Shown here one piece after another: positions 1 through 64,000 of a stretch of DNA of 64,000 nt (its first letter is position 1; every line of letters starts with the position of its first letter). The stretch is from Sipunculus nudus (Eukaryota > Annelida > Sipuncula > Golfingiida > Sipunculidae), in assembly GCA_026874595.1 (NCBI GenBank), contig CM049308.1:93859624-93923623 (forward strand), in the 5' to 3' direction. Made by a program: the position numbers and the translations under genes. Under the pieces are notes generated by a model that did no database searches, was not told the DNA's origin, and saw nothing but the letters and a program-made list of their open reading frames with translations.

Positions 1-120
1 GAGGCCGCCGCGCGCAAACAGGTGGTTCCCGATGACGAATCATCAACATCGCCAGGCGCAGAACGCTTGGTGAAAGTTGTGTATGAATTTAACGTGAATT
101 TTGCAGCAGGGCTATCAAAG
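1..120 (+). CDS. Putative coding exon, partial (left-arm copy)
   Basis: The frame is open from the window edge to base 120 and is followed by a good splice-donor context (AAAG|GTGAGG, GT at 121-122). It encodes the same peptide as the right-arm copy (7595-7768), ending in residues VVYEFNVNFAAGLSK. No domain is recognised. The exon points toward the Ty3 element and converges with its mirror copy. It could instead be non-coding sequence that happens to be open; support is only the open frame plus the donor. The true 5' end is outside the window. Confidence 0.3.
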
Positions 121-753
121 GTGAGGTTCAAAATCAATAATTAAGTGGAAAGTTACTGGGAGTCAGTCATTGGTCAGTGGTTCTGGTACTTTTAATGCAT
201 AGGATCGTACTTTTATTTAGAGGATCAGATTTTTAAGGTTGAAAGTAACTTGGCATATTCCCACAGTGAGTTCTACCACAATGCTAAGTGGTTTAAGTTT
301 AAAATACGTTTATGCGAGGTTTATGAACGTTTGTAGGAATTTCTGATACATTTCGCTAACATTTCGTGGTAATTCAAGTTGTCAAAAATAAAAGAGAGAA
401 GGGGGGGGGGTGTTATGGGTTAGCTCGAATTAGTGCGAGCATCCACCGATAGACGGCAGCACGGTTATAGTCATAACGTCTTCGTTTGTTTGAGAGAAGG
501 CCGTTGCTGTAGAACCATTTTCTCTTTACTCATATTTATGCCGTAGACCCATTTTCTCATTATATTTTATAAAAGAAAATACGATTTTATAGAATTATTC
601 AATACGAGTGTTACAATTAGTTCTGTTATGTTTTAAATCCTGTTCACTCAATTCTATGCATTTTCAAGCTTATTTTTAAATATTGCTGATGCCTTAGGAG
701 TGGGGGGAAATGATGGATAGACGGAAATAACGGAGGTTAGATGTACCGGTACA
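1..753 (+). repeat. Left arm of a long inverted repeat
   Basis: This stretch is the reverse complement of 6959-7714, with position 1 pairing with 7714. The arms differ by scattered substitutions (for example near 490) and in the length of a G/C homopolymer (about 401-410 versus 7298-7314), so they have diverged and are not a perfect assembly mirror. The arm continues beyond the window start. It carries a putative exon (1-120) followed by what looks like intron sequence. Its inner end is the 12-bp palindrome TGTACCGGTACA (742-753). Confidence 0.9.
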
Positions 754-2327
754 GATATAATTGTTTATTGGCCATTCTTTCAGTACCACGTGGAATTCTA
801 TCGGAACACGTGGAGATTATCTAGACACGAGGAAATTATTTGGACACGTGGAAATGCTTTTAGAGGTCAGCATTAATTTGGCATATTGACTTGGTGTGGG
901 CCCCTTTAAAGATTTACAGGAATATTTCACGGGGTTTCCAGTGCAACCAAAGAACTCAGGTCGAAGGTTCAGAGGTCCCGTAGTAATAACGATGATATTA
1001 CAAGGATATATAATTAAAGCACCCAGATAGAAAATATATTAATATTAATTAGGGAATATTATATTGACATTCAATTTATACTTTGGCATCTATCTACAAC
1101 ATTGTGAAAATAATTTTACCTACCTGCAATAAAGTGGACAAGATCAGAATCGACGTGTTGTCGAAAGCATGACATGAGGCTGGACTGACGTGATGTCCCT
1201 AACGGGATCGTCAGTAGGGGCACGTCACGCCCAAGTACCCATGCCATGCGACCTGTCCTATTGTTGCTTTAGGTTTCTCAAAAACCGGTCAGGGAAGGTT
1301 TCATGCCACATAGCCGTTCAGTACGGACATCTTCGGCAAATCCCGAGATGGTGGGGATCTATACATATAATAATTGTATTGATATCGCCTTTATTCTGAC
1401 CTCTATTAAATATAAATCTAAACTTTAATGATATAGAACTATATTAAATGATTAATCTGAAAAATTATATCTATTCAGGGGAGTCAACCAGAGAGACAGA
1501 TTAAAACGGTTTCCGGTGACAGTGTCTTGGCCTGCGTGAACTGCCGTTTTGTTTGCGGTTAGTGTGTCCCACTGAACATGATAGTTTATCGACGTCACCC
1601 CTGTTTAAGTGACAGTTGTTTGCGTGGATGTTCCGTCGCAGCAGAAGCGAGTACAAGGACATTCACTGCATAATAAAAACTTCTCCGGAGTTATTTATTT
1701 CTACGTGCACTGTTGAAGTGAATCGCGCCTCAGAATTTCTTAGTCAAAGAAAATTTGATGGACTTTACTTTTCGGTCATTCACTCTTGCGGTACTCTCAT
1801 CTGGGTAACAGTGCCGGCCGTGTACCCAGGACACCAAAGAGAACTGTAGAGACTCTGAACGTTAATGTGAATCCAGCGTGATCCTCTACTTCGGTGACCA
1901 ACCTGTGACATTTGATACAGATACATTTATTATTAGCACATGGGTCACCACTAGTTATTTGTTATTATGCAACTTTGATTACCCATTGTTGCATATCATG
2001 TTTACTTATGATATTTAATATCTAATTGTTTTAATATCTGATAGTTTTGTTATGTAAACATTAATGTTCACTAATCCAGTTGCTTTTTAGATTCACGTAC
2101 TCCTTTACAGAGGTAAGCTGACCTTGTATATTTTATACTAGGTTCGGTACTGGTATTTTATTTAATGATCACCTAGTAGGCTACAAATATGATACTTCAC
2201 TTGAAGATAAGCTTAGCTTCACTTAGATAAATTATTAGATTTTAAGCGGTAGTGTAACTTAGATTGTAGTGTAACTGACTGAACTGTAGTTGTTTACCTA
2301 ACTAAACAGAACTTTGATCTCACCACT
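754..2327 (+). other. Non-coding region 5' of gag
   Basis: No convincing gene is seen. Around 783-855 there are several imperfect copies of an ACACGTGGA motif. Positions 1131-1186 match 8564-8619 in inverted orientation over about 56 bp, a second, non-collinear inverted pair outside the main arms. Part of this stretch is presumably the element's leader and LTR, but the LTR boundaries cannot be set from this window. Confidence 0.5.
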
Positions 2328-3686
2328 ATGAAGTACCAAAACACCCTTGTGGTAGATAACTTACCAGTAGATGTGCAGCAAGCAGAACTCGGGGATCACT
2401 TTGGTGCTGCGGGTGACGTGGAGCATGTGTTGCTGGTTCCTTCAGACTCTAGTCCGGACCAGGCTTTCATTGTCTTTGCCTCCTCATCCGCAGTTACCAA
2501 GGTTCTTAGTTCTCCCAGTTTTGCTGAATGGCAGACTCCATCGGGAGCTGTGTCACTAAAAGTAAAAGCTGCCACAACCGATCATGAGAACTGTATACGA
2601 GAATTGATCGCTGAGGGGAAATCATCCTTAACAGATCCGCTAGATATTTTTCTAGATAGACTGTCCTCTGACAATCTTAACAGATTAAAGCATAAAATAG
2701 AGGATAGGATGGCTTATCAGAGGATCCCTTCTTTTCCAGAGGGCGCTGCCATGGGTCCTAACCTAGTGTATACAATGTCCCAGAAACCACGTTTACCCAC
2801 ATTTTCCGGTGACCCCCAAACAAAAGACACCCCTTTTCGCCAGTGGCGTTACCAAGTTGACTGTCTCTTAGATAACAGATGTTACCGCCACCAAGATATA
2901 GAGGAGGCAATTAGACTGTCCCTTAGAGGTTCAGCCGCGGAGGTTCTTCTTTACCTGGACCCATCTGCCCCTCTTACTGATTTGATCCACCACTTAGACC
3001 TCACGTTTGGAGAGGTGGTAGACATTAATATGATAAGGGAGCAGTATTATGGGGCCCAACAAGAAACTGGGGAGACCATCGTTAAATGGGGCTGTCGTAT
3101 TCAAAAGCTTCTACACAGTTTAAAGCAACGGGGTGAAATCTCAGACCACGAGGCTCGTAGCAGTCTATGTTCAAGATTCTGGTATGGATTAAATGACCTC
3201 CATCAACCCGTGAAAGATGCCCTACGTCCCACTTTAAAATCGGGTACGTCCTTTGAAGTTCTTTTTAGTGCAGCCCGGGAGCTCGAGGTTGAATATATGC
3301 CTATGATGACTCCATCAAAACCTTCCCCTGGGGGTGGTAACATTAGGAGACCCAATTTAAAACCCTCTCAAAATTCCCAACAACAGTCACTTAGTGATCT
3401 TTCCCAAATGGTCAATACAGTGTTACAAAAACTAGAAGGTATTGAATCTCGCCTTACGAGAGTCGAAACAACCCAAAGCTATAGACATAGTAGACCAACC
3501 ACTCCTGCCTATCGAAAGAGTAACGCTACAGTTTCAGAACAAAATTCGAATCCACCTGAACTAGCCACGTTTTGCACCAGGTGTAAACGTAATAACCATT
3601 CTGTTCAAGACTGTAGAGCACGTCGTGACGTAACTGGTAAGCCTTTAAACTCCGGTCCACCTGCGCCAGTCAGTGGGAGGACGTAG
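2328..3686 (+). CDS. gag: Gag polyprotein of Ty3-type element, PNMA-like
   Basis: The 452-residue protein forms the retrotransposon capsid. Residues about 5-78 look like an RRM-type fold (segment NTLVVDNLPVDVQQ through a short FIVF strand), as in the N-terminus of vertebrate PNMA proteins. Residues about 150-330 resemble the PNMA/Ty3 capsid (RLPTFSGD, then a tryptophan-containing helix RQWRYQVDCLL). A single zinc knuckle of CX2CX4HX4C form lies at residues 416-429 (C416, C419, H424, C429). The ATG at 2328 is the first in a long open frame. The gene ends at TAG 3684-3686 and overlaps the pol frame; a TTTAAAC site sits 34 bases before the stop. The frame is intact. PNMA genes are known to derive from Gag of this kind; homology of the N-terminal domain is my inference from sequence pattern. 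Confidence 0.9.
   Translation: MKYQNTLVVDNLPVDVQQAELGDHFGAAGDVEHVLLVPSDSSPDQAFIVFASSSAVTKVLSSPSFAEWQTPSGAVSLKVKAATTDHENCIRELIAEGKSSLTDPLDIFLDRLSSDNLNRLKHKIEDRMAYQRIPSFPEGAAMGPNLVYTMSQKPRLPTFSGDPQTKDTPFRQWRYQVDCLLDNRCYRHQDIEEAIRLSLRGSAAEVLLYLDPSAPLTDLIHHLDLTFGEVVDINMIREQYYGAQQETGETIVKWGCRIQKLLHSLKQRGEISDHEARSSLCSRFWYGLNDLHQPVKDALRPTLKSGTSFEVLFSAARELEVEYMPMMTPSKPSPGGGNIRRPNLKPSQNSQQQSLSDLSQMVNTVLQKLEGIESRLTRVETTQSYRHSRPTTPAYRKSNATVSEQNSNPPELATFCTRCKRNNHSVQDCRARRDVTGKPLNSGPPAPVSGRT
3644..3650 (+). promoter_or_regulatory. -1 ribosomal frameshift slippery site TTTAAAC
   Basis: The heptamer is in the correct phase for X XXY YYZ slippage: T TTA AAC, with TTA and AAC read as gag codons. Gag is in frame 0 (codons start at 2328) and pol is in the -1 frame. 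The pol frame is open from 3641, just after a TAA at 3638-3640, so slippage can only work in the 3641-3683 overlap, which is where the heptamer lies. Downstream, CCAC (3657-3660) can pair with GTGG (3673-3676), giving a possible stimulatory hairpin. UUUAAAC is an established slippery sequence; its use here is inferred. Confidence 0.75.
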
Positions 3687-3730
3687 GTCGGACACACAGG
3701 CCCACTAAACCCAAGGTTATACCTGTTGCT

Positions 3731-6700
3731 TTGACCGGGGATGTAGATTGTGTCTCGCTCGCATCACAGGGGGTTCCATGTACCGGTTTACTAGACACTG
3801 GCTCTTCTGTTACCACAGTGGCTGAACATTTCTACAATCAGTATGTGTCTTCTTTACCAATCCAACAAATATCTGATGTCCTTAACATAGAGGTCGCAGG
3901 GGGAAATAATCTCGAATACCTTGGCATTGTTGAAATAAATTTAAATTTTCCAGGTGTATTGGATAAAATTTTTCCAACTCCCGTATTACTGGTAAAAGAT
4001 ACAACCTTTAATGCGTTGCACCCTTTTGTAATTGGACAGAATGTCCTAAAGCAGTGTGCTCGGATACTTCGCGGTGATGGGGGCCCTAGGTTCCTCCAGA
4101 AGAGTAAAATTCCCGATGCCTGGCGGTCAGCCTTAAAATGCTGTACTTTTGCGACTGCTAAATCTTCCTCAATAGGCCTCGTCACCTCCTTTAGGCAAAT
4201 AACTATTCCACCAAATCAGTCTCTTACTGTACCAGGTAAAACCCGGGCTTGTACATACGGAAAGACGTTGATTGTAACAGAACCTTACGGTCCTCTTCCG
4301 GCGGGATTAGCAGTAGACCCTCTATTGATGGAGGTAAACTTGCAAAATCGTTCAGAGAAACGATTCGATATAAGAATGTCTAATCTTACAAATGACATTG
4401 TTACTATTCCAGCGAAAACAACCATCTGTTCGTTGCAATTGGCCTCTGTTGTTCCTTCAGGCAAATCCAGCCTCGAGGCCAACGATAACGTACTTGATCA
4501 ATTTACCATTGATCCCTCCCTTTCCCTTACGGAAAGACAGCAAGTCCTGGACCTGCTGTGGGAGTGGCGAGACATTTTTGCTAAGCATGATTTGGATCTT
4601 GGGCGCACAGATAAAGTTAAACACAAAATTGTTCTGTCAGACTCTGCCCCTTTTCGCGAGGCATATCGACGTATCCCTCCACACCTTTATCAGGAGGTGC
4701 GCGATCACATAAGGGAAATGCTCGAATTGGGGGTGATTAGAGATAGTTGCAGCCCATATTCGTCAGCTATTGTTCTAGTCAGAAAGCCAGATGATAAGCT
4801 ACGCTTCTGCATAGACTATCGCAAGCTTAATGCTAAAACTGTCCGTGATGCTTACTCATTACCACGTATAGATGACACCTTAGATTCGCTAGTTGGGAGT
4901 AAATACTTCTCTTCTCTCGATTTGAAAGCGGGGTACTGGCAGGTTGAAGTAGAGGAGGAGGATAAGCCTAAAACCGCATTCACTGCAGGTCCTCTCGGGT
5001 TTTTCGAATGGAATACGATGCCGTTCGGTTTAATTAACGCCCCCGCCACGTTCCAACGCCTTATGCAAAAGACAATGGGTGATCTCCATCTGTCTCAGTG
5101 TCTCCTCTATCTTGACGATATTATAGTGTTCAGTTCCACCTTTCAAGAACACTTAGATCGACTTACGGCAGTCTTTAAACGTCTGAAAGAGGCTGGATTG
5201 AAATTGAAACCCAGTAAATGTCATTTGTTCAAAAAACAAGTAAATTACCTTGGCCATGTTGTTTCGGCTAAAGGAATCCAAACTGACCCCACTAAAATTG
5301 AAGCCTTGAAGAACTGGCCCATTCCATCTTCCGTAACTGAAGTCCGACGTTTCCTTGGCTTTGCCAGCTTTTACCGAAAGTTCGTGCGTAATTTTGCTCA
5401 AATCGCAAGGCCCCTCCATGACCTCCTTAAAGGCGAAGGCTCTAGTATAAGTCCTGCATCTAAGAAGCGTAAATCCAAAGCACCACCTTTTGTATGGGGT
5501 CCAGACCAAAAGTCCTCCTTTGAGAAACTGATAGAGCTCCTGTGTAAAGCCCCAGTTTTGGCGTATGCAGACTTTTCTAAGCCTTTTATTTTGCATACAG
5601 ACGCTTCTAGATCTGGCTTAGGGGCGGTTCTATACCAGGAACACGATTCGAAACTGAAACCCATTGCTTATGCCAGCCGCAGTCTAAACAGGTCTGAGCA
5701 GAATTATGCTGTTCACAAACTAGAATTCCTGGCCTTAAAATGGGCGGTTGTTGACAAATACAAAGATTACTTGTATGGGGGCAATTTTACTGTCAAGACT
5801 GACAATAATCCCCTTTGCTATGTGTTAACCACCGCAAAACTGGATGCCACAGGGCATAGGTGGGTGGCTGCATTAGCAAACTTTAACTTTAAAATAGAAT
5901 ATCGGTCCGGAAAAAGGAACGTCGATGCTGACTTCCTATCCAGGACTTGTAATCTTCCCAGTACGGATGATTCTCTCTCTCCTGATATTCTGTCTTCAGA
6001 TTTGGTTCAAGCTATATGCCAGTCTCACCTGCCCGGTTGTACAGGACTACAAAACACCAATCATGACCCATTTATTCCATTTGTATCCCTTAGCCTCCCT
6101 TCTATGCCAATAGACATGATTCAGGAGCAATCAAAAGATCTTGTCCTTAAAACAGTCATAGAAGCTATAAAAAGCGGGAACAAACTAAAATACCGTAAAG
6201 GGGACTCGACTGAGCTGCTGTGTTATCAGACTGAGCTGCTGTGTTATCAGCGCCACCTATCTAAATTTCTCATCAATAAAGGCGTCTTATGTAGAAAACG
6301 GATTGTAGATGACATAGAGACTTTGCAGGTAGTTTTGCCTACCGCTTTGCGTCAAACGGCTCTCAAGGGGCTCCATGATGATATGGGCCATATGGGTCAG
6401 ACTAGAACAATCAACCTAGTACAAGATCGTTTCTTTTGGCCTGGTATGAACAAACATATCACAGAGTATGTAGCTCAGTGTCCACGATGTGTGAGACGAA
6501 AAACTCCTACCTGCCAAAGAGCACCTCTTGTAAACATCCAATCCTCAGCCCCTCTAGAAATTTTGTGCATAGATTTCCTATCTCTGAAACCCAGTAAAGG
6601 TAACATAGAAAATATATTAGTGGTTACTGATCATTTTACTAAGTTTGCCAGGGCATTCCCATGTAAAAGCCAAAAAGCAAAACCAACCGCTCAACTGTTA

Positions 6701-7018
6701 TGGGATAATTTTATCTGTAACTACGGATTTCCCCAAAGAATCCATTCCGATCAGGGGCGAAATTTTGAAAGCAAAGTTATCAAAGATTTGTGCACTCTAG
6801 CTGGTATCGAAAAGTCGCACACAAGTCCCTACCATCCCATGGGCAATGGGCAGTGCGAGCGCTTCAATCGCACGCTACTGAATATGTTAGGCTGTTTAGA
6901 ACCTAATCAAAAGAAAGATTGGAAACTCTTTGTTAATTCTGTTACCCATGCCTATAACTGTACCGGTACATCTAACCTCCGTTATTTCCGTCTATCCATC
7001 ATTTCCCCCCACTCCTAA
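3731..7018 (+). CDS. pol: Pol polyprotein (PR-RT-RH-IN) of Ty3-type element, C-terminally truncated
   Basis: The frame has no ATG at its start (3731 is TTG) and is open from 3641, so it is probably made by -1 frameshifting from gag. Numbering from 3731: protease DTG at 22-24; reverse transcriptase catalytic D397 (SSLDLKAGYW) and YLDD at 460-463; RNase H with D624 (HTDASRSGLGAVL); integrase zinc finger near 880-915; integrase catalytic D948, D1007 and E1043 with D-X35-E spacing. All these residues are present. After the residues AYNCT the protein reads into the inverted-repeat arm, so about the last 20 residues are not integrase, and the C-terminal GPY/F or chromodomain region is lost. A 21-bp in-frame tandem duplication (6210-6251) repeats TELLCYQ between RNase H and integrase. 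Confidence 0.92.
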   Translation: MTGDVDCVSLASQGVPCTGLLDTGSSVTTVAEHFYNQYVSSLPIQQISDVLNIEVAGGNNLEYLGIVEINLNFPGVLDKIFPTPVLLVKDTTFNALHPFVIGQNVLKQCARILRGDGGPRFLQKSKIPDAWRSALKCCTFATAKSSSIGLVTSFRQITIPPNQSLTVPGKTRACTYGKTLIVTEPYGPLPAGLAVDPLLMEVNLQNRSEKRFDIRMSNLTNDIVTIPAKTTICSLQLASVVPSGKSSLEANDNVLDQFTIDPSLSLTERQQVLDLLWEWRDIFAKHDLDLGRTDKVKHKIVLSDSAPFREAYRRIPPHLYQEVRDHIREMLELGVIRDSCSPYSSAIVLVRKPDDKLRFCIDYRKLNAKTVRDAYSLPRIDDTLDSLVGSKYFSSLDLKAGYWQVEVEEEDKPKTAFTAGPLGFFEWNTMPFGLINAPATFQRLMQKTMGDLHLSQCLLYLDDIIVFSSTFQEHLDRLTAVFKRLKEAGLKLKPSKCHLFKKQVNYLGHVVSAKGIQTDPTKIEALKNWPIPSSVTEVRRFLGFASFYRKFVRNFAQIARPLHDLLKGEGSSISPASKKRKSKAPPFVWGPDQKSSFEKLIELLCKAPVLAYADFSKPFILHTDASRSGLGAVLYQEHDSKLKPIAYASRSLNRSEQNYAVHKLEFLALKWAVVDKYKDYLYGGNFTVKTDNNPLCYVLTTAKLDATGHRWVAALANFNFKIEYRSGKRNVDADFLSRTCNLPSTDDSLSPDILSSDLVQAICQSHLPGCTGLQNTNHDPFIPFVSLSLPSMPIDMIQEQSKDLVLKTVIEAIKSGNKLKYRKGDSTELLCYQTELLCYQRHLSKFLINKGVLCRKRIVDDIETLQVVLPTALRQTALKGLHDDMGHMGQTRTINLVQDRFFWPGMNKHITEYVAQCPRCVRRKTPTCQRAPLVNIQSSAPLEILCIDFLSLKPSKGNIENILVVTDHFTKFARAFPCKSQKAKPTAQLLWDNFICNYGFPQRIHSDQGRNFESKVIKDLCTLAGIEKSHTSPYHPMGNGQCERFNRTLLNMLGCLEPNQKKDWKLFVNSVTHAYNCTGTSNLRYFRLSIISPHS

Positions 7019-7714
7019 GGCATCAGCAATATTTAAAAATAAGCTTGAAAATGCATAGAATTGAGTGAACAGGATTTAAAACATAACAGAACTAATTGTA
7101 ACACTCGTATTGAATAATTCTATAAAATCGTATTTTCTTTTATAAAATATAATGAGAAAATGGGTCTACGGCATAAATATGAGTAAAGAGAAAATGGTTC
7201 TACAGCAACGGCCTTCTCTCAAACAAACGCAGACGTTATGACTATAACCGTGCTGCCGTCTATCGGTGGATGCTCGCACTAATTCGAGCTAACCCATAAC
7301 CCCCCCCCCCCCCCTTCTCTCTTTTATTTTGGACAACTTGAATTACCACGAAATGTTAGCGAAATGTATAAGAAATTCCTACAAACGTTCATAAACCTCG
7401 CATAAACGTATTTTAAACTTAAACCACTTAGCATTGTGGCAGAACTCACTGTGGGAATATGCCAAGTTACTTTCAACCTAAAAAATCTGATCCTGTAAAT
7501 AAAAGTACAATCCTATGCATTAAAAGTACCAGAACCACTGACCAATGACTGACTCCCAGTAACTTTCCACTTAATTATTGATTTTGAACCTCACCTTTGA
7601 TAGCCCTGCTGCAAAATTCACGTTAAATTCATACACAACTTTCACCAAGCGTTCTGCGCCTGGCGATGTTGATGATTCGTCATCGGGAACCACCTGTTTG
7701 CGCGCGGCGGCCTC
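6959..7714 (-). repeat. Right arm of the long inverted repeat
   Basis: This is the mirror of 1-753. It starts with the palindrome TGTACCGGTACA (6959-6970), which directly abuts interrupted integrase sequence. It includes a long C tract (7298-7314) where the left arm has ten G, and the mirror copy of the putative exon. The shared palindrome at both inner ends suggests a microhomology-driven rearrangement joined the arms to the Ty3 element. Confidence 0.9.
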
Positions 7715-7768
7715 GTTGTTCTCGCCCGCTGTTCCCTTTATAAACCATTCCCCTTTCATAACACACAT
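7595..7768 (-). CDS. Putative 5' coding exon (right-arm copy)
   Basis: Read on the minus strand, an ATG (7766-7768, or the in-frame ATG nine bases on, in a better context) opens a frame encoding a short charged peptide (start MKGEWFIKGTAG, then ARKQVVPDDESSTSPG, ending VVYEFNVNFAAGLSK). The coding part stops at a consensus donor, AAAG|GTGAGG, with GT at 7594-7593. The sequence TTTATAAAG within the first codons could alternatively be a TATA box, in which case the start is further downstream. No family is recognised. The same exon is present in the left arm, which truncates at the window edge. Whether the gene is real needs transcript data. Confidence 0.35.
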
Positions 7769-8563
7769 TAGTCCTTCTATTTATTATGTTACGATTATTA
7801 TGTTACGAAGTAATGTTAATATGGGTGATCAACCAAAGATATCCCATACCTACAAGTAAATAAATATTTACCGAGGTAGATTTCTTGAATTTCCTAGGGG
7901 AGATAAACAACCATTATCCGTCCCTCCAAATATAGTGGGATACCCCCTTCGCTCTTCCATCATAGACTCCCAGAAAATAACCACCCCGAATGTTTTCACT
8001 AAGAAATTTACTACAATCATTGGTCATATTTATATTTTACCTTGTAATAGCATAATTACTTTGAATGATAACAATATAAAACATTATGTACTTAAGAATG
8101 ATACTTAGCCTAGATGTTTCACATTTGTATACTTATTGATGTTATTATAGATAAAAGATATAAACGAAGTGAAATCTTAGTGGTATTGTTTGTGTATAGT
8201 TGTACACAAACATAATGTGTATGAATAGTTAGATGTAAACAAATATAAAACTAGATGAGGGTTTGAGATAAAGATTGATAGATATGTACAAACAAGATGT
8301 TAGATAGTATGAGACTAGTTGTTTAAAAGATATGTATAATAACATGGTTATAATAATAACATGGTTATAATAACATGCAGTGAAGATTTCAGGTAAACCT
8401 ACCTTAATGAATATCTTGTGTACTTGTTGCAGATGCATACATTGCATTTGAGTATATTTATATACAGTTTAATAAGCAATCCAGTATTTGTAAACAATAA
8501 GTTGAGTACCTTTATATACATTATAATGAGCAGTCCAATATTTGTAAACAATATGATCACGTG
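7769..8563. other. AT-rich non-coding stretch with a 50-bp direct repeat
   Basis: No gene is recognised. Positions 8450-8499 and 8504-8553 are imperfect direct copies (54-bp period), both ending in TTTGTAAACAATA. The rest is AT-rich sequence with short ATAATAACATGG repeats near 8335-8375. Confidence 0.5.
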
Positions 8564-8868
8564 AGTCCAGCCTCATGTCATGCTTTCGACAACACGTCGA
8601 TTCTGATCTTGTCCACTTTGTTGCAGAATAAACAGTTGTCAAGTGTCAGCTGCGTGTCGTTTACCATTTGTGTGTGTGCGAGTGGGCCACGAACCAGACC
8701 CCGCCTTACCGCCCGCCCGCGACACTGGCGCAGCCTGCAGGATTCGATATCGCAGCTGGACACTGATACTCCAGGTGGACTTCCGGTTGGACGCACTGTC
8801 ATGAATGGGCCTCCAGTCCTTGGACCCCGGGCACCCATGTGGAGACGGCCAGTCGGAGAGGGGGTGAA
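8564..8868 (+). other. Unique sequence before the first miniature LTR; possible interior of a related element
   Basis: Positions 8564-8619 are an inverted match to 1131-1186. The last 15 bases before the first LTR (8854-8868, CGGAGAGGGGGTGAA) are identical to the polypurine tract found before LTR 2. A 5' LTR would not normally be preceded by its own polypurine tract, so this stretch is probably the 3' interior of a longer or variant member of the same family, and 8869-9013 is then its 3' LTR. No coding capacity is recognised. Confidence 0.45.
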
Positions 8869-8924
8869 TGTAACCGGACACACAAAAGCGTTCCTACTGG
8901 CCTTCCTAGTGAAGCTTGCTTTAT

Positions 8925-8978
8925 TAGCGAAGCGGTAGAACGTCTGACTTGTGTGTCACAGGTTACGGGTTCGAACCC
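8925..8978 (+). promoter_or_regulatory. Internal Pol III promoter (A and B boxes) in LTR 1
   Basis: TAGCGAAGCGG (8925-8935) fits the tRNA A-box consensus TRGCNNAGYGG, and GGTTCGAACCC (8968-8978) fits the B-box GGTTCGANNCC, at tRNA-like spacing. Between them TCTGACTTGTGTGTCA resembles an anticodon arm. The T stem and anticodon stem do not pair well, so this is a tRNA-derived promoter and not a working tRNA gene. Confidence 0.7.
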
Positions 8979-9015
8979 ACATTCGGGCCAGGTTTCTATT
9001 TTCACCCGTTACAAA

Positions 9016-9033
9016 TGGTGGCAGCGGTGGGAT
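9016..9033 (+). other. Primer-binding site, tRNA-Leu
   Basis: The 18 bases are complementary to the last 18 nucleotides of a mature tRNA-Leu including the CCA tail. The match ends after position 59 of the tRNA, at the usual limit set by methylated A58. A copy lies at 9286-9303. At 9556-9573 the match continues past this limit. Confidence 0.8.
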
Positions 9034-9194
9034 CCGGGGAGTTGGTGTCGTGGCATGATGCCCCACCCAGTTCACGTGTGTGACCCCCGGGATAGATCCC
9101 ACGTTCTGGGGACAGAACGTCCTCGGAGAGGGGGTGAATGTAACCGGACACACAAAAGCGTACCTACTGGCCTTGCTAGTGAAGCTTGCTTTAT

Positions 9195-9248
9195 TAGCGA
9201 AGCGGTAGAACGTCTGACTTGTGTGTCACAGGTTACGGGTTCGAACCC
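9195..9248 (+). promoter_or_regulatory. Pol III A and B boxes in LTR 2
   Basis: These are the same A box (9195-9205) and B box (9238-9248) as in LTR 1, shifted by exactly 270 bp and unchanged in sequence. Confidence 0.7.
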
Positions 9249-9464
9249 ACATTCGGGCCTGGTTACCATTTTCACCCGTTACAAATGGTGGCAGCGGTGG
9301 GATCTGGGGAGTTGGTGTCGTGGCATGATGCCCCACCCAGTTCACGTGTGTGACCCCCGGGATAGATCCCACGTTCTGGGGCCAGAACGTCCTCGGAGAG
9401 GGGGTAAATGTAACCGGACACACAAAAGCGTTCCTACTGGCCTTGCTAGTGAGGCTTGCTTTAT

Positions 9465-9518
9465 TAGCGAAGCGGTAGAACGTCTGACTTGTGTGTCACA
9501 GGTTACGGGTTCGAACCC
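9465..9518 (+). promoter_or_regulatory. Pol III A and B boxes in LTR 3
   Basis: The A box (9465-9475) and B box (9508-9518) are again unchanged. A transcript started upstream of the A box here would run through the LTR end, the primer site, the antisense tRNA-Leu body and the inverted pol fragment. Confidence 0.7.
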
Positions 9519-9555
9519 ACATTCGGGCCTGGTTTCCATTTTCACCCGTTACAAA

Positions 9556-9614
9556 TGGTGGCAGCGGTGGGATTCGAACCCACGCCTCCGAAGAGACTGG
9601 TGCCTCAAACCAGT
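9556..9614 (-). pseudogene. Antisense 3' part of mature tRNA-Leu, read-through of the primer-binding site
   Basis: On the minus strand this reads from the 5' strand of the anticodon stem through a GAG-type anticodon loop (TTGAGGC), the long variable arm (CTCTTCGGAG), the T arm (GTGGGTTCGAATCCCAC) and acceptor strand, and ends in CCA. The CCA tail is added after transcription, so its presence next to the tRNA body argues for copying of a mature tRNA. The 5' part (acceptor strand, D arm) is absent; at 9611-9617 the sequence passes into the Ty3 pol fragment through about 3 bases of shared sequence (AGT). The fragment ends near tRNA position 26-27, next to a base that is commonly dimethylated. 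Confidence 0.85.
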
Positions 9615-10857
9615 CAGCATCGACGTTCCTTTTTCCGGACCGATATTCTATTTTAAAGTTAAAGTTTGCTAATGCAGCCACCCACCTATGCCCTGTGGCA
9701 TCCAGTTTTGCGGTGGTTAACACATAGCAAAGGGGATTATTGTCAGTCTTGACAGTAAAATTGCCCCCATACAAGTAATCTTTGTATTTGTCAACAACCG
9801 CCCATTTTAAGGCCAGGAATTCTAGTTTGTGAACAGCATAATTCTGCTCAGATCTGTTTAGACTGTGGCTTGCATAAGCAATTGGTTTCAGTTTCGAATC
9901 GTGTTCCTGGTATAGAACCGCCCCTAAGCCAGATCTAGAAGCGTCTGTATGCAAAATAAAAGGCTTAGAAAAGTCTGCATACGCCAAAACTGGGGCTTTA
10001 CACAGGAGCTCTATCAGTTTCTCAAAGGAGGACTTTTGGTCTGGACCCCATACAAAAGGTGGTGCTTTGGATTTACGCTTCTTAGATGCAGGACTTATAC
10101 TAGAGCCTTCGCCTTTAAGGAGGTCATGGAGGGGCCTTGCGATTTGAGCAAAATTACGCACGAACTTTCGGTAAAAGCTGGCAAAGCCAAGGAAACGTCG
10201 GACTTCAGTTACGGAAGATGGAATGGGCCAGTTCTTCAAGGCTTCAATTTTAGTGGGGTCAGTTTGGATTCCTTTAGCCGAAACAACATGGCCAAGGTAA
10301 TTTACTTGTTTTTTGAACAAATGACATTTACTGGGTTTCAATTTCAATCCAGCCTCTTTCAGACGTTTAAAGACTGCCGTAAGTCGATCTAAGTGTTCTT
10401 GAAAGGTGGAACTGAACACTATAATATCGTCAAGATAGAGGAGACACTGAGACAGATGGAGATCACCCATTGTCTTTTGCATTAGGCGTTGGAACGTGGC
10501 GGGGGCGTTAATTAAACCGAACGGCATCGTATTCCATTCGAAAAACCCGAGAGGACCTGCAGTGAATGCGGTTTTAGGCTTATCCTCCTCCTCTACTTCA
10601 ACCTGCCAGTACCCCGCTTTCAAATCGAGAGAAGAGAAGTATTTACTCCCAACTAGCGAATCTAAGGTGTCATCTATACGTGGTAATGAGTAAGCATCAC
10701 GGACAGTTTTAGCATTAAGCTTGCGATAGTCTATGCAGAAGCGTAGCTTATCATCTGGCTTTCTGACTAGAACAATAGCTGACGAATATGGGCTGCAACT
10801 ATCTCTAATCACCCCCAATTCGAGCATTTCCCTTATGTGATCGCGCACCTCCTGATA
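9615..10857 (-). pseudogene. Inverted fragment of Ty3 pol (RT to RNase H)
   Basis: This is a near-identical reverse-orientation copy of about 4690-5935. It covers reverse transcriptase from the segment QEVRDHIREM through YLDD and RNase H to residues NVDAD; one visible amino-acid difference is R to H in the YASRSLN segment. It has no protease, integrase or start of its own. On one side it joins the antisense tRNA-Leu fragment; on the other it ends in a TA microsatellite (10855-10869), which supplies an accidental ATG. The frame runs on into the tRNA and LTR sequence (to 9496) as a chimeric open frame that should not be annotated as a gene. Confidence 0.9.
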
Positions 10858-11430
10858 TATATATATATACACACTTCCAACATCAGTTTACTGGAAGAGT
10901 ATACTGCAGACATTCATTTTCAAACCTAGATATAGACCAGGTTTGGCTCGATTATAAATCGATTTTATAGAGAGCCCGAAATTAGTTAAACTTAGATGAG
11001 CTGGCAAAGCTACCTTAAAGAAAGCTTTGAACCCTATGGCTGACAGGCCGTAAATCATATGCCCGCCTGTGTGTGAGAGAGGAGTGTGATGATGAAGGGG
11101 GGGGGGATGAACCATGGGGAAAATGTTACCCCGTTCTATCAAATTTAATGTTGTCTGTGCTACTACCTGAATCATAACTTGATAACTTGTCCGATTATAC
11201 CCCGTTTTCAACAATTTATGCAGAAGTAAACAGTTCCACAATAAATTTAACTTATTATGTTCCCATTATATGAATAAATAGTTCAATGGAGCCGGAACAA
11301 ATTAGAGAGTTAGCAGTGCTTATGTTGAAATAATACCACTAATGTCTTGAACACACATAAAATGTAGAAATAACAGTGCATAAATCAATGAATTAAATTA
11401 TATCACACATCATCGGATCTGTGGTTTTAT
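10858..11430. other. Unassigned non-coding sequence
   Basis: No gene, RNA or known repeat is recognised apart from a G run (11099-11106). The sequence loses complexity toward the satellite. Confidence 0.4.
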
Positions 11431-14400
11431 ACTTTTCATATGAAGTGTCGGATATACGTTTTCGGTTAAATAATTAATCCTTATACAGACCATAATGATA
11501 CACTCAGTTTGCATTTAAGAAAGGACAAGGTAACTTGGGGTTTCATTTTTGTTTTCATATAAAGTATCAGATACATAGTCCACTTTAATGAAAACATTTA
11601 TTTTCAAGCAATTTATATCTGGGAAAATTTAAATAATTGCAATGTTTGCTTTGACGTTAGAAAAATAAGAAACCAACATTAAATGAAATTTGATTAATGC
11701 TCGAAAAACATAAAGAACGTGTTAGCATGCATATATGGAATATATATAAATACGCTCAATTGAATTTAAAAAAATCAAGGTTAATATGGACCTTATCCTT
11801 TAAGTTTTAGATACATATCTAACAGAAGAATAAATTTATTTTCATAAAATGTATATATGGACAAAGTAACATTAGAGCAATGTTTGCCTGGCGTTAGAAA
11901 ACAATGTTACATAGTATAATTAAATAAAATTCGAACAATAAACGGATAACGTTCGGAAAAGGTTAAAAATACACGGAATTAGCATTTAAAAGAAATGACA
12001 AGATAAGTTTTGGATTTCAATTTTTGATTTTTATGAAGTATCCAATACATTCCAAACCAGTGAATACATTTATTTTCGAGAAATATAAATATGGAAAACA
12101 TACGTTAAGGCAATGTTTGCTTGACGTTAGAAGATGTTATATAGTAATATTGAGTAACATTCAAACAATACTCAGATAACGTTTAGAAAAGGTTAGTATG
12201 GGTCAAAGTAAATACAGTCTACGACTAGGTAACTCTGGATTTTACTTTTGTTTTCATAAAGTATCAAAAACATTCGCAAATAAAGATTACATGTATTTTC
12301 AAGAGAGATATATATGTGGACAAAATAACATTGGAGCTATGTTGTCCTGGCGTCAGATAAAAATATTATTCCAACATTAAATCACATCTGATTGATGTTC
12401 GGGAAACATTAGGAAAATATTAGCCGATGGAAAAAAATAAATACGCTCAATTTCAAAGAAACCTCAGAATAAATTCGATCTTATCTTTGTTCTAATACTT
12501 TCATAAGAAAAGAATACATTTTCATGAAATGTATATATGGATATATATTAACATTAGAGCAATGTTTGTCTGGCGTTAGAAAAAAATGTTATATAGTAAT
12601 ATTAAATAACATCCGAACAATATTCAGACAACGTTCGGAAAAGGTTAGCAAAGTTCAAAGTAAAGACACACTGAATTTGCATTTAAAAGAAATGACAAGA
12701 TAATTATTGGATTTCATTTTTGTTTTTATGAAGTATCCAATACATTGCAAACCATTGAATACATTTATTTTCGAGAAATATTAATATGGACAAATTAACA
12801 TTAGAGTAATGTTTGCCTGGCGTTGGAAAAAGTGTTATATTTAATAACATTCGAAAAATAGTCGGATAACGTTCGGAAAATGTTAGCAAAGGTCGAAGTA
12901 AAAATAGACTGAATTTGCATGTTAAAGAAATTACAAGATAAATTTTGGATTTAATTTTTGTTTTCACGAAGTATCAAATACATAAAAAACCAGCGAATAC
13001 ATTTATTTTCGAGAAATATAAATATGGACAACATAAGTTAGGGCGATGTTTGCTTGACGTTAGAAAAAAGTTTTATAGTAATATTGAGTAACATTCGAAC
13101 ATTAGTCAGATAACGTTTGGAAAAGGTTAGTATGGGTCAAAGTAAATACAGACTATACGACAAGGTAACTGTGGATTTTACTTTTGTTTTCATAAAGTAT
13201 CAAATACATTCGCAAATAAAGAATACGTTTATTTTCATGAGATGTATATATGGACAAAATAACATTGGAGCAATGTTGTCCTGGCGTCCGATACAAATAT
13301 TTCCCCAATATTAAATAACATATGATTAATGTTCGAAAAACGTTAGGAAAATAGTAGCGTATGGAAAAATATAAATACGCACAATTTCAAGGAAAACCTC
13401 AGAGTAACTGTGATCTTATCTATTTTCTAATAAGTTTTAGATACATTCCTAACAAAAGAATAAATTTATTTTCATGAAATGTATATATGGATATAATAAC
13501 ATTAGAGCAATGTTTGCCTGGCGTTAGAAAAAAAGGTTATATAGTAATATTGAATAACATTCGAACAATAGTCGGATAACTTTCGGAAAAGGTTAGCAAA
13601 AGTCAAAGTAAAAATACACTATATTTGCATTTAAAAGAAATTCCAGATAAATTTTGGATTTCATGTTTTATTTTCATGAAGTATTAAATACATTAAAAAC
13701 CAGTTAATACATTTATTTTCGAGAACTATAAATATGGAAATCATACGTTAGGGCGATGTTTGCTTGACGTTAGACAAATGTTTTATAGTAATATTGAGTA
13801 ACATTCGAACAATAGTCAGATAACGTTTGGAAAAGGTTAGTATGGGTCAAAGTAAATACAGACTACGACAAGGTAACTCTGGATTTTACTTTTGTTTTCA
13901 TAAAGTATCAAATACATTCGCAAATAAAGAATACGTTTATTTTCAAGAGATGTATATATGGACAAAATAACATTGGAGCAATGTTGTCCTGGCGTCCGAT
14001 ACAAATATTTCCCCAATATTAAATAACATATGATTAATGTTCGAAAAACGTTAGGAAAATATTAGCGTATGGAAAAATATAAATACGCACAATTTCAAGG
14101 AAAACCTCAGAGTAACTGTGATCTTATCTATTTTCTAATAAGTTTAAGATACATTCCTAACAAAAGACTAAATTTATTTTCATGAAATGTATAAATGGAT
14201 ATAATAACATTAGAGCAATGTTTGCCTGGCGTTAGAAAAAAAGGTTATATAGTAATATTGAATAACATTCGAACAATAGTCGGATAACGTTCGGAAAAGG
14301 TTAGCAAAAGTCAAAGTAATAATACACTATATTTGCATTTAAAAGAAATTCAAGATAAATTTTGGATTTCATGTTTTATTTTCATGAAGTATTAAATACA

Positions 14401-15850
14401 TTAAAAACCAGTTAATACATTTATTTTCGAGAAATATAAATATGGAAAACATACGTTAAGGCGATGTTTGCTTGACGTTAGACAAATGTTTTATAGTAAT
14501 ATTGAGTAACATTCGAACAATAGTCAGATAACGTTTGGAAAAGGTTAGTATGGGTCAAAGTAAATACAGACTACGACAAGGTAACTCTGGATTTTACTTT
14601 TGTTTTCATAAAGTATCAAATACATTCGCAAATAAAGAATACGTTTATTTTCATGAGATGTATATATGGACAAAATAACATTGGAGCAATGTTGTCCTGG
14701 CGTCCGATACAAATATTTCCCCAATATTAAATAACATCTGATTAATGTTCGAAAAACGTTAGGAAAATATTAGCGTATGGAAAAATATAAATACGCACAA
14801 TTTCAAGGAAAACCTCAGAGTAACTGTGATCTTGTCTATTTTCTAATAAGTTTAAGATACATTCCTAACAAAAGAATGAATTTATTTTCATGAAATGTAT
14901 AAAAGGATATAATAACATTAGAGCAATGTTTGCCTGGCGTTAGAAAAAAAGGTTATATAGTAATATTGAATAACATTCGAACAATAGTCGGATAACGTTC
15001 GGAAAAGGTTAGCAAAAGTCAAAGTAAAAATACACTATATTTGCATTTAAAAGAAATTCAAGATAAATCTTGGATTTCATGTTTTATTTTCATGAAGTAT
15101 TAAATACATTAAAAACCAGTTAATACATTTATTTTCGAGAAATATAAATATGGAAAACATACGTTAAGGCGATGTTTGCTTGACGTTAGACAAATGTTTT
15201 ATAGTAATATTGAGTAACATTCGAACAATAGTCAGATAACGTTTGGAAAAGGTTAGTATGGGTCAAAGTAAATACAGACTACGACAAGGTAACTCTGGAT
15301 ATTACTTTTGTTTTCATAAAGTATCAAACACATTCGCAAATAAAGAATACGTTTATTTTCAAGAGATGCATATATGGACAAAATAACATTGGAGCAATGT
15401 TGTCCTGGCGTCCGATACAAATATTTCCCCAATATTAAATAACATCTGATTAATGTTCGAAAAACGATAGGAAAATATTAGCGTATGGAAAAATATAAAT
15501 ACGCACAATTTCAAGGAAAACCTCAGAGTAACTGTGATCTTATCTATTTTCTAATAAGTTTTAGATACATTCCTAACAAAAGAATACATTTATTTTCATG
15601 AAATATATATACGGATATATTAACATTAGGGCAATGTTTGCCTGGCGTTAGAATAAAAGGTTATATAGTAATATTGAACAACATTCGAACAATAGTCGAA
15701 TAACGTTCGTTAGGGAAACGTTATCCAAATATTATATAACATTCGACAAAACGTTCGGAAAACGTCCAGAAACTGTTAGCATAAGGTCAAAGAAAAGGCA
15801 CGCTCAATTTGTATTTGAAAGAAACCTCAAGGTTACTTTGGATCTGATAT
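11430..15850. repeat. Satellite array with 708-bp three-monomer higher-order repeat
   Basis: Monomers of about 236 bp share blocks such as AACATTCGAACAATAGTC, GATAACGTTCGGAAAAGG and TACATTTATTTTC. From about 13510 a three-monomer unit repeats: the marker TTTGCCTGGCG falls at 13512, 14221, 14929 and 15637, spacings of 709, 708 and 708. The three monomer types are told apart by CTGGCGTTAGAAAAAAAGG, TTGACGTTAGACAAATG and CTGGCGTCCGATACAAAT. Before 13500 the monomers are more divergent and the order is less regular (12565 to 13512 spans four monomers), as expected at the edge of an array. Short open frames here are translations of the repeat. Confidence 0.88.
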
Positions 15851-16479
15851 TTTTTATACTGGGTATCGGTTGCTTTTCCAACTGAATATACCCCTCTTAA
15901 ATCATAACTCTTCACCGTAATTCGGTAATCATTGATTCGCAAGAGAATTAATAGCTAGTTTTTTTTACTACGGGAATAAACGAAAATAAAGATAAATATA
16001 AGCTGATTGAAATATTCACAACGCATAATTTACGTGTTTAAATTGCCAGTGAATATAAATTCTTTAAATAAGTTTGTACAACGTTTTCCCCACCTATAAA
16101 AATAAAGTGTCTTTCAAAACCATCTGACAACCATTAAGCATTGCTCACCAAACGTTGCCTCGATGTTGTGAAAAAATTTTAGTGAAACTAGACGAAGGGC
16201 AAATTATTACATTAAATAACATTATATAATATTTGAATAGGAAAAATATGACGATATATATTATTCTAAACTGAAATTAAAGAAAACTTTCACGTGATAT
16301 TTATATTTCCATACGACATTGGGAAAATGTTTCTGTAAGGTAAAATACTAAACGTTTTTCCCATAACGTCTATACACCATCCGCCGCTTCCCTTTTGCAG
16401 CCTGTTCATGTTGCTACAACGTTGTGACACTGTAATGTTGTAGCATAACTTTCTGTCAACTTTATCATGAAAGTTGCGG
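15851..16479. other. AT-rich region with AACGTT-containing repeats
   Basis: No gene is recognised. Several degenerate AACGTT, ACGTTGTGA and TGTTGTAGCA words (16140-16170, 16415-16475) suggest relation to the neighbouring satellite or another tandem family, but no period could be established. Confidence 0.35.
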
Positions 16480-16957
16480 AAACGTTATGTGTTAGCTGGG
16501 TGTTCATATACATGCACAAAGAAAATAAAACTTCAGGTTTTTCAGTATAAACTCATTCATAGGATTATTACTCACAACAAATGGTTACACACAATGAATA
16601 TAATTGATTCAGCTTTATGCAAATATTGTAAAATTAATGAGGAAAACTTAATTCATAAATTCACGACATGCAAAGAAGTAAAAGCTTTCTGGGATATTTT
16701 CACAACTTGGTGGAATGGTATATTTTTAACATCTCACAGGTTTGAAGTGAAAGACAAAATATTTGGTATCTTCTATAATTTTAACGAAAAACAACCTAAT
16801 TATTGCACGTTGTAGGCTAGATACTATATCCATCATATCAAATGTATGGAGGACAATCTTTCTTTCTTCAGATTTAAGATAAAGCTTCTCAGAGATTTAA
16901 AAATAGAGAGATATAGGTCCGTAAATTCGAATTCAGTTGATGACATTAAATGAAAAA
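16480..16957 (+). pseudogene. LINE-type retrotransposon, 3' end of ORF2 (zf-RVT region), broken
   Basis: The frame 16474-16815 encodes a segment matching the zinc-binding C-terminus of LINE reverse transcriptases: FQYKLIHRIITHNKWL, then LCKYCKINEENLIHKF with the C-X2-C...H...C pattern, then a WDIFTTWWN motif. After an in-frame TAG at 16813-16815 the same frame continues with ARYYIHHIKCMEDNLSFF, which fits the end of such proteins, so the stop is a nonsense mutation. The reverse transcriptase and endonuclease are missing: this is a 5'-truncated dead copy. The clade (L1/Tx1-like) is a guess from the motif order. Confidence 0.75.
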
Positions 16958-17562
16958 AGTTAATCACTGCAATAGAAAACCAGCAGTGATGCACATAAAA
17001 ACACTTTTATCAACAGATAAACGTCTCTCAAGCAACATGGTTATGTTGATTCCCTATTATTATAATATGGTTTTAAACAGTAATGATATTACTTGAACCC
17101 ATAACTGTACTCTATATTTTGTGAAAATATTTAAGTATGCCGGACACAAAAAAAAATTTGCTAGGGGTAAAAGGAGAGGAGGCACTTTATTTCACATTTA
17201 TCCATGGCTTACTAACAGAACAAGGAATAGTGATATTTTCATAAAAAAAAAACCCTTATGGTGTATGATCACGTTGAGTGGTTGAAAACTTAATGATTAT
17301 CACATATACATTTGAATGGACTACATGAAAGATGTGGGAGTCTGTCATGATCCCGTTTTTCCTATTATATTTAAGTATCTCAAATATGGGACTGTAATAT
17401 GCATAAATAAATACCCACTGGGACAGTAACAATGTTGAATATATAGAATAATGTAGTGAATGCAGGGTTCCGTGGGGGTCAGTCACACTGCAGGTGTAGG
17501 GGTTAGCTGCGTATCTCACTTACGTAAGCGGGATTTGTCCGCTGGCCTGTAACAGCGATGTA

Positions 17563-18012
17563 GGTCAAGCAAACGTATTCCAAATCTCATTATATTATCA
17601 TATAACATAATTGCCTATGAAAAAATGTTAATATAGATTTTACATTAAATGAGCCCAATTCCTGCAGGAAAAACATTCTATTTTTCCACTAAAAACATGA
17701 GGTTGTGTGATTTGTTCAAAAACTATGGGCACATCTATGAGCACTGTCAAATCGGCAGTGACATCACACACTGGGAAACCCCCTGTGACTAAAAATTCTA
17801 GATCTCAGTAAAAGCACAGTATTTCCGCCTCTGTCAGTCCCAAATTTTCAGCAGAGAATAAAAACAACATGTATTACTAGATCTGAGTTGTTGATAAAAT
17901 TCAGTCCATGATGTCACACGTGTACCAGCCAATCAAATCAGGGCAAAGTCTGGGATCTGGATGAAATCCTCCCATCACACAACAAACGCACGTGGAATAG
18001 GTTTACTTAACC
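17563..18012 (+). mobile_element. MITE copy 1 (19-bp inverted ends)
   Basis: The element starts GGTCAAGCAAACGTATTCC and ends with the near-complement (GGAATAGGTTTACTTAACC), giving an imperfect 19-bp inverted repeat. It has no coding capacity. It is followed by the 4-base linker TTCA and a second head-to-tail copy. Confidence 0.8.
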
Positions 18013-18016
18013 TTCA

Positions 18017-18472
18017 GGTCAAGCAAACGTATTCCAAATCTCATTATATTATCATATAACATAATTGCCTATGAAAAAAATATTAATATAGATTTTACAT
18101 TAAATGAGCCCAATTCCTGCAGGAAAAACATTTTTTCTATCTATTTTTTCCACTAAAAACATGAGGTTGTGTGATTTGTTCAAAAACTATGGGCACATCT
18201 ATGAGCACTGTCAAATCGACAGTGACGTCACTGGGAAACCCCCTGTGACTAAAAATTCTAGATCTCAGTAAAAGCACAGTATTTCCGCCTCTGTCAGTCC
18301 CAAATTTTCAGCAGAGAATAAAAACAACATGTATTACTAGATCTGAGTTGTTGATAAAATTCAGTCCATGATGTCACACGTGTACCAGCCAATCAAATCA
18401 GGGCAAAGTCTGGGATCTGGATGAAATCCTCCCATCACACAACAAACGCACGTGGAATAGGTTTACTTAACC
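18017..18472 (+). mobile_element. MITE copy 2, head-to-tail with copy 1
   Basis: It has the same ends and nearly the same interior as copy 1, with small indels near 18135 and 18225. The pair is flanked by TGTA on both sides, so a 4-bp target duplication is supported by the uninterrupted 3' LTR. Confidence 0.8.
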
Positions 18473-19199
18473 TGTAGCGCTGGGCGATAACCGCCCGTGC
18501 AGGGCTGACCATGCGGATACCGTTCGGACGGTAACCGTCGTCCTTTAGCCTGTAAGTAGAGCTCGCGCAGAGCGTGTAAAATCAGTGTGAAGTGTTGCTC
18601 TGTCTGTTCTCAGGGTGGTCAGCTCTCGTGTCAGCCTTAGAAGTGATATGTTCACTTGCCATTGGGATTCTATCCTGGAATATTCACATTTACTTTTGGA
18701 TTACCTATACTGCATAGGAGTATATATAATTGGATGACTCTACCAACCTACGTTTACGGGGATTATAATTGTTTAGGATATTGTGCGTAGCGGAATGAGA
18801 CCACGCCCCCGGCTTCGCCTGCAACGGAGTGAGAGAGCGCCTCACCATCTTCTTTTGCCATCTGTAAGTTATTACTAAGTTGTATTAAAACCTGAATCAT
18901 GTACTGCTGCTTATTTCATTTGTGAATGCATGCGACTTAGAGTGTCAAGTGCAGATACAACAACCCGAGCCGTTAGGACTTAAATAAACTAACCCGAACT
19001 CACGTGTACACCCCCTCCCCCCCCCCCCCCCCGATGTTACAGATATTTTGGCGCCCAACGCGGGGCTCGGGAAATTTATTAGACATTATTTGAATTAGGT
19101 AGGAAAGTTAATAGGTTCTACTGATAACAAATGGTTTTGTTTATACGGAAAAAAAATCCTATTGAGCATATTTTGGCACGTAGATACAGATAAACAGTA

Positions 19200-19469
19200 G
19201 TGGATAATTCTAGTTTACTGGGGATATTCTTACTTCTGACCATGACCCTGTTCCGTACACCGAGGTTGAGCTTAGTTGATGAACAGGAGCATAGAGTGGC
19301 GGTTACAGCTGAATATCGTCCACCAGAGCCACCCATAAGGTCATCATATACGGACACTATGACAGAGCCGGATGAGCGCCAGCCAGCCCACTACAGCATG
19401 ACAAGCATGGCCAACCATAGTCGACCGGAGAGACGAACTACCTTTGATCCAGCAGTAATTAACACTTAA
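19200..19469 (+). pseudogene. Possible gag N-terminal remnant of the LTR element
   Basis: An 89-codon open frame begins about 130 bases after the primer site. It is hydrophobic at first, then rich in P, R, E and S. Position fits gag, but no capsid motif or zinc knuckle is visible, so the assignment rests on location alone. Confidence 0.3.
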
Positions 19470-19599
19470 CCGAGATCAACCTGGCTTGAGAGAAATCCAA
19501 CCGCACCTCAACCGGAAACAACACCGATGAATCACCCAGCAGCGCCACCTATGAGGTAATCAGTCTTCGAGAGAACGACGCAGCATGATCCTCGTATCC

Positions 19600-20400
19600 G
19601 CCTAAATCAGAGTGGAACGGGTGAAGTGAGGCATATTAGCATGGATGTCTGCAGCCAAATGGTGTATGTAGGTTGCGCCAACTACCACAAAATCCAGAAA
19701 GCCATCCAAGTTGTATACATATGCAAAATTTGAGGCAGATAAGTAAAAACCACTATATGTTTATGAGTGATTTTAGCCCGTGGCAGACAAACAGATGGAC
19801 GCTGTGCAAAAATGGTTGAAGGTGGCGCCACCAGTTTTGCGTATGATAAAGAGCTATGTGAGAACTATACACATGCAAAACTTTGGCCCAATCGGTCAAA
19901 CGGTTCCCGAGATATGAGCTTAGATGTCTGCTGCATAAACTAGAATGCAGGTGGCGCCACCTGTCATAAAATCAAGAGAGCTGTCGGGGATGTATAAACC
20001 TGCAAAATTTTAGGCAGATATGTCAAACCACTGCCGAGATATGAGTGATTTTATCCTATGGCAGACGAACAGATGGACAGTGCAAACATGGTTGCAGGTG
20101 GCGCCACCATTTCTTGTGTATGTTATAAAGCTCTCCAAGGGCTACATTTGTGCAAAAAAATTTTCCTGATCCGTCAAACGGTTCCCGAGATATGTGGGTT
20201 TATGTGTGGAAACAGACGCACAAACGGACGCAGAGCGCAGAGGAAAGGTAAGAGGTCAAAACAAAATCGGGGCGCAGCAGTTCACATGTGACCCGTACAT
20301 AATCCCGGGTTTCGTAAAATTCCGCCCAGCGGTTACGGAGGAGTTCTCCGGACACCTACGCGGCGGCGGCGGCGGCGGCGTGCAGCTGAAAACATAGTAT
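19600..20400 (+). repeat. GGTGGCGCCACC module inserted in the LTR element
   Basis: Copies of GGTGGCGCCACC recur near 19823, 19951 and 20098, with intervening text such as CAAACGGTTCCCGAGATATG and ATGCAAAATTT. The stretch is homologous to 58520-58924 and to 63496-64000, starting from a shared AATCAGAGT...GTGAAGTGAGGCAT sequence. It ends near a CGG run (20360-20380). Confidence 0.75.
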
Positions 20401-20879
20401 CCGCAAAACTCTGTTTTGGCGGATACAATAATTACAGTGGATTTACCATTTAAATAAGATATCCATTAAAGACAACCCTTGTACAATTGCAAGCAGCGAA
20501 CGGTCAGCGATTACATATTACTAGGACAGCACAGCTAGGACCAACTTGGCGAATCAGTTTATGAACAACCATGTTTAGTTTGTAATCTACCCAATCTTGA
20601 TGGAACAATAGGGTCAGACTGCTACAGAGAAGAGGGCTGATTTAAATCTCTACACCACATGGGATACTGAAACTCTCAGACCAAATCGTCAAGTAATATC
20701 ACCGCATAAATTCGCACATCTGCCCCTAGTCTCAGAAACCACAGAAGTAGAAGCGATGACTGAAGATTACGTACTGTGTTCCGTCAAAGAGACTCAAGAA
20801 CCAGATCCAGAATCTATTTGTATTGTTGAGCTTACTTCCGATTTCAAGAGAGACGGCTAACGCCACCTGGATGATAGAA

Positions 20880-21470
20880 TTGAAGACTACACCATGGACC
20901 GAAGAAGAACTGGTCAGCCTCCAAAAAGAAGATCCAAATACCCAAACCGTAACAAACAGACTATCGGATTCTCGACAGCGACCGCTTTGGTAAACAGTGA
21001 GTTGTGAGAACTGAGATGTTAAATTCTGTGGCTGCAGTGGGACACCCTAAAGTGTCGAGACGAGTTGCTGTAGCGAGTACTACCGCTAAAGCCTCATGAG
21101 TCCACTTGGCTACTAGGTGCGGCCAAACAACCGAGGGGGTAGATAATGCATAAGCTTCATGGAACGGAGCTGGGAGGCCACCTTGGGTTCAGGAATACTC
21201 TAGTAAAATTCGACAGAGGTGATACTGGCCCGAACAACGCGAAGAAATTGCGCGTTGGTGTCAAAAACGTAAAGAGAGTGCTGGATCTAGGCGGAGCAAA
21301 GCGAAGTTGCAGCAACGCAAGTTGGGGCATGTCTTCGAAGGTGCACATAGATATTCTAGATAGACTCCCGATAAAGAAGGTTAGTGACCGCTATATTGTA
21401 GTCCTGGCTGACTACTTCAGCAATCGGATCGAGGTATATTTGCACAGCGCAAGCGGTAGAAAGTTCATTT
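20880..21470 (+). pseudogene. Ty3-type pol remnant (RNase H/integrase linker to integrase start)
   Basis: A frame around 20880-20990 reads PWTEEELVSLQKEDPNTQ, the conserved linker between RNase H and integrase. After frame disruptions, 21146-21472 encodes LHGTELGGHLGFRNTL (start of the integrase zinc finger) and later VHIDILDRLPIKKVSDRY, containing the first catalytic aspartate of the integrase core. The second zinc-finger half is replaced by unrelated residues, and the rest of the DDE core is missing. Clearly dead. Confidence 0.7.
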
Positions 21471-22074
21471 GACATTTGGAGAACCACTGCAACTGCACTC
21501 CGATCAAGGCATTTGAATCTGTTCAGCGGTAATTGGAACTACTTGAAGAAGCCAACATCGAAAAACCATCAGACTACATCATCTCAGCCACCGATGTTAG
21601 CACTGAGTTAGAGAGATAAGCTCAGGTTCAACACCTGTAACCTACACCCTTGTATCGGAAAATCAACAAAAACAGAGAAACGCTCCAGACAAGAAGCCTT
21701 CCCGACCCGTACACCTGAGGACGACGACGCTTTCCCCTGGAGGGAGCATCCATCGGAGAAAGCCAAAAAAAGGTTGCAATTACCGTACCCTCTCCCTACC
21801 GAACAGACGGCAATGGAGCAGCTGATGAAAGAAGCAGACGGCAAGATAAATTTCTTCAAGGAAGAATTTGACGCATGGCTCATACTAAGGGAACGAGCCC
21901 GGGGTAGGCTAGAGAAATTACAGAGGGATGAGATATAACGACTGCTACGAAAACAAGAACAATTCGACGATTTGGCCAATGTCTTGAACAGTTGCATAAA
22001 ATACTCTGAACGCGAGGTCCTACCAGATGTCAACCATGAGTAAGAAGAGCTTTGTGACAAAGTTACTTTATGGA

Positions 22075-22370
22075 TGTACCCTTTTGATTTACGCTATATT
22101 GATTTACCTGTTGGCTTACTGTGCCTCTTTACCTTTTCGATTACTGTGTCGTTTTACCTTTTGGATATACGCTGCCTGGATTTAGTTTTTTGGATTAATG
22201 TGCCTTTTTACCTTTTGGATATACGCTACCTGGATTTGTTTATTCGATTACTGTGCCTTTTACCTTTTGGATTTACGCTGCCTGGATTTGTCATTTGGAT
22301 ACTGTGCCTTTTTACCCGTTGGATTTACGCTGTATGGATTTACCTTTGGATATACGCTTGGATATTACAA
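22075..22370 (+). repeat. Minisatellite between pol remnant and 3' LTR
   Basis: About five imperfect units of roughly 55-60 bp contain TTACCTTTTGGATATACGC and CTGTGCCTTTT. Translation gives a leucine/tyrosine-rich frame (22074-22388) that mimics a membrane protein; I treat it as a repeat. Confidence 0.6.
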
Positions 22371-22692
22371 AATCCTGTTATGGTGTGACGTGCTAAAAAA
22401 TGAAATTTGTGCTTATTAACAATGATGTGTGATGAAACTCTTGGACTTGGACTTGTGATTTCCAGAACTTACTTAGACAGAACATACTCTATATTTTACA
22501 TATCACTATAAGATGACAGTAAGAACACATCTGGTTAATACGAGGACTTGTATCATTCTTTTTAAGGTTTACGTAGTATTTGGTTCTTTTATATTTTGCA
22601 TTAATGATTATTTTGTGATTTGTCATTTCAGGCGCAGCCGACGGGATGGTAGAGATTTTCGCTACGCTACAGTCATTTAAGGGGGAGGGAAA

Positions 22693-23310
22693 TGTAGTGA
22701 ATGCATGGTTCCATTGGGGTCAGTCACACTGGAGGTGATCGGGTTAGCTGCGTATCTCACTTACGTAAGCGGGATTTGTCCGCTGGCCTGTAACAGCGAT
22801 GTAGCGCTGGGCGATAACCACCCGTGCAGGGCTGAACATGCGGATACCGCTCGGACGGTAACCGTCGTCCTTTAGCCTCTATATAGAGCTGCGGCTCACG
22901 CTGGTCATTCAGTGTGTGTCACTCCGTGTCTTGATTGCAGCCCTGATTTGATTACGCTTTTATTTGGATTACCCCCTCTTTGCAGCCCTAATTTGATTAC
23001 GTTTTTATTATTTGGATTACCTGTCACGGAATTAGTGTTCTGTTTACCTGGGATTACCATTGAACTTTATTTGGGATTAATTCGGCCTTGATCTGCAGTT
23101 GCGAGAATCGAAACCACGACCTACGGCTTCGCCTGCGGCCATCACCCGACGGCAACCAAAGTGTACTTTGGTATTTGTTACATATTAAATGATATTTTTC
23201 TAACTTGCTGTCCCGTTTATTTATGTATGTTAAGCGGCATGCGACTGTGCGTAAACTGCTAGTGTCTAAAACTCCGAGCCGTAAAATTACTCGAACCTAC
23301 GTCAGTCACA
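22693..23310 (+). repeat. 3' LTR
   Basis: It starts TGTAGTGAATGCATGG and ends GTCAGTCACA. It has the uninterrupted sequence GCGATGTAGCGCTGG (near 22800) that serves as the empty site of the MITE pair. After it, the unit 1 sequence shared with unit 2 resumes. Confidence 0.85.
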
Positions 23311-24528
23311 TCCCATCCCAATGTGGAATGAGCATTAGTAAAGCAATGCACATTCATTTACTCCAATAAAGAGAAATGGTAATGAGCATAGGAGATTGTG
23401 AAATAATCCATTGATAAATAACATTTCATTATAAGCATATGCTCATAAGAAGTGATTTCACATTTATGTTAATAACATTTTTACCAATGATCTAATTTCT
23501 GATACACAATTACGTTTATATTAAATATAGTTGTTCTTTTTGAGAAAAGTCTCTCCCTTTAACAATTGACAAAACCAAAATACTATATTTGATTAAAATA
23601 CCAGTAGTGGTGTTGACAACAGACACTTTTGAAGTGTTACGATGGGTTTCTTTATTCAACAGTTTCTCGAGGGAACTTAGTCTCGGGGGTTTAGTTTTGG
23701 AATTGAAAGGTGAACCTATGGAAATCAAACTGTATCTTCAGTTCTGCAAAACTATGTCTCGTCAATGCTGGAAAGGTTGATTCAGTCCCTTAAAATCAAC
23801 GATTGTTTAATTGACATCTAAATTATTTTGAGGCAAATTATAGGGGTATCATTATGATCCCCACTGTCATGATGAAATGCTTGGACCGATCGACTTAAAC
23901 AGGGAAAATGGTGCATGTGGTGTTTCGTACATACAAGAAAAAAAATGTTCGCTCCTACCTCCCTCTCATACTGACACCTTAGACACTTTACAACCTAGGC
24001 GCTGTCACTCAGAAGTATGCTTGCTCTTGGCTGTTGGTTTGTTGTGTCTCATGTTTCCCGGAATCAAGAATGCTTTATTACTACATGAACGTTTTGTATT
24101 ACTGCGATCGACATGAATATAATCAACTGCCGAAAGACTGTTAAATATCAAGTTGCTTGGAATAGTACCTGTGCTGAAGTGGTCGATATGATTCGCCCGC
24201 CGTGTTCACAGACCGGCATGTTTCGCATGAGATGTTAGCACGGTCTACTTGGGACCAGCCAATAGATTTCCTGAATACTTCATGTTTCAGTCAGAAAATT
24301 TAGTCATCGGGACTACCTTCATAATTATATACTGGCGCAGATCCCGCGAAATCTGTGTCATGGGGTCAGATAACTAAGATTTATTTTTTGAAAATTAAGA
24401 AATTTTATTAAAACGGCTTGGCATGTAACTGCCGACTGTACAAAGCTTGACCTTAGCGTTTCTGCAAAAAGGAGCTTCCTTGACTCTCACTGACAGGGGC
24501 TCCAATAAACAGATCCCTTTTTAAGTCC
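23311..24528 (+). other. Unit 1 sequence shared with 33622-35560; no recognised gene
   Basis: The stretch resumes the duplicated unit after the LTR element. Small open frames at 23589-23780 and 23877-24116 have counterparts at 34005-34229 and 34294-34563, but the copies have frameshifts relative to each other and show no known domain, so I do not call a gene. Relative to unit 2, it lacks the insertion 34681-35287. Confidence 0.5.
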
Positions 24529-24530
24529 TA

Positions 24531-26035
24531 AAGCCCCGTTCCCACTTTCACGAATTTGACGCCGAATCGCCACGATGTTGAATTCGTGGCGATTCGTGGC
24601 CAATCGGCCTGTCGAGTGATAAAAATTCCATCACGACCACGATATTGTACGAAAGGAGTACGATGCCAGTACGATTGGCTACGACAGTGATCCGAAGCCA
24701 GCACGATATGACACGACACTTTTAAGAATGTTCACGGCTCAGTGACGACGTCTAAGATACTCGTACGATATTCCACGATTGATCTGTGACTTGTGGACGC
24801 TACTCCTACGATCATTCAATTTTGCTACGGATTGTTAGATAGCTATATATGAGATATATGGCTATTGTAATGTCACAAAGAAGACGATATTAGTAAAAGG
24901 ACACCATAACAACATTTTATTCAACTTCTCCAGATATTTTAATTTGACAAAAGTTATCAAGTTTAAAACACTGATAATATATGTCTCATTTGATTTGAGT
25001 AATTCGACAATTACGACTTATTTATGTGGTGGCAAATACGATGTTAACTTCTTTAAGTCCAAGTAGACGACCGTCTTAATCGGATGTAAAATATCTGTAT
25101 TCTCAAAATATTGGTTAAAATATCTTATTGATTCAGCTCTCAATGTGATATGAGATTCTGTTAAAATCAATTTGTGTTAGGCTCAGTTTATTCTCCCATA
25201 GTAAAATAGGAAATTCGTAATTTATTATATTGACCATATGTTTAAGTATGGCGAAATTGTATAATATATTCAGCTTCTTTAAACTGTTTTGGTTCAAATT
25301 TATTTTGTCAACCAATATTAACGATAAAAAAATTTCTTTAAAACAAATTTACGAATCTACATGGTTTACTCACTGAAAAAACTTCCTTGTTTGTTTACAA
25401 AGAAGATACAAATTACAAAGGAAACTTAATTTGATTCAGCTTCTTCAAATTATTTTAGTTCAAATTTAGTTGGAACCAATAACCACAATACAAATCTTCT
25501 TTAAAACAAATTTACAAATCTACACAGTGTTCTTACTTCTAAACCTTATTCCTCATTGGTTTGTAAGAAGTTAAAAATCACTAAGAAAATAAAATTTTCC
25601 GTTACATTATGATGTCAGTTCTTGATGATTCGTCACCTAATTCGTGGAAGTAGGAAGGGCCTTTATGAACGTGACTCTCTCTTGAGAGGTTCTCGTGGTA
25701 GTCGTATTGTAGTCGTGTTGAAGTCGTGTCGATGTCGTTGTCCTTCGTGAGCATTCGTGACATCGTTTTACATCACGAATTTACAAGAATTATGAAGACT
25801 CTCATACGACTTACCAAGAAACTGTTACGACTTAGCTAGGACTTGTGACGACAAAGCTTAATTTTTGAACATTTCAAAAATAGCGCCACAAATTCTGAGT
25901 GCTCAAGACCTCGCTACGAACATTACCGAATGTTCAAGACATCATCTACGACACTCCCACGACGTCCCTACGAATTTTAATGATGTAAGTTCGTGGCGAT
26001 TCGGCGTCAAATTCGTGAAAGTGGGAACGGGGCTT
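24531..26035. mobile_element. Non-autonomous DNA transposon with 45-bp perfect inverted ends, TA target
   Basis: The ends 24531-24575 and 25991-26035 are perfect inverted repeats (outer bases AAGCCCCGTTCCCACTTTCA). TA flanks both sides (24529-24530 and 26036-26037), and the paralogous site in unit 2 (about 35562-35575, AGTCTTTACTGTT) has one. Subterminal regions are dense in TACGA and CGTGTCG words that may be transposase sites. The AT-rich centre has no transposase. TA duplication suggests a Tc1/mariner-type enzyme, but the ends do not let me name a family. Confidence 0.85.
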
Positions 26036-26408
26036 TACTGTTCTCAACCAAGCCTTCCCAAGAGATATGCGTTTACATGGGAAAACCAAATAGAAAGTAG
26101 TTAAGCTGCGGGAGAAATATATCTCAGACAAATCAAATTAAACTTGTAACAAATTAATGAAATAATAACAAACATGAAATGTTGTAAGAGGCCTACAAGC
26201 CTAATGCAAACCTGTGCAATATGAACAACAGGTATAATGCTTCCATGATAACACGCCTGACCATAATTTGATAAGTACTTTCTAAGTACATGAGTGACAT
26301 GTGCATGTACATTGCAAGTACGAAACGAACAAGGGTACAAGTACCAATTACACAAACGTCACTCCTAAAATACCGGAATGCACATGAATGTACACAACAC
26401 AGAAATGA

Positions 26409-28388
26409 TAAGCTCAGCTGACTGTAAGTCAACTGAGTTATAAGAATGGCGCTTTGTCCGTCGTCCGTCCGGTCGTCCGTTAGCAGGGCACAAATCGTAA
26501 CTGCTGGCCCTAAAGACTTCTAAGTTAACATCCAAGGAGCTCAATAAAAATCTCCTTGAAAACCTGAAATAAGGTCACTGTGATCTATATCCTCCGAGCA
26601 ATGGGGCTTGAAAGTACCCCCCAGAATAATCAAAAATATAATACAAAACCTCCAATATCTTGATAATTAACGCATGGATTGTCATGAATCCTGCTTTGAA
26701 TATTGACCAGGACTAGTTTTGTCAGTTCCCTAAAAGTGGTGACGCCACCTGCACATTTCGTTATTTTAACGAATATTTTTCTATTTTTTTTTAACTATTA
26801 AATGACAACAATCATGTAAGTTTCTCAGCTGTAATTACATCTAATGTCCCAAAACCTGGTGTGTTTATTGATTACAAGTGGATGCCATATAGTAATTACC
26901 CTGTCTGTCTGTTCGTCTGTCTGTCTGTCCATCTGTCCATCCAGATAAATTTGTTTCCAGATAATAACTCCAGGTTGTATTGACACATGGATTTCAAACT
27001 TCGACTTACGTATGGCCCACCACTAAAGCAAGAACCTATATGATTTTGGGGTCACGAGGTCAAAGGTCAAGGCCACTGGACTCACTTATTTAAAAAGATT
27101 ATGGCTGCATTTTAAGCCAAGCTTTTCATCCCAAACTTTACATTTTGCGCATTAAGCTGACTTGCCAGTATAGGGAGAGCTTAAATGAATTTGGGTTCAC
27201 ATGGTCAAAGGTCAAGGTCACAGGGGCCATCTGTTCACAAATTAGTTTCCAGATGATAACTCCAGTTTAGTTTGACATATTGGTTTCAAACTTAGCTTAT
27301 ATATGACTCACCACTAAAGTAAGAACCGTGTCGATTTTGGGGTCCAACGGTCAAAGGTCAAGGTCACAGGACTCTTTTCTTTAAAAAGAATGCATATGCA
27401 TTTGAAGCCAAATTTTTCATTGCAAACCTTCTATCTTCAAGATGTTGCTAATCTGCCAATGGGGAAAGATTCTGTTCAATTTTGGGGTCATGAGGTCGAA
27501 GGTCAAGGTCACAGTGTCCACTTATTAAGAAAGATTGTGGATGCATTTAAAACTTTTCATCCCAAACCTTCCATCTTGCACATATAGCTGAGCTGCCAAT
27601 AGGGGAAGAACCTGATTGATTTGGGGGTCACAAGGTCAAAGGTCATGGTCACAGGGACCCATCTGTCAACATATTTGTTTCTGGATGATAACTCCAGTTA
27701 GGATTGACATATTGGTTTCAATTATGACATATATGACCCACCAATAATATAAGAACCCTTAAGATTTTGGGGTCATAAGACCAAAGGTCAAGGTCACAGG
27801 ACCCGCCTCTTTAAAATGATTGTTGATGTATTTTTATCCAAACTTTCTGCCCCAAACCTTCTATCTTCCAGATGTTGCTCACTTGCCAATAGTGGAAGTA
27901 ACTTATGGATTTCGGGGTCACAAGGTCAAAGTCATGTGGGCCATCTAACCACATATTAGTGTCCGGATGATAACACCAGTTTGTTTTGAAATATATTGGT
28001 TTCAAACTTGACTTATATATGGCCCACCACTAAAGTAAGAACTGTTGATTCTTGGGTCATGAGATCAAAGGTCAAGGTCACAGGGCCCATCACTTTAGGA
28101 AGATTGTGGATACATTTTAAGCCAAACTTTTCATTTCAATCCTTCCATCATCAATATGTGGTGCACCTGCCAATAGGGGTAGTTTCCATTTGATTTTGGG
28201 GTCACAAGGTCAAAGGTTAAGGTCACAGGGCACATCCTATCACAAATTAATTTATGGATGATAACTCCAGTTTGGGTAGACAGGTTGGCTTCAAACTGAT
28301 CACAGGACCAATATTTTGGAAAACCTTATGAACATATATCCTTATAGACAAATGCAGCTGAGCGTCGAGACCCATGGGTCCCTAGTTT
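26409..28388 (-). mobile_element. Terminal-hairpin family element H1
   Basis: On the minus strand it begins with GGGACCCATGGGTCTCGACGCTCAGCTG (palindromic 5' end, about 28362-28388) and ends ACTTACAGTCAGCTGAGCT (26409-26427), preceded by a GGAC/CGGAC-rich tract (26455-26480). Unit 2 has the empty site (AAATGAT|TTTTAAG at about 35980), and unit 1 homology resumes after 28388. The interior is mostly the 144-bp AGGTCA tandem repeat. Confidence 0.75.
27050..28230 (+). repeat. 144-bp tandem repeat with AGGTCA direct repeats (in H1)
   Basis: Nine units carry AGGTCAAAGGTCAAGGTCA or close variants, near 27057, 27201, 27348, 27491, 27633, 27780, 27921, 28062 and 28207 (spacing 141-147 bp). Each is a DR1 of the nuclear-receptor half-site AGGTCA plus an adjacent TCAAGGTCA. 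Other unit parts include ATAACTCCAGTTTG and CCACTAAAGTAAGAAC. Confidence 0.85.
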
Positions 28389-29330
28389 TTAGTACTGCAA
28401 CCAGCCTTGTGACTCACTTTTGACATGTTAAAGAATTTGATACGCCAGTTTTGCAGAAAAAGACTATTGCAGAGTATAAGCTTATATAAGCTTACTGACC
28501 AATTTAAGTTTATTTATAACTCTACCAAAAATCCATGTATCCAATCTACTCTTATACAATGGAAAGAACCCCACCCAAGGTCATTCTTTTAAAATACTTT
28601 CCAATATGGCTTGACAGTTTCATTTTTTTATAAATTTAGAGTTGAGGCTGAAAGAGGCTAAAATTACTATTTTCTACTTGTAAAAACGTCGATGCAGTTG
28701 GCGTCATGTTGATGCTAGCTCCTGAGACTCTAATGTAAGTTATCGTATTAGTATACTTTCTTGGCCAAGAGACTCTTGACTAAGAGTTACCAGTAATTTA
28801 GGCAAATATCACTTAACTGTAACTATATGAACAAATTGAGAGAACTCGTCTCTGGAATCAATCCTGCGAGATATTAAACAATTTGGCTGAATGATTTCGT
28901 AGAAGATTTTCAAAGGTTTCCTAGCTTTCTCCACGTAAATGTAAGAGGATGCAGGTGGCGCCAAAACAAAACATCTTCTGAAAATTGTTGACATGTTACT
29001 ACTTCTTACATAAAATTTGGCGTTGCTGGCAGCTACGGTTTTTGAGATAATAGGGTAAACGTAATGACGACGGCGCACCATCCAATAAGCTGACAGATTC
29101 GCTAGAATGAATATAAAAATACCATTCACGTGATTCCCAATGGACACTGTGCCATCGCACAAGTTTATTGAATTAAAATATGACACAAAAAGGATGAAAA
29201 GGACAAAGATTAATCAGAGGACTGACGCTAAAAGCGCGAAAATTAAAACCCCGCTAACAAATCCACTTCCACAGTATACTGTTCATACTGATTTTCCTTC
29301 AGTTTTTAAAATCATGTAAAACATAATTAA
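28389..29330. other. Unit 1 sequence, no recognised gene
   Basis: The part from about 28905 matches 37043-37255 and 41113-41310 in unit 2, interrupted there by H3. Nothing coding is recognised. 28396-28904 has little match in unit 2 beyond the first 30 bases. Confidence 0.5.
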
Positions 29331-31607
29331 ACAAGGGACAAATGTGTCACAGCGCTCAGCTGAATTTTGGAAAATATTGGTAACTGCAAAATATTTTTAT
29401 TTCTTTTGGTTTTTCATGTATATTATCATTAGAAAAGCTATGAGAAAATGGCCCTGCTAAAATGAAACTCTGTAAATTAAAGAATAATGGACATGAGCTA
29501 AACCATTTAGTGATGCACCAAGGGAACAAAGTGTTATACGGTAAGTGTTATATATAAAAGTAACATTTCATAAACAAATAATGTGTGAAGGTAATTAAGT
29601 TTTCAAAAGTTAAATATATGGCCATATGAGTTAAAAATTAATTCCACAAAGTTTGACCAATATTCCTAATTTTAAGACTTAGTTAACAGTGTTATTCACA
29701 CCTAGGCCCCGCCAACTTTAAGAGATATGAATGAAATACTTCAAAGTATTTATATCTTCTTAAATCTTGTCAGTTACCACTTACATTAGATCTTAATATT
29801 TTATCACATTTGAATACTAGAATTAAATTCCTGATTTTTTTTTTCTTTAGAACAATCAAAATTGTCCAAGTCTCTCAAAGAATTTATTTAACATTAAAAT
29901 GATAAGATTCATCTTGTTTATTAGTCCTGTGTATTGAAGGGGTGGGTGGGGGAGGGGTCTCCGTTGTTACTGCTCGTTGCTGAAAAAAATGTTAATTTTA
30001 AGATTCATCTAGTTCATAGCACAGGTCTGTCAACAGAATGGGGGGGGGGGTTTAGAGAAAAAGGCTCCCTGTGGTATTGTATTAAATGCAGACAGCCTGA
30101 TCAAGCTCAACTCAGTGGAGAGAGCTGCACTGAATGACCTACAGTCACCAAAGTGGACTGCTTGACAATGCATGTAAGGGAATACAACAAGAGCCTCCAA
30201 AGAAAAATTTAATAACTAGCCTAAGTTTGCAGCTTTTATTTTCAAATTTCAGATTTTAACAGATTAAATCCTTATGTGCACATGCTGAGAAAATTAAATC
30301 CACAGTACTTACAGGAAAAAAACGTGCCGTGGCCAAAGTTTGGCAAAATTTAAGGTACCAATTTTTATTTTTGCTTATATTTTAAAAAACTTAAAAGATT
30401 TTGATCAAATGTTGGGTATACAATTTAATTTTGATTAATGAAAGTTATATTACTGGAAAAAAAGTCCTTAGCTTTAACATTTTTTTGTGTTAAGGGATCA
30501 AATAGCTTTCCTGATTTTTTTACAAAAAATGCATGATGTTTGAGCCCATAACTTTTTTTAAATTATATAATACAGACCTTATTTCGGGCATGTGCATAGG
30601 AACTATATAGAGGAATATTTATGGTAAATATGAGGAAAAACAGATGAGTGGTTTTGATATTAGGCAGTCCTGAAGTGTGAAAATATGTTTTTAATAAAAA
30701 TTTGAGATTTTTCCTTAATTTCTAAAAGGAACAAAGTCGCAAAGACCAAGTTTTCAGCTTGGTAGGAGATCTTTGGGACATCTAACATTATGCCAACAGC
30801 CTGGGGTGCATAGAGATAGGCACTGAATGACCTTCAGTCACCAAAGTGGACTGCTTGACAATGTAAGGGAATACAACAAGAGCCTAAAAAAATTCCATAA
30901 CTAGCCTAATTTTGCAGCTTTTATTTTCAAATTTCAGATTTTAACAGATTAAATCCTTATCTGTACATGCTGTGAAAATTAAATCCACAGCACTTACAGG
31001 AACAAAACGTGCCGTGGCCAAAGTTGGGCAAAATTTAAGGTACCATTATTCATTTTTGCCAATATTTAAGAAAATTTAACAGATTTTGATCTAATTTTTG
31101 GTATACAATTAAATTTGGTTTAATTAAAGTTGTATTACTGAAAAAAAGTCCCTACCTTTAACATATTTGGTCTTTAGTGACCAACTGTCTTTCCTGATTT
31201 TTTTTAAAAGTCCATTATGTTTGGGCCCATTACTTTTTCAGATTAAATAATAATGACTTAATTTCTGGCATGTACATAGTAACCATATAGCGGAAAATAT
31301 TATATGGTAAATATGAAGAAAACCAGATGAGTGGTTTTGATATTAGGCAGTCCTGAAGTGTGAAAATAGATTTTTAATAAAAAATTGAGGTTTATCTTTA
31401 ATATCTCGAAGGAACAAAGTCCTATTGACCCAATTTTCGGCATGGTGGGAGATTTTAGGGACATGTATACCGAATTCCAGATTCGTAGGTCCAATGGTGT
31501 CGAAACGTGCCAGTCTTACGGAAGGACATCCGGACGGACAGACGGACGGACGGACGACGGACAATGGACCACGACTATAGCTCAGATGACTTATAGTCAG
31601 CTGAGCT
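29331..31607 (+). mobile_element. Terminal-hairpin family element H2
   Basis: It starts ACAAGGGACAAATGTGTCAC followed by AGCGCTCAGCTG and ends in the hairpin AGCTCAGATGACT-TAT-AGTCAGCTGAGCT (31579-31607). Unit 2 has the empty site (about 41305, GTAATTAAAAAATAAAAAT). The interior has a roughly 680-bp direct duplication (30228 on and 30910 on) containing ACGTGCCGTGGCCAAAG, also present in H6, and a GGAC-rich tract (31528-31560) just before the end. Confidence 0.8.
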
Positions 31608-31733
31608 AAAAATGAAAATAAAATTTCGAACATTAACAATCATGCTTTAAGATGGAATAGATAGAAATGATCTACGGAAATGCAGTCCTCTGCGGTCACA
31701 CAGCGCTCTTTGTTTTGCAACAGAGCATCATAT

Positions 31734-31888
31734 GCTAAGGTATGTGATGAATCTAAATGTTTTCACCTGTCGCCATGGACCAGGGGCACCAAACCGTGCA
31801 GTAAAGATATTATATTGAACTTAAGACACCTGATGAGCCGTTGAGGCAAAACCAACGGTAGTGATTAAGATTCATCACATACCTTAGC
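31734..31888 (+). mobile_element. 155-bp inverted-repeat element carrying a hammerhead ribozyme (unit 1 copy)
   Basis: Perfect 21-bp inverted ends lie at 31734-31754 (GCTAAGGTATGTGATGAATC...) and 31868-31888. The interior holds CACCTGTCGCCATGGACCAG and a hammerhead-like fold. It is followed by a TA microsatellite (31890-31924). The unit 2 copy shows that it predates the duplication. Confidence 0.75.
31827..31863 (+). ncRNA. Hammerhead ribozyme-like motif, type I, short stem III (unit 1)
   Basis: In order: stem I CAC (31827-31829), core CUGAUGA (31830-31836), stem II GCC-GUUGA-GGC (31837-31847), AAA (31848-31850) where GAA is required, stem III ACC-AAC-GGU (31851-31859), H17 = A (31860), stem I GUG (31861-31863). 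Stem I extends by CTTAA/TTAAG across a small internal loop. The G12-equivalent is A, which should abolish or cripple cleavage. The predicted cut is after 31860. Short-stem-III type I hammerheads are known from animal retrozymes and related repeats. Confidence 0.65.

Positions 31889-31889
<1 letters not shown>

Positions 31890-31924
<35 letters not shown>
31890..31924. repeat. TA microsatellite
   Basis: A perfect AT dinucleotide run immediately after the hammerhead element's right end. Confidence 0.95.
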
Positions 31925-31928
<4 letters not shown>

Positions 31929-32355
31929 CATCACAAATGCAAAGACAACAAATTTTCAAATTATGTGACCGACTAAATTCAGATTCTGTTAAGACGCCAT
32001 CCTAAAAATAATTTGAATGAATTTATTCTCATTCTATTCCCCCTCATCGAAGCAACCGCTGACTATGATACGGCTATACAACACGTCTGCCGACATCAGA
32101 AGTATACTTCTGCATATTCATCACATGATTAAAACGTCTGCAAGGTTTCATGAGGCAGCAGCTGTTGAGATATTTGGTAAAAGATGGTGGACGGTTGACG
32201 TTGGACGGTGAACCAATGCTTGGACACCGCGTCTAAGATTGTCCACAAATTTGAAAATGTTTGACTAGCATTGAGGTAATGGGGATATATCATTTATTTA
32301 AATCGCTGTACTTAACGCGTTTACCAAAGCCACATGTTCAATGTTCATGTGGCAT

Positions 32356-33318
32356 TTACCTGGTTTTGTGCAAATACTTGTCCATGACAGAATCTGTGTG
32401 CTGCATTAAGAGCTTGTTAAAGAGGGCTTCAAAACCTGGTACCCATTTAACGAAAAGGAGGATGAATCGAAGGAACCAGACTCGTAAAATATCAGCCAAG
32501 GAAAGTTTGCGCGGCGGCATGTCCCATCTGCCTATGACGCGACATATTTCTATTATGGATTCTTTTGAATGTAATTTAAATATATGCGGAATGTTTATGC
32601 CATCAATGTAAGCGTCCGACATCAGGTAAAAATCCTTGGGCGGGTTAACAATGCCAGGCTCCACCAGTTCGTGTTCGATCTCTTTACACAGGCTGTATGC
32701 CTGATCGTAACCTCCTGAGCATAAGTTATACTTATCTTTGATACCCAGCAAGTAACCGAGACCCCTCCAGAAGTGTACAACGTCCTCTAACTCGACACGT
32801 GAACACTTAATACCAAGCTGTTCTGGATACATCACCACAAAGCCCATGAATCCCGACTGTACCACGGCCATGTCATACTGCGACACATATCTGTGATTAG
32901 CCTCACCGTGTTCGGTGTCACGTGTTCGCATGACCTCTCTCTTTGAATTCATGGACTTGGCTATCCTCGCATGCATTTTCCTGACTGTCTGCACAGATTC
33001 ATATGCTGGATCCGAGGAGTCCCACACATTACCGGTGAACCACAAGAATAAGTGACGGAATGTGTCCAAGTAGCGTCGGAGCGCCTATTCTGGGGTGTCT
33101 GACATCTTTGTAAAGACCAATGGGACCAAGAGGTTGATGACGCCGAAACCCACCACCAGGGAGACGTGCATCGCCAGCACGCACATGGCGATGTGTTTCT
33201 GGTAAAACCGCTGTCCGTTCTTGAACCGTTCCATGTCCATCCATGACGGCATCTTGTCCGGACTGTTTCCACTGTCCCCTCCCTCTACACAGCCTTTTTG
33301 AATGTCCGAAAGCTTCAT
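32356..33318 (-). pseudogene. DUF2236 (mpaB/rubber-oxygenase-like) gene copy with one nonsense codon
   Basis: The copy is exactly as long as the intact paralogue (963 bp, no indels), but codon 78 (33085-33087) is TAG where the paralogue has AAG (lysine). The two flanking frames (33085-33318 and 32356-33069) together cover the whole protein. Family motifs are kept: VRKMHARIAK, VSQYDMAVVQSGFMG, HFWRGLGYLLGIKD and NLCSGG. About 38 of 237 residues after the stop differ from the paralogue, mostly conservatively. Its upstream region was replaced at the duplication junction (33331), so it probably lost its promoter as well. The preserved frame suggests late inactivation; a sequencing error or polymorphism at this base is possible. 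Confidence 0.85.
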
Positions 33319-33330
33319 TTTCGTTCAACA

Positions 33331-36000
33331 TTTGCTAGGGGTAAAAGGAGATAAGGCACTTTATTTCACATTTATCCATGGCTTACTAACAGAATAAGAA
33401 ATAGTGATATTTTCATAAAAAGAAGCCCCTTATGGTGTATGATCACGTTGAGCGGATGAAAACTTAATAATTATCACAAATACATTAGAATGGACTACAT
33501 GAAAGATGTGGGAGTGTGTCATGATCCCGTATTTCTATTATGTTTTAGTATCTCAAATATGGGAATGTAACATGCATAAATAAATACCCACTGGGACCGT
33601 ATGAAACAATGTTGAATATATGGCATAAGGATGAATGTGGAAATGAACATTACAAAAGCACTGCACATTCATTAACTCCAATAAAGAGAAATGGTAATGA
33701 GCATAGGAGATTGTGAAATAATCCATTGATAGATAACATTTCATTATAAGCAAGTAACTCATAGGAAGTGATTTAACATTTATGTTAACGTTTTTACCAA
33801 CCTCTGATCTAATTTCTGATACACAATTACGTTTATATCAAATATAGTTGTACTTGCTTTAACACATGACATGTTAATGTAGTACATGTTTTCTTCGGAT
33901 CTTAGTACATTATGTTTGTAGTCTAAAACATCTACAATGTAAGCTAGATTAACATAATTAGTTGCACATTCATAGGAAATAATCAAGGAACCAAAATACT
34001 ATATATGATTAAAATACCAGTAGTGGTGTTGACAACAGACACTCTTGAAGTGTTACGATGGGTTTCTTTATTCAACAGTTTCTCGAGGGAACTTAGTCTC
34101 GGAGGTCTTGTTTTGGAATTGGAAGGTGAACCTATGGAAATCAAACTGTATCTTCAGTTCTGCAATACTCTCTGTCTCGTCCATGCTGGAAAGGTTCATT
34201 CAGTCCTTTTAAAATCAATGATCGTTTGATATCTAAATTATTTTTTTTTACAAATTATAGGGGTATCATTTTGATCCCCACTGTCATGAAGAAATGCTTG
34301 GACCGATCGACTTAAACATGGATAATAGTGCATGTGATGTGTTTCGTACATACAAGAAAAAAAATGTTCGCTCCTACCTCCCTCTCACACTGACACCTTG
34401 GACACTTTACAACCAAGGCGCTGTCACTCGGAACTATGTATACTCTTGGCTGTGGGCTTGTTATGTCTCACGTTTCCCGGAATCAAGAATGCTTTATTAC
34501 TACTTGAACGTTTATTATTACTGCCATCGACATCAAGATGATCAACTGCCGAAAGACTGTTAAATATCAAATGGCATGCAATAGTACCTGTGCTGAAGGG
34601 GTCGAGATGATTCGCCCGCTGTGTTCACAGACTGGCATGTTTCGCATGAGACGTTAGCACGGTCTACTTGGTACCAGCCAGAAAACGAAAGTATGATTGT
34701 AGGCAGCCAACCATGACGAATGTAACTGCTTTCGTTTTGTATTTGACCGAGTCATTTACACAATGAAAGTGAAGTAGTAAACGTCACTTAACGAAAACTT
34801 TTTCGTCATTTTTATTATTTAGTTTTGCGTTACAGCCCTTTATTTGGCGAGTTAACCTTGTAAAAACTGGTCATATCTGATATCAGATCAGGGACATAAA
34901 TGTTATGTATGAAAATACTGGCACTTACTCTAAACAAAAATCATTTAATTGTTGTCTCCATCGACTCCCGTTTCTAGCCTTAGAAAGTTTAGGAGGGTGG
35001 TTCTCAGGCGGAGTAATAATGAGGCACGAGGAACCCACCATATATTGGATGTATTAGGTCTATATGTGTTTATAGAGCCCCCTGTTTAAGCTGTTTCTTT
35101 GCATAAGATTCCTGTTTTGGGGGCGTGTCTCATCAAAGGGGAAATTCTCCCCAAAAGCTATTCCGACTGCATTCCTATGAATGGAGTCTGAAAGTTCTGG
35201 ATATAGTTAATAATAGAGTTAAAGAGTTAATAAACATTATCACTGAATATCATTAACATCGATTGACATCTAAATAGATGTCATGCAACAGATTTCCTGA
35301 ATATATATGTACGTCATATTTCAGTCAGAAACTAAAGTCATCGGGATAACCCTCATAACTATATACTAGCGCAGATCCCGCGAAATCTGTGTCATGGGTC
35401 AGAAAATAAGGATTATTTTTTTTTTAAATAAAGGAATTTAATCAAACGGCTTGGTCTGTAACTGCCGGCTGTACAAAGCTTGACCTATGCGTTTCTTTTT
35501 CAGGAGCTCCCAAGACTCTCACTTACAGGGGGTCCATTAAACAGATCCCTTATTTAGTCTTTACTGTTCCCAACCAAGCCTTCTCAAGAGATGTGCGTTT
35601 ACATAGGAAAACAAAACAGAAAGTAGTTAATCTTCGAGATCGAGGAATATATCTCAGACAAATCAAACTGAACTTGTAACAAATTAATGATATAATAACA
35701 ACAATGAAATGTAATAAAAAGTTAAGGTTTTTTACTGACCCTGCAACTTAGTGTCTTGTAGAGGCCTACAAGCCTAATGCAAATTTGTGCAATGGGATAT
35801 ACAACAGGTATAATGCCTCCATGATAACATGCCTGACCATTATTTGAAAAGTACGTTTGATGTACATGAGTGACACATGCATATACAATGCAAGTACGAA
35901 ACGCACAAGAGAAAAGTACCAATTACACAAACGTCACTCCTGAATTGCCGGCATGCACATGAATGTTCACAACACAGAAATGATTTTAAGTAGCGCCACC
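33331..36000 (+). other. Start of unit 2; no recognised gene
   Basis: The stretch aligns with unit 1 segments 17157-17451, 23311-24528 and 26036-26408, without the LTR, 45-bp-TIR and H1 insertions found there. A private 607-bp insertion occupies 34681-35287. Its short open frames (34005-34229, 34294-34563) show no known domain. Confidence 0.55.
34681..35287. mobile_element. Insertion private to unit 2
   Basis: Unit 1 reads CCAGCCA directly into ATAGATTTCCTGAAT (about 24260), whereas unit 2 has about 607 bp between the same flanks. The inserted text contains an AAAACGAAAG...CTTTCGTTTT inverted pair near its left end, but no clear terminal repeats or coding potential. It could equally be a deletion in unit 1. 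Confidence 0.5.
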
Positions 36001-36869
36001 AGTCTTGTGTATGAATAAACCCTGGAAGATGTATGGACATGCAATATTTCAGGCAGATGCTTCAAATTACTCATATTATGTTCGAAGATGCATGGAACCC
36101 AAAAACAATTGTAAGTGCCACCAAAAGTCTTTAAAAAAAAAACATCCAAGATGGACGGACATGCACAATTTTCGGGCTGAAATATCAAATCCCTTCTGTG
36201 AAATAAGCAGGGACATACGCTGTGCCAAAATTATTGTAGGTGGCGCCACCAGACTTGTATTCGACGACGCTATCCAAGAAGTATAGATATGCAGAAGTTC
36301 AGGCCGATATATCAAATCCCTCCTGAGAAAAAGCAGGGACATAACTTCTCTTGAGTAAGGTGCACAGGGCTGACGAATCTCAGTTGAGGAAGTCAGTTGC
36401 CCCCAAAAGTCAAGCGAAGCTGAAGTGTCAGGTTCAGCTTCTGCACTGAGTGAACTTTCGACCTGTTGCCAAATATGATATGGTTGGCTATCTGTCAAAT
36501 CTATTAATGGATACGCAGTGAAACATCTGAATGTAAACAATCAGGCAAATATGTCCACCTAAACTAGCCATGAATATGCTATGTCTACAGCAATTTTACA
36601 GCAGCAGCTAAATGATAGCACAAGTCATTCTTTATTCCTGGTTACTATTTATGCATCCTATTTACCCGGGGGGGGGGGGGGGGGGGTAAAGCTTTTGCCA
36701 GGTTACCAAAGCATCTGCTTCCAAGTTGGTTGTAGTTGAAGTGAAAGACGTGGCTACTCCACTGACTCATGGCCTGACGAATCTATTTATAGATGCTGGC
36801 AAATTATTGGACTATTGCCAAATATGTTAATAAATAATGACAGACTTTTTCAACATTGCTTTTTTCAAG

Positions 36870-36921
<52 letters not shown>

Positions 36922-37042
36922 ACAAATTATTTAGAATAAGAACAAATGCCCATTGAAAGCAAACTAAGAATACGGATATATTTTATTCATGAATTCCTCT
37001 TACACAGGAGCTGGATATGGACACCAATTATTCAGAAGAAGA
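36001..37042. other. Non-coding stretch with GGCGCCACC words, a G tract and a TA microsatellite
   Basis: GTGGCGCCACC occurs near 36240 and a degenerate form near 35993. A G tract lies at 36668-36686 and a TA microsatellite at 36873-36918. The short open frames here are not supported by any motif. Confidence 0.5.
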
Positions 37043-37967
37043 TTTTTAAAGTTTTTAAGCTTTCTCCAGGTAAATGGTAGGTCGATGCAGGTTGCGCCAA
37101 AACAAAACGTCATCATATATTTGTTGATATGTTACTTATTCTTACATGAAATTAGGCAATGCTAGCAGATATATGGTTTTTGAGATGGTTGGGTAAAAGT
37201 ACGGACGCCGCCACACCATCGAATAAACTCACAGGTTCGCTATAAAGTGAATATTACAAGTGACCTAATGGTCATGACACTCAGCGGCCAAGCATGACCT
37301 GCAACTCATGGGCTCAGATTCACATTTTCCAGTCAAATTTTTTGAAGAACCTATTTGCAAATTTTCTAAGATGACAGAAATAGATATCACATATGTCTGG
37401 CTAAAACACAGGTGACTTGATGGTCTGTAGCAAAATGTATGGTTGTTGAGCTAACAGGAACTAATCCCATTTGCTTGATACCTGTCCCTCTCAAAAGGAA
37501 CACCACACAGGCCGAATATAAGATCAACATATATAGCAAAAAAAAATCAAAGAAATCAATGCAAGAATTAATTAAACGGGTGCTTCCATATGAATTTTTA
37601 TTCAATACAAACTAGCTGTACTGAACTTTCATAAATGATGGTCATATTTTTAAAGAAATCTTTGACCCAGTTCTTTGCACGATTACATTGATATAAGTCC
37701 CACATTGTATAGATGGATACCTGGTGGCCATACTGGATTTCTGAAATGTCTGAAATCCGACGACAAACATCCTCTAAAAGGGACCAAACATTAAAAAGAA
37801 TCACAGAAACTGCACTGACAAAAGGATTTCTATGTTTGCTAACTGGCAGACATAATGGATTTATGACTAGTCTGACATTTGATATCACACATCCTCCAAT
37901 AAGAGAACAAACTTGTGGCAATTGCTCTAAAGAATGTTACAGTAATGAATGTCCATAAACAATTAAA

Positions 37968-39469
37968 ACAAGTGACCCATAGGTCATGACGCTCAGCCGA
38001 CTGACATGTTGACAATATGTCCTTGCACAGACAACTAATTAAGGTAATGTAGGTGGCATCATTGTTCATGCATATTAGCTTAAGTACATCAAGACCCATA
38101 AGCACAACAAATCTGATGACAAACCAACCGGCCTTTCATGAGGAATCTGGCAATTTGTGTGTATTTTGCATTATGTCTAGGGTGCTCAAACATACCCCAA
38201 AACTCTAAGAATTCATTATTCTGGGGGGTACTTCGGAGCCCCATAGCTGAAAGAATATGGGTAACAGAGACATAATTCAAGGTTTCCAAGAAGACTTTTC
38301 ATGGACCTCTCTGGATGTAAAGTGAGAAGATTCCAGGTCCACCGGTTCCGATTTGTGCCCTGTTAACAGTTGACGGCATTTTTGGAGATCTCAAAAATAG
38401 AGAAAAAATCATGAAAAATTGAAAAAAATACATGTGGCGCCACCAGTCTGCAGAAACTGATAAAACACTCCATTATTAATATCCATGCAAAGAATCATGG
38501 TGATCAATGCATTAGTTCTTCAGATACTTGAGCTTTTGTATCAAAATTTTCATTATTCTTGAGGGGGGGGGGGACTTTGGAGCCCCATAGCTCAAAGAAT
38601 ATGGGTAACAGAGACCTAATTCCAGGTTTCCAAGAAAAACTTTCATTGACCTCTCTGGATGTAAGAGAGAAGATTCCAAGTCAAGCAGTTACAATTTGTA
38701 CCCTGTTAACAGATGACGGCATCTTTTTAGATCTCAAAAATAGAGAGAAAAAAATCGTAAAAATTAAAAAAAATACAGGTGGCGCCACCAGTCTGCAGAA
38801 ACTGATGAAACACTCCATGATCAATATTCATGCTAAGAATCATGTTGATCAATGCATTAGTTGCTGAGATACTTGAGCTTTTGCATCAAATTTTTCATTT
38901 TTCTGGAGGGTACTTCAGATTCCTATAGCTCGAAGAATATGGGTAACAGAGACCTAATCCCTGGTTTCCAAGAAGACTTTTCATGGACCTCTCTGGATGT
39001 AAAGTGAGAAGATTCCAGGTCCACCGGTTACAATTTGTACCCTGTTAACAGCTGACGGCATCTTTTGAGGTCTCAAAAATAGAGAGAAAAAAATCATAAA
39101 AAAAAAGAAAAATACAGGTGGCGCCGCCAGTCTGCAGAAACTGATGTAACACTCCATGATCAATATCCATGCAAAGAATCATGGTGATCAATGCATTAGT
39201 TCTTCAGATAATTGAGCTTTTGTATCAAAATTTTCTATTTTTCTGGGGGGTACTTCGGAGCCCCATAGCTCAAAGAAAATTGGTAACAGAGACCTAATTC
39301 TAGGTTTCAAAAGATATTTTTCATTTACCTCTCAGGATGTAAAGTTAGAAGATTCTAGGTCCAGCAGTTACGATTTGTGCCCTGTTAACGGCCAGACGGC
39401 CGGACGACCGGACAGACGACGGACAAAGAGTGATTGCTAAAGCTCAGATGACTTACAGTCAGCTGAGCT
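37968..39469 (+). mobile_element. Terminal-hairpin family element H4, nested in H3
   Basis: It starts ACAAGTGACCCATAGGTCAT and ends ACTTACAGTCAGCTGAGCT. The H7 relative has the uninterrupted text GTCCAAAACAATTCAAAAGG (about 61780), which is the empty site. The interior holds three and a half units of about 340 bp (starts near 38231, 38574, 38915, 39253) containing CCCCATAGCTCAAAGAATAT and AGGTGGCGCCACCAGTCTGC. Confidence 0.8.
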
Positions 39470-40369
39470 AAAAAATCAAAAGGCATTAAGGATGAAGAGC
39501 TCTCATATCAGATTTATGGACATGCAAATGTAAAAAGTGTAAGTCCAATATTTATTATTATCACCTGTCTTTTAAGTTGGGTCAGCAGGGTAGGTAAACT
39601 GAAAAACCTGAAAGAAAAGAAATGCAGAAAGCATCACTAAGAGCCTTGAAAATCAATTAAAGCCATCCTAAATTCAGGTACAGACCCACAATTTATCAGA
39701 ATAAACGCTTGCTGGAATATCTGATGATTTGTATATAAAATATTTAGATATAACTAGGAAACTAAGTTTATTGCTATGATTCCATAAAATAAATTGCAAA
39801 ATGTTCCAATCATCCTATAAACCAGAAGCTATACCTTAATACACTACTCCTTAAGTCTACCTGTGGTAACAGAATTTTTTGTTATGCACTAATGAGGTCC
39901 AGTGGGATGATACAAAGGGAGTCATGTATCAGAAATGTCGCTCACAATTATGGCCACACAGTGATATGTACAAGTTGGAGTGCAATGGTTTATACATGAA
40001 AAATAGAGATCGTCTACAAAGTAAGTTTTATTGTGAACATACCCGACCTAACACCTTGGCCTTTTGCCCACATATCAACTGAATTTATTCTTGAGTGATG
40101 TGTAACTACTTACCACTTAAACTACTAACCACTTAAAACTGGAGTAATCACTTGCCAACCATTGTGTGAAATTACTTTGACATGCAACCTTTAACCTCCT
40201 GACAAGCTGACCCAACAATTAATATTTTTTTTCTCCAAGCAAATACACCCATAACTATGAAGTTTTAATCAAATTGAGTGATGCATAAATGGGGCATATG
40301 TGAAACACTGAAGGTTTGGGATGAATAGTCCGGCTTTAACTATGTTCACAGGCATTTGGAACAATTTAT

Positions 40370-40900
40370 TACAGTGATCTTGACCCTAACCTTTTGAAAT
40401 CCAACATCAATAGGGTTCTTCCCCTATTGGTAGGTAAGCCATGCATGACAGATGGTAGGTATAGGTTGCAAAGTTTGCTTAAAAATGACTCCAGGGAAGA
40501 AGTGGGTGCTGTGAGCTTGACTTTTGACCTCATAATCAACAGGTCTTTTCCCTGTTGGCAGTGAAGCGACATAGCAATGCTGGAAGGTTTGGAATGAAAA
40601 GTCTAGCTTGAAATGTGTCCATAACCTATTTAAGAAGAAGGATCCTGTGACCTTGACCTTGTGACCTCAAAATCTATTGGATTCTTCTCCCACTTGGTGC
40701 CATATGTGAAAGATAAAAGGTCTGGGATGAAAGGTTTGGCATAAAATGCATCCACAGTCTGTTAAAAAGAGTGGGTTATGTGACCTTGACCTTTGACCTT
40801 GTGACCTCAAAAATATTATGGCTCTGCCCCTGTTGGTAGTGAGCCATATGTGAAAGATTTTGAATGAAAATTTTGGCAATAAGAATTATTCCTGGGGGGG
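40370..40900 (-). repeat. AGGTCA-type tandem units in H3
   Basis: The minus strand carries AGGTCAAAGGTCAAGGTCA-like stretches near 40640 and 40780-40805, plus diverged ones near 40380 and 40520, at spacing close to 144 bp. These are the same repeat type as in H1 and H7. Confidence 0.7.
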
Positions 40901-41501
40901 GGGGCGAAACCCCGTAACTCGGAGAACATAGGTTACAGTGACCTAATATCAGGTTTGAGAGGAGAAATTTCTAGAACCTCTAAGAATGCATAGGGTTCAT
41001 GATCCTAGCCTTACGGTTACGATTTGTGCCCTGCCGGGCCCGACGGACAGACGGGAGGACGACGGACAAATCCCATTGCTATAGTACAGCATGACTAAAA
41101 GTCAGCCGAGCTAAAAATACCATTCTTGTTGCTCCCTGTGGACATTGTGTCATCCCAAAAGTTTTTAAAGTTAAAATATGACAAAAAAAACGGATGATTA
41201 GGACTTAGATTAATCAGATGACAAACGCTAAAAGCGCAAAAATTAAAACCCCTCCAACAAATCCACTTCCACAGTATACCGTTTTAAAATCATGTTAAAC
41301 GTAATTAAAAAATAAAAATAATATTTCGAACATTAAAATTCAAGCTTTTACATGAAGCTAGTTAGTTCTTCAATATTTTCAGTTTCAGAAAAATGGATTT
41401 GATGAAAAAATATATATAGAGAGAGATAAGATATGCGGGTATACTGTCTTTCCTCCGCGGTCACACAGCATTAGGCTTTGCAACAGAGCATGGTATGCTT
41501 A

Positions 41502-41972
41502 GGTCAAGCAAACGTATTCCAAATCTCATTATATTATCATATAACATAATTGCCTATGAAAAAAATATTAATATAGATTTTACATAAAATAAGCCCAATT
41601 CCTGGAGGAAAAACATTTCTCTATCTATATTGTCACTAAAAACATGAGGTTGTGTGATTTGTTCAAAAACTATTGGCACATCTATGAGCACTGTCAACTC
41701 GGCAGTGACGTCACACACTGGGAAATCCCCTGTGACTAAAGATCCTAGATCTCAGTAAAAGCACAGTATTTCTGCCTCAGTCAGTCCCAAATTTTCAGCA
41801 GAGAATAAAAACAACATGCATTACTAGATCTGAGTAAATGATCTGAGTTGTTGATAAAATTCAGTCCGTGATGTCACATGTGCACCAGCCAATCAAATCA
41901 GGACAAAGTCTGGGATCTGGATGAAATCCCCCCATCACACAACAAACGCACATGTAATAGGTTTACTTAACC
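41502..41972 (+). mobile_element. MITE copy 3
   Basis: It has the same ends as the MITE pair at 17563-18472. It is inserted in the left inverted repeat of the unit 2 hammerhead element, flanked by CTTA and CTAA; unit 1 has one CTAA there (31735-31738). This supports a 4-bp target duplication with one later change. Confidence 0.8.
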
Positions 41973-42148
41973 CTAAGGTATGTGATGAATCTGAATGTGT
42001 ACACCTGTCACCATGGACCAAGGGCACCCAACCGTGCAAGAAAAAATATTATAAAAAACCATTATTGCTTTTACTTAAACTTCAGTCACCCTATGAGCCG
42101 ATGAGGCGAAACCGACGGTAGTGATTCAGATTCATCAACTACCTTAGC
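41973..42148 (+). mobile_element. Hammerhead-bearing inverted-repeat element (unit 2 copy)
   Basis: It is the paralogue of 31734-31888, its left end split by the MITE. Right end at 42128-42148 has two changes from the unit 1 sequence (CAACTACC for CACATACC). Confidence 0.75.
42087..42123 (+). ncRNA. Hammerhead ribozyme-like motif, type I (unit 2)
   Basis: The spacing equals the unit 1 copy: stem I CAC (42087-42089), core CCUAUGA (42090-42096) with two changes from CUGAUGA, stem II GCC-GAUGA-GGC, GAA (42108-42110) intact, stem III ACC-GAC-GGU (42111-42119), A at 42120, stem I GUG. Here the GAA side is intact and the CUGAUGA side is damaged, the reverse of unit 1. Compensated stems with independent core decay point to a functional ancestor. 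Confidence 0.6.
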
Positions 42149-42149
42149 A

Positions 42150-42595
42150 TATATATTTTACATGTTTTATTACATTTTTAATCGACAAAATGTGAACTTT
42201 CGTTCCGAAATAGTTTGACTGAATTTATATTTATTTCCTTTCCTCATAACAGTTGAAAGCCAAATTAATAATACTTTATGACATATCTTGGAATAGTGGA
42301 TTAAAAAAAATTACAGCTAGCAGAAAATCAAATAGTAGTCATATGATCAAAATTCATGGGAAATCTGATGCTGAAAGCTGCAGCAGATCCTGAGATATTT
42401 TGTAACACACATTACATCTTTTATGCAAACACAACGAATCGTCAAATTGTGTGATCGACAAAATTTGAACTTCCATAAAGACGCCATCTAGAAAATAATT
42501 TAACTGAATTTATACTTATTCTTCTTCCTTTAAGCAGTTGCTTACTCTGATAGGAAAACCAAACATTTCATACTCATGACATAACATGCAAATAG
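42150..42595. other. Unit 2 sequence leading into the minisatellite
   Basis: The part from about 42410 is the first, diverged copy of the spacer that recurs between the minisatellite arrays (TTTGAACTTCC...AAGACGCCATCTAGAAAAT). No gene is seen. Confidence 0.6.
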
Positions 42596-45500
42596 CAATA
42601 AGGACCTATACCTCCTGCAATAAGGGCCTATACCTCCTGCAATAAGGACCTATACCTCCTGCAATAAGGACCTATACCTCCTGCAATAAGGACCTATACC
42701 TCCTGCAATAAGGGCCTATACCTCCTGCAATAAGGACCTATACCTCCTGCAATAAGAGCCTATACCTCCTGCAATAAGGACCTATACCTCCTGCAATAAG
42801 GACCTATACCTCCTGCAATAAGGACCTATACCTCCTGCAATAAGAGCCTATACCTCCTGCAATAAGGACCTATACCTCCTGCAATAAGGGCCTATACCTC
42901 CTGCAATAAGGGCCTATACCTCCTGCAATAAGGGCCTATACCTCCTGCAGACATTGGGCCCACGCAGATGGTGCAACCTGCAGTTCAAAATCAGATAGAA
43001 GTCACATGATCAATATTCATGTGAAATTTTGCACCGACGACTACAGCAGTTCCCGAGATATTTGGTAACAAATATTACATCATATATGCAGTCAAAACAA
43101 ATTTTCAAATTGTTTGATCGACAAAATTTGAACTTCCGTGAAGACGCCATCTAGAAAATAATTTAACTGAATTTATACTTATTCTTCTTCCTTTAAGCAG
43201 TTGCTTACTCTGATAGGAAAACCAAACATTTCATACTCATGACATAACATGCAAATAGCAATAAGGGCCTATACCTCCTGCAATAAGGGCCTATACCTCC
43301 TGCAATAAGGGCCTATACCTCCTGCAATAAGGACCTATACCTCCTGCAATAAGGGCCTATACCTCCTGCAATAAGGACCTATACCTCCTGCAATAAGGGC
43401 CTATACCTCCTGCAGACATTGGGCCCACGCAGATGGTGCAACCTGCAGTTCAAAATCAGATAGAAGTCACATGATCAATATTCATGTGAAATTTTGCACC
43501 GACGACTACAGCAGTTCCCGAGATATTTGGTAACAAATATTACATCATATATGCAGTCAAAACAAATTTTCAAATTGTTTGATCGACAAAATTTGAACTT
43601 CCGTGAAGACGCCATCTAGAAAATAATTTAACTGAATTTATACTTATTCTTCTTCCTTTAAGCAGTTGCTTACTCTGATAGGAAAACCAAACATTTCATA
43701 CTCATGACATAACATGCAAATAGCAATAAGGACCTATACCTCCTGCAATAAGGGCCTATACCTCCTGCAATAAGGGCCTATACCTCCTGCAATAAGGGCC
43801 TATACCTCCTGCAATAAGGACCTATACCTCCTGCAATAAGGGCCTATACCTCCTGCAATAAGGACCTATACCTCCTGCAATAAGGGCCTATACCTCCTGC
43901 AATAAGGGCCTATACCTCCTGCAATAAGGGCCTATACCTCCTGCAATAAGGACCTATACCTCCTGCAATAAGGGCCTATACCTCCTGCAATAAGGACCTA
44001 TACCTCCTGCAATAAGGACCTATACCTCCTGCAATAAGGACCTATACCTCCTGCAATAAGGGCCTATACCTCCTGCAATAAGGACCTATACCTCCTGCAA
44101 TAAGGACCTATACCTCCTGCAATAAGGACCTATACCTCCTGCAATAAGGGCCTATACCTCCTGCAATAAGGGCCTATACCTCCTGCAATAAGGACCTATA
44201 CCTCCTGCAATAAGGGCCTATACCTCCTGCAATAAGGACCTATACCTCCTGCAATAAGGACCTATACCTCCTGCAATAAGGACCTATACCTCCTGCAATA
44301 AGGGCCTATACCTCCTGCAATAAGGACCTATACCTCCTGCAATAAGGGCCTATACCTCCTGCAATAAGGGCCTATACCTCCTGCAATAAGGACCTATACC
44401 TCCTGCAATAAGGGCCTATACCTCCTGCAATAAGGGCCTATACCTCCTGCAATAAGGGCCTATACCTCCTGCAATAAGGGCCTATACCTCCTGCAATAAG
44501 GACCTATACCTCCTGCAATAAGGGCCTATACCTCCTGCAATAAGGGCCTATACCTCCTGCAATAAGGGCCTATACCTCCTGCAATAAGGGCCTATACCTC
44601 CTGCAATAAGGACCTATACCTCCTGCAATAAGGGCCTATACCTCCTGCAATAAGGGCCTATACCTCCTGCAGACATTGGGCCCACGCAGATGGTGCAACC
44701 TGCAGTTCAAAATCAGATAGAAGTCACATGATCAATATTCATGTGAAATTTTGCACCGACGACTACAGCAGTTCCCGAGATATTTGGTAACAAATATTAC
44801 ATCATATATGCAGTCAAAACAAATTTTCAAATTGTTTGATCGACAAAATTTGAACTTCCGTGAAGACGCCATCTAGAAAATAATTTAACTGAATTTATAC
44901 TTATTCTTCTTCCTTTAAGCAGTTGCTTACTCTGATAGGAAAACCAAACATTTCATACTCATGACATAACATGCAAATAGCAATAAGGACCTATACCTCC
45001 TGCAATAAGGGCCTATACCTCCTGCAATAAGGGCCTATACCTCCTGCAATAAGGGCCTATACCTCCTGCAATAAGGACCTATACCTCCTGCAATAAGGGC
45101 CTATACCTCCTGCAATAAGGACCTATACCTCCTGCAATAAGGGCCTATACCTCCTGCAGACATTGGGCCCACGCAGATGGTGCAACCTGCAGTTCAAAAT
45201 CAGATAGAAGTCACATGATCAATATTCATGTGAAATTTTGCACCGACGACTACAGCAGTTCCCGAGATATTTGGTAACAAATATTACATCATATATGCAG
45301 TCAAAACAAATTTTCAAATTGTTTGATCGACAAAATTTGAACTTCCGTGAAGACGCCATCTAGAAAATAATTTAACTGAATTTATACTTATTCTTCTTCC
45401 TTTAAGCAGTTGCTTACTCTGATAGGAAAACCAAACATTTCATACTCATGACATAACATGCAAATAGCAATAAGGACCTATACCTCCTGCAATAAGGGCC

Positions 45501-45643
45501 TATACCTCCTGCAATAAGGGCCTATACCTCCTGCAATAAGGGCCTATACCTCCTGCAATAAGGGCCTATACCTCCTGCAATAAGGGCCTATACCTCCTGC
45601 AATAAGGGCCTATACCTCCTGCAATAAGGGCCTATACCTCCTG
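42596..45643 (+). repeat. Nested 22-bp minisatellite and 311-bp spacer macro-repeat
   Basis: Five arrays of a 22-bp unit (starts CAATAAGG, ends CCTCCTG) lie at 42596-42947 (16 units), 43259-43412 (7), 43724-44669 (43), 44981-45156 (8) and 45468-45643 (8). They are separated by four spacers of exactly 311 bp (42948-43258, 43413-43723, 44670-44980, 45157-45467). The unit varies mainly at one base (AAGGGCC versus AAGGACC, with two AAGAGCC in array 1). Arrays 2, 4 and the start of 3 share the same variant order, so they arose by duplication of the whole macro-unit. In unit 1 there is no such expansion. Confidence 0.95.
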
Positions 45644-46257
45644 CAGACATTGGGCCCACGCAGATGGTGCAACCTGCAGTTCAAAATCAGATAGAAGTCA
45701 CATGATCAATATTCATGTGAAATTTTGAACTGACGACTACAGCAGTTCCCGAGATATTTGGTAACAAATATTACATCATATATGCAGTCAAAACAAATTT
45801 TCAAATTGTTTGATCGACAAAATTTGAACTTCCGTGAAGACGCGATCTTGAAAAATAATTTATTATTCGCCTTTATCTAAGGAACCGCTGAATATGATAT
45901 GAAAAACAAATAATTTATTGCTTATATTTGAAAAAGAGGAAAAGATTATTTCATTCCGCAAAAGTAGGTCAACACCAGAAGCTTACTTTTGCATATCCAT
46001 TACATGATAAAAACGTCTGCAAGGTTTCATGAAGTCCACTGCAGCAGCTGTTAAGATATTTGGTAAAAGACAGCGGACGGTTGACGTTGGACGCTGAACC
46101 AAACATTCGACACCACGTCTTTGATTGTCCACAAATTTGAAAATTTTTGACCAACACGGTCAATTATAGCTGAGATAATGGGTATATATCATTTATATAA
46201 ATCGCTGTACTAAACGCGTTTACCAAATCCTCAACATCTTCAAAGTTCCTGTGGCAT
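45644..46257. other. Last spacer copy and 3' flank of the DUF2236 gene
   Basis: The spacer sequence continues to about 45840 and then passes into sequence matching 31990-32350 of unit 1 (for example ATGATAAAAACGTCTGCAAG), which is the downstream flank of the gene. Confidence 0.6.
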
Positions 46258-47220
46258 TTACCTGGTTTTGTGGACATACTTGTCCACGAAAAAATTTGTT
46301 TGCTGCATTGAGAGCTTGTTAAAGAGAGCTTCAAAACCTGGTACCCATCTAACCAAAAAGACGAGGAATCGAAAGAACCAGACTCGTAAAATATCCGCTA
46401 AGGAAAGTTTGCGCGGCGGCATGTTCCATCTGCCATTGACGCGACTTATTTCTATTATGGATTCTTTTGAATGTAATTTTAATTTTAGCGGTAAGTTTAA
46501 GCCATCAATGTAAGCGTCCGACATCAGGTCAAAATCTTTGGGCGGATTTACAAGGCCCGGTACCACCAGTTCGTGTTCGATCTCTTTACACAGGCTGTAG
46601 GCCTGATCGTAACCTCCTGAGCATAAGTTATACTCATCTTTGATACCCAGCAAGTAACCGAGACCCCTCCAGAAGTGTACAACATCCTCTAACTCGGCAC
46701 GTGAACACTTAATACCGAGCTGTTCTGGATACATTACCAGTATACCCATGAATCCCGACTGTACTACAGCCATGTCATACTGCGACACATATCTGTGATT
46801 AGCGTCACCAGGGTCGGTTTCACGTGATCGCATGACCTCTCTCTTTGAATTCATGGACTTGGCCACCCTCGCATGCATTTTCCTGACTTTCTGCACAGAT
46901 TTATATGCCCGATCCGAGGAGTCCCATACATTACCGGTGAACCACAAGAGTAAGTGATGGAATGTGTCCAAGTAGCGTCGGAGCGCCTTTTCTGGGGTGT
47001 CTGACATCTTTGTAAAGACCAATGGGACCAAAAGGTTGATGACGCCGAAACCCACCACCAGGGAGACGTGCATCGCCAGAGCGCACATGGCGATGTGTTT
47101 CTGGTAAAACCGCTGACCGTTCTTGAACCGTTCCATGTCCATCCATGACGGCATGTCGTCCGGACTGTTTCCACTGTCCCCGTCCTCCACACAGCCTTTA
47201 CGGATGTCCGAGAGCTTCAT
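46258..47220 (-). CDS. DUF2236 family protein (ER-bound oxygenase mpaB / rubber-oxygenase-like)
   Basis: The intact 320-codon single-exon frame starts at ATG 47220 and ends at TAA 46258-46260. Family motifs: VRKMHARVAK (about residues 110-120), VSQYDMAVVQSGFMG, HFWRGLGYLLGIKD and NLCSGGYDQA. These match the heme-binding catalytic fold of mpaB and bacterial latex-clearing proteins, in which a conserved histidine in the VRxxHA motif takes part. Residues about 42-70 (HIAMCALAMHVSLVVGFGV...) and about 280-305 (VWFFRFLVFLVRWV) are hydrophobic, fitting a membrane-bound enzyme. The substrate is unknown. CAG|GTAAAT at the stop could be a splice donor, which would add a downstream exon. Its pseudogene paralogue is at 32356-33318. 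Being intronless in a repeat-rich region, it may itself be a retrocopy. Confidence 0.85.
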   Translation of the reverse strand: MKLSDIRKGCVEDGDSGNSPDDMPSWMDMERFKNGQRFYQKHIAMCALAMHVSLVVGFGVINLLVPLVFTKMSDTPEKALRRYLDTFHHLLLWFTGNVWDSSDRAYKSVQKVRKMHARVAKSMNSKREVMRSRETDPGDANHRYVSQYDMAVVQSGFMGILVMYPEQLGIKCSRAELEDVVHFWRGLGYLLGIKDEYNLCSGGYDQAYSLCKEIEHELVVPGLVNPPKDFDLMSDAYIDGLNLPLKLKLHSKESIIEISRVNGRWNMPPRKLSLADILRVWFFRFLVFLVRWVPGFEALFNKLSMQQTNFFVDKYVHKTR

Positions 47221-47305
47221 CTTCCTTCACCGATAGCTGGCAAAAATAGCAGAGATACATTCCGCTAAATGTAGTGAACAGCAAATTTGTTGATGACATA
47301 CTGAA

Positions 47306-48842
47306 ACATGTGACCCATGGGTCATGACGCTCAGCTTAAATTGACATGTGATGCATGTATTAATTTTTGATGTTATGATTTGGTAAAAAAATTATTAAGG
47401 AACCTTGAACAATGGGTAGAATGACTTCCAGGGTGCTCAAAATCATGTTTTCCCCCATATCCTTAGAAAATAGTAACAGCAACCTTATTTAAGATTTCCA
47501 AGATTTTTACTTGGAAATCGCTAGATGCTGAGTTAGAGTTTCTACGTCAAACTGCTATTACTTGTGTCCATGTGACATATAGGGTACTCACAAAGCTCAC
47601 AGAATATAGGTCACAATGACCTGAGCTTGTTTTATATTAAGAAAGGGATTTCTAGATCCAACATATAAGATTTGTGACCTGTCTGACTTTCTGAGTGCTC
47701 GTAATCATGTTTTCGGCCAGTTGCTCACAGAATATAGTTCATGGTGGCCTAATTTTAGGTTTCTAGGAAAATTTGCCCAAGACATCCCTGGCTATTATAT
47801 TAAAATATTCTAGGCTAACAGGTACAATTATGCACACTTGACATTCTGGGTGCTCAAGTCATTTTTTTCCTATAGCTCAGAGAATATAGGTCACTGCGAC
47901 CTAATTTCATATTGGCAAGGACATTTATCCAGGACCTCCCTGATTAGAAGATTCTAAGCCAAATGGTTACAATTTGTGCCCCGTCTAACTCTCTCGGTGC
48001 TAAAAATCATGTTTTCCGCCAACATTTCGCAAACTGTCCCTGTCTGACTCTCTTAGTGATCAATATCAAGTTTTCGGCCAGAAGTCACTATGCCACTAGT
48101 CACCTAATTTCAGGTTTCTGAGAAGATCTGTCTAGGACCTCCCTAGATGTACGTTTAGAAGTTTCTAGGTCTAACCCATATATTCTGTGCCCTTTCGGAC
48201 TCTCTGGGTGCACAAAATCATGTTTTTGGCCAGTCACTCGCAGAATATCATGACCTAGTTTCATGTTTTCATGAAACTTTTATCAGAATCTCCCTGAATA
48301 TTGCGTTAGAAGATTCTAGGTCTGACTTTCAGTGTGCTCAAATCAAGGATCATATAGCTCACAGAAAGTAGGTAACTGTGACCTTATTTCATATTTCCAA
48401 GGACATTTATCCAGGACCTCCCTGATTAGAAGATTCTATGCAAAATGGTTACAATTTGTGCCCCGTCAAACTCTCTCGGTGCTCAAAATCATGTTTTCCG
48501 CCAACATTTTACAAAATATAGGTCACCATGACATAATTTTAGGTTTCCATAGAGATTTGCCTATGACCTCCTTTTATGTACAGTTACATGTTTCTAGGTC
48601 TAACGATAATAGTTAGTGCGTTGTTAACATCTTTATTTAATAGTCTCAATAATAGAGAAAACTAACGTTAAAATTTGAAAAATACAGGTGGCATACTGGT
48701 GAAATACTCCATGATCAATATGCATGAGGAGAATCACGGTAATCAATGCATTAGTTATTAAGGTAATGGATTAGTGTTTCAATTTTTAATAATTCTGGGG
48801 GTACTTGTTAGCCCCATAGCTCGGAGAATATAGGTCGCAGTG
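47306..48842 (+). mobile_element. Terminal-hairpin family element H5, 3' truncated
   Basis: It starts ACATGTGACCCATGGGTCAT then GACGCTCAGCT and contains at least seven diverged units of about 180-250 bp with GTGCTCAAAATCATG, AGAATATAGGTCAC and AGAAGATTCTAGG. No terminal hairpin follows; the repeat type stops near 48842. Confidence 0.65.
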
Positions 48843-51800
48843 AAACACTGCCGGCACCATATACCGGGGTATCATTCACATATAATGATCCTACTTATAC
48901 AGGTTGTAATTGGACCCTTCATGGATACCTTTGTCAGAAAAACTGTCCTGTGCTATTGTGTGTCACTGTGTAACCGTTCACAAATCTTGTTCACAGATGA
49001 GCTCCTTCTTAACGTAGGAAGTCCCTAACTCCAATGAATGGTTTTACAAGGAAAGAAAATCCTTTACATAAAACTTGTGTAAAGTTGATAACAGACAAAC
49101 TGACGGTGTAACAATGATGATTCCAACTACAATAATCGATCACACAAGGGTTTCGGTTAAGCCACAAATATTTATTCAAATTAAGAATACAAACAGACGT
49201 GTTACTCCATAATGTCGATTTCTTATGAACAACCGCTTCGTTGTCGTTGTGATAGTTTCGTCCACTCATAGACTATCGTAGACTGGCCCAGTCAATGAAA
49301 TGGCTCTTAATTGTTGCCTCTGACAGAGAAATCAAATGTTCTCTAACTGTTTCGCACTGAGTGTCGGTACTGCCATATCGCAGCAACTTATATAACTAAT
49401 TATCACATTCTGGTTCCCTTATTCCATCGACTGGTAAACTTGGGCCGTACCGGACAGTCAGCGCCACACATCACCGCCTCGCTGAACTAAGGATTTTCCC
49501 AGTGACGTAAGGGGTAATTATAGTGGTATTTCCCGGAATGTTTTTTTTTTTTCAAAACCAACATGGTTAATTCAGTAACCGCCTATTGTCGGCTTCAAGC
49601 AGGCTATTTATATTCCCAATTAATCAGTCTTAATATTTTAGGTACTCGGCTATTTTGAGTACGGCAAGACTTTCAGCATTATATATAACCCTTAGCCTCA
49701 GTGAGTCAGTGTGTCACCGTTTATCAGACCATCGCTTTTCAAAGCAGGCCGGTTTAAAAATGTATCTCTAGCTCACCCAATCAGAGTGTCAAACTTTAAT
49801 TCAAGTACCGGCTTGCTGAAATGATGACGACGATCAACGTGTTGGCAACTTAACAGTGGCAAGACTTTCAAGTGTAATTTGAACACGAACAAATACACAG
49901 TACAAAATCTATGCATCAGTGTCTACAATGCACCTTCATTTGGCCAATGGACCGTAATGTTCGAACAGCAGAGATATATCATAGGACAAGAAGGTCCATG
50001 TAATTGTATGGACTTTCTGAAAATATGATTGCATTGCGAATGTTACCAAGAGGGTTGAGCTATCTATTTGCCAATGGGACTGCTGTTAGCGTCCTCATAG
50101 CAACGATGCCATTCACAGGAGGCGTGACGGCCTGATATGCAAATGCGAAGGAATCGTCAGGAGCCTTGTGACGCCCTGTTATGCAAATATCAGGGATTCA
50201 CCATACGGACTTTACAGGGCTTAAGTAATAAGAGCTAGTACTGAGTTACGTCTATCGGTACATGGAATCACGTTTTATTTTAAGTATTTAAGTAGTTAAA
50301 GTAAATAAACTAAAGCTCAGGCAGGGCTAAGACTCTATCTTTACATACTAATCGATAGTATGGAATATAATCACTATACTACACCAGCCATATGCAGATG
50401 TTTAGAGATGTGTTATAAACATGTAGTGTTTTATTTTTAAAAGCATACAGTAGTAAGTGAACGGCTACCTGTGACTCGCCCTTAATTCGGCCAACAACAA
50501 ACAGAACGTTGCTATTTTATCCCTGCAGGCTTGAGGTTGCTGACATAGCAGTCCTGGGGTGTTTGGTGGACACCGGGGTTATAAACAAGGACAGCTGTTT
50601 ATCCACAAGTCCAATAGTCCATAAAAAAGTTAAATCCATCTATATACTCTGACATATGGCAGCAAAGTTCTCACAAGGTCACAAGATATGCACACGTCAT
50701 ATTCTTGGTAAGACTATGCCATAAAACAAATATTATCACTCTCACGTGTACGTATAATTTATCATATGTTACCTACATGTTAGTAACGATCAGGGGTATA
50801 TTATCTGTTTGTGTATAGCTCATCGAGGTTATCTGATAAACCATATTGGTTAATAGGCGATACAAGCATCAATCACACACACCTTACTCAGAACATGTGT
50901 GAGTACTTGGGGAAAAGGACCAGTAATTAAATGGGCCGAAAATTTTATCTAACCTAATAACTTTACATGAGTACAGAAGCCATAATACGTCCCCGAGCCA
51001 TAATATTAATAATTAACTCAATATCCTATTTTTTTAATTAAAATGTTTAAAGTCTATGATTTTTTCACACTTTTTGCATGATGAATGCTCATCGCACACT
51101 AGCATCGACGCCTTTGTGTTTAAAAACACAGATTGAAAATCAAGATCCACCGTCGACGTCAACTGCAGGAAAAAGGACAGTTCTAATCTTCACTACCCGT
51201 ATACAAATGGCACTCTGGCTGCCATGGGTATAATTGACCAGAATAAAACTTGCCAATTTATATACAGAGGCAGACCCCTTCACTGAAATAAAGACTTTTT
51301 TTTATCTTTTTCCCGATTCAAAAACCCTTATCTGGCATTATGGAACTTTGTGGCGTTATTCAATTGTCTTTCTATACCAAGAAATGCAAATTCCTTCCAC
51401 CCAAGGATTATCTATATCAAATAAATCGGATAAATCTGGGTGGTGTCATCCTTATTTTTGCAAGGTGTAGGAGGTATTCTGTATGTAAATAATTTCTTTA
51501 GTGAAACATTCATTAGATAATATAATTTAAATTCTAGATAATGTTAACCTGTGTTGGAAAACCTTAAGATTCCATAAATTATTCGCAGTTTTGAGTTTAT
51601 GTTTATGGTCAAGTTGTCCCCCCGCCTCCCCCCCCCCCCTCCCGGATCTGCCACTGATAACGATGCAGTCCCCTATATAAATATCTGATGTATATATATA
51701 AATTATAATGTATAACTGTGTGTACGCGGCGTGGGTAGGCCTATCCATGCAGGGCCTTGGTAAAGAGAGCATCCATGGGAGCAAAGGTTGTACGTACAAT

Positions 51801-52188
51801 ATGATAAATATGAATAACCATGTAAAACTGAAAAATAAGCCAGCAATCTGGTTACATGTGCAGGTAAGCTGCAGATTTCATTTCATTAAGCAGTAAATTG
51901 CTCAGGAATCGCATTCCTGATCAATACTCCAGTTACTAAAAGAGTTCATAGGCTCGGACTTGTCCCTGCATGGTAAAACCGGACAGAGGGAAAGTACGTC
52001 TGGTTAATCCAATAGACCAATATCAAATTGCAGGCGCCACATCGTCACGACAAGCCTGGTTGGCGTATGAATAATGAATCATGACTCATGTTGTCAAAAA
52101 AAAATTTGCTTGAAGCAGTTTTGATCAGTGACCAGTGATTTCCGATTTTAACCAAACTGTGGACAAACTCCGCACAGTTAACGGACGA
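48843..52188. other. Long non-coding stretch without recognised features
   Basis: No gene, RNA or repeat family is recognised. C-rich (51617-51645) and short TA runs are present. A segment near 50560 reads LVDTG in one frame, but nothing around it supports a protease. Confidence 0.4.
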
Positions 52189-53736
52189 CCCCCCCCCCCC
52201 CCCCCCCCCCCCGACAACCCTACTCAGCAATCAATCGGATAATTGAGCTGGTACAATCTGGTCGTAAAGCCAGAGGGTCGATATGACGCTATATATACTT
52301 ACGTGAATGTACTCTTCAGGCTGTCGAGTGTTCTCCTTACTAACTACCTGATACGACCAACGTTTCCGTAAAGCGCTGAGCAGTCATTGGTCTGATTATT
52401 CCGACAATCCCGCACACATCGGATACTAGTATCATAAACTATAATATAAAGATCAACATCCGACCGGTATACCAGTGACACTAACACTAGTGACAGTACT
52501 GTCAGTTGTGTGTGACTGCAGGTACGCTAGGCAGAGTATTCGTCTGCAAGTTCCTGTGTTTGTTCTTTCACGCCTCCTATTGTGTGATTTTCAATCTCTT
52601 TCGGAAACTGAAATTTCAGTATATGTTATTTAAAGTTATCATTGTTCCTTATCTTCCTCTTAATGAAAGGTTAGCGCAAGGCCGTTTGGTGAAATGAAAC
52701 GTGACTACTAGTCCTATGGGGAACTACGCTTTCTTTGCGGTTGTGAAGACTGTAGTGTAGTAGTATTGCATCAGAAATTCAGAAGGCTGACCTTGAGGCT
52801 TGCGTGCCTCTGTCACAACTTCCATGTTCAAACCTGTGTTATTTAAAAAAAAAATCGAGTGTACCGGTACAAGTCATAAGGGTTCATAAACGGTCCCATG
52901 TGACTTGACCTGTTGTTGACAATGCAAATAGCGCCATCTGTCGAGAATACAATGTAATGCTATATGAAGTTTGCATGACACTCGCCAGGTGGCAGGTATG
53001 TTCTCTCATGAAAGTAAATATGAGCAAACAAGTGCTCATATGAACAACTGATGCATTGGCGTCAATTAAATTGTTTTCAAGGGTGGGTGGGGGGGATGAC
53101 TTTTTTTAACACACACACACTATATATATATATACATATATACCTTTTTTATTGTCTGTGTGAAACATTTAAATATATTACAATTAAGTATAAGGTTTTT
53201 GAAAATAATCTATTCTGTTTCCAGTATATGTTAATTCTAAATCAGGTTTAACTATAAAATATTTCATATTAAACTCAGAAATTGAACTAAAGTGCATAAT
53301 TCTAATTATAATTTATTTCATTTTCAATATATAAATATTCTCAGAATTTCTGGGGGGGGGGGGGGGGGGGGGTGATTACATAGATTATCGACCCTTGCAA
53401 ATACGTTGGAGGGGGGTATATATACCCCCATCCCCCCTATATTGACGCCCCTGGAAGGGTGCCCATATTCCCCTTGACAAAATAAAGGGCAGTATTAACA
53501 ATTAAAGGATGAGAAACTACCGAATAAAGTCGAATATATATGTTAAAAATAAAAATTAAATTTGCCCAAAACTGAACCGCCAGAAATGAAAAGCATTGGA
53601 TAAATAATTGAAATACCGTTACCTTAAATTACTAGGTTCACAATTCCAACAGTCTTTTTTAAGGCACGAAATTAAGCGTACGTAGGATAAATCAAATACT
53701 TGTTTGAAAGATTATCCGAGGTGAACTGTTTGCTCT
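52189..53736. other. Non-coding stretch with homopolymer tracts
   Basis: A C tract lies at 52189-52212, a CA/TA run at 53110-53145 and a G tract at 53352-53372. No coding feature is recognised. Confidence 0.5.
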
Positions 53737-54088
53737 TTGTGACACGCCCCCTCTCTGTATTATATATGTTGTGACACGCCCCCTCTCTGTATTATATATT
53801 TCGTGACACGCCCCCTCCCTGTATCATATATTTTGTGAAACGCCCCCTCTCTGTGTTATATATTTTGTGACACTCCCCCTCTCTGTGTTATATATTTTGT
53901 GACACGCCCCCTCTCTGTGTTATATATTTTGTGAAACACCCCCTCACTGTGTTATATATTTTTGTGACACGCCCCATCTCTGTGTTATATATTTAGTGTC
54001 ACGCCCCCTCTCTGTATTATATATTTTGTGACACGCCCCCTCTCTGTATTATATATTTTGTGACACGCTCCCTCCCTGTATTATACAT
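53737..54088 (+). repeat. 32-bp minisatellite with CACGCCCCC
   Basis: Eleven units of about 32 bp have the form GTGACACGCCCCCTCTCTGT followed by RTTATATATTTT. Each pairs a GC-box/KLF-like CACGCCCCC with an AT-rich TATATATTT. Confidence 0.9.
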
Positions 54089-54526
54089 ACTCCTTAAGTG
54101 CCTAATTTATCTAATTTCTTGTTACTTGGTCGATTTTTTTATCACACACTAAAATAGGGTACAAGCGACTGTTCCAGGTTTGACATATTTATAGAGGCGG
54201 AGGGTTAGACCGGAATACAGTTAAAGACAAAGGTAAATTGAGGGGGGATCTGGTTTGGTTAGCTAAAACAATAAATGAAATGTTAAGAAAATAGTCTACT
54301 TTTAATGGAAAAATTAGTTGAAGTTTTGTGAGCAAATAAGAGATAAGAATTACGGGAAGTCATTCAACTACACATGAACAACAAAATATATTCCATGCAT
54401 GATAATAACACTGTAAGATATAATTCATAGTGTGCATAGTGGCTGAACACACATATTTAAATAAACTTAAACAATCACCAGCGGACCAGTTGACCGGCAA
54501 ATAAAAAAGAAACTAGAATGTGTTTC

Positions 54527-54550
54527 TTTTTTTTTTTTTTTTTTTTTTTT
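54527..54550. repeat. Poly-T tract
   Basis: A run of 24 T; in the reverse direction a possible retroposon A-tail, but no upstream element was identified. Confidence 0.8.
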
Positions 54551-54639
54551 GCAGTTTTAGTTGCAAAAACAGATTTGTCTAAATTCATGTATAGTGAATA
54601 TCACTAAAATGATTGAGTGGTACAAAAGTTACAGCGATC

Positions 54640-55760
54640 ACAACAAATTATAATTTGGCAGATTGACCTTGAAGATGGAGGCCAAGGCCTGTGGTTGTGG
54701 TTGAAACAACTTGTGTATCAAATTTGAGGGGAAAATATGCAGTGCTTCAAAAGTTATCTCATTCACAAAAATTCCTGTTTTTGAATTCAACTGAGAACTT
54801 CGGTGCTTTGGCCTTGAAGCTGAAGGTCAAATTCACCCATTCTTGAGAGAACTTGGTTGATACAACTTGCGTATCAGATTCCAGAAACAAATACAAGACG
54901 TAAAGAGTTATGGGGTTCATACAAGTTTATATTTCGTTGATGGGAACGCCCTTGCTTAGACGCCCTTCTACATCAGTTGCTTCTTAACATTAAACAATTA
55001 GATATTGGTATATTTGCACCTAAAATGTTAAAAAGAATTCGAAATTGGACGAAGCATAGTTTAGGAATATGAACAACAAGGATATACACGGTTAATTTGT
55101 ATTCCTTTTTGTATTTCCTTCTTAAAATAACACGTGACACGAGGCAGCATACGACCGATTTTTTAACATTCCTGCAGGGGATTTAGGCTGTGTGTTTCGC
55201 TGATGTCTGATTACGCCTCACAGTACCTTGAACAAATGTACGTTTTGAGGTTACGTATTGAGAAACTGTTTGAATTATTCCTGAAAATGAACCAGATATG
55301 GTGACGCTTCATACTTGCTGGTCAAGGTTACCAGTACTTGAACTGGTCCAAGAAACTGGTTGAAACATTTTTGTGTGTCGAATCTGAGAGGAAAATATGT
55401 AATACTTCACAAGTTATCGCATTCACAAGACGACTTGGAGACGAAGTATAATTCAGCTTATTTGATCTTGAAGATCCTATTCAAGATCACTACTTTTTGA
55501 ACTCGTCGAAGAAATTGGCTGAAATAATTCGTATGTCAAATTGGAGGACAAAATGTGCTTAAATTGAAAATTTATGGGGTTAACAAAAATTTTTCATTTC
55601 GGCAGATTTGACCTTAATAATCAAGGTAACCGGTTTTCGAACTTGTCCGAGATTTTGGAAGTAACAATTTGTGTTCAAATATGGGGGACGGGGGGATATA
55701 TGTTACCCTTCAATAGTTTTCGCGTTCACAACATATCCTCTAGACGACGACACTGAAACA
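54640..55760 (+). repeat. Diverged tandem module (about 180-250 bp units)
   Basis: Words such as GATTTGACCTTGAAGAT, GAAATTGGTTGAAACAA, TGTATCAAATTTGAGG and AAAGTTATCGCATTCACAA recur in order at least four times (near 54655, 54820, 55330, 55480, 55600). No coding potential. Confidence 0.65.
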
Positions 55761-55895
55761 AATGGTATGGGGGGGGAGGGGACATAATGCTTACCAATAT
55801 GCCGAAAACAAATACTCGGACTCAACTATATGATCCTCAAATAACACTCTAATAAAAACTCTCATATAGCTCTTAGTACTGTTGTCAGTCTAAAA

Positions 55896-58221
55896 ACAAG
55901 GGACCCATGGGTCACGGCGCTCAGCTGTTATATATGATAAACAAGGGACCTATGGGTCACGGCGCTCAGCTGATCGTGATTGGACTTTAAATGTTTCTCC
56001 ACTGTGATACTATATCGAGTAGATAAAGCTTATGAATATCATGGACATGTTGGGCTATTATAAAGGAATGTAATATAATATGTGAGTAAATGATAAATGA
56101 AATTTCCTGACTGATGGATTAATAGAGTAAAATATAGTGGTTTATTTTTTATTTATTTAGGAGGGGTTGAAAATTGTGATATATTTGAGCAAATATGAAT
56201 GCAAAGACAACAGTAATAAGCAGTAGTAGAATGATGATAAGGCTATTTGTTGAAGGATCTAAAGTGTATGGTAGTCTGCAAGCTTTCAATTTGACAGATA
56301 TGATGTTATGATTAACTATGCTGATGAAGTGATTTATGAATTTGTTACTGTATGACACAATATCTCTTTAGTCTTGACAAGGTACATTATTGTGATGCCC
56401 ACTATGTCTACATATTACACAATATTGACATAATTTCTGGCATGTACATAGATACCTATGGACGAATAGCTATACAAAATATTAAAGTATGAATATATCT
56501 GATTCATCTTGTTCTTGCTTACTGAGGCTGACTTTGGTTGGGGTTCAGAGAAGGGAAAAGTGAGGGCAGCACGAAGGTGGATGTAGAAATATTCTATTGT
56601 AATGATTTCTTTTATATAAGAATATGAAAAGCTAAGAGGAACGGGGCCCTCCTGCTTGGTTATAGTAAAGTTCTAAATATATGATTGCAAACTAATACTC
56701 TGACAAGACTGTCATGAAGAAAAACAGTAAAAGTTTTGAGATACTGTGATGCATATGAAAATTTACGGATGGACAGGCAAGTGGACAGAATGGACTAATA
56801 CCTTTATTTCACTTTCAAGGGAATAATGCATTTAAGTTTATATATAAGCCTTATTTTTTAAGCATATCCACTTTTTCCATTAAGAAGTTTTTATCTGAAT
56901 ATTTTTTTTTATTTACAGGTTTTATAAATTTTTAATAAAAAAATGAAAATATAAGTTAAAATATTAGAATTGTTGCAAAAGTTGTAATCATTATATATAC
57001 AGAGTATAAAACTGAAACTATAAGTTAAAATATTAGAATAGTTGCAAAAGTTGCAATCATCATATATCCAGAGTGTAGCTCATATTGGGTCATATTATGC
57101 ATACACATATATTTTATTATTTTTAAATTATAAATGTTTAAACGAAATTTAAAATTCAGATTTTTACAGATTAAATCCTTATGTATACATGCTGTAAAAA
57201 TTAAATCCACAGTACTTACATGAAAAAAACGTGCCGTGGCCAAAGTTGGGCAAAATTTAAGGTACCAATTTTATATTTTTGCCAATATTTAAAAAAAATT
57301 AACTGATTTTGATCTAAATTTTGATTAATTAAAGTTGTATTACTGAAAAAAAGTCCCTACCTTTAACACTTTTGGTCTTAAGTGACCAAATATCTTCCTG
57401 ATTTTTTTACAAAGTCCATTATGTTGCAATCATCATATATCCAGAGTGTAGCTCATATTGGGTCATATTATGCATACACATATATTTTATGATTTTTAAA
57501 TTATAAATGTTTAAACGAAATTTAAAATTCAGATTTTTACAGATTAAATCCTTATGTATACATGCTGTAAAAATTAAATCCACAGTACTTACATGAAAAA
57601 AACGTGCCGTGGCCAAAGTTGGGCAAAATTTAAGGTACCAATTTTATATTTTTGCCAATATTTAAAAAAAATTAACTGATTTTGATCTAATTTTTGGTAT
57701 ACAATTAAATTTTGATTAATTAAAGTTGTATTACTGAAAAAAAGTCCCTACCTTTAACACTTTTGGTCTTATGTGACCAAATATCTTCCTGATTTTTTTA
57801 CAAAGTCCATTATGTTTGGGCCCATAACTTTTTTAAATCAAATAATACTGACTTAATTTCTGGCATGTACATAGGAAGTATATAGAGGAATATTTATGGT
57901 AAATATGAAGAAAACGAGATGAGTGGTTTTGATATTAGGCAGTCCTGAAGTGTAAAAATAGATTTCTAATAAAAAATTGAGGTTTTTCCTTAATATCTCG
58001 AAGGAACGAAGTCCTATTGACCTAATTTTCGTCATGGTAGGAGATTTTGGGGACATCTAACTGTATGCCGAATTTAAGATTCGTAGGTCCAATGGTGTCG
58101 AAACGTGCCAGTCTTACGGACGGACATCCGGAGAGACGGACGGACGGACGGACAGACAGACGGACGGACGACGGACAATGGACCACGACTATAGCTCAGA
58201 TGACTTATAGTCTGCTGAGCT
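55896..58221 (+). mobile_element. Terminal-hairpin family element H6
   Basis: Two 5' ends lie 45 bp apart: ACAAGGGACCCATGGGTCAC at 55896 and ACAAGGGACCTATGGGTCAC at 55941, each followed by GGCGCTCAGCTG. The 3' end is ACTTATAGTCTGCTGAGCT (58221). A GGAC-rich tract (58133-58170) precedes the end. The last 500 bp closely match H2. The 373-bp tandem duplication at 57051-57796 lies within. Confidence 0.8.
57051..57796 (+). repeat. 373-bp tandem duplication in H6
   Basis: TTGCAATCATCATATATCCA begins at 57051 and again at 57424, and the following 190 or more bases are nearly identical, making this a young internal duplication. Confidence 0.9.
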
Positions 58222-58261
58222 AAAAAGCCTTCAGTTTGCATGAAAGAAAATACATGGGTGG

Positions 58262-58924
58262 CACTAGAGTTTAATACAAACGGACAAGGCCTACAGGGCT
58301 AATGCGAACCTGTGCAATGAGACTACACCAGGTATAATGCTTCAATGCTGGACCATTACTTTTCAAGAACATGTGTAACATGTATATGAACAATGCAAGT
58401 ACTAAACACTTAGAACAAGAAAAAACTAAACAAACATCACTGCTGCAATTCTGGCATGGGTGCACACAACACAAAAACTAGAATATGGGTTGTCAACAAG
58501 CGACAACGTGTATCCGGCAAAATCAGAGTAGGAAAGGTGAAGTGAGGCATGAATTGAGTGGCAAGGGGAAATAGAGTGAGGTGTGTTGCATAATAGCCTG
58601 GATGTGTGCAGCCGAAATGTGTATGTTGGTTGCGCCACCTACCACAAAATCCAGAAAGCTGTCCAAGATGTATAAACATGCAAAATTTTAGGCAGATAAG
58701 TCAAACCACTACTGTGATATGAGTGATTTTAGCCCACGGCAGAAAAACAGAGGGACGCTGTACAAAAATGGTGGCAGGTGGCGCCACCAATTTTGAGTAT
58801 GATTAAGAGCTATGTGAGATCTATAAACATGCAAAATTTCAGGGGCATCTGTCAAACCAGTCCTGAGATATAAGCCTGAATGTCTGCAGCGTAAACATAA
58901 ATGTAGGTGGCGCCACCTGCCATA
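58262..58924 (+). repeat. Dispersed module plus GGTGGCGCCACC units
   Basis: 58283-58480 is related to 26186-26400 and 35757-35980. From about 58520 the text matches 19600 on, with GGTGGCGCCACC at 58778 and 58906. It is interrupted by H7 and resumes at 63496. Confidence 0.75.
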
Positions 58925-59254
58925 ACAAGTGACCCATGGGTCATGACGCTCAGCTGCCAAGCATGACCTGCGACATCATGGGCTGTGATTCACTACTAGT
59001 AAAATTGTTGCAGAACCTATATGCCAAATTTGTTTAAACTTTCTACATTACCATAAATTCTTATCATATATGTCTGGTTAAAACATAGTGAACTAGATAT
59101 TTCTTGGCACCGCAGGTGCCAGAGTATCCCCAGACATAGTAGGCCCCCCACCCCCCTTTAAGAATAGGCCCCCATTTTTAGCAGCATATACTGACACTTG
59201 GCAAGCAATTATTGTTTCTTCCATCTATCAATCCAAAATCTTTTTGAAGATGTT

Positions 59255-60760
59255 GGTCCTGTGACCTTGACCTTTGACCTCATGACCCAAAAATCAATTG
59301 GGGTCTTGCTTTTTCAATGGGACATATATAAGTCAAGTTTGAAATCTATACATCAATAAAAGCAGGAATTATCATCCAGAAACTAATTTGATGGCTCCTG
59401 TGGCCTTGACCTTTGACCTTGTGACCCCAAAATTGATATTGATCATCCACTTTTATATATAAATCAATAGAGGTCTAGATTTATTGATGGGCCATATATA
59501 AGTCAGGTTTGAAAAACCATATATTAATCCAAGCTTGCATTATCATCTCAGGAACTAATTTTTGGACATATGGCTCCTGTGACTTTCACCTTTGACCTTG
59601 TGACCTCACAATTGACAGGCGTCTTCCTCTATTGGCAGGGGAACTGTATGTGCAAGATGAAATGTCTGAGATGAAATGTTTGGCTGAAAATGCATCCACA
59701 TCTTTTTGAAGATGTGTCCTGTGACCTTGACCTTTGACCTCATGATCCCAAAATCAATTAAGGTCTTGCTTTTCCAATGGGACATATACAAGTCAAGTTT
59801 GAAATCCATACATCAATAAAAGCGAGCATTATCATCCGGAAACTAATTTTTGGACAGATGCCTCTTGTGACCTTCACCTTTGACCTTGTGACCTCAAAAT
59901 TGATAGGGGTCTTCCACTCTTGGCAGGTGATCTATATGTGCAAGATGAAATGTCTGAGATGAATTGTTTGGCTGAAAATGCATCCACAATCATTTTAAAG
60001 ATGTGTCCTGTGACCTTGACCTTTGACCTCATGACCCCAAAATTAATTCAGGTCTTGCTTTACCAATGGGTCATATACAAGTCAAGTTTGAAATCCATAC
60101 ATCAATAAAAGCAGGAATTATCATCCAGAAACTAATTTTTGGACAGATGGCTCCTGTGACCTTCACCTTTGACCTTGTGACCTCAAAATTGATAGGGGTC
60201 TTCCTCTATTGGCAGATGAACTATATGTGCAAGATGAAAGGTCTGAGATGAAATGTTTGGCTGAAAATGCATCCATAATCTTTTTAAAGATGTGTCCTGT
60301 GACCTTGACCTTTGACCTCATGACCTCAAAATCAATTGGAGTCTTGCTTTTTCAATGGGACATATATAAGTCAAGTTTGAAATCAATACATCAATATAAG
60401 CAGGAATTATCATCCAGAAACTAATTTTTTTACATATAGCTCCTGTGGCCTTGACCTTTGTTCTTGTGACCCCAAAAGTGATATGGATCATTCACTACTG
60501 GCAAGTGAGCTATATATTCAAGATGGAAGACCTTGAAAGTTTGGCTTAAAATGCATCCACAGTATCTTGTAAGATGCAAGTCCAGTGACCTTGACCTGAG
60601 ACCTCATGACCCTAGAACCTATAGGGTTCCTACTTTAGTAGTGGGCCATACATAAGTCACGTTTGAAATCCATATGGCTATCAACACTGGAGATATCATA
60701 AGAGGTGTGTGATTTTCACCAAATATGGACACATTAAAGGTCAAGGCCACTCTCATGGTA
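59255..60760 (-). repeat. 144-bp AGGTCA tandem repeat in H7
   Basis: About ten units carry TGACCTTGACCTTTGACCT (reverse complement of the AGGTCA direct repeat), near 59262, 59403, 59580, 59722, 59868, 60011, 60157, 60300, 60443 and 60587. Translated frames such as VTFTFDLVTSKLIGV are artefacts of the repeat. Confidence 0.85.
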
Positions 60761-62699
60761 AAGGTCATGACCCAAATGTAAACAGACCTCATCCCATAGC
60801 TCATCTCTCTACATGTGCATAATATGAAAGAAATCTGTCCATTAGTTTTTGACTTATAATGCTTACAGTACTGTCAAGTGGCAATTATGGGGGTATTAAA
60901 AGGCGTAAAAACAAGAAAAGGATAATAGGTGGCGCCACCAGTTTCCGGTATATCACAAGGCTATCCTAGATCTTCGGTCACCTTAATTTTTAGACCAGTC
61001 CATGCAAGCTTACTTGAGATATTTAAGAATTTGTGTTATTTTCAGCAATAATGGACCTATTCAAGGTCAAGGTCATTCTCCTAGCATAGGTCATGACCCC
61101 ATTTTAAATAGGCTTCGTCCCCTTACCTTTATCTATACAAATGTAAAGTTTGAAAAAAATCACTGAAATATTTTTTGAGTTATCCCACTCACAAGGTTTT
61201 TCTGCGGCACAATGATGGTCTGAGGCAAAATGTATGGTTGTTGAGCTATCAGGAACTAATCCCACACATTGCTCGATACCTGTCAGGCTCAAAAGGAATA
61301 CCACACAGGCCACACTTAAGATCAAAATATAGCAAAAGATCAAGGAAATCCATGCAAGAATTATTGTGAAACGGGTGCTTCCATATTAATTTTTATTCAA
61401 TACAAGTCAACTGTACTGAGCTTTCATAAATGATGGTCATATTTATTAAGAAATCTTTGACCCAATGCAAGATAACATTAATATACATCCCACTGCATTC
61501 ACTTTAATAGTTCTTGAGATAATATGTTCTAAAGGAATTTAAAGATGGCTTCCTGGTGGCCATATTGGATTTCTGACAGGTCGGAAATTGAACAACAAAC
61601 ATCCTCTAAAAGGGACCAAACATCATAAAAAAATCACAGAAACTGCCCTGGCAAAAGGATTTCTGAAATGGCTACCTGGCAGACATAATGGTTTTCTGAC
61701 AAGTCTGACATTTGATATCACACATCCTCCAATAAGACACTAAACTTGTAGCAATTGCTTCAAAGAATGTAACAGTTATGAATGTCCAAAACAATTCAAA
61801 AGGCATGATCAGGTTGGAGAGCTCTCATATCAGATTTATGAACATGCAAATGTAAAAAGTGTAAGTCCAATTTGTTTTAATTATCAGCTTACTATTCAAT
61901 GGGGTCAGCAGGGTAGGTAAACTGCAAAACCTAAAAGAAAAGAAATGCAGAAAGCATCACTAAGAGTCTTGTAATCAAATAAAGCCATCCTAAATCCAAG
62001 TAAAGACCCACATATTATCAGAACAAACACTTGCTGGTATATCTGATGATTTGTATAATAATATTCAGATATCTAGAAAACTAAGTTTATTGCTATGAGT
62101 CCATGATATAAACTGCAAAATGTTCCCATCATTTTATAAATCAGTAGCTAAACCTTAACACTTAACTCTCATAGTCTTAATGCCTGGCCAAAGCATTCCA
62201 GCAACAGTGTTTTTGTTATGCACTAATGATATATCCTTATCACTCCATGAGCTGATACAAAAGGGAGTCATATATCACAAGTGTCACTAACAATTATGGG
62301 CTCATAGTGACATGTACCAGTTGTGAGTGCCATGGTTATATATACAAGAAAACAAAAAAATAGAGATGGTCTACAAAATAAGTTATTGTGAACATCCCTG
62401 ACCTATGACCTTGGCCTTTTGCCCACATATCAACTGGATTCTTTCTAAATGATGGGTAACTACTTACCACTTACATCTGGCCGGGTGTAATTACTTGGCA
62501 ACCAATGAGTGAATAACTTAGACCTGCAACCTTTAACCTCCTGACCAGCTGACCTCAAAATCAATTAGTTATTTCTTCATGCAAAAAGACCCATAAATAT
62601 GAAGTTTGAATCAAATTCAGTGATGCATAGATGTGGCATATGTGAAAGACTGAAGGTTTGGGTTGAACAGTTTCACTTGAAATATGTTCACAAGCATTT

Positions 62700-63180
62700 T
62701 GAACAATATTGTGACCTTGACCTTTGACCTTTTGAACTCAATAGGCTTCTTCTCCTATTGGTAGGCAAGCCATATATGACAGATGGGAAGTATAGATTGA
62801 AAACTTTGCCTTAAAATAACTCCACGCAAGAAGAGGGTGCTGTGAACTTGACCTCTGACCTCAAAATCAACAGGTCTTTTCCCCTGTTGGCAGAGAAGCG
62901 ATATCAGTGCTAAAAGGTTTGGAATGAAAGGTCTAGCTTGAAATGTGTCCACAACCTTTTCAAAGAAGTGGATCCTGTGACCCTGACCTTTGACCTTGTG
63001 ACCTCAACATCTTTAGGATTCTTCTCCCACTTAGTAGGTGAGCTATATGTGAAAGATCAAAGAATTGGGATGAAAGGTTTGGCTAAAAATGCATCCTGAG
63101 GCTTTTCAAAGAAGTTGGTTCTGTGACCTTGACCTTTGACCTTGTGACCTCAAAATAATTATGGTTCTTCCCCTGTTGGT
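62700..63180 (-). repeat. Second AGGTCA repeat block in H7
   Basis: TGACCTTGACCTTTGACCT-like sequence recurs near 62708, 62848, 62978 and 63124, matching the H3 block at 40370-40900. Confidence 0.8.
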
Positions 63181-63495
63181 AGGTGAGCTGTATGTGAAAG
63201 ATGGAAGGTTTTGGATGAAAATTTTGGCTAAAAGAAGTATTTCTGGGGGGTGCAAACACACCCCATAACTTCGAGAATATAGGTCGCAGTGACCTAATTT
63301 CAGGTTTGCAAGGAGATCTTTTTAGAACCTCTAAGACTGCATAGGGTTCATGGCCCTAGCCCCTACGGTTACGATTTGTGCCCTGCTAACGGACGGACGG
63401 CCGGCCGGACGGCCGGCCGGACGGACGGACAGACGGAAGGACGCCGGACAAAGACCCATCGCTATAGCCCAGCATGACTGAAAGTCAGCTGAGCT

Positions 63496-64000
63496 AAAAA
63501 TCCAGAAAGCTTTCCAAGATGTATAAACATGCAAAATTTTAGGCAGATATGTCAAACCAGTGCCGAGATATGAGTTATTATATCCCCCGGCAAACAAACA
63601 GACGGACGCTGTGCAAAAATTATTGCAGGTGGCGCCACCAGTTTTGCGTATGATAAAGAGCTATGTGAGATCTAAAAACATGCAAAATTTTTGCAAAATC
63701 GGTCAAATGGTTCCTGAGATATGAGCTTGGATTTCTGCAGCGTAAATCTGAATGTAGGTGGCGCCGCCTGTCATAAAATCAAGAAAGCTGTCAAGGATGT
63801 ATAAACCTGCAAAATATCAGGTGGATAAGTCAAACCACTGCCGAGATATGAGTGATTTTATCCCACGGCAAACAAACGGATTGACGCTGTGCAAAAATGG
63901 TTGCAGGTGGCACTACCAGTTTTGCGTAAGATAAAGAGCTATGGGAGATCTATACACATGCAAAATTTTGGCCCAACTGGTCAAACGGTTCCCGAGATAT
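63496..64000 (+). repeat. GGTGGCGCCACC module, running off the window
   Basis: Degenerate and perfect forms occur at 63629, 63757 and 63904, with TCAAACGGTTCCCGAGATAT at the end. It continues the module interrupted by H7. Confidence 0.75.

Follow-up and report, generated by a model that had tools for sequence, protein, structure and literature searches.

In plants, Cassandra elements carry 5S rRNA promoters in their LTRs. Helenus elements (TRIMp3) are TRIMs with tRNA-derived LTRs, reported from fungi, animals and one plant (Kojima 2024, PMC10886601). In that description, 51 families are assigned to pteriomorph bivalves, target duplications in animals measure 4 bp, representative molluscan LTRs are aligned to tRNA-Lys (figure 2 legend), Gypsy is named as the likely helper in animals, and Pol III transcription is left unproven (PMC10886601). 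The initial annotation of the locus described here had held that no animal element with a tRNA-derived promoter in its LTR had been described; this was wrong, Helenus being reported from animals, bivalves included (PMC10886601).

Within a stretch of 64,000 nucleotides of the Sipunculus nudus genome, hereafter the window, we find an LTR-int-LTR-int-LTR array of three 145-bp LTRs and two 125-bp interiors with a 270-bp period. Our reading, to which we give a joint probability of roughly 0.86, is that the array represents a Helenus-type TRIM that would be transcribed by RNA polymerase III (Pol III) and helped by a Ty3-type element, and that a run-on copy of tRNA-Leu(IAG) was joined here to a Ty3 fragment. 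On sequence grounds, the primer site, the tRNA copying, the 4-bp target duplications and the tRNA-like promoter sequence are the supported parts of this reading; Pol III transcription, read-through of the terminator and the Ty3-type partner are the parts that we infer. The array comprises the following features:

8869-9013, plus strand: LTR 1, 145 bp, TG...CA
9014-9138, plus strand: interior 1, 125 bp, non-coding
9139-9283, plus strand: LTR 2
9284-9408, plus strand: interior 2
9409-9553, plus strand: LTR 3
9124-9138, 9394-9408 (TAAA variant) and 8854-8868, plus strand: polypurine tract CGGAGAGGGGGTGAA
9016-9033, 9286-9303 and 9556-9573, plus strand: 18-base primer site for tRNA-Leu(AAG/TAG)
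8925-8935, 9195-9205 and 9465-9475, plus strand: A box TAGCGAAGCGG, pattern match
8968-8978, 9238-9248 and 9508-9518, plus strand: B box GGTTCGAACCC, pattern match
8999-9002, 9269-9272 and 9539-9542, plus strand: TTTT, candidate Pol III terminator and end of R

Every one of the three LTRs starts with TGTAAC and ends with GTTACA, and each is preceded by CGGAGAGGGGGTGAA, in its TAAA version before the third; the tract at 8854-8868 is separated from its own interior. LTRs 1 and 2 differ at 5 of 145 sites. The 145-bp LTRs with TG...CA ends and an upstream purine tract, as first annotated at 8869-9553, are thus borne out, and these coordinates hold the array but stop two bases short of a tRNA run-on at 9556-9613. 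A mechanical open reading frame of 277 codons (8839-9672) spans the whole array, which is possible because 270 is divisible by 3. A Pfam search of this frame gave no match above a cut-off, and the plus frame is open through LTR-int-LTR in just 4 of 24 other copies read; we therefore take the array as non-coding, in line with the earlier statement that the 125-bp interior codes for nothing.

The primer site TGGTGGCAGCGGTGGGAT starts two bases after each LTR end and pairs with the 18 bases at the 3' end, including CCA, of tRNA-Leu(AAG) and tRNA-Leu(TAG), which confirms the 18-base tRNA-Leu site that had been proposed at this position. The genes of both tRNAs occur in an array on contig C5. Large tandem arrays of tRNA-Leu and tRNA-Lys genes lie at C5:52594018-52636335 and C9:40605435-40684771, and tRNA-Lys genes alternate with tRNA-Met in one locus read (L110). 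At two other loci (L060 and L064), the primer site is swapped to the 3' end of another tRNA-Leu. For this second site, ARAGORN named tRNA-Leu(CAG) genes in four of six loci scanned, and an intron-bearing CAA-like gene fits equally well. Copying of the primer itself would give such an isoacceptor swap as its expected outcome.

In genome-wide searches allowing up to three mismatches, a 35-base LTR core occurred 306 times and a 39-base interior stretch 71 times, with 0 for each reversed-pattern control. About 300 LTRs are recognizable in the genome, and copies are single, solo and tandem. We examined 63 family loci: 40 hand-picked from the exact LTR-core matches listed, 19 spanning 21 of the 30 interior-match rows that have one to three mismatches, and L013, L014, L017 and L027. 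After leaving out 19 loci with an outer LTR end lost or beyond the stretch, and one with mixed strands, exact 4-bp duplications flank 26 of the 43 with both outer LTR ends (mean 12.2 and maximum 19 with shuffled flanks). The fairer figure is that for loci outside TA repeats, where 12 of 22 carry a 4-bp duplication (shuffle mean 2.15, maximum 7). Exact 3- or 5-bp duplications were absent among the 43 loci; at 11 the match extends over 6 bp, as expected of TA repeats, and TA opens the right flank in 35. Target duplications of 4-6 bp had been put forward as something to look for, and their presence, at exactly 4 bp, around copies elsewhere in the same genome therefore identifies a retrotransposon and not only a satellite. 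Such duplications in TA-rich DNA are what integration of the TRIM would produce. Across 36 loci, the mean difference between the paired LTRs of one locus is 3.1%, and 10 of the 36 pairs are without mismatch, so some insertions are recent.

These counts also bear on the alternative that all copies are a plain tandem satellite resembling an LTR element by chance. The window copy is itself a 270-bp tandem and three-LTR arrays recur (at L051, L088 and L093), as a satellite would have it; single LTR-int-LTR and solo LTR insertions, against this, are frequent among the loci fetched, and the 26/43 exact duplications largely refute the satellite, to which we leave almost no probability.

Some family loci have unusual structures. 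L052 (C3:5168650-5169960) is a head-to-head composite: both of its termini are LTR U5 ends, TATA lies on either side, and integration of a palindromic cDNA would leave such a structure. L023 to L026 (C4:1-4000, C8:77000-80500, C17:60936500-60939600 and C13:226000-229000) share the same interior, at 91% over 125 bp, in a repeat that holds only the LTR start; all nine matches to this interior variant, four of them fetched, lie within 230 kb of the end of a chromosome-size contig.

The A-box and B-box matches reported earlier at tRNA spacing within each LTR stand: the two starts are 43 bases apart in all three LTRs, a spacing close to that of tRNA genes. The B-box pattern GGTTCGANNCC has seven strand-matches in the window against 0.19 expected, six of them from the three LTRs because the LTR box is palindromic, and the seventh in the tRNA run-on. 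The A-box pattern alone is not rare in the window (7 found, 6.1 expected), and the weight therefore rests on the 43-base-spaced pair in all three LTRs. We compared the LTR with five tRNA genes of the genome, including a tRNA-Lys gene chosen since human tRNA-Lys had given a score of 21, against 16 for human tRNA-Thr. The genomic tRNA-Lys(TTT) gene aligned with a score of 21 over tRNA positions 7-72, reached by none of 1,000 shuffles (maximum 16); tRNA-Ile and tRNA-Leu-CAG scored 15 each, and tRNA-Leu-AAG and tRNA-Leu-TAG 12 each. An Rfam search of the LTR found no tRNA and no tRNA fold. The best fit to tRNA-Lys and the lack of an Rfam tRNA therefore point to a promoter sequence derived from a tRNA rather than to a tRNA gene, and a putative promoter of tRNA descent is what the LTR carries.

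Conservation of the boxes was assessed in 31 LTRs at 18 loci, picked by their interior regardless of the boxes; a set of 73 LTRs was dropped because the pattern used to pick it overlaps the A box and hence biases it. Departures per site amount to 0.076 in the boxes and 0.069 outside them. The A-box consensus is kept in 18 of the 31 LTRs, the B box in 21, both in register in 13 and the T-run in 29; randomly placed boxes are kept in 16.8 on average and up to 26 for the B box, and in 21.7 for the A box, a rougher control with a looser five-base count. The initial annotation had staked its promoter on box positions being kept between diverged copies, and here the outcome is neutral, the boxes decaying like the remaining LTR. 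We reject box conservation as proof of promoter function on this outcome; even decay would also be expected from dead copies. At L058, L067 and L089, one LTR is without about 12 bases that hold the palindromic B box GGGTTCGAACCC, which the partner LTR keeps at L058 and L089.

Runs of at least four T occur in LTR-int-LTR only once per LTR, 11 bases from the LTR end. In the left LTR, Pol III would start shortly before the A box and would partly read through the TTTT; it would stop at the TTTT of the right LTR, and the resulting RNA would be R-U5-int-U3-R with terminal R repeats. The left-LTR TTTT counts against this scheme, as some transcripts should end early. The rival in which RNA polymerase II transcribes the LTR and the tRNA-like stretch is a passenger draws on the same T-run, lying between promoter and interior, and on boxes that are not preferentially conserved. 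It sits less well with boxes at tRNA spacing in the common LTR form, with A and B boxes reported as common to the published Helenus group (PMC10886601) and with the absence of any run of at least four T between the two terminators; we regard transcription by RNA polymerase II as rather unlikely, and prefer Pol III.

At its right edge the array departs from its own period, and the surrounding sequence is that of a larger retroelement. The features concerned are:

9556-9613, plus strand: primer site running on into antisense mature tRNA-Leu, from CCA to position 27
9606, plus strand: inosine-like C at tRNA position 34
6953-8850, plus strand: Ty3 LTR and leader abutting the array on the left, with the LTR end at 8724 and its start probably at about 6953
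9612-10857, minus strand: Ty3 RT-RNase H fragment in inverted orientation, with 99.6% identity to 4688-5933

Beyond LTR 3, the primer site continues not as interior but as 58 bases of antisense tRNA-Leu. This copy has one mismatch to tRNA-Leu-AAG and one to tRNA-Leu-TAG, both at position 34: on the window strand, AAG genes have T, TAG genes have A and the window has C. Reverse transcriptase reads inosine as G, and C is the base that it makes opposite inosine. The 19-base word GACTGGTGCCTCAAACCAG spanning this position occurs once among the searchable parts of the 1.43-Gb assembly, in the window; a gene with this base at position 34 could lie in stretches missing from the assembly and hence be overlooked. 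We read 9556-9613 as a fossil of the mature primer tRNA copied through, which would make it evidence for mature tRNA-Leu as the primer of the TRIM. At this locus, plus-strand strong-stop synthesis would have passed methyl-A58 and copied mature tRNA-Leu(IAG) as far as base 27, with inosine 34 read as G.

The large tRNA-Leu arrays of this genome might suggest instead that 9556-9613 is a tRNA gene in decay, or a genomic piece of tRNA next to which the element inserted. The first 47 run-on bases have 58 genome matches with up to three mismatches, four of them in TRIM-family copies. The remaining 54 are without the initial TGG (CCA) with which the window stretch begins, and those viewed (L006/L015, L008-L012 and L019) hold tRNA-Leu genes. 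The stretch moreover keeps the register of the primer site of the element, the word spanning position 34 is found nowhere else in the searchable genome, and the same arrangement is seen in three more TRIM-family copies; a gene origin is therefore barely credible.

In these three further copies, the tRNA sequence is likewise over-long. L013 and L017 hold a 47-nt copy to position 38 and then interior, joined within a shared TGGTG, and may stem from one event; L014 is a lone LTR followed by a 50-54 nt tRNA copy and then an A-run. The inosine-like base is present in none of the three: the copies at L013 and L017 end before position 34, and that at L014 fits tRNA-Leu-TAG or stops short. In L018, an old element of another family whose copy is too decayed for sure alignment, position 34 seems by eye to be T, not C. 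Two pattern searches gave 16 sites (7 and 9) with a CCA-like start before tRNA-Leu sequence. Among them, L015 and L118 were rejected as run-on copies, being tRNA genes with a chance flank (L118 matches the intron-bearing gene). L016, L113, L116 and L120 (23-28 nt) were left uncounted, as the search patterns themselves required 24-26 matching bases, and so were L018, L112, L114, L117 and L119, which are decayed, gapped or shorter.

Returning to the fossil-primer reading of 9556-9613, the position of the C can be weighed against a later point mutation, with read-through into the primer still granted. One mismatch in 58 bases is little, LTRs 1 and 2 of the array have themselves diverged at 5/145 sites, and the base is seen in no second copy. 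A random change would hit position 34 with a chance of about 1 in 58, and in the A-to-G sense more rarely still, and tRNA-Leu(AAG) is reported to carry more than 90% inosine 34 in cells and virions (PMC13191261). The inosine reading thus concerns one base in one copy, where a chance A-to-G change exactly there is improbable; we hold a point mutation to be distinctly less plausible than inosine.

Because two bases are common to the end of the tRNA and the start of the Ty3 piece, the copy may end at position 27, 28 or 29, and its end adjoins tRNA position 26. Dimethyl-G26 and methyl-G37 are reported from many zebrafish tRNAs (PMC11417395). In the HIV work, synthesis of the plus strand is normally halted by methyl-A58 once 18 bases have been copied, and longer products, including ones that end at position 37, are described as minor (PMC13191261). 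This chemistry agrees with the copies seen here. By analogy, we infer the same modifications in the host tRNA-Leu. Insertions of tRNA are known in retroviral DNA (PMC12220202); among the titles and abstract openings listed, we found no report of genomic copies of a run-on primer tRNA or of an inosine mark.

A wider proposal is that the LTR elements of this genome archive read-through into mature primer tRNAs, with CCA, an edited base 34, possibly a spliced intron and ends beside modified bases; judged on the copies at hand, we find its chances evenly balanced. It draws on L115 (C4:39214370-39214950), an unrelated LTR-like element whose primer site continues as a 60-base antisense tRNA-Leu(CAA)-like copy with five mismatches. 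The copy fits the spliced form of the tRNA and ends at position 27, like that in the window; it departs from the gene at positions 37 (a usual methyl-G site) and 35, among others, and beyond position 38 its support is 9 of 11 matching bases. If the pattern were general, assemblies would reveal past germ-line states of tRNA modification and changes of retroelement primer.

Around the array lies a broken element whose domain order (RT, RNase H, integrase) marks it as Ty3-like. The left-hand piece (6953-8850) is 95.9% identical to L078 and 96.9% to L079, in which the sequence about 10 bases past the point matching 8850 is that of window 1523 onward; the Ty3 copy in the window therefore looks circularly permuted, with the array and its tRNA tail at the break. 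Across 1523-8850, the integrase gene seems to pass directly into the LTR start near 6953, as in self-integration. On the right, the Ty3 fragment at 9612 and the tRNA end have two bases, AG, in common. We read this arrangement as the joining of aberrant cDNA ends: the tRNA end would have been joined at this 2-base match to the Ty3 fragment, leaving the array within a rearranged Ty3 copy. Elsewhere in the window, at 42595-45862, a 22-bp unit, GCAATAAGGGCCTATACCTCCT, forms a long array in which higher-order repeats are present.

The junctions suggest that TRIM and Ty3 DNA met; mobilization by the neighboring Ty3 does not follow. That element's primer site is TGGCGCAGCCTGCAGGAT at 8726-8743, after the LTR end at 8724, and not the tRNA-Leu site. 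The suggestion that the Ty3 next door served as partner is thus unsupported, and we reject it on the different primer site. In our model, a Ty3-type element that itself uses a tRNA-Leu primer would supply the proteins, reverse-transcribe the TRIM RNA and integrate it. L020, L021 and L022 share the exact 18-base primer site with the TRIM, and coding domains are found in L020 and L021, the two scanned. None of the three shows similarity to the TRIM LTR or interior, LTR bounds being undefined in the L020 family. A coding element with the same LTR ends as the TRIM, also proposed at the outset, was looked for in the genome and not found.

Set against Helenus by features and description rather than by sequence alignment, the element is, on the evidence of its structure, a new Helenus family. 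As in Helenus (PMC10886601), two short LTRs surround a short non-coding interior at TRIM length, the LTR sequence is tRNA-derived with A and B boxes, PBS and PPT are present, target duplications are of 4 bp (26/43, or 12/22 outside TA repeats), and tRNA-Lys is the alignment partner of the LTR. The Helenus paper notes tandem arrays for one zebrafish family, and the window element is also tandem (PMC10886601). Bivalve Helenus elements are described there with tRNA-Lys, His, Ile, Pro, Glu or Ser primers, whereas the window element has tRNA-Leu, the primer also given for Helenus of wasps and fish; seven bivalve families can encode tRNA-Thr, whereas the window LTR has no predicted tRNA (PMC10886601). 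The element thus adds to Helenus a family whose primer is tRNA-Leu and some of whose insertions are recent.

Other described elements are more distant. A SINE, which has no LTRs and inserts in the LINE manner, is ruled out by the LTRs, the PBS and the 4-bp duplications. Like biv-TRIM, a bivalve TRIM reported with tandem arrays and solo repeats, the window element occurs in both forms, but biv-TRIM is described with 202-218 bp repeats, a 77-80 bp interior and no clear PBS (PMC6934838), against 145 bp, 125 bp and a PBS here; the conserved biv-TRIM sequence TGATCCCAAAGGAC is absent from the element with up to three mismatches allowed. Cassandra is likewise a TRIM with a Pol III promoter sequence in its LTR and known tandem arrays, but its promoter is of 5S rRNA and its hosts are plants, whereas the window LTR is tRNA-derived and gave no Rfam 5S match.

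Of all these features, the run-on tRNA and its inosine-like base most deserve further attention. In the accessible text on Helenus, run-on into the primer tRNA goes unmentioned (PMC10886601); it is present in the window, where it suggests that modified bases of primer tRNAs can leave legible traces in genomic DNA. As in the over-extension of the HIV plus strand, synthesis would have run past methyl-A58 (PMC13191261). As in retroviral tRNA capture, of which a tRNA at a circle junction is one case (Colicelli and Goff 1986, cited in PMC12220202), tRNA would have been copied into retroelement DNA (PMC12220202); unlike the retroviral cases, the tRNA here is that of the element's own primer, and its copy has become fixed in a genome and includes an inosine-like base.
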